Shown in pieces: positions 1 through 64,000 of a stretch of DNA of 64,000 nt. Under the pieces are notes generated by a model. The model did no database searches and was not told the origin of the DNA. It saw only the letters and a program-made list of their open reading frames with translations. Within the stretch, counting starts at the first letter, position 1, and the number at the start of each line of letters is the position of its first letter. Source of the stretch: Bacillus sp. RO3 (GTDB lineage Bacteria; Bacillota; Bacilli; Bacillales; Bacillaceae_B); assembly GCF_012911895.1 (NCBI RefSeq), contig NZ_JAAXCV010000023.1:62001-126000 (forward strand), given 5' to 3'. A program made the position numbers and the translations under genes.

Positions 1-89
1 AAAGGTAGGGTCACTTCCATGACCCGAATCCGTCAGCTAACCTCGTAAGCGTATTGGGAGAGGATGATACTTGTGATCGATTATGGATG
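1..89 (+). promoter_or_regulatory. c-di-AMP riboswitch (ydaO-yuaA class), 3' part
   Basis: The segment around 24-57 carries the conserved core of the ydaO/yuaA RNA family (AATCCGTCAGCTAACCTCGT followed by AAGCG and GGGAGA). The 5' half lies outside the window. In B. subtilis this riboswitch precedes ktrAB (yuaA) and shuts the operon off when cyclic di-AMP is high; the same genes follow here. A terminator hairpin sits directly downstream, as expected for the expression platform. Family recognition is by sequence; ligand response is inferred. Confidence 0.9.
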
Positions 90-119
90 ACCACAGGCTT
101 AGTTCCTGATGGTTTTTTT
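90..119 (+). terminator. Riboswitch-controlled intrinsic terminator
   Basis: ACCACAGG and CCTGATGGT form a stem with one bulge around a CTTAGTT loop, followed by seven T. It lies between the riboswitch core and ktrA, so it is the likely OFF-state terminator. Confidence 0.8.
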
Positions 120-178
120 GCGTTCTATAGAAACGATAAATGTACTAGGGAGATAGTCTAAAAGAAGCTAAGGCTAAA

Positions 179-279
179 GGCTCGGGGTCATAAGTCAAAC
201 CCGTCAAAAAGGCAAAGAACGCCTTTCCGTCAGGTTCGACATATGCCCGTCGCCTCTCTACGAGCCGCCTGTGCTTTTG
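179..279 (+). repeat. 101-bp intergenic hairpin repeat, copy 1
   Basis: This 101-bp unit recurs at 303-403 with three mismatches by eye. Internally it is an extended imperfect palindrome: GGGTCATAAGTC pairs with GACATATGCCC, AACC with GGTT, and AAAGGC with GCCTTT around a short loop. It resembles the dispersed 'GTCCAGCTCCGGCG ... GAGGTCATAAGTC ... TGCCCGTC ... GCTTTTG' intergenic repeats common in Bacillus relatives. It lies in the ktrAB 5' leader after the riboswitch terminator. Confidence 0.85.
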
Positions 280-282
280 ATC

Positions 283-403
283 GTCCAGCTCCGGCGGCAA
301 GAGGCTCGGGGTCATAAGTCAAACCCGTCAAAAAGGCAAAGAACGCCTTTCCGTCAGGTTCGACATATGCCCGTCACCTCTGAACGAGCCGCCTGTGCTT
401 TTG
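283..403 (+). repeat. 101-bp intergenic hairpin repeat, copy 2, with 20-bp head
   Basis: Positions 303-403 repeat 179-279. The preceding 283-302 (GTCCAGCTCCGGCGGCAAGA) is the head of the full element: its GGCGGC pairs with GCCGCC near 387-393, so this copy is complete while copy 1 lacks most of the head. The element ends about 40 bp before the ktrA ribosome binding site, so the ktrAB leader RNA carries two large hairpins. Confidence 0.85.
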
Positions 404-457
404 TGTAAAGAAGTACGAGATGGTTATGCTATTAAAAAGGTTTTGGAGGATTTCATC

Positions 458-1114
458 ATGAAAAAACAGTTTGCCGTTATTGGATTGGGAAGATTCGGAG
501 GAAATCTGGTTCAGGAATTGGCTGAACTGGATGTGGAAGTGTTGGCCATCGATATCCATCACGATGTTGTACAACATTATATCGATATTGCGACACATGC
601 CGTACAGGCGAATGCAATGGATGAATCTGTGTTGAAGTCCCTTGGTCTAAGGAATTTTGATCATGTGATCGTATCCTTTGGAGATAATATCGAGGCAAGC
701 ATCCTTACGACATTACTCCTCAAGGAATTAGGGGTGAAAGAGGTATGGGTGAAGGCGTCAAATGCGTATCATCAGAAAGTGCTTGACCGCATCGGTGCGG
801 ATAAAGTCATTCACCCTGAACGGGATATGGCACGGAGAATCGCCCATCACATTACGTCGGAAAAAATCATCGATTATATCGAATTATCGAAAGAGCACAG
901 TATTGTAGAGGTGTGTGGATCTAAAAAGGTCGCAGGCAAAACGTTGAACGATCTTGATGTCCGAGCTAAATTCGGCTGCAACATCATCGCCATCCACCGG
1001 GGGGAGGAAGTCATTGTCTCCCCTTCTGCTGAGGAAATCATTGAAATGGATGATTTACTGATTGTCATCGGTCATAACCGGGATATCAATCGATTTGAAA
1101 AAGAAGGTGTTTAA
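458..1114 (+). CDS. ktrA: KtrA, potassium-channel gating subunit (RCK)
   Basis: Cytoplasmic regulatory ring subunit of the KtrAB K+ uptake system, 218 residues, close to the usual 220. The N-terminal Rossmann RCK_N domain shows the nucleotide motif VIGLGRFGGNL at residues 6-16 with D36-type acidic residues after the second strand (VLAID). A C-terminal RCK_C (TrkA_C) domain follows residue ~135 and in the family binds c-di-AMP. The start chosen is ATG 458, seven bases after GGAGGA; an in-frame extension to 395 reaches into the repeat and has no ribosome site. ktrB follows three bases after the stop. The upstream c-di-AMP riboswitch suggests control at both RNA and protein level. Confidence 0.95.
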   Translation: MKKQFAVIGLGRFGGNLVQELAELDVEVLAIDIHHDVVQHYIDIATHAVQANAMDESVLKSLGLRNFDHVIVSFGDNIEASILTTLLLKELGVKEVWVKASNAYHQKVLDRIGADKVIHPERDMARRIAHHITSEKIIDYIELSKEHSIVEVCGSKKVAGKTLNDLDVRAKFGCNIIAIHRGEEVIVSPSAEEIIEMDDLLIVIGHNRDINRFEKEGV

Positions 1115-1117
1115 TAT

Positions 1118-2440
1118 ATGAAGCATACGGTCATTCGGTTGAGCCCTCCTCAACTGCTCGTTGTGACGTTTCTATTCTTTATAATAGTAGGAATGGGGCT
1201 GCTTAAGCTTCCGTTCGCCACCACACAATCGATTACCTGGCTGGATGCTTTGTTCACAACTACTTCGGCGATGACGGTTACTGGGCTTGCCGTCGTGGAT
1301 ACAGGGGCGGCCTTCACCCTGTTCGGGGAAGTCGTCATTATGGGGTTGATTCAGATCGGCGGGCTTGGGATCATGTCCTTTGCCGTCTTGATTTTTTTGA
1401 TGCTGGGGAAGAAGATCGGATTTAAAGAACGTCTCCTCGTTCAACAGGCATTGAATCAGACATCTGTCGGAGGGGTTATCAAGCTTGTAAAATATTTATT
1501 TATTTTCTCCTTCATTGTAGAGGGGTTCGCCGTGATCTTGCTGGCATCGGAATGGGTGCCTGAATATGGATGGGGGAGGGGGCTTTACGTCAGCTTATTT
1601 CATTCCATCTCTGCCTTTAACAATGCCGGCTTTTCACTTTGGTCAGACAGCTTAATGGGGTATGCAGGGAATCCCATGGTCAATATCACGATATCCTTCC
1701 TGTTCATCCTTGGGGGGATTGGGTTTACGGTTTTAGTGGACCTGTGGAAGCAGAAGACGATCCGAAAGCTGTCCCTCCATACTAAGATCATGATCGTGGG
1801 GACGTTTGTCATCAACACATTCGCGTTTATGATGATTTTTATCCTGGAGTATAACAATCCACATACATTGGCTCAATTACCTCTCATGGATAAAGTATTC
1901 GCTTCCTATTTTCAGGCGGTCACACCCCGTACGGCAGGGTTCAACACACTTGATTACGGCAGCATGGAACGCTCCACATTGCTTCTGACCATTTTATTGA
2001 TGTTCATAGGGGCAGGCAGTGCTTCAACAGGCGGAGGGATCAAGCTTACGACCTTTGTTGTGATTTTATTGAGTGTGGTTGCCTTCTTGAAACAGAAAAA
2101 AGAGATTCGTATTCTTCGTCGCACCATTGATGAAACGTATATTTTTAAAGCACTGGCCGTTTCCATGATCAGTGTTCTCCTTGTATTTACAGCTCTTTTT
2201 TTCCTGAACATGACGGAAAAAGACTCTTCCTTCCTGTCCATTCTATTCGAGGTGGTATCCGCCTTTGGGACAGTGGGCTTGTCCATGGGGATCACGGCAT
2301 CATTGACGGCCGTCGGGAAATGGATCCTGATCATCGTGATGTTCGTCGGGAAACTGGGGCCGCTGACTCTTGCCTTCTCACTATCACGACCGGACAAAGA
2401 AAAGATCCGTTATCCTAAGGAAGAGATCCTGACAGGTTAA
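1118..2440 (+). CDS. ktrB: KtrB, Na+-coupled K+ transporter membrane subunit
   Basis: Membrane pore of the KtrAB system, 440 residues, normal for the SKT (Trk/Ktr/HKT) superfamily. It has four M1-P-M2 repeats; the four pore-loop segments carry the family filter glycines in TVTGL, NNAGF, RTAGF and GTVGL. The N terminus is hydrophobic and the tail ends in a short charged stretch. Its ATG follows the ktrA stop by three bases with a GAAGGTG ribosome site inside ktrA, indicating translational coupling. A terminator follows at 2449-2496, so the operon is ktrAB only. Confidence 0.95.
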   Translation: MKHTVIRLSPPQLLVVTFLFFIIVGMGLLKLPFATTQSITWLDALFTTTSAMTVTGLAVVDTGAAFTLFGEVVIMGLIQIGGLGIMSFAVLIFLMLGKKIGFKERLLVQQALNQTSVGGVIKLVKYLFIFSFIVEGFAVILLASEWVPEYGWGRGLYVSLFHSISAFNNAGFSLWSDSLMGYAGNPMVNITISFLFILGGIGFTVLVDLWKQKTIRKLSLHTKIMIVGTFVINTFAFMMIFILEYNNPHTLAQLPLMDKVFASYFQAVTPRTAGFNTLDYGSMERSTLLLTILLMFIGAGSASTGGGIKLTTFVVILLSVVAFLKQKKEIRILRRTIDETYIFKALAVSMISVLLVFTALFFLNMTEKDSSFLSILFEVVSAFGTVGLSMGITASLTAVGKWILIIVMFVGKLGPLTLAFSLSRPDKEKIRYPKEEILTG

Positions 2441-2448
2441 AAGACAAT

Positions 2449-2496
2449 CCGGCTTCCCTTCCCTTTTTTATAAGGGGACACGGGGAGCCGTTTTTT
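2449..2496 (+). terminator. ktrAB terminator
   Basis: CCGGCTTCCC and GGGGAGCCG form the stem; six T follow. Confidence 0.85.
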
Positions 2497-2588
2497 GTGT
2501 AATAGTAAAAACCACAAAGAATCAATCCATTTCCGCGCATGAGGCTAAAAACGGCACGATTAAGCGTTTTCATCATAAATTTTTCATA

Positions 2589-2617
2589 TTGACTAAACCA
2601 ATGGCCGGGATTATACT
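2589..2617 (+). promoter_or_regulatory. sigma-A promoter for serCA
   Basis: TTGACT, a 17-base spacer and TATACT, 35 bases upstream of the serC start. Confidence 0.75.
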
Positions 2618-2651
2618 TTGGGAAAATTCTGAACTTTAGGCGGTGCTGTTG

Positions 2652-3737
2652 TTGAAGCGTGTGTATAATTTTTCTGCCGGTCCGGCTGTGTTACCAGAAC
2701 CTGTTCTCGAGAAAGTCCAGGAAGAGTTACTGAATTATCGTGAAACGGGCATGTCTATCATGGAATTAAGTCATCGGTCGGCTCCTTTTCAAACTATAAT
2801 AGAAGAAGCTCAAAGCTTATTACGCGACCTGCTCTCCATCCCTGATGATTATCATGTCCTGTTCATTCAAGGAGGGGCCTCCCTGCAATTTTCCATGATT
2901 CCCTTCAATCTGCTCCGATCAAATCAGGAAGCAGACTATATCCTGACTGGAAGCTGGTCAAAAAAAGCAGTCAAAGAAGCAGAGAAGATAGGGAAAGTCA
3001 GGACCCTGTCCCCACCCGAACCATTTGGGATCCCAGCCTACACATCGGAAGATTTTTCACCTCAGGCAGACTACGTACATATCACATCCAACAATACCAT
3101 CGAAGGCACGCGTTATCATGAGTGGCCTGAAACTGGAGGGATCCCCCTTGTTGCCGATATGTCCTCCCATATTCTTTCAGAGAAAGTAGACATCTCGTCA
3201 TTTGGGCTGATTTATGCAGGTGCCCAAAAGAATTTAGGACCATCGGGGGTAACCGTGGCCATCGTCCATAACAGTCTGGTTGGTCAGGCTCCGGATACGT
3301 GCCCGACGATGCTGGATTACGGGACATATGTAAAGCATGATTCCCTATTCAACACCCCGCCGACATTCTCCATCTATGTCCTAAAGCTTGTTCTGGAATG
3401 GGTGAAGGAAAATGGCGGAGTGGAAGGGATGCAGGTCCAAAATGAAAGGAAAGCGGGTCTTTTATACAAATGCATCGATGAATCGATCTTGTTTCATAAC
3501 CCCGTCCCGGAAAAGAATCGTTCCCTGATGAACATCCCTTTTTCAACACAGGATGAAGCCCTGGACACCCTTTTCCTGAAAGAAGCCAAAGCGTCCGGAT
3601 TGGAATTTCTGAAAGGTCATCGTTCTGTCGGCGGGATGAGAGCGAGTTTGTATAATGCCATGCCCCTTGAAGGTGTGGAAGCACTGGTCGGTTTCATGAA
3701 AAAATTCGAGTCGGATCAAGGAGGAAGAGAAAGATGA
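2652..3737 (+). CDS. serC: Phosphoserine aminotransferase SerC
   Basis: PLP enzyme converting 3-phosphohydroxypyruvate and glutamate to phosphoserine, the second step of serine synthesis; also acts in B6 synthesis in some bacteria. The N terminus YNFSAGPAVLP and the PLP lysine segment IYAGAQKNLGPSGV are diagnostic. Length 361 residues is normal. I place the start at TTG 2652 (MKRVYNF), six bases after AGGCGGTG and matching family N termini; GTG 2643 would overlap the ribosome site. The stop overlaps the serA start by four bases, so the two enzymes of the pathway are coupled. Confidence 0.93.
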   Translation: MKRVYNFSAGPAVLPEPVLEKVQEELLNYRETGMSIMELSHRSAPFQTIIEEAQSLLRDLLSIPDDYHVLFIQGGASLQFSMIPFNLLRSNQEADYILTGSWSKKAVKEAEKIGKVRTLSPPEPFGIPAYTSEDFSPQADYVHITSNNTIEGTRYHEWPETGGIPLVADMSSHILSEKVDISSFGLIYAGAQKNLGPSGVTVAIVHNSLVGQAPDTCPTMLDYGTYVKHDSLFNTPPTFSIYVLKLVLEWVKENGGVEGMQVQNERKAGLLYKCIDESILFHNPVPEKNRSLMNIPFSTQDEALDTLFLKEAKASGLEFLKGHRSVGGMRASLYNAMPLEGVEALVGFMKKFESDQGGRER

Positions 3738-4909
3738 TATCAATCAATACGTACAATGCCATCAGTCAAAGCGGACTATCCCTTATCGAGGATGACCTGA
3801 ACTATCATTTGAATGGGAATGGCGACCCCGATGGCATTCTGGTCAGGTCAAAGAACCTGCATGATTATTCTTTCCCTGCATCCGTCAAGGCCATTGCAAG
3901 GGCAGGGGCAGGAGTCAATAATATCCCCATCGATCACTGTACGGAAAAAGGCATTGTCGTCTTTAATACGCCGGGTGCCAATGCAAATGCCGTGAAAGAA
4001 CTCGTACTGGCAAATTTAATCGCGTCTTCCCGTAACCTGTATTCAGCAGTCGGCTGGACGAACTCGTTAAGGGAAACAAAGGAAGATGTTCCGAGTGTTG
4101 TGGAAGCAAAGAAAAAGGAATTCGTGGGCAGTGAAATCAAAGGGAAAAAGCTTGGTGTCGTAGGTCTCGGTGCCATAGGGGTCCTTGTGGCGAATGATGC
4201 TCTGGCCCTCGGAATGGATGTGGTCGCCTATGATCCGTTTATTTCAGTGGATGCAGCTTGGCGTTTATCCCAGGATGTGAAGCGGGCTCATCATATTGAA
4301 GAAGTATGGGGAGAGTGTGACTTTGTCACACTGCACATTCCTTTGACAGACAAAACCGCAGGCTTTGTAGGTGAGGAAGGCTTTGCGAAAATGAAAAAGG
4401 CCATGACGATCTTGAACTTCTCAAGGGGTGAGCTTGTTCAGGAAGATGCCCTGGAAACGGCCCTCAGTGCAGGGATTGTCCGGAAATATGTGACGGATTT
4501 CCCTAATAAGAAGGTATTGACCATGAGAAACGTCGTCCCGGTACCTCATCTCGGCGCATCTACAGTGGAATCAGAAGAAAACTGTGCCATCATGGCCACC
4601 AAGCAACTGAAAACCTATCTTGAAACAGGGAACATTAAGCATGCTGTGAACCTCCCTGATGTAGAACTGCCATACAGCGGGAAGATGAGAGTAACGGTCA
4701 TGCACCAGAACATCCCGAACATGGTCAGCCAGATCGCCAATGTTCTCTCGGGAAATGCCGTCAACATTGCAGATATGATCAACAGAAGTAAAAATACGTG
4801 GGCCTATACCATGATCGACCTTGATCAGAAACTGGGAGAACACGAACAGCTTCAAGTGAAAAACAGAATGAAAGAAATACAAGGTGTGGTGTCCGTACGC
4901 CTCATCTGA
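3734..4909 (+). CDS. serA: D-3-phosphoglycerate dehydrogenase SerA (short, ACT-containing)
   Basis: NAD-dependent oxidation of 3-phosphoglycerate, the first step of serine synthesis. Catalytic region residues ~1-310: substrate-binding RAGAGVNNI (~57-65), NAD motif VVGLGAIG (~140-147), catalytic histidine in VPHLGAS. An ACT domain (~residues 325-391, from KMRVTVMHQN) is a likely serine-feedback site. At 391 residues it is the compact form, lacking the intervening domain of the ~525-residue B. subtilis SerA. It starts within the last codons of serC (ATGA overlap), so serCA form one operon in the order of pathway step two then one. Confidence 0.93.
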   Translation: MISINTYNAISQSGLSLIEDDLNYHLNGNGDPDGILVRSKNLHDYSFPASVKAIARAGAGVNNIPIDHCTEKGIVVFNTPGANANAVKELVLANLIASSRNLYSAVGWTNSLRETKEDVPSVVEAKKKEFVGSEIKGKKLGVVGLGAIGVLVANDALALGMDVVAYDPFISVDAAWRLSQDVKRAHHIEEVWGECDFVTLHIPLTDKTAGFVGEEGFAKMKKAMTILNFSRGELVQEDALETALSAGIVRKYVTDFPNKKVLTMRNVVPVPHLGASTVESEENCAIMATKQLKTYLETGNIKHAVNLPDVELPYSGKMRVTVMHQNIPNMVSQIANVLSGNAVNIADMINRSKNTWAYTMIDLDQKLGEHEQLQVKNRMKEIQGVVSVRLI

Positions 4910-4924
4910 ACAATGTGACTAGAA

Positions 4925-4968
4925 CTCCCTCAACCAGAGAACAATGAGTAGTATAATGGTTGAGGGAG
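4925..4968 (+). repeat. 12-bp perfect inverted repeat that includes an SD
   Basis: CTCCCTCAACCA (4925-4936) is perfectly complementary to TGGTTGAGGGAG (4957-4968), with a 20-base loop that includes TATAAT. The right arm overlaps the GGGAGGA ribosome site (4964-4970) of the next gene. It could end serCA transcription weakly (no T run follows) or mask the downstream SD. Confidence 0.7.
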
Positions 4969-4979
4969 GATTTCTTTAT

Positions 4980-5750
4980 ATGCCAAGTATCCGTTTTCAC
5001 AATAGAGAAATATATTTCGATGATATTGGGAAGGGGACGCCCCTTATCCTGATACACCCACCAGGGATGGGGAGAATGACCTTTATCAAGCAGCATGTGC
5101 TTTCCAAACATTTCCGCCTCATCATTCCCGACTTAACAGGCCATGGGGATTCATTCACCCTCCAGAAGAATATCAGTATTGATGGGTTTGTAGAGGATAT
5201 AAAAGCCATTGTTGATGACCTGGACCTCTCATCATGTGTGATACTAGGTTATTCAGCAGGGGGGATCGTGGGTCAGACTTTCGCTTGTACATACAGGGAC
5301 CGGGTGTCCGCCTTGATATTGGTAGGGGGCTATCCGAAAGTCACGAACCCAAAGCTCAAGTGGATGCATCATATGGGCATGAAAATTGTCCGGGAACATC
5401 CTGAACGCCTTTCAAAGATTATTTCGAGAGTTCATTTCAAGGACAAGCTTGATCGGAAAAAACTCGAGGATCATATGAATAAGGCGAATCCGCATATATG
5501 GTATCGATTCTACGAACAATCACTATATTACGATGGAGTCCATCAAGTACAAGACCTCTCCATCCCACTCCTTTTAATTTATGGTGAAGAGTCGGATTGG
5601 ATCAATTCACAGCTGAAACTATATAACGATTGCTATCCTAAGAAAATGTATATGATTCCAGGAGCCTCACACCAAATTCCCACACGCTTCCACGATGCTC
5701 TCAATACAATACTGGTAGGAGAAATGGAAAGGCTGACAGGACAGGGGTGA
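4980..5750 (+). CDS. Alpha/beta hydrolase
   Basis: Probable cytoplasmic serine hydrolase, 256 residues, substrate unknown. The fold shows the oxyanion region LILIHPPGMG (22-31), nucleophile elbow GYSAGG with Ser92, an acidic residue after the sixth strand (YGEESDW) and the terminal histidine in PGASHQIP. No signal peptide. The ATG at 4980 sits nine bases after GGGAGGA; an upstream ATG at 4944 lies inside the hairpin loop and lacks a ribosome site. The ribosome site is partly buried in the 4925-4968 inverted repeat, so translation may be structure-limited. Confidence 0.8.
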   Translation: MPSIRFHNREIYFDDIGKGTPLILIHPPGMGRMTFIKQHVLSKHFRLIIPDLTGHGDSFTLQKNISIDGFVEDIKAIVDDLDLSSCVILGYSAGGIVGQTFACTYRDRVSALILVGGYPKVTNPKLKWMHHMGMKIVREHPERLSKIISRVHFKDKLDRKKLEDHMNKANPHIWYRFYEQSLYYDGVHQVQDLSIPLLLIYGEESDWINSQLKLYNDCYPKKMYMIPGASHQIPTRFHDALNTILVGEMERLTGQG

Positions 5751-5828
5751 GAGGGTTATCTTTGCCCTTGTCCCTTTTACTTGATACTATTTTCATAAAG
5801 TAAAGTCAATCAACGAGAGGAGAAATCT

Positions 5829-6470
5829 ATGGGTATCCATCATTATTTTAAAAGCTTATCCGATCTCGAAACCCTTACCCGTTGTCCTGGGCGGTTTAAG
5901 TATCATGAACATAATGTGGCCAGCCACTCGTTCAAGGTGACCAAAATTGCCCAGTTTTTAGGGACAGTGGAAGAACAGAACGGGAAAGAACTGAATTGGA
6001 AAGAACTCTACGAGAAAGCACTGAACCATGATTACGCAGAGCTTTTTACTGGAGATATAAAGACACCTGTAAAATATGCATCCGGTGAGCTGCGTGAGCT
6101 CTTTAGCCAGGTAGAGGAGCAGATGGTCAATAAATTCATCACAACCGAATTCCCCCCACAATTCCAGGAAGTATACAGAGCGAGGTTTAAAGAGGGGAAG
6201 GACGAAAGCCTTGAAGGAAGGATTTTATCCGTGGCGGACAAGATCGACCTTTTATATGAATCCTTTGGTGAAATTCAAAAAGGGAACCCTGAGCCATTAT
6301 TCATTGAGATCTATCAGGAAGCGCTGTCCACGATTGTGAAATACAGGGATATGGAATGCGTCCAATACTTCCTGGACTTCATCCTGCCCGATATGCTTTC
6401 CGAGAAATTCATTCCCCATAGTGAGTTGAAGGACAGGACGAAGAAATTGGTCCAGCAGGGGGAAGAGTAG
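5829..6470 (+). CDS. HD-domain phosphohydrolase, YfbR-like
   Basis: 213-residue HD-superfamily protein similar to YfbR 5'-deoxynucleotidases. Metal ligands are visible: His33 in EHNVASHS, the His67-Asp68 pair in ALNHDYAELFTGDI, and a later Asp in SVADKIDLLYE. The family removes phosphate from deoxynucleoside 5'-monophosphates; substrate here is inferred from family only. GAGAGGAG precedes the ATG. It stands alone between the hydrolase and csbA, with gaps of about 75 bases on each side. Confidence 0.75.
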   Translation: MGIHHYFKSLSDLETLTRCPGRFKYHEHNVASHSFKVTKIAQFLGTVEEQNGKELNWKELYEKALNHDYAELFTGDIKTPVKYASGELRELFSQVEEQMVNKFITTEFPPQFQEVYRARFKEGKDESLEGRILSVADKIDLLYESFGEIQKGNPEPLFIEIYQEALSTIVKYRDMECVQYFLDFILPDMLSEKFIPHSELKDRTKKLVQQGEE

Positions 6471-6543
6471 GAAAATCCTTTCCAGACAGGGGAAACTTCG
6501 ATAAAATATGAATTATTCCCTTTTCTATCAAGGAGAGTTGAAC

Positions 6544-6774
6544 GTGTCCAAAATCATTTTAGGAATTTTTTTACCAGGATTGCTTGTCGTTTTGTTCACA
6601 AGGGTGACATACAATCATTATGTCGGATTGATCTTGACCGTAGCCCTCATTGCCGCTTCCGTTTCAAAGGGGTATACAGATTCATGGTTGCTCATCGTCA
6701 TAGACGCGGCTTCCTTGACAGCGGGTTTCTGGTATAGCGGTCGGATGATGAAAAAAGCACAGAGAAGTGCCTGA
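6544..6774 (+). CDS. csbA: CsbA, small membrane stress protein
   Basis: 76-residue integral membrane protein matching B. subtilis CsbA in length, in the conserved segment FPGLLVVLFTRVTYNHYVG and in position immediately upstream of uvrBA. It has three hydrophobic stretches and a basic tail. The GTG at 6544 after AAGGAGAG is chosen over an in-frame ATG at 6508, which has no ribosome site and would add twelve nonconserved residues. In B. subtilis csbA is a sigma-B gene; I could not find a convincing sigma-B promoter here. Function is unknown. Confidence 0.85.
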   Translation: MSKIILGIFLPGLLVVLFTRVTYNHYVGLILTVALIAASVSKGYTDSWLLIVIDAASLTAGFWYSGRMMKKAQRSA

Positions 6775-6799
6775 TCCTGGTCACAAGTAGCCATATGAG

Positions 6800-6839
6800 A
6801 AAACAGGCTCTGTCATCTTTAGATGACAGAGCCTGTTTT
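6800..6839 (+). terminator. csbA terminator
   Basis: A 17-bp perfect stem from AAACAGGCTCTGTCATC closes on a TTTA loop, followed by a short T/G run. It separates csbA from uvrBA transcription. Confidence 0.85.
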
Positions 6840-6862
6840 GTTTGAGGAATAAAAACTTTAGT

Positions 6863-7147
6863 TGTGGATAAATGGACAATACTGTGAATAAATAAGGTGT
6901 TTTACAAGTTATTCACAATATGAATGCGCATTCATCAACATCTTACACAAGAATTTTGGCGAAATGTGTATAAGTTTAAGTATTTTCCACAGGGTAGAGA
7001 GGCTTATACACAAGCTTATGCACAGGTTGTGCATAGAAATGATCGGAAATTGTCGAAAAATCATAAAGAAGTCCTCGCCACTCTTTGAAATATGTCGAAA
7101 ACGTACGTTTAGCTAATTCACCGTTGTATAAACATCGGTTATCCACA
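6863..7147. promoter_or_regulatory. DnaA-box cluster upstream of uvrB
   Basis: Within 285 bp there are two perfect DnaA boxes TTATCCACA (6863-6871 on minus, 7139-7147 on plus). Near-consensus boxes lie at 6883-6891 (minus, TTATTCACA), 6909-6917 (plus, TTATTCACA), 6965-6973 (minus, TTATACACA), 6983-6991 (plus, TTTTCCACA), 7004-7012 (plus, TTATACACA) and 7016-7024 (plus, TTATGCACA). A 14-bp palindrome TGAATGCGCATTCA lies at 6921-6934. There is no gene in the 6840-7320 gap. No dnaA, dnaN or AT-rich unwinding element is adjacent, so this is not the main oriC. Confidence 0.8.
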
Positions 7148-7184
7148 ATCAAGGGTCGATATCGTCCTGTTCTCATAAACAGAA

Positions 7185-7198
7185 CGAACTTTTGTTCG
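7185..7198. promoter_or_regulatory. LexA (DinR) SOS box
   Basis: CGAACTTTTGTTCG matches the Bacillus SOS consensus CGAAC-N4-GTTCG exactly. It lies 30 bp upstream of the uvrB extended -10, as expected for the DNA-damage-inducible uvrBA operon. Confidence 0.93.
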
Positions 7199-7205
7199 CT
7201 TATTG

Positions 7206-7236
7206 TTGGTTAATCCTCCATGAATTGTGGTAGAAT
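7206..7236 (+). promoter_or_regulatory. uvrBA promoter
   Basis: Extended -10 TGGTAGAAT (7228-7236) with a loose -35 TTGGTT (7206-7211, spacer 19). The LexA box lies just upstream. Confidence 0.6.
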
Positions 7237-7321
7237 GTGTATAGATGAATGGGTTGTGTTTAAGATGGGTATAAGTAGGTAAATACAAGGTAGCAGTCCT
7301 TTATACATAGGAGGTTTCACG

Positions 7322-9304
7322 GTGAAAGATCAATTCGAGCTCAAGTCTAAGTATAAGCCCGAGGGTGACCAGCCCCTGGCAATTGAGAAACTAGTCCAAG
7401 GCATAAATGAAGGGAAACGCCATCAGACCTTACTTGGAGCAACCGGAACAGGGAAAACATTTACTGTCTCCAATGTCATCCAGAAGGTTGAAAAGCCGAC
7501 TCTCATCATTGCTCACAATAAAACGCTGGCAGGACAGCTGTACAGCGAATTTAAGGAGTTTTTCCCCGATAACGCCGTTGAATATTTTGTAAGTTACTAT
7601 GACTACTATCAGCCGGAAGCGTACGTTCCACAAACCGATACCTTTATTGAAAAGGATGCAAGCATCAATGATGAGATCGATAAATTGAGACACTCTGCCA
7701 CCTCGTCCTTATTCGAGCGGAAAGATGTCATCATCATTGCCAGTGTATCGTGCATTTACGGTTTGGGTAATCCGGAAGAATACCGCGAGCTTGTCCTTTC
7801 CCTCCGTACAGGTATGGAAATCGAGCGGAATCAACTGCTCAGGAAGCTTGTGGATATACAATATGAACGAAATGATATCGACTTTCAGCGTGGAACGTTC
7901 CGTGTCCGCGGGGATGTTGTGGAGATTTTCCCTGCGTCCCGGGACGAGCATTGTATGCGGGTGGAATTCTTTGGCGACGAAATTGACCGGATCCGTGAAG
8001 TGGATGCCCTGACAGGTGAAATCATGGGGGACCGGGAACATGTAGCGATCTTCCCTGCATCCCACTTCGTCACCCGAGAGGAAAAGATGCAGGTGGCGAT
8101 TAAGAATATTGAAAAAGAGCTTGAAGAGCAGCTGGCCGTCATGAAAGAGGAGAATAAACTCCTTGAAGCCCAGCGTCTCGAGCAGCGGACCCGTTATGAT
8201 CTTGAAATGATGAGGGAGATGGGCTTTTGTTCAGGGATCGAAAACTATTCCCGTCACTTGACATTAAGGCCTGCAGGTTCGACCCCCTATACTCTCCTGG
8301 ACTATTTTCCAGATGATTTCCTGATCGTCGTGGACGAGTCTCATGTGACACTTCCCCAGATCAGGGGGATGTTCAACGGGGACCAGGCACGTAAAAAGGT
8401 GCTTGTGGATCACGGATTCCGCCTGCCATCAGCCATGGACAATCGTCCCCTCCGCTTTGAAGAGTTTGAAAAGAAAACCCGACAGCTCTTATATGTATCC
8501 GCTACGCCGGGTCCATATGAATTGGAGCACACTCCGGAAATGGTCGAGCAGATCATCCGTCCAACCGGACTGTTGGATCCAATCATCGAAGTGCGTCCCA
8601 TCGAGGGCCAGATCGATGACCTACTGGGAGAAATCAATGAGCGGATCGAGAAAAATGAACGTGTACTGGTCACGACACTAACAAAGAAAATGTCCGAGGA
8701 TCTTACGGCATACTTAAAGGAAATGGGCATCAAGGTTCAATACCTGCACTCGGAGATCAAGACACTGGAACGGATCGAGATCATCCGGGATCTGCGCTTA
8801 GGAAAATATGACGTGTTAGTGGGGATCAATTTACTCAGGGAAGGCCTGGACATCCCGGAAGTATCACTCGTCACCATCCTGGATGCCGACAAAGAAGGCT
8901 TCCTGCGATCTGAACGTTCCCTCATTCAGACGATTGGCCGTGCAGCCCGTAACAGTAACGGTAAAGTCATCATGTATGCGGATAAAATCACGGACTCCAT
9001 GCAGAAGGCACTCGATGAAACCCAGCGCCGACGTACGATGCAGGAGCAATACAATGAAACACACGGAGTCACCCCGATGACCATCCAGAAAGAGATCCGG
9101 GATGTCATCCGGGCGACCCATGCTGCAGAAGAAGCGGGGGTTTATGAGGGAGAACAGACAAAAGTGTCCAAAATGTCTAAACCGGAGCGACAAAAACTTA
9201 TTGCTAGCTTGGAAGTGGAAATGAAGGAAGCAGCCAAGGCACTGGACTTTGAGCGCGCTGCACAGCTTCGTGACACGATTCTTGAGCTGAAGGCGGAAGG
9301 ATGA
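7322..9304 (+). CDS. uvrB: UvrB, excinuclease ABC subunit B
   Basis: Damage-verification helicase-like subunit of nucleotide excision repair, 660 residues (B. subtilis 661). Walker A GATGTGKT near residue 40, the beta-hairpin [12 protein letters not shown] near 92-103 that clamps DNA, a DES[H] helicase box (VVDESHVT), the C-terminal helicase motifs and a final UVR domain (~residues 620-660) that contacts UvrC. GTG start six bases after TAGGAGG. uvrA begins eight bases after the stop. The SOS box and DnaA-box cluster lie upstream. Confidence 0.97.
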
Positions 9305-9311
9305 ACCAATT

Positions 9312-12185
9312 ATGGCGCAAGAGCAGATTATCGTACAAGGGGCCAGAGCCCATAACTTAAAAAATATAGATATCAAGATACCACGGGATAAACTGGTTGT
9401 ACTGACCGGCTTATCGGGATCCGGGAAGTCTTCCCTTGCCTTTGACACCATCTACGCAGAAGGACAAAGGCGTTATGTGGAATCCCTGTCTGCCTATGCC
9501 CGTCAATTTCTGGGGCAGATGGATAAACCGGATGTCGATGCCATCGAGGGGCTTTCCCCGGCGATTTCCATCGACCAAAAAACAACCAGCCGCAATCCCC
9601 GTTCAACAGTGGGGACCGTGACGGAAATTTACGATTACCTCAGATTGTTGTTCGCCAGAGTAGGAAAGCCGATCTGTCCCAATCACGGAATCGAAATTAC
9701 CTCCCAGACGATTGAACAGATGGTTGACCGGATTCTTGAGTACCCCGAAAGAACAAAGCTTCAAGTACTGGCACCGGTTGTGTCAGGGCGTAAAGGAACC
9801 CATGCCAAGACCCTTGAGGAAATTAAGAAACAAGGGTTTGTCCGGGTTCGGATCAATGGGGAGGTCCAAGATCTTGGTGAAGAAATTACATTAGAGAAAA
9901 ATAAAAAGCATTCCATTGAAGTCATCATCGACCGGATCGTCGTAAAAGAAGGAGTGGCTGCACGTCTCTCCGATTCACTTGAAACAGCGCTGAGACTCGC
10001 GGATGGACAGGTCATCATCGATGTCATGGGAGAAGACGAGCTTTTATTCAGTGAGCATCACGCTTGTCCTTACTGCGGTTTCTCCATTACAGAACTTGAG
10101 CCGAGAATGTTTTCATTCAACAGTCCGTATGGTGCCTGCTCAAGCTGTGACGGATTAGGAACAAAGCTCGAGGTGGATAAGGAACTGATCATCCCGAATT
10201 GGGACCGCTCCCTCGACGAGCACGCCATCGCTCCATGGGAACCGACAAGTTCCCAATACTATCCGTCCCTCCTGAAAGCCGTATGTGAACATTACGGGAT
10301 TCCTACGGATATCCCCGTAAAGGATATCCCAAAACATCAGATGGATAAAGTCCTCTATGGATCAGGTAAGGACGAAATTTACTTCCGTTATGAGAACGAC
10401 TTTGGTCAGGTCAGGGAAAACTATCTTCGCTTCGAAGGAGTCATCCCGAATGTGGAGCGCCGCTATCGTGAAACGAGCTCCGATTATATCCGGGAACAAA
10501 TGGAGAAATATATGGCCCAGCAAGATTGCCCTGCCTGTAAAGGTCATCGTTTAAAGGAAGAAAGTCTGGCTGTGAAAGTCGACTCCCTTCATATAGGGGA
10601 AGTAACGGCCTTTTCAATTGAAGAAGCAGACCGTTTCTTCCGAAGTCTGGAATTATCTGAAAAAGATATGAAGATTGCCAATCTGATATTGAGGGAAATC
10701 CGGGAGCGTCTTGGCTTTCTGGTCAATGTAGGACTTGAATACCTCACTCTGAGCCGGGCAGCCGGGACGTTATCCGGTGGAGAGGCTCAGCGGATCCGTC
10801 TGGCCACTCAAATCGGTTCCCGTTTGACAGGTGTTCTCTACATCCTCGATGAGCCGTCCATCGGATTGCATCAGCGGGATAATGACCGCCTCATCGACAC
10901 CTTAAAGAACATGCGTGAGATCGGAAACACCTTGATCGTCGTCGAGCATGATGAAGATACGATGATGGCTGCGGACTATCTCATCGATATCGGACCGGGA
11001 GCGGGTGTGCATGGGGGAGAAGTGGTTTCCGCCGGGACGCCCCAGCAAGTAATGGATGATCCGAATTCCCTGACAGGTCAGTATTTGTCAGGGAAGAAAT
11101 TCATTCCACTGCCTCAGGAAAGAAGGAAGCCGGATGGCCGTTACCTTGAAATCGTGGGAGCGAAGGAAAATAACCTGAACAATGTAAAAGTGAAAATTCC
11201 TTTGGGGATCTTTACAGCCGTGACCGGAGTGTCAGGATCAGGAAAAAGTACTCTCATCAATGAGATCCTCCATAAATCCCTTGCTCAAAAGCTTCATAAT
11301 GCGAAATTGAAACCTGGTGAGCATAAAGAAGTGAAGGGAATGGAAAATCTCGATAAGGTCATCGATATCGATCAATCACCGATCGGCCGTACACCAAGAT
11401 CCAATCCGGCTACTTATACGGGTGTATTCGATGATATCCGTGATGTGTTTGCCACCACCAATGAAGCGAAAGTGCGAGGCTATAAAAAAGGCAGATTCAG
11501 CTTTAATGTGAAGGGTGGCCGATGTGAGGCATGCCGTGGGGACGGGATCATCAAGATCGAAATGCATTTCCTCCCTGACGTGTATGTCCCATGCGAGGTG
11601 TGCCACGGGAAACGGTACAACCGGGAAACACTCGAAGTAAAATACAAAGACAAAAACATATCCGATGTCCTGGAGATGACAGTGGAAGACGCAGTGACAT
11701 TCTTTGAAAACATCCCGAAAATCAAGCGTAAGCTCCAAACCATCTATGATGTAGGATTAGGGTATATCACGTTAGGGCAGCCTGCCACTACATTATCAGG
11801 AGGAGAAGCCCAGCGTGTGAAGCTGGCGTCGGAATTACACCGCCGTTCAACTGGTCGCTCCCTCTATATACTGGATGAGCCGACAACCGGCCTTCATGTT
11901 GATGACATCGCCCGTCTCCTGGTCGTGCTTCAACGACTTGTTGAAAATGGGGACTCAGTCCTTGTCATTGAACACAATCTCGACGTCATCAAGGCAGCCG
12001 ATTACCTCGTGGACCTTGGACCGGAAGGCGGAGACAAGGGAGGAACCATCGTCGCAAGCGGGACACCTGAAAAAGTCGCGGAAGTGCAAGGCTCCTATAC
12101 GGGTAAATACCTGAAACCGGTACTCGAACGGGATCGCGAACGGATGAAGAAGAAAATCAGGGAAAAAGAAGAAGTGACCAATTAA
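9312..12185 (+). CDS. uvrA: UvrA, excinuclease ABC subunit A
   Basis: Damage-sensing ABC ATPase dimer of nucleotide excision repair, 957 residues as in B. subtilis. Two ABC modules: Walker [10 protein letters not shown] near residue 38 and GVSGSGKST near 640, each with an LSGGEAQR signature and a LYILDEP Walker B. Zinc fingers are visible as CPYC...CSSC (~250-280) and CEAC...CEVC (~738-764). Co-transcribed with uvrB and closed by a terminator at 12193-12218. Confidence 0.97.
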
Positions 12186-12192
12186 TTTCAAG

Positions 12193-12218
12193 GGAGATGC
12201 CTGATGCATCTCCTTTTT
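12193..12218 (+). terminator. uvrBA terminator
   Basis: GGAGATGC / GCATCTCC stem with a CTGAT loop followed by TTTTT. Confidence 0.85.
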
Positions 12219-12344
12219 GTCTTAAGTAAAAAGAGAATTTGAATCCCCCACTCAAAAACACCTCTCCATACCTATCCATAATCAGCCTCAAGATGGATGG
12301 AAGGAAAACGTCCCTGTGTAAAAATAGATGATAAACAAATGCAT

Positions 12345-12370
12345 TGAAACCTTTTGCCTCACGTATCGTA
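12345..12370 (+). promoter_or_regulatory. sigma-W promoter for yvlABCD
   Basis: TGAAAC, exactly 16 bases, then CGTA: a consensus ECF sigma-W promoter, 25 bases before the yvlA start. The orthologous operon in B. subtilis is a known sigma-W target, which agrees with the call. Confidence 0.88.
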
Positions 12371-12394
12371 AATAATAGTAAAGGAGAGGATGGT

Positions 12395-12709
12395 ATGGAG
12401 ACCAATAAGGTATTATCAGCCCTATGCTATTTTAGTATTTTCTTTGCAGGGTTCCTGTTTCCGCTGATTGTCTATTTTGTATCTGATCATCCATATGTGA
12501 AAAAGGATGCAAAATCTGCATTTCTCTCACATTTGTTACCGGTCATTGCCGTTCCCCTTGTCTTTGGAGGGTTATTTTTGGATATGGGTGTCTTCGCCAG
12601 TGGGAGTGGGATTCCGATCTTCACCTTCATCATGATCGGTCTGGCCATATTACTCAGTGTTGTCGTCGTCATTTGGAATGTGTATAAGGGTATCAAAGTA
12701 CTTTTATAA
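12395..12709 (+). CDS. yvlA: DUF4870-like membrane protein YvlA
   Basis: 104-residue membrane protein with three predicted hydrophobic segments (~8-28, 45-65, 75-98); the motif SDHPYVKKDAKSAFLSH between the first two is typical of DUF4870 proteins. First gene of the yvlABCD cell-envelope stress operon. ATG 12395 follows AAGGAGAGGA. The in-frame extension upstream to 12344 runs through the sigma-W promoter and cannot be translated from it. Biochemical role unknown. Confidence 0.8.
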   Translation: METNKVLSALCYFSIFFAGFLFPLIVYFVSDHPYVKKDAKSAFLSHLLPVIAVPLVFGGLFLDMGVFASGSGIPIFTFIMIGLAILLSVVVVIWNVYKGIKVLL

Positions 12710-12731
12710 TCTACAAAGGGGATGAAAGAGT

Positions 12732-13850
12732 ATGAATGAAGAACGTAAGCGCATTTTGGATATGTTGGAAAATGGAACGATTTCGGCTCAGGAAGCATTG
12801 GCATTACTGGAAGCCCTGGAAAAAAAGCCAAACACCTCAAAGTCAAAGGAGAAGGATTTCCTTGATGAATTTGTGTCCATATTCCAAGATGGAAAAAATG
12901 ATGGGAAAAACCAGGGAGCACAGCCGAAAGATAAAGTGATGGATTTTATGAACACGGCGTTGAACAAGATCAAGAACTTTGACTTCGACTTTCAATGGAA
13001 CCAATCGGTGGAATTGTCACATGTCTTTCAACAGCCCGACACCTCATTCGACAGGATTGATGTGGATGTGGCCAATGGAAAAGTGGAACTGATTCCTTGG
13101 GATGGAGAGGAAGTCAGGGTGGAATGTGAGGCGAAGGTCTATCGGACAGAAGATCAAGAAGCAGCCAAAAAGCAGTTCATGGAGAATACCTCCTTTGCTG
13201 TAGAGGGAAATACACTGTATTACTCCACGCAGTTAAAGTGGATGAAGGTGGATTCCAAGCTCTATATCCCGAAGCATTCTTATAAAAGGATTACGGTCCG
13301 TTTGTTTAATGGAGGATTGACAGCAGCTCAGTTAGAGGTGGAGGACCTTCGTGCGAAGGCGGCAAATGGCAAGATTGAATTCGATCATTTGACAACGAAG
13401 AAAGCGGAAGTGGAAACATCCATCGGTGCCATTTCGATTTTGAATGCAAAAGCCGACCATATTGAAGCGGAATCCATTAATGGTAAGGTGCATGTAGAAG
13501 GGGATATCACCTATTCTGATGTGCAGTCCCTCAATGGAAACATCGTATGTGCCTTAACGGGTGAAAAGGCTGACACACTTCATGCCAAAAGCGTAAGCGG
13601 GAACATCGATCTGTATGTTCCTGAAAAAATCAATATTTCAGGAGAGGCAAAATCCAACTTCGGTAGTTTTAAACTGGAGCTTCCGGGTATTGATGTACTG
13701 GAAGAGAAAAATGAAGTGGTTCAAAAATCGATCCGCTTCACCCGGAAAACCGACTCATCAGATAAGCTTCATCTTTTTGCGGATACAAAAGCAGGATCTG
13801 TCCTCATAAAAAAGCATGATCGGAAGAATGTTAATAAGGACAACGCATAA
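12732..13850 (+). CDS. yvlB: YvlB, SHOCT-like plus DUF4097 beta-repeat protein
   Basis: 372-residue protein of the sigma-W operon. Residues 1-30 form a short SHOCT-like helical hairpin (RKRILDMLENGTISAQEALALLEAL). A charged linker follows, then from about residue 110 a DUF4097 domain with repeating beta-strand units (VDVANGKVELIPW, AKAANGKIEFDHL, AESINGKVHVEGD, LNGNIVCAL, VSGNIDLYVP) suggestive of a right-handed beta solenoid. No signal peptide or membrane segment, so probably cytosolic and peripheral. Function unknown; context implies envelope stress. Confidence 0.82.
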   Translation: MNEERKRILDMLENGTISAQEALALLEALEKKPNTSKSKEKDFLDEFVSIFQDGKNDGKNQGAQPKDKVMDFMNTALNKIKNFDFDFQWNQSVELSHVFQQPDTSFDRIDVDVANGKVELIPWDGEEVRVECEAKVYRTEDQEAAKKQFMENTSFAVEGNTLYYSTQLKWMKVDSKLYIPKHSYKRITVRLFNGGLTAAQLEVEDLRAKAANGKIEFDHLTTKKAEVETSIGAISILNAKADHIEAESINGKVHVEGDITYSDVQSLNGNIVCALTGEKADTLHAKSVSGNIDLYVPEKINISGEAKSNFGSFKLELPGIDVLEEKNEVVQKSIRFTRKTDSSDKLHLFADTKAGSVLIKKHDRKNVNKDNA

Positions 13851-13871
13851 GATGAGAAAGAAGGAATGAAC

Positions 13872-14075
13872 ATGAAAAAACAATTAGCACGGGCAAGGTC
13901 AGACAGAAAACTTTCAGGGGTCATCGGGGGGTTGTCCCGATACGTGGGAGTGGATTCAACCATTCTAAGGGTGATCTTCATCATCCTCCTCATTCCTACC
14001 GGTTTTTTTCCTCTGATCGTCGTATATGGTTTATTGGCCTTCGTGCTGCCACATGAGGAGGAAACCATCAGATAA
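13872..14075 (+). CDS. yvlC: PspC-domain membrane protein YvlC
   Basis: 67-residue PspC-family protein: basic N terminus (KKQLARARSDRKLSGVIGGLSRY), then one transmembrane helix (~33-58). PspC proteins act in membrane-stress responses. The ATG at 13872 is preferred because AAGAAGGA is six bases upstream; the ATG at 13866 is only one base from that site. Its stop overlaps the yvlD start by one base. Confidence 0.82.
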   Translation: MKKQLARARSDRKLSGVIGGLSRYVGVDSTILRVIFIILLIPTGFFPLIVVYGLLAFVLPHEEETIR

Positions 14076-14431
14076 TGAGATGGATAATTGGTATTTTAAT
14101 TAATGCAGTCATTTTTATTGCATTAGCGGGATTTTTCGAAGGGTTCGAAGTTTCCGGAATTTCAGCTGCCATAGGAGCGAGCTTCATACTTTCCATTCTG
14201 AATGTGCTCGTGAAACCTCTATTGATCATCCTGACGCTTCCGGTGACCATTTTATCATTGGGGTTGTTCCTATTCGTCATCAATGCGATTACATTGCTCC
14301 TGACTGATGGTCTGATGGGGAGCAGCTTTGAATTGTCCGGTTTCGGCATGGCCTTACTGGCATCGATCATTTTATCACTGGCCAACCTGGTGATCCAAAA
14401 AACGGTGCTTGAACCCATGAAAGAGAAGTAA
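14075..14431 (+). CDS. yvlD: YvlD, phage holin family 4-like membrane protein
   Basis: 118-residue, four-helix hydrophobic protein of the superfamily IV holin-like / YvlD group, same length as B. subtilis YvlD. Conserved features include a basic-poor loop ILNVLVKPLLIILTLPVTI. Translationally coupled to yvlC (TAATG overlap, GAGGAGG inside yvlC). Last gene of the sigma-W operon; terminator at 14442-14471. Holin activity has not been shown for chromosomal YvlD; a membrane-stress role is inferred. Confidence 0.82.
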   Translation: MRWIIGILINAVIFIALAGFFEGFEVSGISAAIGASFILSILNVLVKPLLIILTLPVTILSLGLFLFVINAITLLLTDGLMGSSFELSGFGMALLASIILSLANLVIQKTVLEPMKEK

Positions 14432-14441
14432 ACAGAAAGAC

Positions 14442-14471
14442 ACTCCGGCTTAAGTGAGCCGGAGTTTTTTT
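14442..14471 (+). terminator. yvlABCD terminator
   Basis: ACTCCGGCT / AGCCGGAGT stem, TAAGTG loop, followed by seven T. Confidence 0.92.
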
Positions 14472-14534
14472 GTGTATGAAAAAAGGGGATTTTTATATCA
14501 GAATAGAAATACTTGGAAAGGAGAGAAGAGACTT

Positions 14535-15184
14535 ATGAATATCACATCTGATTTTGTAAAAGGTTATCGGGATATGGATGTTCCATACACATTGTTACAG
14601 AATGAAGAAAAGGCTGTTGGAATCGCCGTCCTCTTACCGGGATTAGGCTATACGACTCAGGCTCCTTGCTTCACTACACGACGGGGATTTACCTGAATGG
14701 ACATTTCGATGTCCTGCAAATCAACTATCAATATACAAGACAGGAATATGAAGACTTAACAGTCGAAGAAATGGATGAAGCATTGAAGCATGATGTCCGT
14801 CTCGTTCTCCACCGTATCCTGGAAGATGGACGGTATTCCCACATCCACCTCGTCGCTAAATCTTTTGGAACCATCGCATTGTGTAGTGAGCTGGAGAGGG
14901 ATGGCTTTCAAGGTGCGAAGGTGATCTGGCTGACTCCCCTGGTGAAAGAAGATGAGGTATTTCAGTCCATGTTAAACAGTAAGCAGGAGGGATTATGTAT
15001 AATCGGAGACCAGGATCGTCATTTTGATCGTGACCGCTTTAAGGATCTTGAAAAGAAACCGGGTCTTGAAGTGCATGTGTTGAAGGGGCTTAATCATAGT
15101 TTGGAGCATGATTTCCATGTATTGGATTCCATCTCTGCTCACAAAGAGATCATGACCATTATGAAAGCATTTAAAGAAGCGTAG
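14535..15184 (+). pseudogene. Alpha/beta hydrolase broken by a single-base frameshift
   Basis: Two overlapping frames together give one ~216-residue alpha/beta hydrolase. The first frame (from ATG 14535 after GGAGAGAAG) reads ...VLLPGLGYTTQAP and then leaves frame near 14664-14668 in CCTTGC. The second continues LHYTTGIYLNGHFDVLQINY... with the nucleophile elbow LVAKSFGTIAL, an acidic IIGDQDRHF and the histidine in LKGLNHSLE. One extra T at the CCTTG site would restore the whole protein. Either a genuine recent inactivation or a sequencing error; the rest of the reading frame is intact, so decay would be very recent. Confidence 0.8.
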
Positions 15185-15204
15185 CCTCGGCTGGGCTTCT
15201 TTTC
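15174..15204 (+). terminator. Terminator after the broken hydrolase gene
   Basis: AAGAAGC / GCTTCTT outer stem with an AGCC / GGCT inner stem overlapping the stop codon, followed by TTTTC. Confidence 0.55.
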
Positions 15205-15466
15205 TTTGGAACCATGCTAATTGGTAGATAAGAAAGCTCATAAACTCTTCTACCTTGATCATAATTCCATACACTTCCATGTTGATGTCTTAAGAGATAT
15301 GGAGTGAAAAGGAACGGACCTTCCCATTTCGCCAAGCACCCTAATCGCCCCTGTCCTTTCTCCCAAGTAAGCTGCCTTGCGCTTTTCTCTATAATTGCTA
15401 AAATAGGTTAGAGTAAGAAACGTTTATACACGATGAAGCGTGTGAAAGGTGAAGGAGGAGCTATTT

Positions 15467-16402
15467 ATGGCAAAAGTTCGCACGAAAGATATTGTCGATA
15501 AGTTTAACTTGGAGCTTGTCGGTGGAGAAGAAGGATTACATAGACCGATCACAACCAGTGACATATCACGTCCAGGCCTGGAGATGGCCGGTTATTTCAA
15601 TTACTATCCTGCAGAGCGTATACAGTTATTGGGGAAGACCGAGCTATCTTTCCTGGAACTATTGGATGATGCCGAACGTAAACGCCGTATGGAAGCTCTT
15701 TGTACAGATATCACCCCTGGTATCATCATTTCCAGAGACCTGGAGATCCCTTCTGAGCTCGTAGACGCAGCGGATCGTTATGATGTACCCGTCATGCGTT
15801 CCTCGATGAAAACAACGCGTTTCTCGTCAAGGCTCACCAATTACCTGGAAAGCAAGCTTGCCCCGACAACGGCCATCCACGGTGTATTGGTCGACATCTA
15901 TGGAGTGGGAGTGTTGATCACAGGGAAAAGCGGTGTAGGTAAGAGTGAAACCGCTTTGGAACTTGTGAAGAGAGGACACCGCCTCGTAGCGGATGATTGT
16001 GTAGAAATCCGTCAGGAAGATATGGATACGCTGATCGGCAGCTCTCCTGAGTTGATCGAACACTTATTGGAGATCCGGGGACTCGGCATCATCAATGTGA
16101 TGACACTGTTCGGTGCAGGTGCTGTACGAAGCTATAAACGCATTACCCTCTGTATCAATCTCGAATTGTGGGATAAAGGGAAGCAGTACGATCGTCTTGG
16201 ACTCGATGAAGAAAAGATGAGAATCATCGATACGGATATTACAAAACTGACCGTACCTGTCCGACCTGGACGAAATCTGGCGGTCATCATTGAAGTGGCA
16301 GCCATGAACTTCCGTCTGAAGCGTATGGGTGTCAATGCAGCCGAACAATTTACAAACCGTTTGTCTGATGTGATAGAAGATGGAGAGAATGAAGATATCT
16401 GA
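15467..16402 (+). CDS. hprK: HPr kinase/phosphorylase HprK
   Basis: Bifunctional enzyme that phosphorylates Ser46 of HPr and Crh and removes the phosphate, the sensor of carbon catabolite repression in Firmicutes. 311 residues. Walker A GKSGVGKS at 153-160, followed by the HprK signature around residues 200-210 ([10 protein letters not shown]). ATG 15467 follows AAGGAGGAG; the longer reading to 15449 starts before the ribosome site. First gene of the hprK-lgt-yvoD-ppaX-yvoF group. Its partner crh lies 19 kb downstream. Confidence 0.96.
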
Positions 16403-16457
16403 TCTTTACATAAAACGGGATTCTTGACTATTCTAATGGAAAAAAAGGAGAGACAAA

Positions 16458-17294
16458 ATGAACGAGAACATTACGCCAATCGATCCCATTGCCATTTCCC
16501 TTGGACCGATCCAGGTACACTGGTACGGTGTCATCATCGGGCTTGGGATTGCCTTGGGACTCTATTTAGTTATTCGTGAAAGCAAACGGTTAGGGCTTCA
16601 TCCGGATACATTCATCGATTTACTCGTTTGGGCCATTCCCATCGCCATCATTTCAGCCCGCATTTATTATGTCATCTTTGAATGGAATGATTATTATGCC
16701 GCCAATCCCGGGGATATCATTAAGATATGGAATGGCGGAATCGCCATCCATGGTGCGTTGATCGGATCTGTCCTTACCACGATTGTGTTCGCCAAGATAA
16801 AGGGGCTTTCATTCTGGAAACTTGCAGATATTGCAGCACCGAGTATCATTCTCGGTCAGGCCATCGGACGCTGGGGGAATTTCATCAATCAGGAGGCACA
16901 TGGGGGAGAAGTATCCCGGTCATTCCTTGAAAACCTCATGATGCCTGACTTTATCATTAATCAAATGTACATCAACGGAGCGTACTATCACCCGACGTTC
17001 CTATATGAATCTCTTTGGAGCTTCGCAGGACTGATCCTTCTTCTCGTATTGAGAAGGAAAGCCGCTTTCCTTCGCCGTGGGGAACTGTTCTTGACATATG
17101 TGATCTGGTACTCCATCGGTCGTTTCTTTATAGAAGGACTGAGAACGGACAGCCTGATGCTCGGATCATTGCGTTTTGCCCAAGTGATATCCATCGTCCT
17201 CATTATCGGGGCTCTCGCGGTATTCACTTACAGAAGAAAAGCAGGACTTGCCAATAAGGCGTATGATGAGAAGTCGGAAAGCGTAAACGCATAG
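16458..17294 (+). CDS. lgt: Prolipoprotein diacylglyceryl transferase Lgt
   Basis: Membrane enzyme that adds diacylglycerol to the lipobox cysteine of prelipoproteins, 278 residues with about seven transmembrane helices. The conserved HGALIG segment and the Lgt signature [13 protein letters not shown] are present, as is the C-terminal [11 protein letters not shown]. Strong ribosome site AAGGAGAG. 55 bases after hprK. Confidence 0.96.
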
Positions 17295-17313
17295 TAAAAG
17301 GGGAGTAGGAAGT

Positions 17314-18279
17314 ATGTGGATGTCATCTTTGAAAAATGGCGGTCTCGTTGGCTTAAAAACAACGTGGTCATTGGGGAAAGTCATCTTTCCCATCACGCTG
17401 TTGGTGTACTTGCTTCAATACACACCTGTCCTTCCATGGGTGATGGAGAAGATTTCTCCATTGATGAAGCTGCTAGGTCTCTCAGGTGACGCGGCTATTC
17501 CTCTCGTCTTGGGGAATTTCCTCAACCTGTATGCCGGAATCGGGGGGATCCTCTCCCTTGATCTTACGGTTAAAGAAGTGTTCATCATCGCGGTGATGCT
17601 TTCCTTCTCACATAACTTGTTCATCGAATCTACGGTAGCTGCCAAGGTTGGCGTGAAAATATGGCTGATCGTAGCTGTAAGGATCGGGTTGGCGTTGATA
17701 TCTGCTGCTGTGATCAACCTTGTTTGGAAAGGCGGATCTGAAATGGCCAAGTATGGAATGATGCCGCCGAGGGAAGCCGAGCCGGATGGTTGGGGAGAAA
17801 TCATTGTTTTGGGACTTGAAAAAGCAGGGTTCGGTGTCCTGCAATTAGCTCTTATCGTCATTCCCCTCATGATGATCATCCAGGTCATGAAAGATTTGAA
17901 GTGGATGGATGTATTTACACGCTGGATGTCTCCAGCTACAAGGGCCCTCGGCATGAATGCGAATACATCATCCACGATGGTGGCGGGACTTGTCATCGGT
18001 CTTGCATACGGTGCAGGTGTCATGATCCAGGCGGTGAAAGAGGACGGAGTGAGCAGGAAAGATGTAACGATCGCTTTCATCTTCCTGGTCTCATGTCATG
18101 CAGTGGTGGAAGATACGTTAATCTTCATCCCCCTGGGCATACCGGTCCTGCCGCTTCTCATCATCAGACTAGTCACGGCGATCCTGTTGACTATGGCGGT
18201 TGCATACGTCTGGAACAGGGTCGATGCTAAGAAAGAAAAGGAGAGACATTATGAGAAGGATTACAACAATATTATTTGA
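17314..18279 (+). CDS. yvoD: Nucleoside-recognition (Gate) domain membrane protein YvoD
   Basis: 321-residue polytopic membrane protein with two Gate/nucleoside-recognition domains: the first around residues 40-135, the second around 185-300 (motif [23 protein letters not shown]). The family is related to SpmA/SpmB and FeoB gates; the transported ligand is unknown. The position between lgt and ppaX is conserved in Bacillus. Its last 29 bases overlap the start of ppaX. Confidence 0.85.
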
Positions 18280-18901
18280 TTTAGACGGAACATTGATCAA
18301 TACCAATGATTTAATCATTTCATCGTTCTTGCATACATTGAATCATTATTATCCAGGACAGTACGGGGAAAAGGACGTTCATCCTTTTATGGGTCCGCCT
18401 TTAGAAGAGTCTTTCGGCGAATTGGATCCCGACCGTATGGAAGAAATGTGTGCACACTACCGGGAATACAATCATGAGCATCACGATGCCCTTGTGACGG
18501 AGTTTGAAGGGGTGTATGAAACCGTTCAAACCCTTTATGAAAATGGGTACAAATTAGCCATCGTCTCAACCAAGATCCGGGATGTTGTCCTAAAAGGATT
18601 GGATCTTATGAATCTTCGCCCATTTTTTGAAGTCATCATTACACTGGATGAAGTGGAGAATGCGAAACCTCATCCTGAACCGATTGAAAAGGCCCTTGTC
18701 GCATTGGAATCTTCCCCTGAAGAGGCGATCATGATAGGCGATAATCACCACGACATTTTAGCCGGGAAAAATGCAGGAGTATTGTCGGCAGGAGTGGCGT
18801 GGAGTGCGAAGGGCAGAGAGCACCTCGCTCACTATGAGCCGGACTTCATGCTTGAGAATATGAAGGACTTATTACAGATCGTAGGGGTCCAGAATACATG
18901 A
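18251..18901 (+). CDS. ppaX: Pyrophosphatase PpaX (HAD family)
   Basis: HAD hydrolase, 216 residues, same length as B. subtilis PpaX, which hydrolyses the pyrophosphate released when HprK/P dephosphorylates P-Ser-HPr. Motif I FDLDGTL (9-15), motif II serine in IVSTK, motif III lysine in NAKPHPEP and motif IV GDNHHD are all present. ATG 18251 after AAGGAGAG lies inside the end of yvoD; the frame upstream of that is noncoding overlap. The stop overlaps the yvoF start (ATGA). Neighbourhood with hprK supports the role. Confidence 0.93.
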
Positions 18902-19437
18902 GACGAACGACCCGCTACCCTGTAGACGGAGCAAATTCCCTATGGCATGTGTATAAAACCGTACCTTTCGGGAAGGTCGTTAAAAACTTCATCGTCATTC
19001 AACTTGCGAGGTACACACCCTTTTTGGGGATGAAAAACTGGCTGTACAAGACGTTTCTAAAGATGAAGATCGGTGAACACACATCATTCGCTCTGATGGT
19101 GATGCTCGACGTGATGTTTCCAGAGAAAATATCGGTGGGGCGTAACACGGTGATCGGATACAATACGACGATCCTTGCCCATGAATATTTAATCAAGGAA
19201 TACCGATTGGGTGATGTGGAAATAGGGTCGGAAGTGATGATCGGTGCCAACACCACGATCTTACCGGGGGTGAAGATCGGTGACGGGGCCATCGTATCAG
19301 CGGGAACCCTCGTACATAAAGACGTCCCGGCAGGAGCCTTCGTGGGCGGAAATCCCATGGGGATCATCTACACCAAAGAAGAACTGGCCGAACGCTGGCA
19401 AGAAGATGCCATCTACGGATTGAAAAGAGAAGAATAA
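18898..19437 (+). CDS. yvoF: Hexapeptide-repeat acyltransferase YvoF
   Basis: 179-residue left-handed beta-helix acetyltransferase-like protein. Hexapeptide turns are visible from about residue 80 on ([62 protein letters not shown]). Acceptor unknown; this lineage resembles the maltose/nodulation-type O-acetyltransferases. Coupled to ppaX by a 4-base overlap, last gene before a strong terminator. Confidence 0.85.
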
Positions 19438-19440
19438 GGG

Positions 19441-19480
19441 AAAAGGCAAAAATAGATTGTGATCTATTTTTGCCTTTTTT
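19441..19480 (+). terminator. Terminator after hprK-yvoF group
   Basis: AAAAGGCAAAAATAGAT pairs with ATCTATTTTTGCCTTTT over a TGTG loop, followed by a T run. Confidence 0.92.
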
Positions 19481-19616
19481 GTTTTTGTAGATGAATGGAT
19501 TTTTAGAATAGCAGCCATGTGTACGGCTAAAGATTTTTATATGTATGAATTGAACAATACAACGTAGTGAGCACGACACTGAAATCATCCATCTCATTAA
19601 AAAACCTATCAAACGG

Positions 19617-19645
19617 TTGACGAATAAAAAAAGAAACGCTAAACT
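19617..19645 (+). promoter_or_regulatory. Putative sigma-A promoter of the his operon
   Basis: TTGACG, 17 bases, TAAACT, 120 bases upstream of hisZ. A CGCTAA / TTAGCG inverted pair brackets the presumed start site (19638-19676). No T-box is visible in the leader. Confidence 0.6.
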
Positions 19646-19765
19646 ACAAATAACTTTATTTTATTAGCACATTAGCGAACTAAAGGATTTCTGAATAATC
19701 GAGAATTAGTAGCAATCCCTGTATCGGGGAAAAATAGATGAATTAATACGCCAAAGGTGGTTCTT

Positions 19766-20953
19766 ATGACAAAGTTATTTATGTTCGAGAAGCCATTGGG
19801 AATGAGAGATACATTTCCTGATTTGTACGAAATCAAAGATCAGACAAAAAAGAAAATGGAACAGGGAATGAAGCTGTGGGGATACAGATTCATTGAAACT
19901 CCAAGTCTTGAGTATTATGAAACCGTGGGTGAGGCATCGGCGATACTGGATCAGCAGCTATTCAAGCTTCTCGATCAACAGGGGCATACCCTTGTGTTGA
20001 GACCGGATATGACAGCGCCCATCGCCCGGATTGCCGCCTCGAAATTATTAAAACAAGAAGCGCCCCTCCGGCTGGCCTACTCAAATTCAGTATTCAGGGC
20101 ACAGCAGCGGGAAGGCGGACGTCCTGCCGAATTCGAACAGGTCGGTGTAGAGTGTATCGGTGATGATTCCGTCAGTGCAGATGCAGAAGTGATCGCGCTT
20201 ATGGTATCTGTTTTAAAACAAGCAGGATTGGATAACTTTAAGATTTCCATCGGACATATTGGATTTGTTCAGGACCTTTTCACACAAATCGTCGGAACAG
20301 AAGAGCGTGCAAATACACTGCGAAGATTTCTATATGAGAAAAATTATGTAGGGTATCGTCAGCATGTTCATGAACTGGCCCTATCGTCCATCGATAAAGA
20401 GCGGCTTTTCCGTTTCCTCCAATTAAGGGGGCCTGAAAACGTATTGTCAGAAGCCCATTCTCTCTTAGAAGGTGAAAAAGGATTTCACGCCCTTGATCAG
20501 CTCCAGGAGCTCTGGAATATTTTAAAGGATTACGAAGTGGAGCAATACGTGAAGTTCGACTTGAGCCTTGTGAGCCACATGAGCTATTATTCCGGGATTC
20601 TGTTTGAAGTGTACGGAGAAAATGTCGGATTTGCGATTGGAAATGGAGGACGCTATAACAAGCTCCTTGAGAAGTTTGGGAAGAATTCCGGTGCCACAGG
20701 TTTTGGACTGCGTCTTGATTACGTGCTGGAAGCGATGCAGGTACAGCTGGCTTCATCTCTGCAGCAATGCGTGCTATTCAGTGATGAAAGAAGGAAAGAA
20801 GCCATCGGTCTTGCCAGGGAACTCCGTAGTGAGGGAGTCGAGGTCGTTCTTCAGAACTGGAAGGGCGTCGGGGACGTGGATGAGTTCACGAAGGGGTTCA
20901 GCCATGTTCATTTCGTGGTGGGACAGGACCGGAAAGGCGGTGAAACTTCATGA
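19766..20953 (+). CDS. hisZ: HisZ, ATP-phosphoribosyltransferase regulatory subunit
   Basis: HisRS-like paralogue without aminoacylation function that pairs with short HisG, 395 residues. Class II synthetase core features remain: N-terminal [15 protein letters not shown], motif 2 [14 protein letters not shown]...[20 protein letters not shown], and motif 3-like [24 protein letters not shown] 19766 follows AAAGGTGG; the GTG at 19757 lies within that site. First gene of the his operon; its stop overlaps hisG by four bases. Confidence 0.93.
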
Positions 20954-21573
20954 GCGCGTTAACCATTGCCATGCCCAAGGGCAGGATTTTCGAGGAAGCG
21001 GTAGAATTATTGAGGAAGGCAGATTATCAATTGCCTCCTGAATTCGATGATTCGAGAAAGCTGATCATCGAGGTTCCAGAGGAGAATTTACGATTCATCC
21101 TGGCAAAGCCCATGGATGTTCCCACTTATGTAGAGCATGGAGTCGCGGATCTCGGGATTGCCGGGAAGGACGTTATGCTTGAAGAAGAACGGGATGTGTA
21201 CGAGCTGTTGGATTTACGGATCAGTGGCTGTTATCTGGCTGTAGCCGGATTGCCGAACACAAAAATGAGCGATGTGGCACCGAAAATTGCAACGAAGTAT
21301 CCGAATGTGGCATCATCCTATTTCCGCGAGCAGGGGGAGCAGGTCGAGATCATCAAGCTGAACGGTTCCATTGAACTGGCTCCATTGATCGGACTTGCCG
21401 ATCGCATCGTCGATATCGTTTCCACGGGACGGACCTTGAAGGAAAATGGCCTGGTGGAATACGAAACCATCGTTAACATCACATCCAGACTCATCGTTAA
21501 CCCAGTAAGCTACCGCATGAAAGACGAAAAAATCGAAGATCTCGTCACCCGTCTGACGCGCATCATCGGGTGA
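20950..21573 (+). CDS. hisG: HisG, ATP phosphoribosyltransferase (short form)
   Basis: Catalyses the committed step of histidine synthesis, ATP plus PRPP to phosphoribosyl-ATP. At 207 residues it is the short HisG lacking the C-terminal allosteric domain, which requires HisZ; hisZ is immediately upstream. The phosphate-binding signature [14 protein letters not shown] is present near residues 155-168. Followed by an unusual 226-base repeat-filled gap before hisD. Confidence 0.95.
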
Positions 21574-21574
21574 A

Positions 21575-21777
21575 GGGGACGGACCTTGCCAGGAGCAGGT
21601 CAATAAAGGGGTAAAAGGGGACGGACCTTGCCAGAAGCAGGTCAATAAAGGAATATCAACGCGATTAACGAGAAAGGGAGGGTCGGAAAGCTTGCTTTAA
21701 CCGGGCAAGGTCCGTCCCTCCAGCTAAAGATTACATAGGGAATGGGGCATCTGCAGTTGAATGCAGGTCCGTCCCTC
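21575..21777 (+). repeat. GGGACGGACC palindromic repeat array in hisG-hisD gap
   Basis: Two tandem 35-bp direct repeats (21575-21609 and 21617-21651, one mismatch) each begin GGGGACGGACCTTGCCAG. Two inverted partners follow: GCAAGGTCCGTCCCTCC (21705-21721) and GCAGGTCCGTCCCTC (21763-21777). Each 5' copy can pair with either 3' copy, giving alternative long-range hairpins. Related hairpins occur at 23082-23113 and 26474-26517 in the same operon. Confidence 0.85.
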
Positions 21778-21799
21778 TCAAAAGGCTGGTGAATATGGG

Positions 21800-23077
21800 A
21801 TGAAGATCATTAAGGATATTAGGGGGGCGTCGATAAAGCGTTCGGTGGATAGTGGTACTGAGGAGCAGCTGAAAGCAGTTCAGGGGATCATTTCTTCTGT
21901 TAAGGAACGTGGAGACGCCGCCGTACATGGGTATACAGAGAAATTTGACGGCGTCCGGTTGGAGAATTTGAAGGTTTCACAGACGGAGATCGAGGAGGCA
22001 TTCGCTTCTCTGGACTCAGAGATGATCTCGATCATTGAGGAAGCAGCGGAGAATATCCGTGACTTTCATGAGAAGCAGAAAAGGTCCTCTTGGTTTACTA
22101 CACATGAGGATGGAACGATGCTTGGTCAAAAGATGACGCCCCTTGATTCGGTTGGGGTGTATGTGCCGGGGGGGACGGCTGCCTATCCTTCCTCCGTGTT
22201 GATGAATGTCCTGCCTGCTAAAGTGGCGGGAGTCAGACGAATCACGATGGTTTCTCCTCCTGATCAGGACGGTAAGCTGTCGGCCGGCGTGCTGGTGGCG
22301 GCTAAAACAGCCGGAGTGGAAGATATTTATAAAGTGGGCGGCGCCCAGGCAGTAGCAGCACTTGCCTATGGTACGGAATCCATTCCCCCGGTGGACAAGA
22401 TAACAGGTCCGGGTAATATCTATGTGGCCCTGGCCAAACGGGAAGTATTCGGGGATGTTGATATTGATATGATTGCAGGTCCCAGTGAAATCGTAATCCT
22501 GGCCGATGAAGATCAGCGTGCAGATGAAATCGCCGCCGACCTCTTGTCACAGGCTGAGCACGATGTTTTTGCGTCTGCGGTCCTTGTGACCCACTCCAGT
22601 GCACTTGCCGAAGCGGTTTCTATAGAAGTTGAACGTCAGCTGGATCTTCTACCACGGAAAGACATTGCCCGCCGATCCATCCATGATTACGGAGCGATCT
22701 ACGTGACTAGGGATATGGGGGAAGCCATCGATGTGGTCAATGAGCTTGCTGCGGAGCATTTGGAGATCCTGACAGAGAAGCCATTTGAAACGATGGCAAA
22801 AATCCGTCATGCAGGTGCGATCTTCCTTGGACGCTACAGCTCTGAGCCGGTGGGGGACTATTTTGCCGGTCCGAATCACGTTCTGCCGACGAATGGGACA
22901 GCCCGCTTCTCGAGTCCGTTGAATGTGGATGAATTTATGAAAAAGACGAGTGTCATTTCCTATAGCGAAACCGCACTGAAGCAAAACTATCAAAAAATCG
23001 CGAAACTTGCCCGCCTGGAGGGACTGGAAGCCCACGCAAGGGCAGTGGAAATTCGATTCCATAAAGAAGAGAAATAA
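21800..23077 (+). CDS. hisD: Histidinol dehydrogenase HisD
   Basis: Zinc enzyme performing the last two oxidations, histidinol to histidine, 425 residues. The family core [16 protein letters not shown] then [15 protein letters not shown] (~205-240) and the zinc/substrate segment LLSQAEHD are present. I start at ATG 21800 (MKIIKDIRG), matching family N termini; the frame is open upstream to 21761, but that extension encodes the palindromic repeat. The ribosome site (GGCTGGTG) is modest, so output may depend on the adjacent repeat structure. Confidence 0.94.
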
Positions 23078-23081
23078 GGAT

Positions 23082-23113
23082 GAGGGACGGACCTCTGGCA
23101 GGTCCGCCCCTCC
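23082..23113 (+). repeat. GGGACGGACC hairpin between hisD and hisB
   Basis: GAGGGACGGACCT pairs with AGGTCCGCCCCTC (one A-C mismatch) over a CTGGC loop. It fills most of the 57-base hisD-hisB gap. No T run, so not a classic terminator. Confidence 0.8.
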
Positions 23114-23134
23114 AGGATAAAGGAGGACATCACG

Positions 23135-23719
23135 GTGAGAAGTGCAGAGATTGTGCGAAAGACGAATGAGACCGATATCCGGTTGAGTTTCGGGATTGAT
23201 GGAGAGGGAAACGCGGAGATTGAGACGGGTGTTCCGTTTATGAGTCATATGCTGGATCTCTTTACGAAGCATGGACAGTTTGATTGTACGATTGACGCGA
23301 ATGGGGATATTGAGGTCGATGACCATCACACAACGGAAGATATCGGGATTTGCCTGGGACAGGCATTACTTGAATCCCTTGGCGATAAAAGAGGAATCAA
23401 GCGTTACGGATCGGCCATGGTTCCCATGGATGAAGCCCTTGCCCAGGTTGTGGTGGATCTGAGTAACAGGCCCCACCTTGAATTCCGCGCTGAACTTCCA
23501 AGTCAGAAGGTCGGGACCTTCGATACGGAGCTTGTTCATGAATTTCTATGGAAGCTTGCCCTTGAAGCCCGGATGAATCTGCATGTCATCGTTCATTACG
23601 GACATAACACACACCATATCATTGAAGCGATCTTTAAAGCACTGGGCCGTGCCCTTGATGAGGCGACTACCATCGATCCCCGTGTCAAAGGGGTTCCGTC
23701 AACGAAAGGAATGTTATAA
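23135..23719 (+). CDS. hisB: Imidazoleglycerol-phosphate dehydratase HisB
   Basis: Monofunctional IGP dehydratase, 194 residues. The two manganese-binding signatures are visible: DHHTTEDIGICLGQAL (~66-81) and GHNTHHIIEAIFKALGRAL (~152-170). GTG start six bases after AAGGAGGACA. Follows the hisD-hisB hairpin. Confidence 0.95.
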   Translation: MRSAEIVRKTNETDIRLSFGIDGEGNAEIETGVPFMSHMLDLFTKHGQFDCTIDANGDIEVDDHHTTEDIGICLGQALLESLGDKRGIKRYGSAMVPMDEALAQVVVDLSNRPHLEFRAELPSQKVGTFDTELVHEFLWKLALEARMNLHVIVHYGHNTHHIIEAIFKALGRALDEATTIDPRVKGVPSTKGML

Positions 23720-23722
23720 TTC

Positions 23723-24358
23723 ATGATCGGTATCGTAGATTATGGAATGGGAAATCTGTTCAGTGTCAGCAAAGCACTTGAACGCCTGAACGTTCCCTAC
23801 TTCATCAGTGATCAACAGAAGGAATTATTGGATGCAGATGGATTGATTTTACCAGGGGTAGGAGCATTCAAGGATGCCATGAAGCTGCTTGAAAACACTC
23901 ATTTAAAAGAAACCATCCTCACGTTCGCCGAAAGTGGGAAGCCTCTTTTAGGCATCTGCCTGGGCATGCAGCTCTTATTTGAAAAAAGCAGGGAGAATGG
24001 GGAAACGAAAGGGCTCGCCCTTTTACCCGGTGAAGTGGTTCGCATCCCAAAACAGGACAGTCAGGGAATCTCCTATAAGGTTCCTCACATGGGATGGAAT
24101 CTTCTCAGTTATCAAAAGGATTCCCTCCTTTTAAAAGGGTTGACAGAAGGCTATGTATACTTCGTTCACTCTTACTATGTCCAAGAAGGGTCTAAAGACG
24201 TGACTGTGGCAAGCGCAGGATATGCAGGAGTTGACATTCCGGCAGTCGTGAGTCGGGATAATATATATGGCATGCAGTTTCACCCTGAAAAGAGCGGTGA
24301 ACTTGGAATGAAGCTGTTAGAAAACTTTACAAAACGAGTGAAGGAGAGGGTCTCATGA
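23723..24358 (+). CDS. hisH: HisH, glutamine amidotransferase of IGP synthase
   Basis: Glutaminase subunit that feeds ammonia to HisF, 211 residues, class I amidotransferase. Catalytic cysteine in [11 protein letters not shown] (~80) and the His/Glu pair in [12 protein letters not shown] (~187). Starts three bases after the hisB stop; its own stop overlaps hisA by four bases. Confidence 0.95.
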
Positions 24359-25089
24359 GCTTTACAATCTATCCTGCCATTGATATGAGGGGCGGCAAGT
24401 GTGTACGTCTCGTTCAAGGTGACTATAATCAGGAAACGATTTATGGAGACTCTCCGTTTGAAATGGCCAAAAAGTTCGCCGAAGAAGGAGCCGAGTGGAT
24501 CCATATGGTAGATCTTGATGGGGCAAAGGAAGGCTCCCGGATCAATGATGAATTCGTCATTGCCGTTGCTGAAAAGCTTGATGCCAAGGTGCAAATCGGC
24601 GGCGGCATCCGTTCCAGAGAAGATATCGAACACTATCTGAACCGGGGGGTGGATCGTGTCATCATCGGCAGTATCGCTGTTTCCAACACAGCTTTAGTAA
24701 AGGAATGGCTTGCAGAATATGGAGAAAAAATTGCCATAGGACTTGATGCCAAAGATGGTTATGTCGCCACACACGGTTGGCTGGAAACCTCGTCCCGGAA
24801 AGCTGTCGACCTTGGAAAGGAGCTGGCAGACGCAGGGGCCGAGACGTTCATATTCACCGATATCGCCACAGACGGAATGCTGACTGGTCCCAACGTGGAA
24901 GCGGTCGTGGAGATGGCCGAACAAACGGGTAAATCAGTCATTGCGTCTGGAGGGATCAGTTCTCTTGAGGACTTGGAAACGTTGAAAAAATATGAGAACA
25001 GAGGAGTTTCCGGAGCGATTTGCGGTAAAGCCCTTTATACAGGAAAGTTCACGGTGAGAGAGGCAGTAAATGAGGTGAAGTCATGTTAA
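24355..25089 (+). CDS. hisA: HisA, ProFAR isomerase
   Basis: TIM-barrel isomerase of 5'-ProFAR, 244 residues. N-terminal catalytic Asp segment [17 protein letters not shown], and second-half catalytic Asp in [14 protein letters not shown]; two phosphate-binding half-barrel glycine motifs (GGGIRS, ASGGIS). Start overlaps hisH, end overlaps hisF by seven bases. Confidence 0.95.
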
Positions 25090-25841
25090 CAAAACGGATC
25101 GTCCCGTGTTTGGATGTAAAGGATGGACGTGTGGTAAAAGGCATTCAATTTGTGGAGCTGCGGGATGCGGGCGACCCAGTGGAGCTTGCCAAAGTATATG
25201 ATGAACAGGGAGCGGATGAGCTCGTATTCCTGGATATTTCCGCGTCCCATGAAGGGCGGAAGACCATGGTTGAAGTCGTCCGGCATGTGGCAGCTGAACT
25301 TGCGATTCCCTTTACAGTAGGTGGCGGGATCCATTCAGTCGAAGACATGAAAGCCCTCCTCCGGGCTGGTGCAGACAAGGTGTCTCTTAATACTGCTGCC
25401 GTTCTGCGCCCCAAGCTTGTCCGTGAAGGGGCGGATTACTTCGGTTCTCAATGCATCGTGGTGGCAATCGATGCCAAGTATGACGAAGAGAGTGGTGGCT
25501 TCAAGGTGTACACTCATGGAGGCCGAAAGCTGAAAGATCTGGATGCAGTCGAATGGGCGAAAGAAGTGGAATCCCTTGGGGCTGGAGAACTATTACTGAC
25601 CAGCATGGACAGTGACGGGGAGAAGCAGGGATTTAACCTTGCCCTTACGAAGGCCGTCAGCGAAGCCGTATCGATTCCCGTCATTGCTTCAGGCGGTGCT
25701 GGAAATGCCGGTCATTTCAAAGAAGTCTTTACAGAAGGCAAAGCCGATGCTGCCCTCGCAGCCTCCATTTTTCATTATAAAGAAACGAGTGTAGAAGAAG
25801 TGAAAAGCTACCTAAGAGAGCAGGAGGTGCATGTGCGATGA
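25083..25841 (+). CDS. hisF: HisF, IGP synthase cyclase subunit
   Basis: TIM-barrel cyclase that makes imidazoleglycerol phosphate and AICAR, 252 residues. Catalytic Asp11 in [13 protein letters not shown] and Asp near residue 130 in [15 protein letters not shown]. Overlaps hisA upstream (7 bases) and hisI downstream (4 bases). Confidence 0.95.
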
Positions 25842-26467
25842 AAGATGTCGATTGGATTTCATCCGTGAAGTACGATGACAAAGGCCTGGTGCCTGCCATC
25901 GTTCAGGACGTTCGCACAAAAGAAGTGTTAACACTGGCTTATATGAATGAAGTATCCCTCAAGAAAACAGTGGAGACAGGGGAAACATGGTTTTATTCCC
26001 GTTCACGGCAGGAATTGTGGCATAAAGGAGAAACAAGCGGGAACACCCAATCGGTCCGAAACATCACATGGGACTGCGACAAAGATGCCCTCCTCCTCCT
26101 TGTGGATAAAAAGGGACCTGCCTGTCACACAGGTAAGGAAAGCTGCTTCCACGAAAGAGTATTTGGTGAAAGAGAATCATCAACCGAAAATATCCTGCTC
26201 ACTCTGGAGAAGCTCATTGAAGAGCGCGAAATCCACCGTCCTGAGGGAGCGTATACAACGTACCTGTTCGAAGAAGGAGTAGACAAAATCCTTAAAAAAG
26301 TGGGCGAAGAAGCGTCAGAAGTGATCATTGCCGCGAAGAACAGGGATCAAGAGGAACTGAAATGGGAAGTCGCAGACCTCTTCTACCACATCCTCGTCCT
26401 ATTAAGAGAACAAAAACTTCCACTTCAGGATATCTTAGGCGTCCTCGTGGAACGTCATAATAAATAA
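25838..26467 (+). CDS. hisI: HisI(E), PRA cyclohydrolase / PR-ATP pyrophosphatase
   Basis: Bifunctional fusion, 209 residues, for steps two and three of histidine synthesis. N-terminal PRA-CH domain with WHKGETSGN, and zinc ligands in DCDKDALL and [10 protein letters not shown]-terminal PRA-PH (MazG-like) helical domain with [12 protein letters not shown] and EVADLFYH. Last gene of the operon; a 19-bp palindrome follows. Confidence 0.95.
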
Positions 26468-26473
26468 CTCACA

Positions 26474-26517
26474 GAGGGACGGACCTTTGCGCACGTGGGC
26501 GCAAAGGTCCGTCCCTC
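26474..26517. repeat. 19-bp perfect palindrome after hisI (GGGACGGACC family)
   Basis: GAGGGACGGACCTTTGCGC pairs perfectly with GCGCAAAGGTCCGTCCCTC around ACGTGG. It sits six bases after the hisI stop and has A-rich rather than T-rich flanks, so it may protect the 3' end or end transcription weakly. Confidence 0.85.
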
Positions 26518-26549
26518 AAAATATGGTAGTTTAGTACAGGGGTGTTGTA

Positions 26550-26558
26550 TGATATACT
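26550..26558 (+). promoter_or_regulatory. Extended -10 promoter for the TPR gene
   Basis: TGATATACT is an extended -10 (TGnTATACT) 37 bases before the start codon; the -35 region is weak. Confidence 0.45.
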
Positions 26559-26594
26559 ACTGTAGTTATACTATGAACGTTTCGGAGGACTTTG

Positions 26595-28103
26595 ATGAGA
26601 AAAGGGTCAAAACTAGGAAGTGAAGAAGCGAAAGTGTTGTCTTTTGTCCCGACTGGCGAGTATTACTACAACAAAGGGATGAAAGCTTATCAACGTCGAG
26701 AGCTTAAGAAATCATTAAAATATTTAAATAGAGCATATCAATTGGAGCCGATAGAACCGATGATTGCCTGTCAATTATCGATGGTGTATACAGAGCTTGG
26801 TGAATACAAGCGTTCCAATGATTTATTGCATCAGATTTTAGATGGACTCGATCCCCATATGTCTGAATGTCATTACTTTTTAGCTAATAATTATGCCCAT
26901 TTAGGCTTATTTAAAGAGGCGTACGAACAGGTTTCAGCCTATCTTGACAAAGAAGAGTACGGTGAATTCGTCGAGGACGCAGAAGACTTGTTAGAGCTGC
27001 TGGAACTGGATTCCGATCTGATTGTGGACGATTTATACGAGCATGATGAGCTGATCGTCCAACAGGAAAAGGCACGAGAGCTCCTGGAGTCAGGGAATTT
27101 TCAAAAAGCTGTCGATACACTGCAGAAGGTGATTCAGGATTATCCTGAATTCTGGTCCGCCTATAATAATCTGGCACTTGCCTACTTCTATTTAGGGGAA
27201 GTCGAGCAAGCTGCTGCTACGTTAGAAGAGGTGCTCGAGAAGAACCCCGGTAATCTGCATGCCCTATGCAATACGGCTGTTTTCTATTTCTACCAGAAGC
27301 GCCATGACGAGCTGGATGAACTGATAAAGGGGCTTGAGAAGGTCCGTCCCTTACTTCATGAGCATCGTTACAAGCTGGGGGCGACATTTGCCCTGATCGG
27401 CCATTCGAAGCGGGCGTATGAGTGGTTGAAGTCCCTTCAGAAGATCGGTTTCGAAGGAGATGCGAGCTTCTATTACTGGTTGTCTTATTCTGCTTATGAA
27501 ACAGGTCATGATGATACGGCCCGCAATGCGTGGAAAAAGCTGTTGGAAATCAATCCTGAAAAAGAGGGACTCGAGCCATGGAATGATCAACAGGCAGAGG
27601 GTTTCGAAAATCATGTCACCTCGATTCTGAAGAAGTTGCAGAGTGAGTATACGGAAGAGAAATTATTTGGTCTGTTTTTAACCTCGATTTCTGATCAGCA
27701 AAGGGTCATCCTCACCCATGCCGATTTCTGTGATGTGGAGGATCTGTCCATTGTCGAGAAGGTTTATTTAGCCCAGGTGTTAAATAGTAACGGAAACAGC
27801 TCGATAAAGGTGAATCAGGAGATCGAGAATATGCACCAGGTTGCCCTTTACCTGTATGGGAATCACCGTCCCATCACGAGTGTGGAGTCCGGATTGTTCC
27901 TTACCTGGTTTACCATTGCTTACAGGGGCATTAAGGAAAGGGAAACGTTTAAAAATGCGAAGGCATTTGCAGCGGCAACGGAATACGTCTGGAATCGACT
28001 GAGAAACGAAAAGATCACCAAGAAACAGCTTTGTGACCGGTTTGATGTGTCTGCAAGTACCCTGACTAAATACATTGCTGTGGTGGAAAGCTACCTTCCA
28101 TGA
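26595..28103 (+). CDS. TPR-repeat protein with C-terminal helix-turn-helix (YvcD-like)
   Basis: 502-residue soluble protein, function unknown. Residues ~15-110 and ~165-270 are tetratricopeptide repeats (YYNKGMKAYQRRELKKSLKYLNRAYQLEP, WSAYNNLALAYFYLGEVEQAAATLEEVLEKNP). The extreme C terminus (~460-502, KITKKQLCDRFDVSASTLTKYIAVVE) is a winged-helix-like DNA-binding segment. ATG 26595 is six bases after GGAGG. The position between his and trxB resembles B. subtilis yvcD near the trxB-yvcI-yvcJ block. A scaffold or regulator role is plausible, not shown. Confidence 0.75.
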   Translation: MRKGSKLGSEEAKVLSFVPTGEYYYNKGMKAYQRRELKKSLKYLNRAYQLEPIEPMIACQLSMVYTELGEYKRSNDLLHQILDGLDPHMSECHYFLANNYAHLGLFKEAYEQVSAYLDKEEYGEFVEDAEDLLELLELDSDLIVDDLYEHDELIVQQEKARELLESGNFQKAVDTLQKVIQDYPEFWSAYNNLALAYFYLGEVEQAAATLEEVLEKNPGNLHALCNTAVFYFYQKRHDELDELIKGLEKVRPLLHEHRYKLGATFALIGHSKRAYEWLKSLQKIGFEGDASFYYWLSYSAYETGHDDTARNAWKKLLEINPEKEGLEPWNDQQAEGFENHVTSILKKLQSEYTEEKLFGLFLTSISDQQRVILTHADFCDVEDLSIVEKVYLAQVLNSNGNSSIKVNQEIENMHQVALYLYGNHRPITSVESGLFLTWFTIAYRGIKERETFKNAKAFAAATEYVWNRLRNEKITKKQLCDRFDVSASTLTKYIAVVESYLP

Positions 28104-28157
28104 GCATATTTTTGGACGATATGACCCTGTTTTTTATAGGATAGGTGTAGGAAGTTA

Positions 28158-28205
28158 ATACTATGGTGGAAGAAACGGCACCATCGCGTCCACAATCCAT
28201 AGTAT
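28158..28205. repeat. 9-bp inverted repeat upstream of trxB
   Basis: ATACTATGG (28158-28166) and CCATAGTAT (28197-28205) are perfect complements, with a TGGA / TCCA extension. No T run. A structured leader or an operator for trxB is possible. Confidence 0.5.
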
Positions 28206-28213
28206 TTAAATAA

Positions 28214-29200
<987 letters not shown>

Positions 29201-29207
29201 TAAAGAG

Positions 29208-29247
29208 AAAGCCTTACGGAAGGGAATCCTTCCGTAAGGCTTTTTTT
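29208..29247 (+). terminator. trxB terminator
   Basis: AAAGCCTTACGGAAGG / CCTTCCGTAAGGCTTT stem over GAAT, then a run of T. Confidence 0.93.
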
Positions 29248-29325
29248 GTAAGCAATAAGCCTTTTTCTACTATAAGTTGTTCACTGCTTCCCTAAATAAA
29301 GAGAGCCATATGTTCCATGTAAAGC

Positions 29326-29490
29326 TCACCCTATGCGTCTTTCCCTCTTATGCTTTTTAAACACATACACCAACTCTGACAGTGTAAGCTTCTTCAATCC
29401 TTCATCACATGCTTGATAAACACCTGCTTCTACTAACCGACGAATGTACTGCTGCCTTTCTCTTTCAACGGCTTCACGTAAAAAGGGCAT
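29326..29490 (-). CDS. FbpA-like small basic protein
   Basis: A 54-residue minus-strand gene starting MPFLREAVERERQQYIRR and ending KKHKRERRIG. It resembles the Fur-regulated basic protein FbpA family: the pattern AVERERQQYIRRLVEAGVY followed by LTLSEL matches B. subtilis FbpA (KAVESKRQ.YI..LI.AGVY ... MTLSEL). In B. subtilis FbpA helps the sRNA FsrA in iron sparing. AAAAGGAGTG precedes the ATG; an overlapping ATG four bases earlier gives only six codons. No clear Fur box seen, so iron control is unproven. Divergent from tnrA. Confidence 0.75.
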   Translation of the reverse strand: MPFLREAVERERQQYIRRLVEAGVYQACDEGLKKLTLSELVYVFKKHKRERRIG

Positions 29491-29556
29491 TCATGTTCAC
29501 TCCTTTTGAGTTCTTGTGAAAAGTGTAAAGGGAAGGGAGCTGAAAATCTTCTACTG

Positions 29557-29603
29557 TGTTAAGTTTTCTTCCAATTTAGAATTCTTTGTAAGGTTTTCTA
29601 ACA
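29557..29603 (+). promoter_or_regulatory. TnrA/GlnR operators upstream of tnrA
   Basis: TGTAAGGTTTTCTAACA (29587-29603) matches the TnrA/GlnR consensus TGTNAN7TNACA exactly. TGTTAAGTTTTCTTCCA (29557-29573) matches with one mismatch, 30 bp upstream (three helical turns). Both lie ahead of tnrA, implying autoregulation. Confidence 0.85.
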
Positions 29604-29672
29604 TAATAGTCCAAATGATGAATGATGGCATGTATAATCAAGGTATTCCCTGCTTAGGAGGATGAGGCTACC

Positions 29673-29987
29673 GTGGACAATGAACCTTCCTATAAGGATA
29701 AAAAAGTGATATCGATCGGTGTCGTGAGTGAATTGACCGGATTGACCGAAAGGAAGATCCGCTATTACGAAGAGAAGAATTTAATCTTCCCACAACGTTC
29801 CAATCGCGGCTATCGGAAATACTCCTTCTCCGATGTAGAGCGATTAATGGATATCGCAGACCAGCGGGAAGAAGGGGTCACCACCAAAGAAATCAAACAT
29901 GAGCTTTCCAGGAAAGAGAGAAAAGAAGCGAAGCAAAAAATGATAAGAGGTCAACTGAATGCACAATTTGGGGTTCAGAAGAAATAG
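29673..29987 (+). CDS. tnrA: TnrA, nitrogen-limitation regulator (MerR family)
   Basis: 104-residue MerR-type transcription factor active under nitrogen limitation. The N-terminal [27 protein letters not shown] and winged-helix [23 protein letters not shown] match TnrA. The C-terminal [12 protein letters not shown] is the glutamine-synthetase-interaction tail that distinguishes TnrA from GlnR. GTG start after AGGAGGATGAG. Two TnrA sites lie upstream. It stands away from glnA, as in B. subtilis. Confidence 0.92.
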
Positions 29988-30110
29988 AGGAGGGGAGATC
30001 ATTCAATCCGTTCAAAACTTCCAAAAATAAACAGGATTACAACCCTTATAAAAGGGAAAAAAGCCTACTATGAAAGACATCACAGTTTATTTCGGAAGGT
30101 TGGATCAAGA

Positions 30111-30827
30111 ATGACAGTACGGAAAATGGTGCCCATCGTCGCCCTTTTTGCCCTCATCCCCCTTGTGTATTTCTATTTTTTTGCCGATGAAACACAATCC
30201 CAGTCAAAAAAGCGTGTGATTGCTTTAGGGGATTCCCTGACCTATGGATATGGTGATAAAAAGGAATCCGGCTATATCGGACGTTTGGAAGAAAGAGTAA
30301 ATGAAAAGCATACCAAGATCTCCTATACGTTTCAAAACCTCGGCGTACCGGGACAGCAGTCGGATGAGCTGTTGAGGCAGATTGTTAAACCGGAGGTAGC
30401 GGAAGACTTGAGTGAAGCGGACGTATATATCATAAATATCGGGACCAATGATTTAATTAAGAATAATGGCGGGGATCTTTTTCCTTTGCATCATGAGAAA
30501 ATCATGGAGGCCAAAAAGGATTATCTTGACCACTTGGATAAAATCCTGAATATCACCGGGACTGCAGGGGAAGAAGCCGATATCATCGTATTGGGTCTAT
30601 ACAATCCCTACCCTGATAAAGACAGTGATAAAATAGAAGCATACGTGGATGACTGGAATGAATCCATCATGAAAGAAGCGGAGAAGCACGAAAATGTGAA
30701 GGTTGTCTCAACGAATCCATTATTTAAAGGGAAGTCCAAAGAAGACTACTTCCACGATTCCCTTCATCCGAACAGCAGGGGATATGACTTGATTGCCGAT
30801 AAGATTTTGAAAACCTATGACTTTTAA
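30111..30827 (+). CDS. SGNH/GDSL-type esterase, membrane-anchored
   Basis: 238-residue extracytoplasmic lipase/esterase-like protein. Residues 7-26 form an N-terminal signal anchor (VPIVALFALIPLVYFYFF). SGNH blocks: GDSLTYGYG (nucleophile Ser), a glycine in LGVPGQQS, NIGTNDL (Asn) and the DSLHPNSRGY Asp/His dyad. Similar to the YpmR group of Bacillus. Substrate unknown, perhaps cell-wall or lipid esters. Preceded by GGAAGGTTGG; no obvious operon partner. Confidence 0.85.
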   Translation: MTVRKMVPIVALFALIPLVYFYFFADETQSQSKKRVIALGDSLTYGYGDKKESGYIGRLEERVNEKHTKISYTFQNLGVPGQQSDELLRQIVKPEVAEDLSEADVYIINIGTNDLIKNNGGDLFPLHHEKIMEAKKDYLDHLDKILNITGTAGEEADIIVLGLYNPYPDKDSDKIEAYVDDWNESIMKEAEKHENVKVVSTNPLFKGKSKEDYFHDSLHPNSRGYDLIADKILKTYDF

Positions 30828-31027
30828 GATCATATTCTTAGACATGGAAGGAAAGACAGATGGATATGACACATTTCAACAGTATCCAAGGAGTTTCGCA
30901 TTAAGTATACAATTTATTAATCATTCCGTAATACCGTTTTAAATCTGTTGTAACACTAGTGAAACAATTTTCGGGTAATATAGAAAATAAGAAATTGACC
31001 CCCTTTTAAGTAATAAATCCCTTAGAC

Positions 31028-31058
31028 GACACAGGACTCGCCTGTGTCTATTTTTTTT
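31028..31058 (+). terminator. Orphan intrinsic terminator in a 445-base gap
   Basis: GACACAGG / CCTGTGTC stem over ACTCG, then TA and eight T. It lies 200 bases after the GDSL gene and 213 bases before yvcI. Either the GDSL mRNA has a long 3' region or a short RNA is made between 30830 and 31058. No convincing reading frame was found in 30828-31271. Confidence 0.85.
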
Positions 31059-31271
31059 GCTTTTTTTCCTGTTATAGTCATCGGCGGCTTCCTGTACCTG
31101 TTATGTACATCTTCTCATTCGGGTGGAACATCTTTCGATATTAATCGACAATTTCAAAGAGCAAGCCCAGACATTGTAGCTTGTGTACAATCATAGTATA
31201 ATATAAGGAAACAGAATGACTGAAAGTGGGATAAATGATTCCCCCTGATCATCAAGATTGAGGTGAAGGAA

Positions 31272-31730
31272 GTGCAACGTGTCACAAATTGTTTATACCT
31301 GGATGGAGACAAGGTGCTCCTTCTCCAAAAGCCGCGAAGGAATTGGTGGGTCGCTCCAGGAGGGAAAATGGAATCAGGCGAATCAATCCGGGATGCTGTC
31401 ATTCGCGAGTATCGCGAGGAAACGGGGATTTATTTAAAGAATCCCGATCTAAAAGGCGTCTTTACGTTCATCATCAAAGATGGAGATAAAATTGTATCGG
31501 AGTGGATGATGTTCTCTTTCTTCGCAACCGAAGCGGATGGTGTCAATCTTCAGGAATCGGAAGAAGGAAAGATTAAATGGCATCCGATCGAGGCCATCAA
31601 GGACCTGCCAATGGCTGAGGGGGATTACCATATTCTGGACTACCTTCTGCACGGAAAGAATACGATTTATGGGACGTTTACCTACACTCCTGACTTTTCG
31701 TTATTATCTTATCGATTAGATCCAAGTTAA
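31272..31730 (+). CDS. yvcI: Nudix hydrolase YvcI
   Basis: 152-residue Nudix-family pyrophosphohydrolase; substrate not established. The Nudix box is complete: [24 protein letters not shown] with the REXXEE core at ~47-52. Conserved tail [17 protein letters not shown] matches B. subtilis YvcI. Start uncertain: GTG 31272 has GAGGTG six bases upstream, while GTG 31263 would add MKE and match the B. subtilis length better. First gene of the yvcI-rapZ-yvcK-whiA-crh block. Confidence 0.88.
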
Positions 31731-31771
31731 CCAACTTTCAAATAGAACATTACGATAAATGGGGGAAGAGT

Positions 31772-32665
31772 ATGAGTACAGGTTCTACAAACGATGTTCA
31801 ATTAGTAATCATAACAGGGATGTCCGGAGCCGGTAAAACCGTGGCCATACAGAGCTTCGAGGATTTAGGGTTCTTCTGCGTGGACAATCTGCCGCCGACT
31901 CTTCTGCCTAAATTTTTGGAACTAATGAAAGAGTCCGGTAATAAAATGAATAAGGTAGCCCTTGTCATGGACCTCAGGGGAAGGGAATTCTTCGATCATC
32001 TGTTTAAAGCACTGGATGACCTGGCGGAAACCTCCTGGGTTACGCCGCAGGTATTATACCTTGATGCAGATGATTCTTCCCTTGTCAGAAGATACAAGGA
32101 AACGCGCCGCTCCCATCCCCTTGCTCCTTCAGGCTTACCCCTTGAAGGAATTCGTCAGGAGAGAGAGCTCCTTGAAGAGTTAAAAGGACGTGCGCAGTTG
32201 ATTTATACAACTTCCACCATGAAGCCAAGAGAGCTTCGTGAAAAAATTCTAACAGAATTCTCGGTGAATAAGAAAACGATTTTCACGGTGAATGTCGTAT
32301 CTTTCGGTTTCAAGCACGGTCTCCCAATCGATGCTGATTTAGTGTTTGATGTGAGATTCCTGCCGAACCCTCACTACATCGATCACATGCGTCCTAAAAC
32401 GGGATTGGACGAAGAAGTGTCCACGTATGTATTGAAATGGAATGAAACGAATAAATTCATCGAGAAAGTGACCGATCTCTTGTCGTTCATGCTTCCTCAA
32501 TACAAACGGGAAGGGAAGAGCCAGCTTGTGGTGGCGATAGGATGTACAGGCGGACAGCATCGGTCGGTTGCTTTGGCTGAGTATCTTGGCCATCATTTCG
32601 AAGCAGATTATCATACAAAAATTTCTCATCGGGATATTCAGAAGAGAAAGGGTCTAACAACATGA
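31772..32665 (+). CDS. rapZ: RapZ/YvcJ, nucleotide-binding protein
   Basis: 297-residue P-loop protein. Walker A GMSGAGKT near residues 16-23, Walker B-like [17 protein letters not shown], and the C-terminal RapZ domain with [20 protein letters not shown]. subtilis YvcJ binds and hydrolyses ATP/GTP and affects competence; E. coli RapZ is an RNA adaptor for GlmZ. Stop overlaps yvcK by four bases. Confidence 0.93.
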
Positions 32666-33627
32666 CACATACACCCAAGGTCGTCGTGATCGGAGGAGGA
32701 ACGGGTTTGTCCGTCCTTCTTCGCGGGTTAAAACGGCACCCTATCGATATATCGGCCATTGTCACCGTCGCTGATGACGGCGGCAGCTCCGGCCGACTGC
32801 GTGACAGCCTGGATATACCACCCCCAGGGGATATACGGAATGTCCTTGCTGCCCTTTCAGAAGTGGAGCCACTGGTTGAACAAATGTTTCAACATCGTTT
32901 TGAAACTACAAATGAACTGTCTGGTCATGCATTAGGAAATTTGATCATTGCTGCCCTGGCTTCCATCACGGGTGATTTCGTGCATGCCATCCAGGAAATG
33001 AGCAGAGTGTTGAACGTAAAAGGGAAGGTCCTTCCTTCTGCGAATCAAAGTGTCGTCTTGAAGGCGGAGATGGAGGACGGGACGGTCGTCACGGGTGAGT
33101 CGGCCATACCTAAAGCCGGCAAGACGATCAAGCGTGTCTTCCTGAAGCCCGACAGCATCAAGCCCCTTGGTGAAACGCTTCGTGCCATCAAGGAAGCCGA
33201 CTTGATTGTGATGGGGCCTGGAAGCTTATATACAAGCATCCTGCCAAATCTTCTTGTTCCCGGGATCGGAGAAGCAGTATGCAGGGCGAAAGCAAAGAAA
33301 ATGTATATCTGCAATATCATGACCCAGGCAGGAGAAACCCTGAATTATTCAGCAAGCGACCATGTAAAGGCATTATTTGATCACTTGGAAACGCCGAGCA
33401 TCGATTATATCTTAGTCAACAAAAAGCAGGTACCCGAAGAAGTGCAGGCAAGATATAATGAAGAACAAGCAAGTCCCGTCCACTTTGATGTGGACCGATT
33501 AAAATCCATGGGCATGGAAGTGATCGCCGAAGAGATTCTTTCGTATGACAACAACTTGGTCCGTCATAACACGGAGAAGGTCGCTGATATTATATATTCT
33601 TATCTTAAGAAATCAACCGAAGCATAA
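32662..33627 (+). CDS. yvcK: YvcK, gluconeogenesis/cell-shape factor (CofD-like)
   Basis: 321-residue CofD-superfamily UDP-sugar-binding protein needed for growth on gluconeogenic carbon sources and for localisation of PBP1 in B. subtilis. N-terminal [18 protein letters not shown] binding motif and the conserved [31 protein letters not shown] segments are present. Coupled to rapZ. Confidence 0.94.
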
Positions 33628-33687
33628 TACAATAGGAAAATTTCTTTTGTATAAGGTTGTGCAAGCGTTTGCTAGGAGGTGATGGGG

Positions 33688-34632
33688 ATGTCGTTTGCGT
33701 CGGAAACAAAAAAAGAGTTAACCAATATTGAAGTCAAGGATTGCTGTTCCAATGCAGAATTATCCGCATTGATCCGAATGAATGGTTCATTGTCATTCTC
33801 GAATCAAAAGCTCGTCGTCAATATCCAAACCGAAAACGCCGCCATTGCCAGAAGAATCTATACATTGATCAAAAAGGGGTACGACACCCCTGTAGAGCTT
33901 CTGGTACGGAAGAAAATGCGTTTGAAGAAAAACAATGTCTACATTGTAAGAATTAAAGAAGATACAAAAATGATTCTTGAAGATTTGAAAATTCTCGGTG
34001 AACAGTTCACCTTTATCCATAATATTTCCGAAGACCTGATTAAGAAAAAGTGCTGCAGGCGCTCATATTTAAGAGGTGCGTTCCTGGCAGGTGGTTCTGT
34101 CAACAATCCCGAAACGTCATCCTATCATTTAGAAGTTTTTTCACTTTATTCTGAACACAACGAAGCGTTGTCAGAATTGATGAATACCTTCGGCCTGAAT
34201 AGTAAGACCCTTGAACGGAAAAAAGGATTCATTACGTATTTGAAGGAAGCGGAGAAGATTACGGAATTCTTGAATATCATCGGGGCGCACAATGCCCTGC
34301 TCCGATTTGAGGATGTTAGAATTGTAAGGGATATGAGAAATTCCGTTAACCGTCTGGTGAATTGCGAGACAGCTAACTTGAATAAGACGATCGGCGCTGC
34401 TTTAAGACAGGTCGAAAACATTAAGTTTATTGAAAAACATGTAGGGTTACAGGTTTTACCCGATAAATTAAGAGAGATAGCTGAACTGCGAGTGAATTAT
34501 CAAGATGTTACATTGAAAGAACTGGGGGAAATGGTGTCAGGGGGAACCATCAGTAAATCTGGCATTAATCACCGCCTGCGGAAAATTGATCAGCTTGCAG
34601 AGAAACTAAGAGCGGGTGAGAAGATCCAATAA
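33688..34632 (+). CDS. whiA: WhiA, sporulation/division regulator
   Basis: 314-residue DNA-binding protein with an N-terminal LAGLIDADG-like domain ([23 protein letters not shown] around residues 120-145) and a C-terminal helix-turn-helix ([25 protein letters not shown]). In Bacillus it affects cell division and chromosome segregation rather than sporulation. Start ATG 33688 ([12 protein letters not shown]) lies six bases after AGGAGGTG and matches the family; upstream ATG/GTG codons fall in the ribosome site. Confidence 0.95.
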
Positions 34633-34657
34633 CAAGGGCAAAGGGGAGAGAAAGATC

Positions 34658-34915
34658 ATGGTGGAAAAACAAGTAGAAGTGAAATTGAAGACAGGTCTAC
34701 AAGCAAGGCCGGCGGCATTATTCGTTCAGGAGGCAAACAGATTCTCATCTGAAATATTCTTAGAAAAGGATGGGAAGAAAGTCAATGCGAAAAGCATCAT
34801 GGGCTTGATGAGTTTAGCCATATCCACAGGCTCCGCCATCACATTGGTGGCAAACGGAAGTGACGAAGAAGAGGCCCTCGTTGCTCTTGAAGGATTCGTT
34901 CAAAGAGAAGCGTAA
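34658..34915 (+). CDS. crh: Crh, catabolite-repression HPr-like protein
   Basis: 85-residue HPr paralogue, identical in length to B. subtilis Crh. The active His15 of HPr is replaced by Gln15 (KTGLQARPAAL), so it cannot carry PTS phosphate. Ser46, the HprK target, is present in KVNAKSIMGLMSLA. Seryl-phosphorylated Crh is a CcpA corepressor. The longer frame from 34616 overlaps whiA; ATG 34658 follows AAGGGGAGAG. HprK is encoded upstream in this window. Confidence 0.96.
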   Translation: MVEKQVEVKLKTGLQARPAALFVQEANRFSSEIFLEKDGKKVNAKSIMGLMSLAISTGSAITLVANGSDEEEALVALEGFVQREA

Positions 34916-34935
34916 GATCAACTCAATTTATATGG

Positions 34936-34972
34936 AAAGCTGATGACCAGTGAGAGGTTCATCAGCTTTTTT
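34936..34972 (+). terminator. Terminator after crh
   Basis: AAAGCTGATGA / TCATCAGCTTT stem followed by a T run. The remaining 34973-35331 holds no gene; TATAAT at about 35240 may be the -10 of the next gene. Confidence 0.88.
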
Positions 34973-35331
34973 CTGTTTCTGAGATTCCATGTTAATCAGA
35001 ATGAGTTGGAACAGCAGCTCTCCCTTTGCACAGGTAACCAGCTGTCAAAACAGCCACAGACGTTTCGGGAAAAGACGAAACCGAATCTATGAGATCTCTT
35101 TTTCCTTCTCCTTCTGTCTTTATTGATGGAAGTCAGTCAGTTTTTTTGTTACATTGTACCTTTCAGGAAATGTAAAAGAATAGCCAAAAAGGCGCATCAT
35201 ATGAGAAGCCCTCCCCTATTAAACTGGTAGAGACGAGAGTATAATAAACTATGTTTGATGCAGATATATATCCATATCCAAAGCGTGAAAAGAATGGATT
35301 CGAAGTTTACGATAAAGGAAGACGATGCAGA

Positions 35332-36933
35332 ATGGAAAAATATACAAAGCATTTCTTTGATAATATTCGATTGAAGCTGCAAGATTGGGAATCAGCAGCT
35401 GTCATTCCCCATGAAGAAGTTTACAGGTTCATCCATTCCATGGCAGGGACGGCTTCTGTCCTTGGTTTACATAAAATCGGGAACCGAGCCAGTGAATTGA
35501 TGGATCAGCATCATGAAAAGGACGAGAGGACTTGGACGACTGCAGAAGTAAAAGAAGAACTTTTTGATATCATTCAATACTGTTATCAATATGAAGAAGT
35601 ATCGATTGAGGTGTATCCCGGTAAGCAAAGCAGAAAAGGGGAAGAACCGGTTGTGTTGATTATTGATGACGACACATCCTTTCTTATGTACATGAAGGAA
35701 GAGTTGGAGAAGATCGGATGGTATGTCGTCCCCATAGCCAATCCTGAAAAGGCCATTATGTCGTATTACGATGTGAGGCCGGATTGCGCGATCATCGATA
35801 TCCATATGGAAGGGACGAATGGATTCGAAGTCCTAGAATTTTTCAAGAAGAAGCTGAAGCAACAGTTCATTCCAACCGTCATGGTGAGCGCAGAAGATAG
35901 TAAAGAAGCCAGGAAGAAAAGCTACCAAATGGGGGCGGATGATTTTATCGGCAAGCCATTCGAACTGGACGAGTTCATTGTACGGGTAGAGAGACAGATG
36001 GAACGAAAGAAACAAATAGAAGAACTTGTGTTAATTGATGAATTGACACGGGTGTATAATCGTAAATATTTAAGCCAGGCATATGCCCAGGTGAAAAGTG
36101 GCTGGTCACACATGGAAGATTCATATTGTGTGGCGGTCCTTGATATTGATTATTTCAAACAAGTGAACGACAAATACGGACACCTGACGGGTGACAGGGT
36201 GCTGAAGGAATTTGCTGCCTACCTAAAATCAGAAACGAGAATGCAGGACATCGTCTTTCGATTCGGAGGAGAAGAATTTGTCATTCTTCTCCCAAATACG
36301 CCTATAAAAAAATCGTTTGCACTGGTCGATGAAATCCGTGAGGGATTCAGCCGATTTGCGTTCGGGACGGACCCTGCCTTTTCCTGTACCTTTTCAGCAG
36401 GCGTGGCGGAAATCGCTGATCCCACAAAGCCGTTTGAGACGTGGCTAAAGCGTGCTGACAATGCCCTTTATGAAGCGAAAAGAAACGGCAGGAACCTCGT
36501 GAGAATGGATGGAAATGCCTATGAACACACACCTCATAAACGGATGAAGATCGGGATAGTAGATGATGATCCGATTATCCGGACCGTCATGAAAGACCTC
36601 CTTTCAAAGCTGCCATCTGAACAGCATATTCAGTACGATATACAGACGTTTAAAGATGGACCGGCCTTCATAGAGTCAAGCTGGCATGAAGGATATCCCT
36701 GCCTTGTCATTTTGGATGGGGTGATGCCAGGGATGGACGGCCTGGAAGTATTGGAGAAGCTCCGGAAGAGAAGAGATACAGACCGCTACAAAGTGTTGAT
36801 GCTTACATCCCGTAAGAGTGAACGGGACATCTCGAGATCCCTGCAGCTCGGAGCGGATGATTATATGACAAAACCGTTCAAGCTACTTGAGCTAGAAGCA
36901 CGCATTGGGCAGATACTGAAAAGGATGAAGTAA
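35332..36933 (+). CDS. Hpt-REC-GGDEF-REC diguanylate cyclase response regulator
   Basis: 533-residue signalling protein with four modules: an N-terminal histidine phosphotransfer domain (~1-95, HSMAGTASVLG with His36), a receiver (~105-220, IIDDD and phospho-acceptor in AIIDIHM), a GGDEF domain (~235-395, active-site FRFGGEEFVILLP so c-di-GMP synthesis is likely; IDYFKQVNDKYGH upstream), and a second receiver (~405-533, VDDD, acceptor in LVILDGVMPGMDG, TSRKS, TKPFK). ATG 35332 after GGAAG is favoured over a leaderless extension to 35251. It lies upstream of a single receiver and a hybrid kinase, its probable phospho-donors. Confidence 0.88.
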   Translation: MEKYTKHFFDNIRLKLQDWESAAVIPHEEVYRFIHSMAGTASVLGLHKIGNRASELMDQHHEKDERTWTTAEVKEELFDIIQYCYQYEEVSIEVYPGKQSRKGEEPVVLIIDDDTSFLMYMKEELEKIGWYVVPIANPEKAIMSYYDVRPDCAIIDIHMEGTNGFEVLEFFKKKLKQQFIPTVMVSAEDSKEARKKSYQMGADDFIGKPFELDEFIVRVERQMERKKQIEELVLIDELTRVYNRKYLSQAYAQVKSGWSHMEDSYCVAVLDIDYFKQVNDKYGHLTGDRVLKEFAAYLKSETRMQDIVFRFGGEEFVILLPNTPIKKSFALVDEIREGFSRFAFGTDPAFSCTFSAGVAEIADPTKPFETWLKRADNALYEAKRNGRNLVRMDGNAYEHTPHKRMKIGIVDDDPIIRTVMKDLLSKLPSEQHIQYDIQTFKDGPAFIESSWHEGYPCLVILDGVMPGMDGLEVLEKLRKRRDTDRYKVLMLTSRKSERDISRSLQLGADDYMTKPFKLLELEARIGQILKRMK

Positions 36934-37109
36934 ACCGGTCTCATCCTGTCAACGTTGATAACCATGTAAGGTTTTTCCGGTGAACATTCGAGCTTTATAA
37001 ATCCGAACCTCAATCAGAGGATGGAAAGTATGATTCTATATCCGATATAAATCATATACCCATGTAAGATGAATGGAAAGAAGCTTTAGAGAAAGAAGGG
37101 GAGTAACAA

Positions 37110-37481
37110 ATGGCAAGAATATTAATTGCGGAAGATGAAGAAGTTCTTAGGATGCTGATGGTCGACACACTGGAGGATGAAGGTCATGAGCTTGACGAAG
37201 CAGCAGACGGACAGGAAGCTATCCATCAAATAATGGAGAATGAGTATGACCTCATCCTTCTTGATTACATGATGCCTCTTTTTACTGGTCTAGAAGTGAT
37301 CGAGAAAGTAAGGAACTCACCTGAAAAGAGCGGAGTGAAAATCATGATGGTTTCGGCAAAGAACCAGCAATCTGATAAGGACCTCGTGATGGAGTCCGGT
37401 GCAGATTACTTCATCTCTAAGCCTTACAGTCCAGCAGAACTTGTCCAAAAGATTGAAGGCATATTACATGAAGAGGCTTAG
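37110..37481 (+). CDS. Single-domain response regulator (CheY-like)
   Basis: 123-residue stand-alone receiver. Acid pocket AEDEE (8-12), phospho-acceptor Asp in LILLDYMMP (~53), conserved Ser in MMVSAKN and Lys in ISKPYSP. No output domain, so it acts by protein contact or as a phosphate shuttle. AAGGGGAG precedes the ATG. Its last 14 bases overlap the kinase start. Confidence 0.9.
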   Translation: MARILIAEDEEVLRMLMVDTLEDEGHELDEAADGQEAIHQIMENEYDLILLDYMMPLFTGLEVIEKVRNSPEKSGVKIMMVSAKNQQSDKDLVMESGADYFISKPYSPAELVQKIEGILHEEA

Positions 37482-40341
37482 GGAATTCTTTCAAACCAGT
37501 CTAAGAAATCAATTCATTGGGCTGATGAGCAGCTTTATCTTTCTGTTCTTCATAGGGGCGGCCTGTTTATTCCTCTATGATCAGTCTATTACCAATCAAT
37601 ATCAAATACAGAAAGATCAGCTCAATGAAAAAGAAGATGTGGCAGAAAAGTTGGATAGAGAGTTCCAACAGGCTTTCTTTGATGCAAGGGGTTACCTTGC
37701 ATTCGGCAGGCAGACATTCAAAGACAGCATCTTCAAGCAGGAGGAAAAAGTGAATGAAGCCATCTCGGAATTAAGAGGGGCAGCTACAAATCCTGAAGAT
37801 CAGCTGTTCATAAGAGATGCCGAAGAATTCTCCATGGTCTATTTCAAGGAGTTGGTGCCAGGGGTCATCGCGGACTTTGAAAAAGGAAACATGGAGGAAG
37901 TCAAGAATGCCTCAGCCAATGGGGGGACCGCTACACTCCAAACGTTTCAGAAACAGCTGAACACATATGTCAATTCCATAGAAGAAAATAAACGGGACGC
38001 CTATGATGAAGTGAACCGAAAGGAATCCTTCAGCCAGGGAGCGTTCGTTCTGTTCGTATTCCTCATGCTTCTTGTTTTGATGCGGCTCATGAGAATGATT
38101 GCGAAACAAATCGGTCAGCCTCTTAATCTGGTGGCTTCAGCGGCAGAGCAGATAGCCGATCAGGAAACCTATCAGCAATGGTCCTTCGAGAATAAGCGTA
38201 AAGATGAAATCGGGAAAATGTCCAGGGCCTTCGAAAAAATGATCTATAAAATCCAACAGAAGGAAGAAGACCTTCTTGCCCAGAATGAAGAGTTGGTGGC
38301 ACAGCAGGACGAACTTGAATCTCAGCAAACAGAGCTTGAGCATCTGCTGATGATGACGAAGAACCGTGAGAAGCATCTGCAGCATCGGAACGAATTCATT
38401 CACGGCATCTCGAATTCCCTTAACAAGCAGGAAGTCCTAGACAGCATCGTCGAAAGCATGTGTCATGTCATGGATGCTTCACGCGGCATGATCGTGTTGA
38501 TGGACGATGAGAAGTCCCATTCTGCTTTTGGTATTTCAGAACAGGGTACTCAGCAGTTCATAAGCTATCTTTTTAACGGACTGCATCAACGACTCTTTAC
38601 CGGAAAAAAACCTTTTTCCATCAAGCGTGAACTCATCGACTCAGAAAAGGGGTACCATCAGGAAACTCTGTATTGCTATGACTTGTTCATTCCTATCGTC
38701 TCTATTGAAAATGAAATCGAGGCAATCATGGTGCTGAGCCGATTCGGCGAGGATTACTCAGAAGAGGAACAGGAAGTATATGACAGTCTGGCTAAACAGA
38801 TATCGTTATCTTTACAGAAGATTTATTTGTTTGAAGAGTCAGAGAAGAACCGATACCTTACTGAAGACATCCTTAATAATATTCAAGAAGGTATCCAGCT
38901 TGTCGATATTGATGGGAACAACTTGTTAATGAATACGAAATATTCACAGATCCTCAATCAGGACGCAAATATTCAGGACGAACGTTTTGATACCTGGAAA
39001 CAAGCATTCCTAAGCCAAGTTGAAAATCATGGAGAGGTCGAAGACTACCTGGAAATGGTCGTGAAAGGAAATCGAACAGGGAAGCATCTCCTTACGTATC
39101 ATCTCAAAAACGGGCATGAAGTATTTCAAGTGTACTCAGAATCTCTTTATAGGGGCAATGAACAGGTGGGAACGATTTTTGTTCACCGTGACATCACCAA
39201 GGAGTTCGAGGTCGACCAAATGAAATCGGAATTTGTCAGCACGGTCAGTCATGAACTCCGCACCCCTCTCTCAAGTGTGCTCGGGTTTACAGAATTGATG
39301 CTGACTAAAGAGCTAAAACCAGAAAGAACGAAGAAATATTTAACGACGATCTATCAAGAAGCGAAAAGATTGACGTCCCTCATCAACGATTTCCTTGATG
39401 TCCAGCGAATGGAGTCGGGCCGTCAAACCTTCGAGAAAAAGTATGAGGATGTCACTCCGATCATTCAACAAGTGATCGATAATCAAAAAGTGAACGCACC
39501 CAACCATTCTTTCAATCTTGCAAGGGATACGGATTATACCATCGTTCTCGGTGATAAAGACAAGCTGTCACAGGCTTTCACCAATCTGATCAGCAATGCC
39601 ATCAAGTATTCTCCTGATGGGGGGACCATCACTGTCCTCTTCAGGGAGGGGGAGGAAAGCATCTTCATTGAAGTCCGGGATGAAGGTCTCGGCATCCCAC
39701 AGGATGCTATTCCCAACCTCTTCACAAAGTTCTACCGCGTTGACAACTCCGACCGGAGAAGAATTGGCGGTACCGGTTTAGGCTTAACGATTGTAAAAGA
39801 GATCATTGAAACCCATGACGGTGAAATCAGCGTCTCTTCAGAAGTAGGGAAAGGAAGTGTGTTCACCGTCCGGCTACCTATGGTAACTCTCGAAACCTTC
39901 AAGGAAGATGAGCACTGTGGGGATGGCATGAACATCATTGTCATAGAAGATGATATTAATCTGGCATCCTTGCTGAAGGCAGAGCTGTCCGATAGTGGTT
40001 TCAAGGTACAGCACACTCCGTCAGGTCCTGAGGCCCTCCTGAGAATGGAGCAGGAAATACCAGATGCCGTCGTCCTCGATATTATGCTCGAAGGAAGCAT
40101 GTCGGGATGGGATGTGTTAGAAAAGATGAAAGCGGACGAAGCGCTTGCCCATATCCCGATCATTGTATCTTCAGCACTCGATGAGAAAGAAAAGGGGCTT
40201 ACTCTTGGAGCCAATGATTATCTGGTGAAACCCTATCATCCGAGCAGACTATCGAAAACCATCTTACATCTCCTGTTGAAAAACGGGGTGAAAGGTGAAA
40301 TTCTTGTGCCTGTAAAGGAAGATAAAACTGAAGATAAGTAG
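37468..40341 (+). CDS. Hybrid sensor histidine kinase with GAF, PAS and receiver
   Basis: 957-residue membrane sensor kinase. Transmembrane helix 1 (~15-37), an extracytoplasmic helical sensor of ~145 residues (CHASE3-like), transmembrane helix 2 (~185-205), HAMP (~210-262), a coiled coil rich in Q/E/L (~262-310), a GAF-like domain (~320-455), a PAS domain (~470-580), HisKA with phospho-His in STVSHELRTPLSSVLGFTELM, HATPase_c (NLISNAIKYSPDGG, GGTGLGLTIVKEI) and a C-terminal receiver (VIEDD, VVLDIMLEG). Start ATG 37468 overlaps the upstream receiver by 14 bases, so the two are coupled. The signal is unknown. Confidence 0.9.
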   Translation: MKRLREFFQTSLRNQFIGLMSSFIFLFFIGAACLFLYDQSITNQYQIQKDQLNEKEDVAEKLDREFQQAFFDARGYLAFGRQTFKDSIFKQEEKVNEAISELRGAATNPEDQLFIRDAEEFSMVYFKELVPGVIADFEKGNMEEVKNASANGGTATLQTFQKQLNTYVNSIEENKRDAYDEVNRKESFSQGAFVLFVFLMLLVLMRLMRMIAKQIGQPLNLVASAAEQIADQETYQQWSFENKRKDEIGKMSRAFEKMIYKIQQKEEDLLAQNEELVAQQDELESQQTELEHLLMMTKNREKHLQHRNEFIHGISNSLNKQEVLDSIVESMCHVMDASRGMIVLMDDEKSHSAFGISEQGTQQFISYLFNGLHQRLFTGKKPFSIKRELIDSEKGYHQETLYCYDLFIPIVSIENEIEAIMVLSRFGEDYSEEEQEVYDSLAKQISLSLQKIYLFEESEKNRYLTEDILNNIQEGIQLVDIDGNNLLMNTKYSQILNQDANIQDERFDTWKQAFLSQVENHGEVEDYLEMVVKGNRTGKHLLTYHLKNGHEVFQVYSESLYRGNEQVGTIFVHRDITKEFEVDQMKSEFVSTVSHELRTPLSSVLGFTELMLTKELKPERTKKYLTTIYQEAKRLTSLINDFLDVQRMESGRQTFEKKYEDVTPIIQQVIDNQKVNAPNHSFNLARDTDYTIVLGDKDKLSQAFTNLISNAIKYSPDGGTITVLFREGEESIFIEVRDEGLGIPQDAIPNLFTKFYRVDNSDRRRIGGTGLGLTIVKEIIETHDGEISVSSEVGKGSVFTVRLPMVTLETFKEDEHCGDGMNIIVIEDDINLASLLKAELSDSGFKVQHTPSGPEALLRMEQEIPDAVVLDIMLEGSMSGWDVLEKMKADEALAHIPIIVSSALDEKEKGLTLGANDYLVKPYHPSRLSKTILHLLLKNGVKGEILVPVKEDKTEDK

Positions 40342-40346
40342 TGGAG

Positions 40347-40375
40347 AGAGGCTTCCGGTGACGGAAGCCTCTTAT
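40347..40375 (+). terminator. Terminator after the hybrid kinase
   Basis: AGAGGCTTCCG / CGGAAGCCTCT stem over GTGA, then TATTCTT. Confidence 0.75.
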
Positions 40376-40409
40376 TCTTGAAGAATGAAATGATTGTATA
40401 ATTAAAATG

Positions 40410-40446
40410 AAAAAGCCTCCTGCAGACTGCTGCGGGAGGCTTTTTC
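40410..40446. terminator. Bidirectional terminator between kinase and clpP
   Basis: AAAAAGCCTCC pairs with GGGAGGCTTTTT; A and T runs on both sides allow termination from either strand. It closes clpP on the minus strand. Confidence 0.85.
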
Positions 40447-40452
40447 AACGTC

Positions 40453-41049
40453 TTACTTATTATTCATTTCGTTGCGAGTGATGATACGATCGATTAATCC
40501 ATATTCAAGAGCTCTCTCGGCTGTCATGAAGTTATCACGATCCGTATCCTTCGAAATCACTTCAAGTGGTTGACCAGTGCGATCAGCCAGGATTTGATTC
40601 AGTTTTTCACGAAGGAATAGAATACGCTTCGCAGCGATTTCGATTTCCGTTGCCTGTCCCTGTGCTCCACCAAGCGGCTGGTGAATCATCACTTCAGCGT
40701 TAGGAAGGGCAAGTCGCTTCCCTTTTGCACCTGCTGCAAGAAGGAACGCACCCATTGAAGCAGCCATTCCGATACAGATGGTTTGAACATCAGGCTTGAT
40801 GTACTGGATCGTATCGTAAATCGCCATTCCCGCCGTGATGCTTCCGCCAGGAGAGTTGATATAGATGGAGATATCTTTTTCCGGGTTTTCAGATTCAAGG
40901 AAAAGAAGTTGTGCTACAATGGAATTTGCCACATTGTCATCAATGCCGCTTCCAAGCATAATCACACGGTCTTTCAATAAACGTGAATAAATGTCATACG
41001 CACGTTCACCGCGGTTTGTTTGTTCAATTACTGTAGGGATTAAATTCAT
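40453..41049 (-). CDS. clpP: ClpP, ATP-dependent protease proteolytic subunit
   Basis: Serine protease of the ClpCP, ClpEP and ClpXP machines, 198 residues. Catalytic triad Ser98 (GMAASMGAF), His123 ([10 protein letters not shown]) and Asp172 (DTDRDNFM) all present; N-terminal axial loop [25 protein letters not shown] is intact. AAGGAGG precedes the ATG. A CtsR operator overlaps its promoter. Only gene on the minus strand among housekeeping genes in this part of the window. Confidence 0.97.
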
Positions 41050-41111
41050 CCTCGTTCCTCCTTAAAAATCCTTTTTATTTTTTTATCATTACATATTCAC
41101 TTTGTACTGTA

Positions 41112-41141
41112 ATCATACACCCATGGTCAATAAAGGTCAAA
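41112..41141 (-). promoter_or_regulatory. clpP promoter with overlapping CtsR operator
   Basis: On the minus strand TTGACC (41140-41135), a 17-base spacer and TATGAT (41117-41112). The tandem heptads GGTCAAT-AAA-GGTCAAA at 41125-41141 (plus strand) match the CtsR direct repeat with one mismatch and include the -35. Heat-shock derepression of clpP by CtsR is expected. Confidence 0.85.
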
Positions 41142-41149
41142 CTAAACGC

Positions 41150-41607
41150 TTCCTATATTAACCTTTAATTAAATCCTTTCTACATGATACCCATTCATTC
41201 CTTTTTTAAACAGAGGTCTTTTGGTGAGTTTGTTGATATTTTAGTCGGTGGAAAGCAGGGAACAACTTTTCTGTTACTGGTAAAAAAACCTGAGTCCAGC
41301 TTAGAATGAATGACAGACCATTCGTTTTTGCTGCAGGCACTTGCTTATCTCTGAGGAGGAAGCCTTTTCTTGCTTTTCCCTGCGGCGCCCCGATTTCCCC
41401 ATAAGTCAACTGCATTCCATTCCGATCCACTCTGTGTGACGATTTTAGTCTGTTGAGTAAAGAGGTAAAACCTTTCTTTCTTCAGAGAATGCCACTTACA
41501 CTAAAAAAGGAATTAGTAGGAAAGCTAAAAAACATAATCTATAATATCTATTGCAAACAAGCAATATCTGCCTTATAATATATATTCGTGACGGTTATTT
41601 ATTATCT
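41150..41607. other. Gap between clpP and tRNA-Arg
   Basis: About 460 bases without a gene I can support. A 74-codon minus-strand frame (41206-41430) contains the string GEIGAPQGKARKGF; similar strings recur in Bacillus intergenic repeats, so I regard it as repeat-derived, not a gene. A promoter for the tRNA should lie near 41560-41600 (TATAAT-like TATATT at 41579-41585). Confidence 0.4.
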
Positions 41608-41679
41608 GCCCTCGTGGTGCAACGGATAGCACGTAAGATTCCGGTTCTTAAAATGGGGGTTCGATTCCCTCCGAGGGCG
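41608..41679 (+). tRNA. tRNA-Arg (anticodon CCG)
   Basis: Acceptor stem GCCCTCG / CGAGGGC with discriminator G, D arm GGTGCAACGGATAGCAC, anticodon stem TAAGA / TCTTA with loop TTCCGGT (anticodon CCG, reads CGG), and T arm GGGGGTTCGATTCCC. CCA is not encoded. B. subtilis also has a tRNA-Arg next to clpP. It is the left neighbour of the accessory region. Confidence 0.95.
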
Positions 41680-41687
41680 TACCAGAG

Positions 41688-41737
41688 ACCTTGTGTTTGT
41701 TGAGTTATCAGCAGGCATGGGGTCTTTTTTTGTTTGG
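41688..41737 (+). terminator. Probable tRNA terminator
   Basis: AGACC and GGTCT pair across a 25-base loop, followed by seven T. Confidence 0.5.
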
Positions 41738-41868
41738 TTTGATTTGTGCTTTTCAATTTTTTCGTAAAGAGAGGGACAACCACCCCCCCAACCGTTTCAA
41801 GGAAGGTTATGGGCGACTTTAAACGTTGAAAAAGATGTTTTAATTGTCAAATAGTCAATTAAACTTCC

Positions 41869-42653
41869 TTATCCACTTACTTTACGCATCCAAAACTCAA
41901 TCGGCCCTCTATTGAATATCTTTCGCCAATGTGTTGATAGGATGGTAGAGACAAGAAAGAAAATGACAGCCACCGTGATCGCAAATGGCAGGGTGTTATC
42001 CACTAAACCTCCAAACATAGAAAAGACAACCAAAACAAGAAAATGTCCCACATAGAGTGTAAGGGCAACCTGGCCTGTGTAAACAAGTGCATGGACTATG
42101 GAACTTTCATGGAATCTTTCAGATAAGTAGATACATATAAGGATAGCGATGATGGCAGTACTGGTGCTGGAAATCATGTAAAACATTGTTGGGGGCATCG
42201 GTTTGGTGGCGAATAAATAGGACGCGACTTCAGGTCCTGCCATTGAGTTGAAAGTTTGATCAGTGTGAAGGACGCCGCTTCCACTAACAAAAAGGTGATG
42301 ATTGTTCCGATCAACAGGTTGTTTCGGAATTTTTTGCGTTGGTAATCGAATCTTCCTAGCCACATACCTATGAATACGAATGCTACCCATGGGAAAATGG
42401 GGTGATATCCGTTAAAGAACAGGTTGCTTATAAATCCATTCGCTGTCCAAAATTTTTCATAATGTTGAAACGATGTATCCCATCCATACTCATAATTCAG
42501 TAGGAGCTGAAAAGCTTGTGAAGTAAGGACTGTAACAAGAGCTGCCAATAACAGCGTCCTCGAGGAAACGACGATAAAGAACGAAGCGATGAACATATAA
42601 AAGGCATAATAATGCAGAATGTCTGCGCTCCACTCCATGAGGAACAGGCACAT
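41869..42653 (-). pseudogene. DUF418-type membrane protein, truncated and frameshifted
   Basis: Minus-strand remnant in two frames. Frame one from 42653 (MCLFLMEWSADILHYYAFYMF) to about 42240 and frame two from there to 41869 (FNSMAGPEVASYLFATKPMP ... HWRKIFNRGPIEFWMRKVSG). The tail, with GPIEFWMRK, matches the C terminus of DUF418 / YeiB-like membrane proteins; the N-terminal third of the family, including the first helices, is missing, and a stop lies in frame just upstream (near 42680). Frameshift plus truncation mark it as dead. Confidence 0.75.
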
Positions 42654-43067
42654 GCCCAGAACGAATAAGAATCCTGACCGCCTCTAAATCATCCTTCGAT
42701 AGTCTTTAGAGAAAGCAGGATGTAGACATGCTTTTTTCGTCATATGAAAGCCATATAAGAACAGGATTGAAGGAAACTCCTTCGTTCGAATAATGATCTC
42801 GCCCGCCTACTATCAACGTTAAAAATTCTGTATCTTATCATTTTGTAACGGAAGATTATTCAGTCTCAGGCTTGCTGTATCACCAAGTAATTGGTAATAT
42901 CCCATGACCAGAACAAGTGCTTACCACATCGGTGAATGGAATGAGAAGATAGCCCGATACCAGTAGCTGCTAGTCTTAATAAGCGAATCTAAATAGCAGA
43001 CGTGCAGGTCAATTCAGGGTATGATGATAATGAACCCAAAAACGAAGATCTATTGTAGGTGAAAAAT

Positions 43068-43781
43068 ATGTTTTTAAAAAGAATCACACTGTTACGTGAG
43101 AATATCGGATCTACTACTGTCTATCCTTTTTCCATTCCCACAATCAGAAATTTCCATCAAATCAATTTAACAAGCAGAGTGACATTTTTCGTGGGAGAGA
43201 ATGGTTCAGGAAAATCTACACTCTTAGAAGCAATTGCTGATAAATGCGAATTTAACACGGCAGGGGGAGGTCGAAATAACACGTATGATCTGAATTCGTC
43301 TGAATCAGCGCTTGGAGAGTATATCAGGCTTTCATGGATGCCTAAAGTCTCTAAAGGTTTCTTTCTTCGGGCTGAGTCCTTTTATAACTTCGCTTCCCAT
43401 ATTGATGAGGTGGGAGCTCAGGAAGCTTATGGAGGGCGTTCTTTACACCACCAATCTCATGGAGAGTCCTTTTTCTCTCTCTTTACAAACCGATTTAAGG
43501 GAAGAGCCATCTATTTATTAGATGAACCAGAGGCAGCATTATCTCCTCAACGGCAGCTCTCATTTTTAAAGATCATACACGATTTGACGTTGTCTGGTGA
43601 TTGTCAGTTTATTATCGCAACCCATTCCCCCATTCTGTTGGGCTTTCCAAACTCAACCATCCTTAGCTTTGATAACGGCACCATTCGTGAGGTGCAGTAT
43701 GAAGAAACAGACCACTATCAAATTACGAAGTATTATTTAGAAAATCGAGAAAAGTTTATGAAACAAATCTTAGATGATTAG
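43068..43781 (+). CDS. AAA family ATPase (ABC-type fold, AAA_21-like)
   Basis: 237-residue single-domain ATPase. Walker A FFVGENGSGKST (~42-53), ABC-like signature HQSHGES (~140), Walker B IYLLDEPEAALSP (~158) and a switch histidine in IIATHSPILLG. Similar stand-alone ATPases are widespread in bacteria; some relate to OLD/RecF or to defence ATPases, but no partner gene (nuclease, TIR) is adjacent. ATG 43068 after TAGGTG; a GTG at 43059 lies in that ribosome site. Function unknown. Confidence 0.8.
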   Translation: MFLKRITLLRENIGSTTVYPFSIPTIRNFHQINLTSRVTFFVGENGSGKSTLLEAIADKCEFNTAGGGRNNTYDLNSSESALGEYIRLSWMPKVSKGFFLRAESFYNFASHIDEVGAQEAYGGRSLHHQSHGESFFSLFTNRFKGRAIYLLDEPEAALSPQRQLSFLKIIHDLTLSGDCQFIIATHSPILLGFPNSTILSFDNGTIREVQYEETDHYQITKYYLENREKFMKQILDD

Positions 43782-44450
43782 GAGTGTTCTCTAATCAGGA
43801 ACGTCCAGAAGCGGGTGCGTTAATGCAGTTCGGATATACATGGTATAACCATACATCGATATAGAAGGCGGGTATCCCTCTCCGAAATACATTTCTAATC
43901 TATGACAATACATGAGAAATGTATTCTCGCCGGATTCTGTATATGGAATGAGCATTGGCGTTTTCCTTGCTTACATATGTAACCCAGTAAATTCCCATTA
44001 AGGACAAAACAGAAGACATTCTAGCGGTCTGTAAGCAAAGATTGGCTTCCATTAAAGTCAATTTATTAGAAAGGTCGTTCTGGGAATATTATCCTTTTAA
44101 TGCTGTTATATGATAAGATTTAGTTATCTGAAAATTCTCTTGTGCTTTTTAGGTCAATAATTTATACAGGAAAACAAAGGGCCTAACTGATTTATAATCC
44201 CTCAACCTAAAAGGGGAAAATCATTTGAACCAAGCATTACCTTAACAATGAGAGTTTCCTGAGCCCTTATCTTATTGGAACTCTAGCTATGAGAAATGAA
44301 ATGTTGCGAGTAAGGGCCAAATCGTGCTGAATATGTTCTGTGGAGGATTTGCCTAAAAAAAATAGTTTTATGCAATATCGGATGCATATGTAGATTAGTG
44401 GTCCATTTTAGAATTAGAATATCAAAAAAATTTGTAGAAGCAGCATTTCT
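43782..44450. other. Gene-free 670-bp stretch at left edge of the accessory region
   Basis: No supported gene. It holds an 11-bp inverted repeat AATACATTTCT / AGAAATGTATT (43886-43896 and 43915-43925). It also holds the left copy of a repeat: ACCCAGTAAATTCCCATTAA at 43982-44001, preceded by TTGGCGTTTT and a degenerate hairpin. The same combination recurs at 58214-58291. Confidence 0.6.
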
Positions 44451-44936
44451 TTATATTTTACTTCTCTTAACTAATTCGTAATAAAGAACTGTAGTTGTTT
44501 GTACTATTAGAAAAACGATTACTGAAAATTTAATACTGTAACCATTTTGATACTCGATTACTTCCACTAGAGTAGATATCTTTTCCATTATTAAACCTAC
44601 TAATGTCCAAACTATAATATATGGGATGAAGCATGTTTTATTGATTTTGAATTTTTGGTAGAAGTATACAAAGAAATAGCTAAAAAATGCAAAAATAAAA
44701 TATGTTAACAAATCGAATAATTCGTATTTATTTGAATCATTAACCTTGTAAAAATCAATAAGGCCTCCACCAATCGTAAAATCGAATAATAAAGATATTG
44801 TAAACCCCCATGTTAAAAATAGTATTGTAGTTCTTCTGCAGAGGTTTCTTGGCAAAAACATAAAGGTACCAAAGGCAAACACGAGCGCAACAACGATGTA
44901 AATTTCATTCTTGTTAAATGATTCCCACAATATCAT
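44451..44936 (-). CDS. CBO0543-family membrane protein
   Basis: 161-residue protein with about five hydrophobic helices. The central pattern FDFTIGGGLIDFYKVND followed by YELFDLLTYF and a FSYFFVYFYQKF helix fits the uncharacterised CBO0543 family of Firmicutes membrane proteins. It starts two bases after the stop of the upstream membrane gene, with GGTGAG as ribosome site, so the two are coupled. Composition is very A/T-rich. Function unknown. Confidence 0.65.
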   Translation of the reverse strand: MILWESFNKNEIYIVVALVFAFGTFMFLPRNLCRRTTILFLTWGFTISLLFDFTIGGGLIDFYKVNDSNKYELFDLLTYFIFAFFSYFFVYFYQKFKINKTCFIPYIIVWTLVGLIMEKISTLVEVIEYQNGYSIKFSVIVFLIVQTTTVLYYELVKRSKI

Positions 44937-44938
44937 TT

Positions 44939-45406
44939 TTATCTCACCGCATTCTTTGTTAATTTATAAAAAATTTCATAAGAAATAATAGCGATTATAA
45001 AAAGTAACAAGTAGTATATAGCGCTATAACTATAATTCCAATTAATCTTTTCAGTTATATTAAGAACTTCAATTGTTACACTTAGACATAATAATAATAT
45101 TAAGGATGAAGTAATGATTAGCCCTTTTTCAACGAATGTTTTAGCCTCTATAAAAAAGTTCAGATGAACCAGAATAAGAAGTGGAGTAATGATACTTCGA
45201 TTTAGAAGGTATGCTGTATAAGGTAAAACTTTCTGAGTAACAGTTAATAACTCCATCTCATCAATAACAATCCATGAAAAGTTAATATTTACTATAAGTG
45301 TTATTAGAAAAACAAATGTGTTCTCGAAAATATCGAGTCTTTTTTTTATTACGAAAAAAAAGGAAATAACTAACCATGTGAGGGAGAAAAACACTACAAG
45401 TTCCAT
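44939..45406 (-). CDS. Small polytopic membrane protein, unknown
   Basis: 155-residue protein with about five transmembrane helices and basic cytoplasmic ends (KKR after helix one; final KLTKNAVR). A clear ribosome site AAAGGAG precedes the ATG. Paired with the downstream CBO0543-like protein and of similar size, it may be a distant relative or partner. I do not recognise a family. Confidence 0.6.
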   Translation of the reverse strand: MELVVFFSLTWLVISFFFVIKKRLDIFENTFVFLITLIVNINFSWIVIDEMELLTVTQKVLPYTAYLLNRSIITPLLILVHLNFFIEAKTFVEKGLIITSSLILLLCLSVTIEVLNITEKINWNYSYSAIYYLLLFIIAIISYEIFYKLTKNAVR

Positions 45407-45652
45407 ATGAATCTCCTTTTATTTTTACTTATAGTATTTAACTTTCGATCTAAAAAATACGGATATGTTAGTTATTTTGATTGAAAATATTAAGTTTGTA
45501 ACAATTATAAATAATTGTTACAAAAGAAATTGGATTAGTTCAAGGAAATATTAAAATGTATCTAATAACTATGGCTCTTAAGTAGACCAGGTTGTGTTGT
45601 TATGTAGTTAAGTTTGAAAAAGATATCTAACGTATCTGTATTTTGGGATAAA

Positions 45653-45693
45653 TAAAAAAATCCACTTTGAAATTAGCTTAATCAAAATGGATT
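45653..45693 (-). terminator. Minus-strand terminator
   Basis: On the minus strand AATCCATTTTGA pairs with TCAAAGTGGATT (one mismatch), followed by seven T. It ends a leftward transcript from the GNAT remnant. Confidence 0.7.
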
Positions 45694-45792
45694 CTCTCAT
45701 AGCAGATTTAAGAATGTTGTTTTTTAAAAATTTGATCATTTTTCACTTGTGTTTCTGTTCAAGCAATCCCTTAAAGCAATAGGGTTTGATAA

Positions 45793-46095
45793 TTAAAGTA
45801 TCAGTTTCATACCTACATGACTCGCCAAAAATGTTGGTCGATAGTAAAACGATGGACAATGTAACGTTACTTATCGGTTGTCAATTGCAAAAGACCCAAT
45901 CCCTTAGTTTTTGCGATTGCAATCTCTTCTTTAAGCAAGGCTTCTCCTACCCTTTCCGCGCTAGCCCCGGTCTACACTAACTACAGCAAGTCTGACACAT
46001 AATTTTTCAGAAGCCATTTTACTATTGCTTTTCATACAAAGTTCCTCACCAGGTATTATAGTGTCCTGGAACGATTTAACTTTGGGATCAATCAT
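45793..46095 (-). pseudogene. GNAT N-acetyltransferase remnant
   Basis: Minus-strand decayed gene. Segment one, from ATG 46095, reads MIDPKVKSFQDTIIPGEELC ... EKLCVRLAVVSVDRG, hits TAG, then RGKG. A frameshift leads to VGEALLKEEIAIAKTKGLGL and LQLTTDK, then TAA and RY..HRF, and another frameshift to RPTFLASHVGMKLIL-stop. RGKG(V)GEALL, the LLQLTTDK strand, HRFY and the final GF.ASH.GMKL pattern are the acetyl-CoA motif and tail of GNAT enzymes. Two in-frame stops and two shifts make it nonfunctional. Confidence 0.75.
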
Positions 46096-46438
46096 CATCC
46101 TAGAAAGTTTTAGAGGAGGACTTATCATCCATTAAACAAATATCAGGAAACGAGTGAATTATAGTCTTCATCACAATGCTCCCTCCCACCCAGGGTATAT
46201 GTGAGAAGAGTAAATACTTATATGAAGGCTAATTGCTCTATATTCCAAATGAAATTACATAGTACGTTTCTAGACATTTCTAAGTTGAATAATCTGGATC
46301 TTCCACTGGGAGTTCTTTACTGCAAAGGGAAATAGTCGACTGTTAATAATCCTACCGCGTTTTGCAATGACTATTTCCTACAAGGATAATATTATTCGTG
46401 TTAGTCACTAAGTCTAGCTTAATTAATGTATTTCAATT
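46096..46438. other. Gap with a 10-bp inverted repeat
   Basis: No gene supported. GGAAATAGTC (46328-46337) and GACTATTTCC (46369-46378) are perfect complements 60 bp past the end of the regulator gene; lacking a T run, it could still terminate that leftward transcript weakly. Confidence 0.45.
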
Positions 46439-47725
46439 TTAGTCAATGGATTTTTCCAACATTGTTGAATAAGTATCCCAACATTTAAGAGCTGATTCAT
46501 GATCATTCAGAATGGAATAAACCTTACTCAACTTTACAAGCACCTCCTTTTGTATAGGGGAATCACTTGTGATAGTTAACGCATTTCTATAAGCCCTAAT
46601 AGCATCAGCATGCTCTCCTTCTTCACAAAAAGTGCTCCCTAATAGAAGTAAGAATTTACCATGAAGCTTTTGGGTGGAAGATTGTGAAGCTTTTAGGAAA
46701 TCAGCATATAATCTTTGAACGTCTTTATATTTCTCTAAATGGAAGGAGGTTAAAGCCATCTCGTAAAGAGTATTTAATAGACCTTTGCTATCATGAATTT
46801 CATCGTAGAGTTGGTTTGCTTTTTTCAGAAGCATCAATGAGTCTATGAACTCGTTCTGAAACCTTTTAAGAATTCCTAAATTGGTATAGGTTCCTGCAAT
46901 ATTCAATACATCATCTGAACCCTCAAAAAATAACAGTGCCTTATTGTAAGATGAGATGGCACTTTCGTATTTTGCTGTTCTTCTTTGACAGAGACCTAGT
47001 ACCATATATGCTCTACCTGTATGATAATAAATATTTGATTTACTAGTAATGGTAATAGCTTGCTTTAAAAATCTAATAGCAGAATAGTATTCTCCAAGTT
47101 TAGCATGAGCAATACCCAAATTGATTAATAAAGAAATCTTTTCAATCCCATAAATTCGATAAATTACCGATTCATCGTAAGCATTATCAAGTATCCTAAA
47201 GGCTTCATGAACTCGATTTTTTTCAAGAAGAATATGAACTAAATGATTTATGCTTCTTAAGCGTTCATCCATCATTTTAGTTTGTGAATATAATTCACAA
47301 CTCAATTTGTAAGATTCAATCGCATTATCATCTTGCTGTTCTAATTTTCCTTTACAGAAATAATAAAGTGCTTGTTCTGATCGAGTTAGATTATCAACAT
47401 ATGGCTCAATCACATTTATCTCGATTTTAGCTTCTTTTACCTCTTCATTTATAACTAAATATTCTAAAGAGGCTAATGTTTTTTGTAAATCTAACTTATA
47501 TGAAGGTGTCTCTCTTTCCTCAATAAAATCATTTACATCACAATTTAGGCGGTCACTAAGTTTTTTCAGTAATTTAAATGAAGGTTGAACAGAGCCTTTT
47601 TCTATTTGGCTAATATAACTACGATTCACTATTCCTTTCGCTAGCTCACTTTGAGTAAGTTTATTTTTGGTGCGAATTTGTTTGATTTTCATTCCTATAG
47701 AGTTTATTTCTACCACCCTTTCCAT
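46439..47725 (-). CDS. RRNPP-type quorum-sensing regulator (XRE HTH + TPR)
   Basis: 428-residue transcription factor. Residues ~8-65 form an XRE helix-turn-helix (IGMKIKQIRTKNKLTQSELA, then SYISQIEKGSVQPSFKLLKKLSDRL). The rest is a tetratricopeptide array from about 85 to 425, with typical repeats (ALYYFCKGKLEQQDDNAIESYKLSCELY, GRAYMVLGLCQRRTAKYESAISSYNKAL, GTYTNLGILKRFQNEFIDSLMLL). This is the PlcR/NprR/Rap-like layout in which the TPR binds an imported pheromone. A pro-peptide gene starts 110 bases away in divergent orientation. Start uncertain: ATG 47725 or ATG 47692; neither has a good SD. Confidence 0.82.
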   Translation of the reverse strand: MERVVEINSIGMKIKQIRTKNKLTQSELAKGIVNRSYISQIEKGSVQPSFKLLKKLSDRLNCDVNDFIEERETPSYKLDLQKTLASLEYLVINEEVKEAKIEINVIEPYVDNLTRSEQALYYFCKGKLEQQDDNAIESYKLSCELYSQTKMMDERLRSINHLVHILLEKNRVHEAFRILDNAYDESVIYRIYGIEKISLLINLGIAHAKLGEYYSAIRFLKQAITITSKSNIYYHTGRAYMVLGLCQRRTAKYESAISSYNKALLFFEGSDDVLNIAGTYTNLGILKRFQNEFIDSLMLLKKANQLYDEIHDSKGLLNTLYEMALTSFHLEKYKDVQRLYADFLKASQSSTQKLHGKFLLLLGSTFCEEGEHADAIRAYRNALTITSDSPIQKEVLVKLSKVYSILNDHESALKCWDTYSTMLEKSID

Positions 47726-47765
47726 AAATAGGTTGACAGTAAGTGACAAACTGTTTATATTGGTT

Positions 47766-47809
47766 TTGTGAGTAAATTATAACATTTATTATAAAATGTT
47801 AAAATGTTA
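47766..47809. promoter_or_regulatory. Divergent promoters with AACATTT operator palindrome
   Basis: TAACATTT (47780-47787) and AAATGTTA (47794-47801) are a perfect inverted repeat, and AAATGTTA recurs at 47802-47809. The palindrome overlaps an extended -10 for the regulator on minus (TGTTATAAT; TATAAT complement at 47776-47781). It also overlaps the plus promoter TTGTGA (47766-47771), spacer 17, TTATAA (47789-47794). This is the expected place for the RRNPP regulator to bind and control itself and the peptide. Confidence 0.65.
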
Positions 47810-47835
47810 AAAAAAATAACAAAGGAAGTGTTCGT

Positions 47836-47973
47836 GTGAAAAAAACAAAATATTTAATCTATTCTTTAATTATGGGGATACTCATTTTTGGTGCCTGCAG
47901 TTCTGTAACATCTGATAGCTTTGCTGATGAAGAGTGGCCAAGAAGCAGTGTGAAAATAGATTCGAAGTTATAA
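47836..47973 (+). CDS. 45-residue exported pro-peptide, candidate pheromone
   Basis: GTG start eight bases after AAAGGAAG. Residues 1-6 are basic (MKKTKY), 7-20 a hydrophobic core (LIYSLIMGILIFGA), then Cys21, and a hydrophilic tail ending EEWPRSSVKIDSKL. This is the architecture of Phr/PapR/NprX-type pro-peptides: signal sequence plus short C-terminal segment processed outside the cell. The Cys at the cleavage region also allows a lipopeptide reading (FGAC is a poor lipobox). Divergent from the XRE-TPR regulator and upstream of the biosynthetic genes. The mature form is not predictable from sequence alone. Confidence 0.72.
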   Translation: MKKTKYLIYSLIMGILIFGACSSVTSDSFADEEWPRSSVKIDSKL

Positions 47974-48118
47974 AAATATCATTGAAGGTTAGTGATTAGT
48001 ATACAGAAAACTACTTCACGAATATCCCGCAACATTACTTACTTCATAAAACCTTTCCTCTACCATTTAATATGTTGAAAATACAAACACGTTAAATGAT
48101 CGTCAAAAAATATTTAAT

Positions 48119-48152
48119 ATTTGTATAGATCGATTCTATTATCAATACAAAT
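48119..48152 (+). promoter_or_regulatory. Inverted repeat ahead of the biosynthetic operon
   Basis: ATTTGTAT (48119-48126) and ATACAAAT (48145-48152) are perfect complements, 18-base spacing, ending 20 bases before the first gene. A/T-rich hexamers that could serve as -10 lie between and after the arms (TATTAT, TTATAT). Could be an operator distinct from the AACATTT palindrome. Confidence 0.45.
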
Positions 48153-48172
48153 ACTTATATAAGGTGATGTAA

Positions 48173-48502
48173 ATGATAAAAGAAATGTCAAAAATGACGA
48201 GCTTTGAAGAAGTACTCCTGGATTTCGCAAAAGCAAAATCAGATAAGTATGGAATTGTTAAGTTTGATGATGACTCAGATTACCATTATATCATTGTCAT
48301 AGAATCGAAAGATATTGACCATTATACGATAGAGTTAATCGACCTTTATGGCTATCCAGTTCCAATAGCTTGGTTTGAACCAGGAAGATACAAGACATTT
48401 GAACAGTGTGGTTTATTTGAATGTCATACAGTAGAACCCCAATTAAAATCACTGGCTGCAGTCGTAGATTTACATTTAGGTACAAGACATTATTTTGAGT
48501 GA
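48173..48502 (+). CDS. Unknown 109-residue protein, first gene of biosynthetic operon
   Basis: Acidic soluble protein (MIKEMSKMTSFEEVLLDFAKAK ... GTRHYFE), predicted mixed alpha/beta, with two Cys in FEQCGLFECHT. No signal peptide or membrane segment. AAGGTGATG precedes the ATG. Its stop overlaps or abuts the aminotransferase start, so it belongs to the operon. I recognise no family; it might be a small accessory protein of the pathway. Confidence 0.7.
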   Translation: MIKEMSKMTSFEEVLLDFAKAKSDKYGIVKFDDDSDYHYIIVIESKDIDHYTIELIDLYGYPVPIAWFEPGRYKTFEQCGLFECHTVEPQLKSLAAVVDLHLGTRHYFE

Positions 48503-48513
48503 GGTACGAGTCA

Positions 48514-49848
48514 TTGATCAACCAATCCTATCTAATAAAGCCTGAAATTAATAAAATATACGAACAAGTTGAATATGGTAAAGGCGTGTATCTTTATACA
48601 AATGAAGGAAAGAAAGTTTTAGATGCATGTTCAGGTGCCATTGTTGCAAACATAGGGCACGGAGTTGAAGAGATAGCAATGGTAGCATATGAACAGGCAA
48701 AAAAAGTTTCCTTTACGTACCGTACACAATTCACGACGGAACCAGCAGAAAAACTGGCTGAAAAGCTTGTAAATAAAGCTGAAGGGATGGATTATGCTTT
48801 TTTTGTAAATAGTGGGTCCGAGGCAACTGAGATGGCGTGCAGATTAGCCATACAACATTGGCAGGAAAAAGGTCAGCCTTTTAAACAAAAAATCCTATCT
48901 CGAAAGATCAGTTATCACGGTACTACTTTGGGAGCACTATCGATATCGGGGCATTTCCCTAGAAGGGCACGGTTCAATTATTTATTGAAGGATTTCCCGT
49001 CTGTTCCTACTCCCTATTGTCATCAGTGTCCATTTGGGTTGAACTATGAAGCCTGTGGAATGAGATGTGCATATGAATTAGAGAAATGTATCAATGAATT
49101 TGGTAGTGAAAGTATCGCTGCATTTATCGTAGAGCCTATCATTGGAGCTTCAGGGGCAGCTATCACCCCTCCAGATGGGTACTACCAAGTGATAAAAAGT
49201 ATTTGTGAGAAATACGACATTTTACTTATTACTGATGAAGTGATGACTGGTCTGGGAAGAACGGGTAAATGGTTTGCTATTGACCACTGGGGAGTTTCTC
49301 CAGATATAGTAGTTATTGGAAAAGGGATAAGTGCAGGATACTCCCCCATTGCTGGAATATTGACCACAGAAAAGGTAATGGAACCGATTAAAGATGGAAG
49401 CGGTGTCAACGTTTTTGGTCATACTTATAGTGGTAACCCGCTTTCAACAAGCATATCACTTGCTGTTCTGGAATATATGGAAAAGCACTCTCTATTGGAT
49501 AACGTGAATAGGATGGAGCCTCTATTAGACAACTATTTAATGAAATTAAAGAAGAAGTTTAACATAATAGCAGATGTCCGTGGAAAAGGCTTGTTAAAAG
49601 GTATTGAATTTGATGAGGAACGTTATAAAGATAGAAATATTACAAAAGAAGTAGTAGATGAAGCTTATCGGCAAGGTCTTTTGATTTATCCCGCTAAAGG
49701 AATTTCGACGATCCATAATGGGCAGGCCATTATTATTGCCCCACCTTTAACGATCTCAGAAGTTGAATTAGAAGAACTAATGGTGTTATTAGAAAAATCA
49801 TTTGATTCGGTCATGGCTAAATATGAGGAGGAAGTTTATGAATTTTAA
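48514..49848 (+). CDS. Class III PLP aminotransferase
   Basis: 444-residue fold-type I transaminase of the omega-amino-acid / acetylornithine class. PLP features: FFVNSGSEATEMACRLA (phosphate site), YHGTTLGALSIS, Asp in LITDEVMTGLGRTG, and Schiff-base Lys in VIGKGISAGYSP. A Cys-rich insert (CHQCPFGLNYEACGMRCAYE) also occurs in other members. Likely installs an amine on a keto-acid or aldehyde precursor. TTG 48514 has GAGG nine bases upstream; GTG 48499 is an alternative without SD. Its 3' end overlaps the next gene by 11 bases. Confidence 0.88.
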   Translation: MINQSYLIKPEINKIYEQVEYGKGVYLYTNEGKKVLDACSGAIVANIGHGVEEIAMVAYEQAKKVSFTYRTQFTTEPAEKLAEKLVNKAEGMDYAFFVNSGSEATEMACRLAIQHWQEKGQPFKQKILSRKISYHGTTLGALSISGHFPRRARFNYLLKDFPSVPTPYCHQCPFGLNYEACGMRCAYELEKCINEFGSESIAAFIVEPIIGASGAAITPPDGYYQVIKSICEKYDILLITDEVMTGLGRTGKWFAIDHWGVSPDIVVIGKGISAGYSPIAGILTTEKVMEPIKDGSGVNVFGHTYSGNPLSTSISLAVLEYMEKHSLLDNVNRMEPLLDNYLMKLKKKFNIIADVRGKGLLKGIEFDEERYKDRNITKEVVDEAYRQGLLIYPAKGISTIHNGQAIIIAPPLTISEVELEELMVLLEKSFDSVMAKYEEEVYEF

Positions 49849-51004
49849 TTGGAATGAAGAACAATTATTGATACGAAATAGATTTTCTATACTGTCTGCC
49901 ACAATAAACCGAAATTATAAGGAGTGCTATTCCCGCAATCAATTTGATGGTGAATCATGGGAAGTGATTACCAATGAAGGAATTTGGAAATATCCTGTAC
50001 CTGAAAAATATGGAGGGTTTGGAAAGTCATGGTGGGAATTTGCAGCCGCTTTAGAAGGGTTAGCATCAACCTCCAAGGATTTAGGCTTTTTACTTTCCAT
50101 GATTGCGCACATCGGATGTTTAAGAGTCCTAATGAAACATGGAACAGAAGAGCAAAAACATTATTATTTAGATTTATTAATGAATGGAAAAGTAGGTGCT
50201 ACGGCTATTACGGAAACATCAGGAGGTTCAGATGTAGCCCGCATATCTACAAGCGCCGCTTATAATAACTTAAACCTTTTAGAACTTAATGGTCATAAGA
50301 GCCATATTACAAATGCTCCGATTTCGGACATTGTTGTCATGGTAGGTCGAATACCGGAATTAGGAAAAAGAGATATCACTCTGTTTATTCTTGAGAAAGA
50401 GATGGATGGACTTACCTTTGGAGATAGAGAGAGTATGTTTGGAAATAGGACCAGTCCTACTGGAGATATCTACTTAAGAAATGTTCAAATCCATAAGGAG
50501 AATATCCTTGGGACACCAGGTGATGGACTTAATACACTCTATAATATGATTTCACTTGATCGATTACTTTATGGTTTGATTGCAGCTTCCTATATCGAAC
50601 CATTATTAAACAAAAGTCTAATATTCTCGAATGATAGGACAGCATTTAAAACGCCGATTTCTAACCATCAATATATTCAGAAAAAATTGACAGACATGAA
50701 GATGAACATTGAGAAATCACGCTGGATTTCCTATGCAGCTTTAGATCGACTCATAACTGGTCATGAAGAAGCTTCACTTCTATGTTCTATTGCCAAATTC
50801 ACTGGAACGGAGGCTCTTGTTGAAACAGCACAGGATTTAATGCTGATCCATGGCCATCAAGGGTATATGGAAGGAGAAATATCACAACTTTTACAGGATG
50901 CTGTTGGAACCAGAATTGCAGGGGGGACAAGCGATATACAAAGGGTAAATATATTTAATCAATTACAAAAACTACATTCCGTGGCCCGGGAGGTTGTTTC
51001 ATGA
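49838..51004 (+). CDS. Acyl-CoA dehydrogenase-like flavoprotein
   Basis: 388-residue acyl-CoA dehydrogenase family member. FAD/substrate segments ATAITETSGGSDVARIST and SHITNAP...VMVGR are present, as is the C-terminal GGTSDIQRVNIF. The usual catalytic Glu (YEGT) is replaced: the motif is IAGGTSDIQR, and the alternative base position used by isovaleryl/long-chain enzymes (LERL) reads LDRL here. So either Asp acts as base or the protein performs a different reaction. GAGGAGG precedes ATG 49838. Probably desaturates or oxidises a thioester-bound precursor. Confidence 0.86.
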   Translation: MNFNWNEEQLLIRNRFSILSATINRNYKECYSRNQFDGESWEVITNEGIWKYPVPEKYGGFGKSWWEFAAALEGLASTSKDLGFLLSMIAHIGCLRVLMKHGTEEQKHYYLDLLMNGKVGATAITETSGGSDVARISTSAAYNNLNLLELNGHKSHITNAPISDIVVMVGRIPELGKRDITLFILEKEMDGLTFGDRESMFGNRTSPTGDIYLRNVQIHKENILGTPGDGLNTLYNMISLDRLLYGLIAASYIEPLLNKSLIFSNDRTAFKTPISNHQYIQKKLTDMKMNIEKSRWISYAALDRLITGHEEASLLCSIAKFTGTEALVETAQDLMLIHGHQGYMEGEISQLLQDAVGTRIAGGTSDIQRVNIFNQLQKLHSVAREVVS

Positions 51005-51396
51005 ATGCGTCTGTTGGAAAGTCAGTTATCATAACTCACATTGTAGAAGAAACGGACTTGGCAACAAATTGGCAGAATGATGTTCCGGTACTTGCGACTC
51101 CTATTTTGCTATGGTTATCAGAGATTGCGTGTATGAAGGCAGTTGAACAAGAGTTATCTTCTGACATGATGACAGTAGGGTATTCTCATCATTCTAGGCA
51201 TGTTGCAGCCAGCATATTAGGTGAAAAGGTGAAAATCACTGCCACTTTAAACCGCGTGGAGAACAAAAAGCTTTTTTTTAATGTAGTGGCTCATGATACC
51301 AATGGGGAAGTCTTTAAAGGAGAACATGAGAGAATTATCATAGATAAAAATAAGTTTCTAGAGAAGTTATCCGATAAGGAAAAAGTAAATGGATAG
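51001..51396 (+). CDS. FlK-like hotdog thioesterase
   Basis: 131-residue single hotdog-domain protein resembling fluoroacetyl-CoA thioesterase FlK. The FlK triad positions appear as Thr33 (LATP), Glu41 (LSEIAC) and His67 (SRHVAA), followed by VKITATLNRVENKKLFFNVVAHD and a GEHERIIID strand. It could release an acyl-CoA product of the neighbouring dehydrogenase or detoxify a toxic acyl-CoA. Overlaps the dehydrogenase by four bases and the transporter by eight. Confidence 0.8.
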   Translation: MNASVGKSVIITHIVEETDLATNWQNDVPVLATPILLWLSEIACMKAVEQELSSDMMTVGYSHHSRHVAASILGEKVKITATLNRVENKKLFFNVVAHDTNGEVFKGEHERIIIDKNKFLEKLSDKEKVNG

Positions 51397-52579
51397 TTCA
51401 ATAAGACTTCCGCTTTTCATAAAGGTCCTTCTCGGGTCAGCATTTATGATGAATGCCGGAACATTTATGGTTATACCATTCTTAGTGGTCTACCTTTCTA
51501 AAATTCTACAGTTTAACCATGTGGAAGTAGCTACTATATTGTCAGCGAATTTAGTATTTGGTCGTTTATTGCCTTTTATTACAGGATTAATTGGAGACAG
51601 AATCAGCCATCGAGTTACCTTGATAATTGGGGTGTTTTTGAGAGGTATTGGATTTTTTGGATTTGCTATATTCGATTCATTTATTGGATTGTTTGTGACT
51701 TCTGCCCTGATAGGGATAGGGGGCGCTTTCTATGACCCTTCTGTTATGACCATCTTTGCAAGTCAAAAAGAAAAAGAAAGAAAACAATCATTAACCTATT
51801 TAAATCAGGCTCTAAATGCAGGTGCAATATTGGGCCCACTATTTGCAGCGGGGCTCCTTTTGTTAGATCCCGCTGTTCCTTTCTTAGTAAGTGGAGTCAT
51901 CCTCTTAGCCATTGCAATGGTGTTAGGTTATTTTTCAAAACACATTCACACGAATAAAAGTAAAAACACATTATTTGGAAGCATCAAACAAATCATAGGG
52001 AACCGAAAGTATCTTTTTTACTTAGTAATCATGTCCTTCTATTGGATGGCATTTTCGCAACTTTCAGTGTCAATACCGTTATATGTATTTGATCTCACAA
52101 AGGATGAAAAGATGATCAGTTTGGTATTTACAGTGAATGGAGTCACGGGATTGATAATGATGTTCTTCTTAAGAAATGTATTTACGAAATATACAACTAT
52201 GACGTTGATTCAAAAAGGGGCATTAATAAGTGGAATAAGCTTTTTGTTCCTTCCACTTGTGAATAGTTTCCCGTGGCTTTTATTTATGATATTTATTTTC
52301 ACAGTTGGTGAGACTTTGATTCTCCCTAGTTCTGATATGGCCATCGCTGATTTCAGTAATGATGAAAATACAGGCGGTTATTATGGTCTGTTTGAGCTTT
52401 CCTTTGCAGGAGGGACGATCATTGGAAATTATCTTGGAACGTTCTTTATGGGGATAAATTCAGTTTACCCGTGGTTTATATATGGTGGAATGTGTATGGT
52501 AACGTTTTTCCTTATGAAATTACTTGCAAGACATTCTTCCCAAGTAAATATTAGTAAAATGAATAAAATGGAGGTTTGA
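51389..52579 (+). CDS. MFS transporter, probable product exporter
   Basis: 396-residue major facilitator with about 12 transmembrane helices. The helix 2-3 loop motif GLIGDRISHRVTLI is the MFS motif A; motif near helix 4-5 (GIGGAFYDPSVMTIFAS) fits the drug-efflux MFS groups. Located between the tailoring enzymes and the ligases, it is the only transporter of the cluster, so export of the product and self-protection are the likely roles. Confidence 0.86.
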   Translation: MDSSIRLPLFIKVLLGSAFMMNAGTFMVIPFLVVYLSKILQFNHVEVATILSANLVFGRLLPFITGLIGDRISHRVTLIIGVFLRGIGFFGFAIFDSFIGLFVTSALIGIGGAFYDPSVMTIFASQKEKERKQSLTYLNQALNAGAILGPLFAAGLLLLDPAVPFLVSGVILLAIAMVLGYFSKHIHTNKSKNTLFGSIKQIIGNRKYLFYLVIMSFYWMAFSQLSVSIPLYVFDLTKDEKMISLVFTVNGVTGLIMMFFLRNVFTKYTTMTLIQKGALISGISFLFLPLVNSFPWLLFMIFIFTVGETLILPSSDMAIADFSNDENTGGYYGLFELSFAGGTIIGNYLGTFFMGINSVYPWFIYGGMCMVTFFLMKLLARHSSQVNISKMNKMEV

Positions 52580-52581
52580 AT

Positions 52582-53991
52582 ATGAATAAGTTATTAACTA
52601 AGGAACTGCCTTCTGATGTGTCAATCGGTCAGAACAATTCAAGAAAAATAATTATTGGAAATGTCGACGGCGAGTCTCTTGTAGGTGATATTTCAAGACA
52701 TACCCCAGAAATGTTTGCAGCTGCATCAATCATTGCTAATCGATTAATCTGGTTTGTGGAAGATCATGATATCCTTCTTCTTCCTTATCCAGTGTCTTCC
52801 GAATTCCTGAACTATTTATGCCGGCTTATGAAAGTGGATCCAGGAACAGTAAAGCACGTTTTACCTCCTAAGAGAGACCCCTATGAAACAAAATTACTAC
52901 GATATGATGTCCTATCAAATCATGAGTTACTTGCTGAACTTCAACACCTCACAAATGAATATAAGGAGTGGGGGGTACTGGCTTATTATCATGATCGAGC
53001 TGTGGCTGAATTGACAGAAAGCATAAGTACAAGAATTCATCCGAATGTAAATGAGTTTTTACTACAGGGCGGTTCAGAAGTATTAAATAGCAAAACGGAA
53101 TTTAGAAGGATAGCGGCTTCTCATGGGATTCCGGTTCCTCCTGGTTACAATTGCTATTCTCAAAGTGAATTATTCAAACTAATTTCAGACTGGATTGACC
53201 AAACAGGCTCCGTCATTGTAAAGCAAGATGTGAATGCAGGAGGAGACGGGAATATTGTTGTGACCAAAGATACATCCATTAAGAACTCTAAAGGAGCGAC
53301 TGAAACTCTTCATATTACAGAAGAAAATTGTATCGAAGATATCACGCGGTATTTATGGGAACGTTTAATAGGATATAGAAATAATTCACTAGTCGTTGAA
53401 GTGTATTACCAAACTCTAGCGGTTTTCTATTCTGAATATCATATTGGAAGGCGGGAACTTAAGCCAACCCTCCTGAACTTTGGTGACATGAGAATGGAGC
53501 CGGTTTGGAATGGATTTGAAATACCTACTGTATCGATGAACGCCTATAGTCTGGGAGAATTCATTTCTAATTCCACCATATTAGCAGACATTGCAAGAGA
53601 AAGAGGATACGAGGGAAATATCAACATTGATGCGTTTCTTACCATAGATGGCCAGTTACTTTTCAGTGAAATTAATGGAAGAAATGGTGGGTGTAGTCAT
53701 ATTCACCATGTAGCTCAGAAGCTTTATGGAGTGAATTATGCTGATCACTATATGATTCTTACCAGGAATAAAATAAAAGTTGGTCCCGACTTTCAAGTGC
53801 TTTTGAGGATGTTAGAAGATGAATGCCTGCTTGTACAGGGAAGGGAGCAAGAGGGAGTCATTATCCTGGCAGAAGATATCGGAAGGACCGATACTATCGA
53901 ATATATGGTGGTCGGGAAAGGTAAGGAAAGGGCCCTGGCTCTTGAAGAGAGAGCTCTTGTTGTATTTGATAGGAGCGTGGAGTCATGTTGA
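52582..53991 (+). CDS. PGM1-like pre-ATP-grasp peptide ligase
   Basis: 469-residue ATP-grasp protein of the pheganomycin PGM1 group. The N-terminal pre-ATP-grasp domain (~20-110) has the family string FAAASIIANRLIWFVEDHDILLLPYPVSSEFLNYL. The ATP-grasp core (~170-390) shows VIVKQDVNAGGDGNIVV, acceptor loop, NINIDAF and the metal/ATP motif SEINGRNGGCSH. A small C-terminal domain follows (~395-469). PGM1 and related ligases join amino acids or peptides as acyl-phosphates. ATG 52582 after GGAGG. Its end overlaps the next ligase by seven bases. Confidence 0.85.
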   Translation: MNKLLTKELPSDVSIGQNNSRKIIIGNVDGESLVGDISRHTPEMFAAASIIANRLIWFVEDHDILLLPYPVSSEFLNYLCRLMKVDPGTVKHVLPPKRDPYETKLLRYDVLSNHELLAELQHLTNEYKEWGVLAYYHDRAVAELTESISTRIHPNVNEFLLQGGSEVLNSKTEFRRIAASHGIPVPPGYNCYSQSELFKLISDWIDQTGSVIVKQDVNAGGDGNIVVTKDTSIKNSKGATETLHITEENCIEDITRYLWERLIGYRNNSLVVEVYYQTLAVFYSEYHIGRRELKPTLLNFGDMRMEPVWNGFEIPTVSMNAYSLGEFISNSTILADIARERGYEGNINIDAFLTIDGQLLFSEINGRNGGCSHIHHVAQKLYGVNYADHYMILTRNKIKVGPDFQVLLRMLEDECLLVQGREQEGVIILAEDIGRTDTIEYMVVGKGKERALALEERALVVFDRSVESC

Positions 53992-54875
53992 TTGGTATTC
54001 TAGGATGGGATCATGAAGAATTTGAATCCGTTCAATTAGGAAAGGTTTCAAAAGAACTGGGGTATGACACCTTACTGTTTTCTTTACAAGATATCGAAAT
54101 GGACATTTCAGCGTCCCATAAGAGCATTCATGTCTTCGGTACAGACCTTAAAGAGTTTGATGTTATTATTTCAAGAGCGCAACTTAGAAAGGATTACTAT
54201 CAAGAAGACTTACAGGTACTTTATAGCTTAAATGAATATGTAGACTGTTTAATTGACCATTATTCTTCGTTTACTTTATCCGAAAGTAAACTATTAACTT
54301 ACCAAAAGCTGGCCAATCATGGTTTCACAGTTCCGGATACATTCTTATGTAAGGATGTTGGATCTATTAGAAGGATTTTTGATCATTACTCCCAAATCGT
54401 CATTAAGCCATCTTTCGGCTATGCTGGTCAAGATGTTGAAAAGATAGAAAAAAGTTTTGAACAGAATGAAAAGTTAATAGAAACATTACTTCATAAATAT
54501 GGATCGGTCCTCGTGCAGGAATTTATCCCACATCCAGATGGAGATATTCGTGTTACCACGCTTGGAGATGACGCAATCGTATGCTTCAATCGACTTCCCA
54601 ACGATAAAACATGGAAAGCAAACGTAGGAATGGGTGCTACCATTGAGCGTATCACTCCTCCACAAGAAGTAGTAGATTTAGGAATAGAAGCAGCAAAATG
54701 TATAGGATTGCAAATATCAGGGGTTGATATTGTAAGAAGTAAGGGAAAATACTATATATTTGAGGTCAATAATTGTCCAGGATGGTATCCATTGCAGGAA
54801 GATGGGGAAGAAGTAGCTCGGGAAATCATTCGCTATTGCGTAAATAAAGTAAAGCCAAAGGAACGTGTCTTATGA
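53985..54875 (+). CDS. RimK/LysX-type ATP-grasp ligase
   Basis: 296-residue ATP-grasp ligase in the RimK superfamily. Pre-domain ~1-95 (ILGWDHEEFESVQLGKVSKEL ... DVIISRAQLRKDYY). ATP-grasp core: TYQKLANHGFTVPDTF, VIKPSFGYAGQDV, VLVQEFIPHPDGDIRVTTLG, and the metal-binding SGVDIVRSKGKYYIFEVNNCPGW. Family members add glutamate or other amino acids to a carboxylate. Overlaps both neighbouring ligases, so expressed in a fixed ratio with them. Confidence 0.86.
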   Translation: MLIGILGWDHEEFESVQLGKVSKELGYDTLLFSLQDIEMDISASHKSIHVFGTDLKEFDVIISRAQLRKDYYQEDLQVLYSLNEYVDCLIDHYSSFTLSESKLLTYQKLANHGFTVPDTFLCKDVGSIRRIFDHYSQIVIKPSFGYAGQDVEKIEKSFEQNEKLIETLLHKYGSVLVQEFIPHPDGDIRVTTLGDDAIVCFNRLPNDKTWKANVGMGATIERITPPQEVVDLGIEAAKCIGLQISGVDIVRSKGKYYIFEVNNCPGWYPLQEDGEEVAREIIRYCVNKVKPKERVL

Positions 54876-56236
54876 AAATAAATGAGACTGAATCCCATCC
54901 ATCCTTTATTCACAGGCTGACAGAAGAAGAAATAATCAGTATTCAAAAAGGTTTATCTAGTAGAGTAGAGAAGAGTCATCTATTTCAATATGAGAAAGAT
55001 ATCAATGTATACAGCATTCCGATATTGATGTCTAAAGAAGAACATGAATCCCTCTCGGAAGACTGTTCAGAGATATTGAATCTTATCATGAAGATACCAG
55101 GCACTTTATTTGAAAATGATATAGAAGCCTATTTAGACTTACTTGGCTATGATAGTGGAGAGAAGCAGTTACTCATGTCCTTTCATGACTTTTCATCATC
55201 GGACTGCTGGTTTTCCAGGGCGGATCTAATTGAATCCGAGGAAGGTTTTAAGCTGATTGAGTTTAATGTGGATAGCAGTGTTGGAGGGATGGAAACTGGT
55301 CAATTAAGCAGGATCATTCAAGGATTATATGAACAGAAGTTGAAAGATTATCACTTCCTCGATCCTTATGAAGGAATGATAAAAGAGTTTGAGGAGTTAT
55401 TTTCTAAATTAGGATGGAAAAAAGAAGAAAAGACAATAGGGATCATTGACTGGTATCCCGATATGCTGGAGTATCTACAAGACCATAAGAACTTGGCGAG
55501 GATCTTAATGGAGAATGGATTTAATCCAGTGATATGCCATCAAGAGAATATGATTAAAAAGGGGAATGAACTCTATTTAGGTGATAGGAAAATAGATATA
55601 TTATACAAATTCTTCTTGCTATCTGATGCTAAAAAGAGTATCTCTCACTTGACTGATCTTTTACATCCGGTTCACACCAGTGATGTTAGAATGATCAATA
55701 GCTTATATACAGATATTTACAGCAATAAAGGTAACTTGGCCTTGTTATGGGATGCACGCTACTTCAAGACCTTACCAGTTGTACAACAGAATCTGGTTAA
55801 AAGGTATATTCCGTGGACAAATTTCTTCACACCGAAATCCACTATTGTCCATAGAGGAAGTCTAATTTCTTTAAAAGATTTTGTGTGTAATAATAAGGAC
55901 TCACTAGTTTTGAAACCGATTAAGGGATATGGGGGGAATGGTGTTATTCTAGGTTGGACAGTATCACCAGAAGAGTGGAAAGCGGAAATTGAAATCATCA
56001 TGAACAGGGATGAACCGTATATCGTACAGGAAAGAGTGGAATCTATACCAAAAGAATTACCCTATGTAAAAGATGAAAAGGTTGAATGGTTAGATACTGA
56101 TTTAAATTTTGGTCTTCTTTTATGTAAGAATGCACCGAATGGATTATTTGTAAGAGGAGTACCTAAAGAGGCAAATACTCTTACAAACATTAATAAAGGA
56201 GCAAGCATTGGAACAGCATTAATAAAGAAAATATAA
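54872..56236 (+). CDS. ATP-grasp ligase of glutathionylspermidine-synthase-like (permuted) type
   Basis: 454-residue protein, last of the operon. Features resemble circularly permuted / GSP-synthase-like ATP-grasp enzymes: SRADLIESEEGFKLIEFNVDSSVGGMETG (~115-142, metal/ATP acid in EFN), a nucleotide-lid region, VLKPIKGYGGNGVILGW (~345-361) and YIVQERVESIPKE. The order of EFN before KPIKGYGG is permuted relative to RimK. Likely forms a second or third amide bond. The tail contains NTLTNINKGASIGTALI, similar to the ends of other such ligases. Confidence 0.78.
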   Translation: MKINETESHPSFIHRLTEEEIISIQKGLSSRVEKSHLFQYEKDINVYSIPILMSKEEHESLSEDCSEILNLIMKIPGTLFENDIEAYLDLLGYDSGEKQLLMSFHDFSSSDCWFSRADLIESEEGFKLIEFNVDSSVGGMETGQLSRIIQGLYEQKLKDYHFLDPYEGMIKEFEELFSKLGWKKEEKTIGIIDWYPDMLEYLQDHKNLARILMENGFNPVICHQENMIKKGNELYLGDRKIDILYKFFLLSDAKKSISHLTDLLHPVHTSDVRMINSLYTDIYSNKGNLALLWDARYFKTLPVVQQNLVKRYIPWTNFFTPKSTIVHRGSLISLKDFVCNNKDSLVLKPIKGYGGNGVILGWTVSPEEWKAEIEIIMNRDEPYIVQERVESIPKELPYVKDEKVEWLDTDLNFGLLLCKNAPNGLFVRGVPKEANTLTNINKGASIGTALIKKI

Positions 56237-56310
56237 ATTTGATTTTTTTTAATGTTAATGGGCTCCAAAATTAAAATGGAAATCCTTGAATACTCTTTGA
56301 ACGTTTTGAG

Positions 56311-56338
56311 CTATAAGTGGTTCTTCTTATAGTTATTA
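56311..56338 (+). terminator. Weak hairpin after the biosynthetic operon
   Basis: CTATAAG / CTTATAG stem with TTATTAT after it, 75 bases past the last stop. A plausible but weak terminator. Confidence 0.4.
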
Positions 56339-56382
56339 TGAGAAATAAAGGCTGACAGTCTGATCTCAGATTATGCACAAGT

Positions 56383-56454
56383 TTCAAAATATAGTTGAAC
56401 CTCGTTCATCAGCTCTACTAATTGAACAAGGTTCAACTGAATATATATTTTGAA
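56383..56454. repeat. 72-bp palindromic element downstream of the cluster
   Basis: GTTGAACCTCGTTCA (56394-56408) is nearly complementary to TGAACAAGGTTCAAC (56423-56437), and the outer TTCAAAATATA (56383-56393) pairs with TATATATTTTGAA (56442-56454) after a short bulge. No T run follows, so it looks like a palindromic mobile repeat or remnant rather than a terminator. Confidence 0.6.
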
Positions 56455-56872
56455 GCAAAAGAAGAAGGATGATATTTCTATTCCCTTCTAATTATTGTTC
56501 TCTTACATATTTACTTATGGAAATAATAATAGTTAGCTACTATTTTTTGTTACGGTATGTATCTACGTTAGTCAACTTACCATTTTTATTGTTTATGTTG
56601 TAACAAAAATGTTCGTTTTTGTTATAAAGAGAACAGAACTTTAAAGCAAGGTTTAAACTTAAAAATTCACGAAATACTTTCACCCTAGTTACACTTGTAT
56701 GAGTTACTTTTTTTTGTAAATGTACTTGTATCCTGTGAAAATAATTAGAATAACTATCATTGAGACTACAAGCTCTTCGGTAGATATTCAATTTAATCGT
56801 CTACACAATGTCGGTTTGAAATTAAAAGTCTCTTCATCCAAATAACCCCTTTTCCATTTTATTAACAAAGAA

Positions 56873-57080
56873 TTATTGTTTTAACATTAATTCTATATTT
56901 TTTAAGTGCTTTTTTAATAGATTTCTGTGTCTGTCCTCACCAATATTTGTTGCATTTCCCTTAATTACAGTAACGTAATTATTGGACCATATTAACAAAA
57001 TGCTCTTTTTTCCTAAGAGAATTTCCGACAGGAAGCCCTCTTAAAAGGGGTTCATTTTTAAATCCATCAATAATGTCCAT
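56873..57080 (-). pseudogene. Possible degenerate reading frame, unknown origin
   Basis: Reading minus from ATG 57080 gives MDIIDGFKNEPLLRGLPVGN then SLRKKEHFVNMV. One frameshift later it reads SNNYVTVIKGNATNIGED, then RHRNLLKKHLKNIELMLKQ and a stop. The joined text looks protein-like but I recognise no family and there is no ribosome site. The rest of 56455-57275 holds nothing I can support; it is very A/T-rich. Confidence 0.25.
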
Positions 57081-57275
57081 CACAGCTTAATTTTGGCCCT
57101 TCCCACGCTTTTTTTAAAGACGAAATATGGAAAGACTCCTAGACTGGTGGTAACAGTGAAAGGAGTGAAGAAGTGCATGATTATGTTATTATTCTTGACT
57201 GGCGGATTTATGATGGTGTTATTCAGAATCCGAACGATAAATTTATAAGTTAATAATACAGGTAACATAAATGTG

Positions 57276-57303
57276 CATTATACAATAACGTTATTGTATA
57301 ATG
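57276..57303. promoter_or_regulatory. 28-bp perfect palindrome over a TATAAT
   Basis: The 28 bases centred at 57289/57290 (core TACAATAACGTTATTGTA) are perfectly self-complementary. The right arm contains TATAAT (57296-57301), a likely -10 for the leader peptide and the FusB-family gene. An operator for an unlinked repressor is the simplest reading. Confidence 0.6.
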
Positions 57304-57329
57304 TATTTTAATAGAGGAGGTGGTAAATA

Positions 57330-57428
57330 ATGGCGAACCTCATCATTCATTTGCCAGAATTTGAAACGGCTCATGCAAAGCCTGCTATGGGAAAGGCGAT
57401 ACTTTGTATGGGATGGACGCTCATCTAA
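57330..57428 (+). CDS. Candidate 32-residue leader peptide of the fusB-like gene
   Basis: ATG 57330 follows a near-ideal GAGGAGGTGG. The peptide begins MANLIIHLPEFETAHAKPAM and ends GWTLI. It stops 65 bases before the FusB-family start, and its stop overlaps one arm of the AGGCGAT / ATCGCCT stem. A short, well-initiated peptide ahead of an SD-masking hairpin is typical of antibiotic-induced translational attenuators. It has no recognisable family. Confidence 0.55.
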   Translation: MANLIIHLPEFETAHAKPAMGKAILCMGWTLI

Positions 57429-57482
57429 TCGCCTGATAGCATGGTTTTGCGCCTTATTTTATAAATCGATTAAAATAAGGAG
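57394..57482 (+). promoter_or_regulatory. Candidate translational attenuator masking the fusB-like SD
   Basis: Stem one: AGGCGAT (57394-57400) with ATCGCCT (57428-57434), formed from leader-peptide codons. Stem two: CCTTATTTTA (57452-57461) with TAAAATAAGG (57471-57480), which covers the AAGG of the AAGGAG ribosome site (57477-57482). A ribosome stalled on the leader could rearrange these stems and free the SD. Confidence 0.6.
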
Positions 57483-57492
57483 CTGAACTGAA

Positions 57493-58137
57493 TTGAACGA
57501 AGCAAAACCATTCATGAGACCTGATCAATATAACTTTATCCGTGCACAGGTCCGGAATTTAGTAGGAGCGCATGCGTCAGTCAAAGATCAGGATGTTATC
57601 AAAGCATTGAAATATGGTGCATTTGAAAAGTCGCTGGGCATCTTTGGCTCTATGGATGAAAAAGTGGATCCCCTCTTAAAACGGATGATGGAAATCGAAG
57701 AATCGAAGGAAGCGGAGAAGTTCCTAGACGAATTACATGTGTATGTCATTCCATTTCGGAATCTATCGGAAAAAGCTGTACAGAAATTGTTTCCGAAAGT
57801 AAAAAAGCTTAAAGTGCCTTCGCTTAAGGAAATTGACTTGAAGGAACTCACTTATCTAGGGTGGTATGATATCCGATCAAATCGCAAGTATCTGATTGTG
57901 GAGGTCAATGGCAAACTCAAGGGGATTCAAGGAACCTTCCAGGGAAGCAATCGAAAAAGCATATGTACATTGTGTGGTGGGCATGAAGAAGTCGGTCTAT
58001 TCATGTGCAAAGTGAAAAGTGGGAAAGAAACATATCTGAGCAGAGGTAACTACATCTGTAAGGATAGTCAAACTTGTAATTCCAATCTCATCACTAGGCG
58101 AAAGCTTGATGATTTTGTGGATATGTTAGAAATCTGA
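57493..58137 (+). CDS. FusB/FusC-family EF-G-binding protein
   Basis: 214-residue protein of the FusB family, which binds elongation factor G and rescues ribosomes stalled by fusidic acid. N-terminal helical domain PFMRPDQYNFIRAQVRNLVGAHASVKD; C-terminal treble-clef zinc domain with four Cys in CTLCGG, FMCKV and ICKDSQTC, and the conserved YLGWYD segment. TTG start 57493, ten bases after AAGGAG, matches family N termini. Could give low-level fusidic acid tolerance or be a chromosomal EF-G partner as in Listeria and Bacillus. An SD-masking hairpin and leader peptide lie upstream. Confidence 0.86.
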   Translation: MNEAKPFMRPDQYNFIRAQVRNLVGAHASVKDQDVIKALKYGAFEKSLGIFGSMDEKVDPLLKRMMEIEESKEAEKFLDELHVYVIPFRNLSEKAVQKLFPKVKKLKVPSLKEIDLKELTYLGWYDIRSNRKYLIVEVNGKLKGIQGTFQGSNRKSICTLCGGHEEVGLFMCKVKSGKETYLSRGNYICKDSQTCNSNLITRRKLDDFVDMLEI

Positions 58138-58161
58138 GGGGTTTTCCCCCTCGGTTTTTTT
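58134..58161 (+). terminator. Terminator of the fusB-like gene
   Basis: CTGAGGGG / CCCCTCGG stem over TTTTC, then seven T; it overlaps the stop codon. Confidence 0.9.
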
Positions 58162-58213
58162 ATGAAGAGGATTCCGTGAAATAATAATTAACGCAACTAA
58201 CAAAAAAATAAAG

Positions 58214-58291
58214 AACGCCGGGGAACCTTAATATAAAAGGATTCTTGGCGTTTTTCATTGAACCCATCGTTACCCAGTAAATTCCCATTAA
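58214..58291 (+). repeat. Hairpin plus 20-bp tail, right copy of the bracketing repeat
   Basis: AACGCC...GGCGTT forms a hairpin with T run (58214-58255, also a plausible terminator). After 17 further bases comes ACCCAGTAAATTCCCATTAA (58272-58291), identical to 43982-44001 and at the same distance from TTGGCGTTTT. The left copy keeps only a degenerate hairpin. Confidence 0.75.
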
Positions 58292-58339
58292 CGAACCACT
58301 GATTTTATTGTAGAATAAAGGAATGGGAGGTTACGAATC

Positions 58340-59683
58340 ATGAATTTGAAAGCAGGATTATTTCAAAATCAACAATTAAAACTACAAATGACGCAACAGC
58401 TCTCACAAGCCATCACCATCCTCCAATATTCTTCGATGGAATTGAATGCTTACTTAGAAGCAAAGCAATTAGAGAATCCCCTTATTCAACTGGAATCACC
58501 AAAGCCCGACCCCCTTCATCAAAGAGAACCTCTTACGTCTAAACGGACCGCCGGCAGTAATACGGAACATACTGTGGATTGGTATGAATATGTATCTGTG
58601 CCGAAGGGATCCATATCAGATGCTCTAACTGTTCAATTAAATTTGAAATCGCTTACTTTATTAGACAGGAAGATCATGGAAGAGTTGATATACAGTTTGG
58701 ATGATAATGGTTACTTAAGAATCGACGAAGATTCTTTTACCGGAAAACACGGGATTGAAAGCGATCGACTGGAAAGCTATATATTGATCCTGCAGCAAAT
58801 GGAACCTGCTGGGATTGGGGCCAGGTCATTGCAGGAATGCATCTCTCTCCAACTGCAGCGAAAGGCAAACGTTCCTCCCATTGTTCCTGCGATTGTCGAC
58901 AATTATTTCCAAGCGTTTGCCGATAAGAAGTGGAAAAAGATCGCAAAGGAACTGTGTGTTGAGATGAAAGATATACAGCAGGCTGCTGATTATATTCAGC
59001 AATGTAATCCGCGCCCGGGAGCTAAGTATGTTCATCATATATCTGAATACATCATCCCCGAGCTTGTGGTAAAGGTCCAGGGTGATCATACGGTTACCGT
59101 CTCACTGAATGACGGGACGACGATAAACGTCACCTATAATGAAGAATACAAAGAATTACTCCAATTCCATCCAGATCAAGAAGTCCAGTCTTATCTACAG
59201 GAAAAGGAGCAGGACTTCCAGTGGTTACTGCAAAGCTTACGGCAGCGGAAACAAACAATCCTGAAAGTGGGCAGGATGCTAGCTGAAAAGCAGAAAGCCT
59301 TCTTTTTAAATGGACCTTCTGCCATCCAGCCACTTACCTTAAAGCAGGTGGCCGATGAAATCGATGTTCATGAATCCACCATCAGCCGCGCCGTCAAGGG
59401 GAAATATATGCAGACCCCATATGGAATATTTGAGTTGAAGTATTTCTTCTCGTCCGCAGTAAAATCGGTGAAGCTGGAAGACTCAGAGATTGCATCAGCC
59501 ACAACGGTGAAGAGTGAGCTGCAGAAGCTGATTGAAGAAGAAGACAAAAAGAAACCCCTATCAGACCAGAAAATTGTTAATCTATTATTGGATAAGGGGT
59601 ATGATGTATCAAGAAGGACCATTGCGAAGTACCGCGATCAGTTGGGGATTGCATCGTCTACGATGAGGAAGAGGTATGAATAG
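58340..59683 (+). CDS. rpoN: RpoN (SigL), sigma-54 factor
   Basis: 447-residue RNA polymerase sigma-54. N-terminal Gln-rich activator region (LFQNQQLKLQMTQQLSQAITILQYSSMELNAYLE), core-binding domain, helix-turn-helix (TLKQVADEIDVHESTISRAVKGKYM) and the RpoN box as SRRTIAKYRDQL near residue 430. GGGAGG precedes the ATG. In bacilli SigL serves amino acid and acetoin catabolism. No sigma-54 activator gene is in the window. Confidence 0.95.
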   Translation: MNLKAGLFQNQQLKLQMTQQLSQAITILQYSSMELNAYLEAKQLENPLIQLESPKPDPLHQREPLTSKRTAGSNTEHTVDWYEYVSVPKGSISDALTVQLNLKSLTLLDRKIMEELIYSLDDNGYLRIDEDSFTGKHGIESDRLESYILILQQMEPAGIGARSLQECISLQLQRKANVPPIVPAIVDNYFQAFADKKWKKIAKELCVEMKDIQQAADYIQQCNPRPGAKYVHHISEYIIPELVVKVQGDHTVTVSLNDGTTINVTYNEEYKELLQFHPDQEVQSYLQEKEQDFQWLLQSLRQRKQTILKVGRMLAEKQKAFFLNGPSAIQPLTLKQVADEIDVHESTISRAVKGKYMQTPYGIFELKYFFSSAVKSVKLEDSEIASATTVKSELQKLIEEEDKKKPLSDQKIVNLLLDKGYDVSRRTIAKYRDQLGIASSTMRKRYE

Positions 59684-59699
59684 AAGCTTGGTTGAGTGG

Positions 59700-59738
59700 T
59701 TGTACCAGGTACAGGATGGGGTTTTTGTACCAGGTACA
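59700..59738. repeat. Two TGTACCAGGTACA near-palindromes
   Basis: TGTACCAGGTACA occurs at 59701-59713 and 59726-59738, each a palindrome with a single central base. They lie just after rpoN. Such GTACCAGGTAC strings are dispersed in bacilli; the pair could pair as RNA into a short hairpin. Confidence 0.6.
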
Positions 59739-59804
59739 TCCAACTACACCCACCCCAACCCAAACAAACACGCTACCTACAACTAAACAAAGCGAGGCAA
59801 CAAC

Positions 59805-60047
59805 ATGAACCCTGTCAATTTCTATACACGAACACAATGCGGTCTATGTGAAGACGCAAAAATTACGTTAAAACTCCTTCAGGAAGAGATGGGATTTCGT
59901 ATAAACGAAATCGACATCGATGGAAGTGACGATCTGACAGAGCGCTTTGGACTGATGATTCCTGTCGTGGAAGTGGCTGGAGACATCATTCAGTATGGGC
60001 AGATTGATTATTTTACGCTCAGCAAGCGTTTACATGAAAAAACCTGA
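59805..60047 (+). CDS. Glutaredoxin-like protein
   Basis: 80-residue thioredoxin-fold protein of the glutaredoxin/DUF836 type. CGLC redox pair at residues 12-15 (TRTQCGLCEDAK), cis-Pro in MIPVVEV, and a C-terminal helix. Common just ahead of cggR in bacilli. Partner unknown; dithiol mechanism likely. Ribosome site is AGCGAGG about 12 bases upstream. Confidence 0.85.
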   Translation: MNPVNFYTRTQCGLCEDAKITLKLLQEEMGFRINEIDIDGSDDLTERFGLMIPVVEVAGDIIQYGQIDYFTLSKRLHEKT

Positions 60048-60057
60048 TGGTTTCTAG

Positions 60058-60086
60058 TTGAATTACTTTTCATACCCTGCTAGAAT
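60058..60086 (+). promoter_or_regulatory. Promoter of the cggR-gapA operon
   Basis: TTGAAT, 17 bases, TAGAAT, with TGC giving an extended -10. The CggR operator begins 39 bases after the -10, so the repressor would act downstream of the start site as a roadblock, as in B. subtilis. Confidence 0.8.
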
Positions 60087-60124
60087 TGAATTTGAAAGCA
60101 GGGATGAATTTTTTTTGAAGGTAG

Positions 60125-60160
60125 TGGGACATAATATGTCTATGTGGGACTTTTTTAGTC
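60125..60160 (+). promoter_or_regulatory. CggR operator (tandem half-sites)
   Basis: TGGGAC-N6-TGTC-N4-TGGGAC-N6-AGTC reproduces the spacing of the B. subtilis operator CGGGAC-N6-TGTC-N4-CGGGAC-N6-TGTC, with three substitutions. Fructose-1,6-bisphosphate relieves binding in B. subtilis. Confidence 0.9.
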
Positions 60161-60198
60161 CATCATACCCACGGACTTCATTTGAAGGAGCTTTTAAC

Positions 60199-61215
60199 AT
60201 GGAATCTTTAATAGACATACAAAAGCGATTATTACCTGACCTGCTTGAAGTTATGCAAAAAAGGCATCAAATTCTTCGTTCCATCCGGTTCATGCAGCCT
60301 GTGGGACGCAGGAGTCTGGCCCAGAATATGGGACTGACGGAACGCGTTCTCAGAAGTGAAGTGGAATTTCTGAACAATCAGGATCTCATAGATATTAAAA
60401 CCTCGGGAATGATCATGACAGAGGAAGGTATCCAGCTTTTAGAGAGGCTTGAAAGCATGATGAGGGAGATTTCAGGAATCAACGCAATGGAGCAAGAATT
60501 AAAATCTTTACTTAATCTTCATGAAATTGTAATCGTTCCGGGGAATAGTGATGAGTCTCCTTGGGTAAAAGAAGAATTAGGGCGTGCATCAGCTTCCAGT
60601 ATGAAACGCCGGCTTAAGGGGAATACTATCATCGCTGTGACTGGAGGTTCGACGATGGCAGCCGTGGCAGAAAGGCTACCTGATTTCTCTGACGATACCC
60701 TGTTTGTTCCTGCACGGGGTGGAATAGGAGAAGACGTTAAAAACCAGGCAAACACCATATGTGCCAAGATGGCTGAGCATACTGGGACACGACATCGTGT
60801 TTTATATGTGCCGGATCAGGTTAGTAAAGAGGTGTATAAGTCCTTCTTGAAAGAACCGATGATTAAAGAAGTTCTGAATCTGATCAAATCTGCCAACATG
60901 GTTCTCCATGGAATTGGGGATGCTATCACAATGGCCGAAAGGCGGAAGACCAGTGATGAGGACTTTGAGAAGATCACAGGCGGCCATGCAGTTGGGGAAG
61001 CATTCGGGTATTATTTTAACGAAGCGGGTGAAGTGGTACATAAGGTGCCAACGATCGGCCTGCAATTAGAGGATTTAAGTCATATCGAACATGTCATTGC
61101 CGTCGCTGGCGGCAGCTCGAAGGCGAAAGCGATCCGGGCGTATATGAAGAGTGCTCCACCAGCCACCGTTCTCATAACGGATGAGGGAGCCGCGAGAGAG
61201 CTTTTAAAAGGGTAA
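60199..61215 (+). CDS. cggR: CggR, central glycolytic genes regulator (SorC/DeoR family)
   Basis: 338-residue repressor of the gapA operon. N-terminal winged helix (MQPVGRRSLAQNMGLTERVLRSEVEFLNNQDLIDIKTSGM) and a C-terminal sugar-phosphate-binding domain (TVTGGSTMAAVAERLP, FVPARGGIGEDVKNQANTI, GIGDA). ATG 60199 lies eight bases after GAAGGAG; the open frame back to 60058 spans promoter and operator and is not coding. Autoregulated through the operator at 60125-60160. Confidence 0.95.
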   Translation: MESLIDIQKRLLPDLLEVMQKRHQILRSIRFMQPVGRRSLAQNMGLTERVLRSEVEFLNNQDLIDIKTSGMIMTEEGIQLLERLESMMREISGINAMEQELKSLLNLHEIVIVPGNSDESPWVKEELGRASASSMKRRLKGNTIIAVTGGSTMAAVAERLPDFSDDTLFVPARGGIGEDVKNQANTICAKMAEHTGTRHRVLYVPDQVSKEVYKSFLKEPMIKEVLNLIKSANMVLHGIGDAITMAERRKTSDEDFEKITGGHAVGEAFGYYFNEAGEVVHKVPTIGLQLEDLSHIEHVIAVAGGSSKAKAIRAYMKSAPPATVLITDEGAARELLKG

Positions 61216-61223
61216 GCCCTTTT
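61206..61223 (+). other. Stem-loop at the cggR-gapA junction
   Basis: AAAAGGG / CCCTTTT pair over TAAG, spanning the cggR stop. In B. subtilis the cggR-gapA mRNA is cut near the end of cggR, and a stem-loop stabilises the gapA part; this hairpin is in the corresponding place. Confidence 0.6.
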
Positions 61224-61255
61224 GAAATATAAAAAAATCATCCTTAACCATCTAA

Positions 61256-62278
<1,023 letters not shown>

Positions 62279-62362
62279 TCCTTAAAGTTTTGTAAATTGA
62301 CATCATTAGCATGGTGATTGATGGATAAATTTTGTCCCACCATCTATAATGAAGATGTGTTG

Positions 62363-62399
62363 AAGGGGAGCGGGGAAGATTCCCCTCTCCCCTTTCTTA
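62363..62399 (+). terminator. GC-rich hairpin between gapA and pgk
   Basis: GGGGAGCGGGGAA pairs with TTCCCCTCTCCCC (one mismatch), followed by TTTCTTATTGTTT. It probably attenuates readthrough from gapA to pgk or protects the gapA 3' end. Confidence 0.65.
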
Positions 62400-62459
62400 T
62401 TGTTGTTTCTATTTATTTGAAAAACATGAAGAAATTGAGAAATGAAGGAGGCCTTTACG

Positions 62460-63644
62460 ATGAACAAAAAGTCGATCAAAGATGTCGATGTAAGAGGGAA
62501 ACGCGTATTTTGCCGTGTAGACTTCAACGTACCAATGTCTGAAGGCAAGATCACAGATGAAACCCGTATCCAGGCTGCACTGCCTACGATCAAGTACTTG
62601 GTGGATGGCGGAGCGAAGGTCATTTTGGCAAGTCACTTAGGCCGTCCTAAAGGTGAAGTAGTGGAAGAACTGCGTCTGACGCCGGTAGCCGAAAGACTTT
62701 CAGAACTTCTTGGGAAACATGTAGCCAAAGCGGATGAAGCGCATGGTGAAGCTGTTCAATCCAAGATCAGCGACATGACTGAAGGGGACGTTCTTGTATT
62801 GGAAAATGTTCGCTTCTACCCTGGCGAAACGAAAAATGATCCTGAGCTTGCAAAAGAATTTGCAGCCCTTGCGGATCTTTATGTCAATGATGCATTCGGT
62901 GCTGCCCACCGTGCACATGCTTCAACTGAAGGAATTGCGAAGCATCTTCCTGCTGTAGGCGGCCTTCTGATGGAAAAGGAGCTTGAAGTATTAGGAAAAG
63001 CCCTTTCCAATCCGGAACGCCCATTCACAGCCATCGTCGGTGGAGCGAAGGTAAAAGATAAAATCGGTGTCATTGACAACCTCTTAGATAAAGTGGACAA
63101 CCTCATCATCGGTGGCGGACTTGCTTACACATTCGTGAAAGCCCAAGGCCATGAAGTCGGGAAATCCCTTCTTGAGGAAGACAAGATCGATTTAGCGAAG
63201 CAATTCATGAAGAAAGCAGAAGAAAAAGGCGTTAAATTCCTTATGCCTGTTGATGTAGTCGTTGCTGATGACTTCTCAAATGATGCAAATACGAAGGAAG
63301 TGGACATCGATTCGATTCCTTCTGATTGGGAAGCACTTGATATCGGTCCTAAGACTAGAGCGTTATTCCAAGACACGATTAAAAGCTCCAAGCTTGTGAT
63401 TTGGAACGGACCTATGGGTGTATTCGAATTAGAAACATTTGCAAATGGAACGAAAGCCGTGGCAGAGGCGTTAGCCGATGCAGCAGATACATATTCTGTT
63501 ATCGGTGGCGGTGACTCTGCAGCAGCCGTTGAGAAATTCGGTTATGCTGATAAGATGAGTCATATTTCTACAGGTGGTGGAGCTTCTCTTGAGTTCATGG
63601 AAGGAAAAGAACTTCCTGGAGTCGTAGCTCTTAACGATAAATAA
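62460..63644 (+). CDS. pgk: Pgk, phosphoglycerate kinase
   Basis: 394-residue glycolytic kinase. N-terminal signature [14 protein letters not shown] (~13-26), substrate-binding HLGRPKG, hinge region, and nucleotide-binding [14 protein letters not shown] then [10 protein letters not shown] at the C terminus. ATG 62460 lies eight bases after GGAGG; the frame upstream to 62442 covers that site. Follows gapA after 180 bases. Confidence 0.97.
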
Positions 63645-63670
63645 TCGCATTCCCAAAGACCAACACTTAA

Positions 63671-64000
<330 letters not shown>

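Follow-up and report, generated by a model that had tools for sequence, protein, structure and literature searches.

A rare Bacillus gene island combining a TdaE-clade flavoenzyme with three unlike ATP-grasp ligases

The window analysed here is a stretch of 64,000 nucleotides from Bacillus sp. RO3, and at 48173-56236 its ORF list gives eight open frames, all on the forward (+) strand. Family profiles fit each of them to the family named in the initial annotation, where the first gene had been left without one. This gene (P0001, 48173-48502) encodes a protein of 109 amino acids that has no Pfam or NCBIfam match and a poor structure model (pLDDT 48.8); it has no match among the plasmids searched, among 299 genomes of the order it is found only in the window's own, and the genomes searched hold two Bacillus copies only. 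It is followed by a class III aminotransferase (P0002, 48499-49848; AT-III PF00202; NF005375 at 611.5 bits, cut-off 535), a flavoenzyme of the acyl-CoA dehydrogenase (ACAD) fold (P0003, 49838-51004; ACAD N, M and C domains), a FlK-type hotdog thioesterase (P0004, 51001-51396; FlK PF22636) and an MFS exporter (51389-52579; MFS_1). The last three genes encode ATP-grasp ligases: a PGM1-type (P0006, 52576-53991, or from 52582; PreAtp-grasp PF18604 at 72.1 bits, cut-off 27.5), a RimK/MptN-type (P0007, 53985-54875; RimK PF08443) and a circularly permuted one (P0008, 54872-56236; GSP_synth preATP-grasp PF03738 at 30.2, cut-off 29.3). The model of P0008 (pLDDT 86.9) has the fold of eukaryotic-type glutathione or glutathionylspermidine synthetases. 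The earlier view of a coherent small-molecule operon with three unlike ligases is supported. The PGM1_C domain of P0006 is weakly present at best, under the Pfam cut-off (20.6 against 22.5 bits, E 0.00032), and the ligase is thus called PGM1-type by sequence kinship. No NRPS or PKS gene was recognised by eye among the ORFs of 40-64 kb, in agreement with what had been stated before.

Six of the seven gene junctions overlap, by 4, 11, 4 and 8 bases through genes 1-5 and by 7 and 4 bases through genes 6-8, which bears out the overlaps of 4-11 bases described for most of them. The seventh, between the MFS and PGM1 genes, is an overlap of 4 bases only with the PGM1 start TTG at 52576 and a gap of 2 bases with ATG at 52582. 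The ATG is the more likely start; in Bacillus sp. CH30_1T, which carries a second copy of the operon, the earliest usable start is its equivalent. The flavoenzyme starts at ATG 49838 and not at TTG 49802, the sequence MNFNW standing behind an AGGAGG box and being retained in CH30_1T.

Upstream lies a divergent gene (46439-47749, reverse strand) which family profiles show to encode a transcriptional regulator with HTH_3 and TPR domains, of RRNPP/NprR-like architecture. Its counterpart in CH30_1T, for which one comparison gave 78% and another 73% identity, adjoins the same operon, and among PDB sequences at 1e-8 it matched engineered TPR proteins only. A promoter-like site, TTGACA-17-TATATT (47733-47761, +; 11/12), faces the operon, and both its hexamers are identical in CH30_1T; with the start listed for the regulator, it overlaps the initial codons of that gene, whose true start may be further in. 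The scan as a whole gave 39 sites against a shuffle mean of 46.2, fewer than by shuffling, so that this candidate rests on its score and conservation. The site also faces a small ORF of 45 codons (47836-47973, +) with a signal-like hydrophobic segment, judged by eye, and the motif ADEEWPR identical in CH30_1T. This conserved and secreted-looking peptide between regulator and operon was absent from the initial annotation. An HTH and TPR regulator with a small, seemingly secreted peptide next to it is the arrangement of RRNPP quorum systems; the two form a quorum-type pair, and the peptide is a probable pheromone. It could instead be the substrate of the ATP-grasp ligases in a RiPP-like pathway, as a conserved small ORF directly upstream of the operon would suggest; PGM1 works together with a precursor peptide in pheganomycin biosynthesis, and one relative of PGM1 adjoins a gene annotated as a pheganomycin-family precursor. 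The ORF however starts with the signal-like segment and sits between the divergent regulator and the operon, and we consider a RiPP-like role very improbable.

In CH30_1T the operon (88% identical) and the divergent regulator are found together at a different genomic site, and between the two genomes only these align while the surrounding sites differ. The alignable DNA, which belongs to neither strand in particular, has its outer limits at 46478 and 56255; within them it stops at the stop codon of the 45-codon peptide, and 47974-48149 is too diverged to align. As the similarity ends at 46478 and 56255, regulator and operon form one island. The coordinates first given should be widened to 46439-56236, so that they include both the regulator gene and the 45-codon ORF. 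The island is apparently mobile or laterally acquired; GC is 0.32-0.38 across 46-56 kb, and when the genus was searched for the downstream neighbour, only fragments were found outside the own genome, and no empty site. The operon is rare, with two copies in 36 genomes of the genus and, among 397 genomes of the order, the window's own alone. For all eight genes dN/dS against CH30_1T is 0.10-0.30 (with the ACAD start of that strain taken one codon off) and there are no internal stops; the genes are intact and under purifying selection. These values, and the recurrence of AT3-ACAD-FlK-PGM1 in another phylum, make the operon more than a chance arrangement.

The flavoprotein had been described as acyl-CoA dehydrogenase-like, which is true of its domains, but in the tree it falls in the TdaE clade, where 15 rows (12 from cassettes, two TdaE and one from Burkholderia arboris) split from 22 other ACADs at 100/100. 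It is identical to a characterised TdaE (WP_014881725.1) at 155 of 387 positions, or 40%, over the full length, and 21 alignment columns are common to the two and rare in other ACADs. The order inside the clade is weak, with the Rhodococcus enzyme, flagged as a long branch, outside TdaE (94/93) and those of Bacillus and Streptomyces grouped at only 80/44, and the cassette enzymes may not form one group within it; the tree left out the matches of loci L085 and L086 (over-long proteins), near-identical duplicates and L087. In the available text of PMC8283759, TdaE is the flavoprotein dioxygenase of tropodithietic acid and tropolone in the tropone pathway, which acts on a beta-oxo (enol) acyl-CoA and removes CoA itself, with no need of a thioesterase; enzymes of this kind are defined by oxygenolysis of the CoA ester and by epoxidation. 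The position in the TdaE clade points to O2 chemistry for the flavoenzyme as well. This chemistry may differ from that of TdaE, since the position held by Glu in RedW-like enzymes is Gly in TdaE but Asp in those cassette enzymes of Bacillus (D253) and Streptomyces that were compared.

It could also be that the flavoenzyme merely desaturates the acyl-CoA and that FlK then hydrolyses the thioester, which would yield a dehydro amino acid unit with its double bond between the alpha and beta carbons. The ACAD fold would agree with this, and so would the nearest solved structure by sequence, a prolyl-ACP dehydrogenase. The thioesterase, which by BLASTP has no similarity to TdaD of Phaeobacter, keeps the Thr/Glu/His positions of FlK, which we take to be the FlK triad, and a hydrolytic thioesterase would be redundant if the flavoenzyme cleaved off CoA. 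As TdaE, from what is available of its description, needs no such partner, FlK may have a clean-up function, or its presence may indicate that the homologue only dehydrogenates. The placement at 100/100 and the shared unusual columns speak against desaturation, as does the Glu of YEGT-type ACADs, which is Gly in both the flavoenzyme and TdaE, and we regard it as rather unlikely.

Were the flavoenzyme instead to act just as TdaE does, it would salvage a seven-membered shunt product of phenylacetate, to which the ligases would add amino acids. The TdaE clade is in favour of this and a paa-type operon is present elsewhere in the window's genome; all 13 genomes searched, among them that of the window, have homologues of PaaA/PaaC, as do 4 of 14 control genomes, which is weak evidence. 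Genes for shikimate, TdaB/PatB or the second PaaZ (PaaZ2) were however not found by family scan among the eight genes, the regulator and four flanking ORFs, nor by eye among the remaining ORFs of 40-64 kb, and the Streptomyces and Rhodococcus versions carry a KASIII that is not needed in the tropone route as far as the available text of PMC8283759 describes it. A tropone-type product is in our opinion quite improbable.

The related gene sets come from several genera. Eight Streptomyces loci (L004, L007, L009-L012, L015, L016) have KASIII-AT3-ACAD-FlK-PGM1 without the RimK-type and permuted ligases; the simple gene caller missed some genes at high-GC loci, such as AT3 of L009, and gene presence there was therefore judged by tblastn. 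A Rhodococcus plasmid has KASIII-AT-ACAD-FlK without PGM1, and its aminotransferase, at 27% identity, is under the collection threshold and absent from both aminotransferase trees. In Dactylosporangium fulvum the same three ligase classes lie inside about 12.5 kb, beside other acid-building genes. The three-ligase set is thus not unique. No described pathway with this gene set was found in the literature listings searched. Ligases in unrelated contexts had been named as a sign against the idea, and this holds in part: PGM1-type ligases occur in other contexts at six of the plasmid loci examined.

Common descent of the whole cassette in Bacillus and Streptomyces was rejected by the aminotransferases as one clade (p-AU 0.012) and by PGM1 only at the borderline (p-AU 0.040), in tests with few non-cassette rows and hypotheses framed after the trees had been seen; duplicates were removed from the aminotransferase tree and the second aminotransferase of L009 was omitted from its test. 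The trees suggest that the aminotransferase and PGM1 each joined the cassette independently in the two genera, and the architecture reads as an acid-building module joined to an exchangeable ligase module. The nearest kin of the Bacillus aminotransferase are Bacillus enzymes adjoining CoA-transferase genes, presumably a YodT-like arrangement. Such neighbours, and class III relatives on plasmids of soil bacteria, one of them from an atrazine factory, would suit a catabolic or detoxification operon in which the ligases are incidental. Against this speak the presence of an MFS exporter alongside three ligases in a single operon, its rarity and the recurrence together with PGM1 in Streptomyces, and the idea seems to us extremely improbable.

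Our main reading, to which we give a probability of about one half, is that a mobile and probably pheromone-gated island directs the synthesis of a small metabolite that resembles a peptide but needs no NRPS and no ribosome. The input would be a short beta-oxo-acyl-CoA, from KASIII in Streptomyces and from host metabolism in Bacillus, where the operon has neither KASIII nor a CoA-activating gene. The aminotransferase, the TdaE-clade flavoenzyme and the FlK thioesterase would turn it into an unusual acid with an amino group and an oxidised C2; probable structures are 3-amino-2-oxygenated and 2,3-epoxy acids from which CoA has been released. The PGM1-, RimK- and glutathione-synthetase-type ligases would then join this acid and amino acids by up to three amide bonds (two or more, as had been proposed from their number), the MFS protein would send the product out of the cell, and the HTH-TPR regulator and the 45-residue secreted-looking peptide would tie expression to cell density. 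The gene set, the limits of the island, the selection, the TdaE clade, the retained FlK residues, the ligase families and the recurrence of the two modules are observed, while we infer the order of the steps, the substrates, the oxygenation, the number of amide bonds and the roles in export and as pheromone. A C2-oxygenated beta-amino acid is suggested by the kinship of the aminotransferase and by analogy with the beta-oxo (enol) acyl-CoA reported in what is available on TdaE; that it caps a short amide chain is an unproven guess.

One could go further and hypothesize, although we think it unlikely, that a dioxygenase of the TdaE kind moved from tropone biosynthesis to beta-oxo or beta-amino acyl-CoAs, on which it places oxygen at C2, and came to make 3-amino-2-hydroxy or epoxy warheads of the bestatin or amastatin type. 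The one PGM1 ligase in Streptomyces would give a dipeptide, and the three ATP-grasp ligases in Bacillus, controlled by the pheromone, would give an inhibitor about the size of a tetrapeptide; Rhodococcus would export the free acid, the set having been assembled at least twice round the same oxidase-thioesterase pair.

If the main reading is true, TdaE-type flavin chemistry reaches Gram-positive bacteria and non-tropone substrates, and capped small peptides are made by a route that uses neither NRPS nor ribosome. The division into an acid module and an exchangeable ligase module, found across Bacillus, Streptomyces, Rhodococcus and Dactylosporangium, can serve as a practical rule for finding such clusters, and the pheromone-like pair is a possible means to turn this one on.

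Among known systems, P0006 is alike over nearly its full length to pheganomycin PGM1 (3wvq, E 3.7e-37) and to the ATP-grasp peptide ligase 8ynd (E 4.6e-40), but the Bacillus operon has two further ligases and no recognised precursor of the pheganomycin type. The fold of the P0008 model is shared with 9cjn (Cp1B), which we take to be a fungal ligase, and with glutathione and glutathionylspermidine synthetases, at 10-18% identity among the matches listed. Ketomemicin clusters also make NRPS-free pseudopeptides with a PGM1-type ligase; they have an aldolase, a dehydratase and a glycine-C-acetyltransferase, all missing from the operon, which is therefore not one of them. In bestatin and amastatin one or three amide bonds come after a 3-amino-2-hydroxy acid, a structure that would suit one or three ligases. 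No gene cluster for either was found in the literature searched. The Streptomyces KASIII-AT3-ACAD-FlK-PGM1-MFS loci, of which no description was found in that literature, differ from the Bacillus operon in the extra KASIII, the single ligase, a CGNR gene at most of the loci, and an aminotransferase and PGM1 from other branches, and the MFS protein of S. rimosus is not like that of the window by BLASTP (a single pair compared); four enzyme families are nevertheless common to both, in the same order. The TdaE homologues named in the available text of PMC8283759 are alpha-, beta- and gamma-proteobacterial, whereas the cassettes of the flavoenzyme are in Bacillota and Actinomycetota, with no tropone genes recognised around the Bacillus copy; a FlK-type frame also follows the TdaE-like gene of Burkholderia arboris, just as in the Bacillus operon.

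Eight co-directional open reading frames fill 48173-56236, and the families that the initial annotation gave them agree with the profile matches: an unknown protein, a class III aminotransferase (AT), an acyl-CoA dehydrogenase-fold flavoenzyme (ACAD), an FlK-like thioesterase, an MFS exporter and three ATP-grasp ligases of PGM1, RimK and permuted type (P0001-P0008 in gene order). Six of the seven junctions overlap by 4-11 bases; at the seventh (MFS/PGM1) the overlap hinges on which PGM1 start codon applies, and the ACAD start was set at ATG 49838, judged from its ribosome-binding site and the copy in Bacillus sp. CH30_1T. That copy (L006, L050) aligns with 48150-56255 at 87.8% over 8114 columns and with 46478-47973 at 77.9% over 1509 columns. 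Beyond these segments the compared window and CH30_1T stretches show no further alignment, and the two copies therefore lie at different sites, the unit being regulator plus operon. The genes are under purifying selection, with dN/dS against CH30_1T, in gene order, of 0.11, 0.12, 0.10, 0.15, 0.12, 0.16, 0.15 and 0.30. Adjoining the second copy, outside the shared unit, two APH-family phosphotransferase-like genes and a GNAT acetyltransferase gene occupy L006 14892-17361.

The GC content over 46-56 kb is 0.32-0.38, most of the window being at 0.41-0.50, and the flanks are also low (0.30 at 44-46 kb, 0.34 at 56-58 kb). On one side of the island are clpP, read by eye, and tRNA-Arg, and on the other an EF-G-binding protein gene together with sigma-54, cggR, gapA and pgk (by eye). 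Adjoining the tRNA (41607), two overlapping frames at 41869-42653 (-) appear, by eye, to be parts of a single membrane acyltransferase-like protein, probably a broken gene, and in or near the low-GC flank an AAA_15/AAA_21-type ATPase, along with two small membrane-type proteins that lack Pfam matches, is encoded at 43059-43781 (+) and 44451-45406 (-). The genus was searched for the downstream neighbour of the island, and no empty site was found. P0006, the PGM1-type ligase, occurs in two of 36 genus genomes, the window's own counted; the one other genome marked as the same species lacks it, in an assembly that is 10% contaminated. Among 397 genomes of the order, a draw whose matches do not include CH30_1T, the window's own was the only one.

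A divergent gene (46439-47749) encodes HTH_3 and TPR repeats, and the gap separating it from the operon holds a 45-codon frame (47836-47973) whose product, judged by eye, starts basic, continues with a hydrophobic segment and ends in a polar tail; the frame recurs in CH30_1T with ADEEWPR identical. TTGACA-17-TATATT precedes it, both hexamers being identical in CH30_1T, in a promoter scan that overall gave 39 sites against a shuffled-sequence mean of 46.2, which is no excess. A PDB search with the regulator at 1e-8 matched engineered TPR proteins only and no PlcR/NprR-type regulator. By analogy, the arrangement of HTH-TPR regulator, small frame and operon is the layout of an RRNPP system, of which PlcR-PapR and NprR-NprX are examples.

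Three PGM1 sequences, used as seeds through two short peptide patterns, picked out 11 loci when one genome per species was scanned; together with three plasmid loci these made up the 14 compared by tblastn. AT, ACAD, FlK and PGM1 occur together in nine of them, CH30_1T and eight Streptomyces (the S. rimosus plasmid included), the latter with 36-40%, 47-50%, 40-50% and 31-33% identity to the window, respectively. All eight Streptomyces cassettes also have KASIII and a downstream MFS-cluster gene, and five have a downstream gene of the CGNR cluster, named from one member; the S. rimosus record carries an annotated CGNR gene. At L013 (Streptomyces phaeoluteigriseus) FlK is the only one of the three partners adjoining PGM1, AT and ACAD being missing upstream, and this is a reduced or rearranged cassette; L008 ends at PGM1 with its contig. 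Tblastn of the Paraburkholderia (L003), Rhizobium (L005) and Dactylosporangium (L014) loci found no AT, ACAD or FlK. In the genus of L007, one of the Streptomyces cassette loci, 3 of 295 genomes have an ACAD of the cassette type (E <= 1e-95), and two of these were already among the loci. PGM1-type ligases adjoin 2OG-Fe dioxygenases in L003 (pBN2), L005 and L106 (Rhodococcus sp. AQ5-07 plasmid), the last with a carrier protein, an ACAD and an AMP-binding gene. On the Curtobacterium plasmid P20 (L107, with a second ATP-grasp gene) and a Streptomyces anthocyanicus plasmid (L104) they lie near isochorismatase and anthranilate synthase or DAHP synthase genes, possibly aromatic amide pathways.

The cluster can be read as an acid-building module plus an exchangeable ligase module, and both recur elsewhere. 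A Rhodococcus sp. NBC_00294 plasmid carries KASIII, a class III AT (27% to P0002), an ACAD (43%), an FlK-type protein (34%), CGNR and MFS, and is missing from the 20 plasmid records that PGM1 matched. The Bacillus AT clusters with two Bacillus-type ATs adjoining CoA-transferase genes (100/99), apart from the Streptomyces cassette ATs, and the Bacillus PGM1 with that of Paraburkholderia (92/94). A single clade of Bacillus and Streptomyces cassette proteins was rejected for AT (p-AU 0.012) and for PGM1 (0.040; 0.034 minus the longest branch), in tests with few outside rows (3 and 7) run once the trees were known. If they are right, the same four functions were assembled more than once.

Among the ligases, P0006 has PDB matches to PGM1 and 8ynd, and P0007 is closest to MptN/RimK-type ligases. 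By sequence P0008 is remote, sharing 16-26% identity with 26 homologues and 87% with its CH30_1T counterpart; all 28 sequences have 11 invariant columns, and the P0008 model (pLDDT 86.9) resembles glutathione synthetases, Cp1B and glutathionylspermidine synthetases. Of 398 Bacillota genomes, 23 (the window's among them) encode a related permuted ligase, the other 22 at <=29% identity. Four of the 14 genomes or records have a permuted ligase anywhere (CH30_1T, Dactylosporangium and two Streptomyces, where it lies outside the compared locus; 28% in the L009 genome and 24% in the L008 genome), and two loci, CH30_1T and Dactylosporangium, have it with a RimK-like ligase. The L009 genome (Streptomyces sp. 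NRRL F-6492) also has an 873-aa frame (L018 121-2742, L049 4075-6696) that fuses an ATP-grasp_4-type to a permuted ligase (27% to P0008). In Dactylosporangium fulvum PGM1 is next to RimK (36%, the other five matches among 296 actinobacterial genomes being 27-29%) and the permuted ligase is ~9 kb away; MutE, PhyH, MaoC, HpcH/HpaI, AT I/II, desaturase-like and MFS genes lie in the neighbourhood. These neighbours differ from those in Bacillus, and the ligase trio thus recurs with another acid-building set. This separate cluster of ~15 kb (L048 8389 to L014 12226), holding the same three ATP-grasp classes, includes glutamate mutase MutE, MaoC/mesaconyl-CoA hydratase and HpcH/HpaI lyase.

The flavoenzyme P0003 belongs to the TdaE clade. 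Its plasmid matches comprised 65 records (Phaeobacter 58, Tritonibacter 3, Streptomyces 2, Rhodococcus 1, Burkholderia 1), and the Phaeobacter inhibens match, WP_014881725.1 (155/387 identical), is TdaE by the accession given in PMC8283759, which describes acyl-CoA dehydrogenation, thioester cleavage with O2-derived oxygen and ring epoxidation. In a tree of 37 ACADs, two over-long rows omitted, a 100/100 branch parts 12 cassette, two TdaE and one B. arboris protein from 22 ordinary or RedW-type ACADs. Inside this clade Rhodococcus, flagged as a long branch, falls outside TdaE at 94/93, and Bacillus and Streptomyces hold together at 80/44 only, an order so weak that it does not support a cassette-only group. 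Cassette ACADs and TdaE have 21 alignment columns in common that are rare among the remaining ACADs; in the 400-aa frame, position 374 is Gly where YEGT-type ACADs have Glu, and position 253 is Asp in the cassette rows shown, Gly in TdaE and Glu in WER-type ACADs. In B. arboris an FlK-type frame lies directly 3' of the TdaE-like gene, and a frame beyond it looks by eye like chorismate mutase/prephenate dehydratase, so a tropone-type cluster too seems to have the pairing. Phaeobacter TdaD has no similarity by BLASTP to P0004, the window FlK, and is reported to have been inactive on both CoA esters tested (PMC8283759).

A beta-oxo-acyl-CoA supplied by KASIII or host metabolism would be oxidised at C2 by the flavoenzyme, perhaps losing CoA, FlK would free or edit thioesters, the AT would place nitrogen at C3, the ligases would add amino acids and the MFS protein would export the product. 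A 3-amino-2-oxygenated acid is, as a guess, the best fit joining KASIII, the TdaE-like enzyme and the AT, whose role we presume to be of the beta type. Less probably, the cassette flavoenzyme could serve a tropone route instead, since PaaA/PaaC homologues are found in all 13 genomes searched and a paa-type operon is present in that of the window. In the literature searched, a weak ground for absence because most subscription papers fall outside it, we found no description of this enzyme combination, nor of TdaE-clade enzymes in Gram-positive clusters that lack tropone genes or of a pheromone-like peptide linked to such a cluster. Every enzyme family of the operon is already known.
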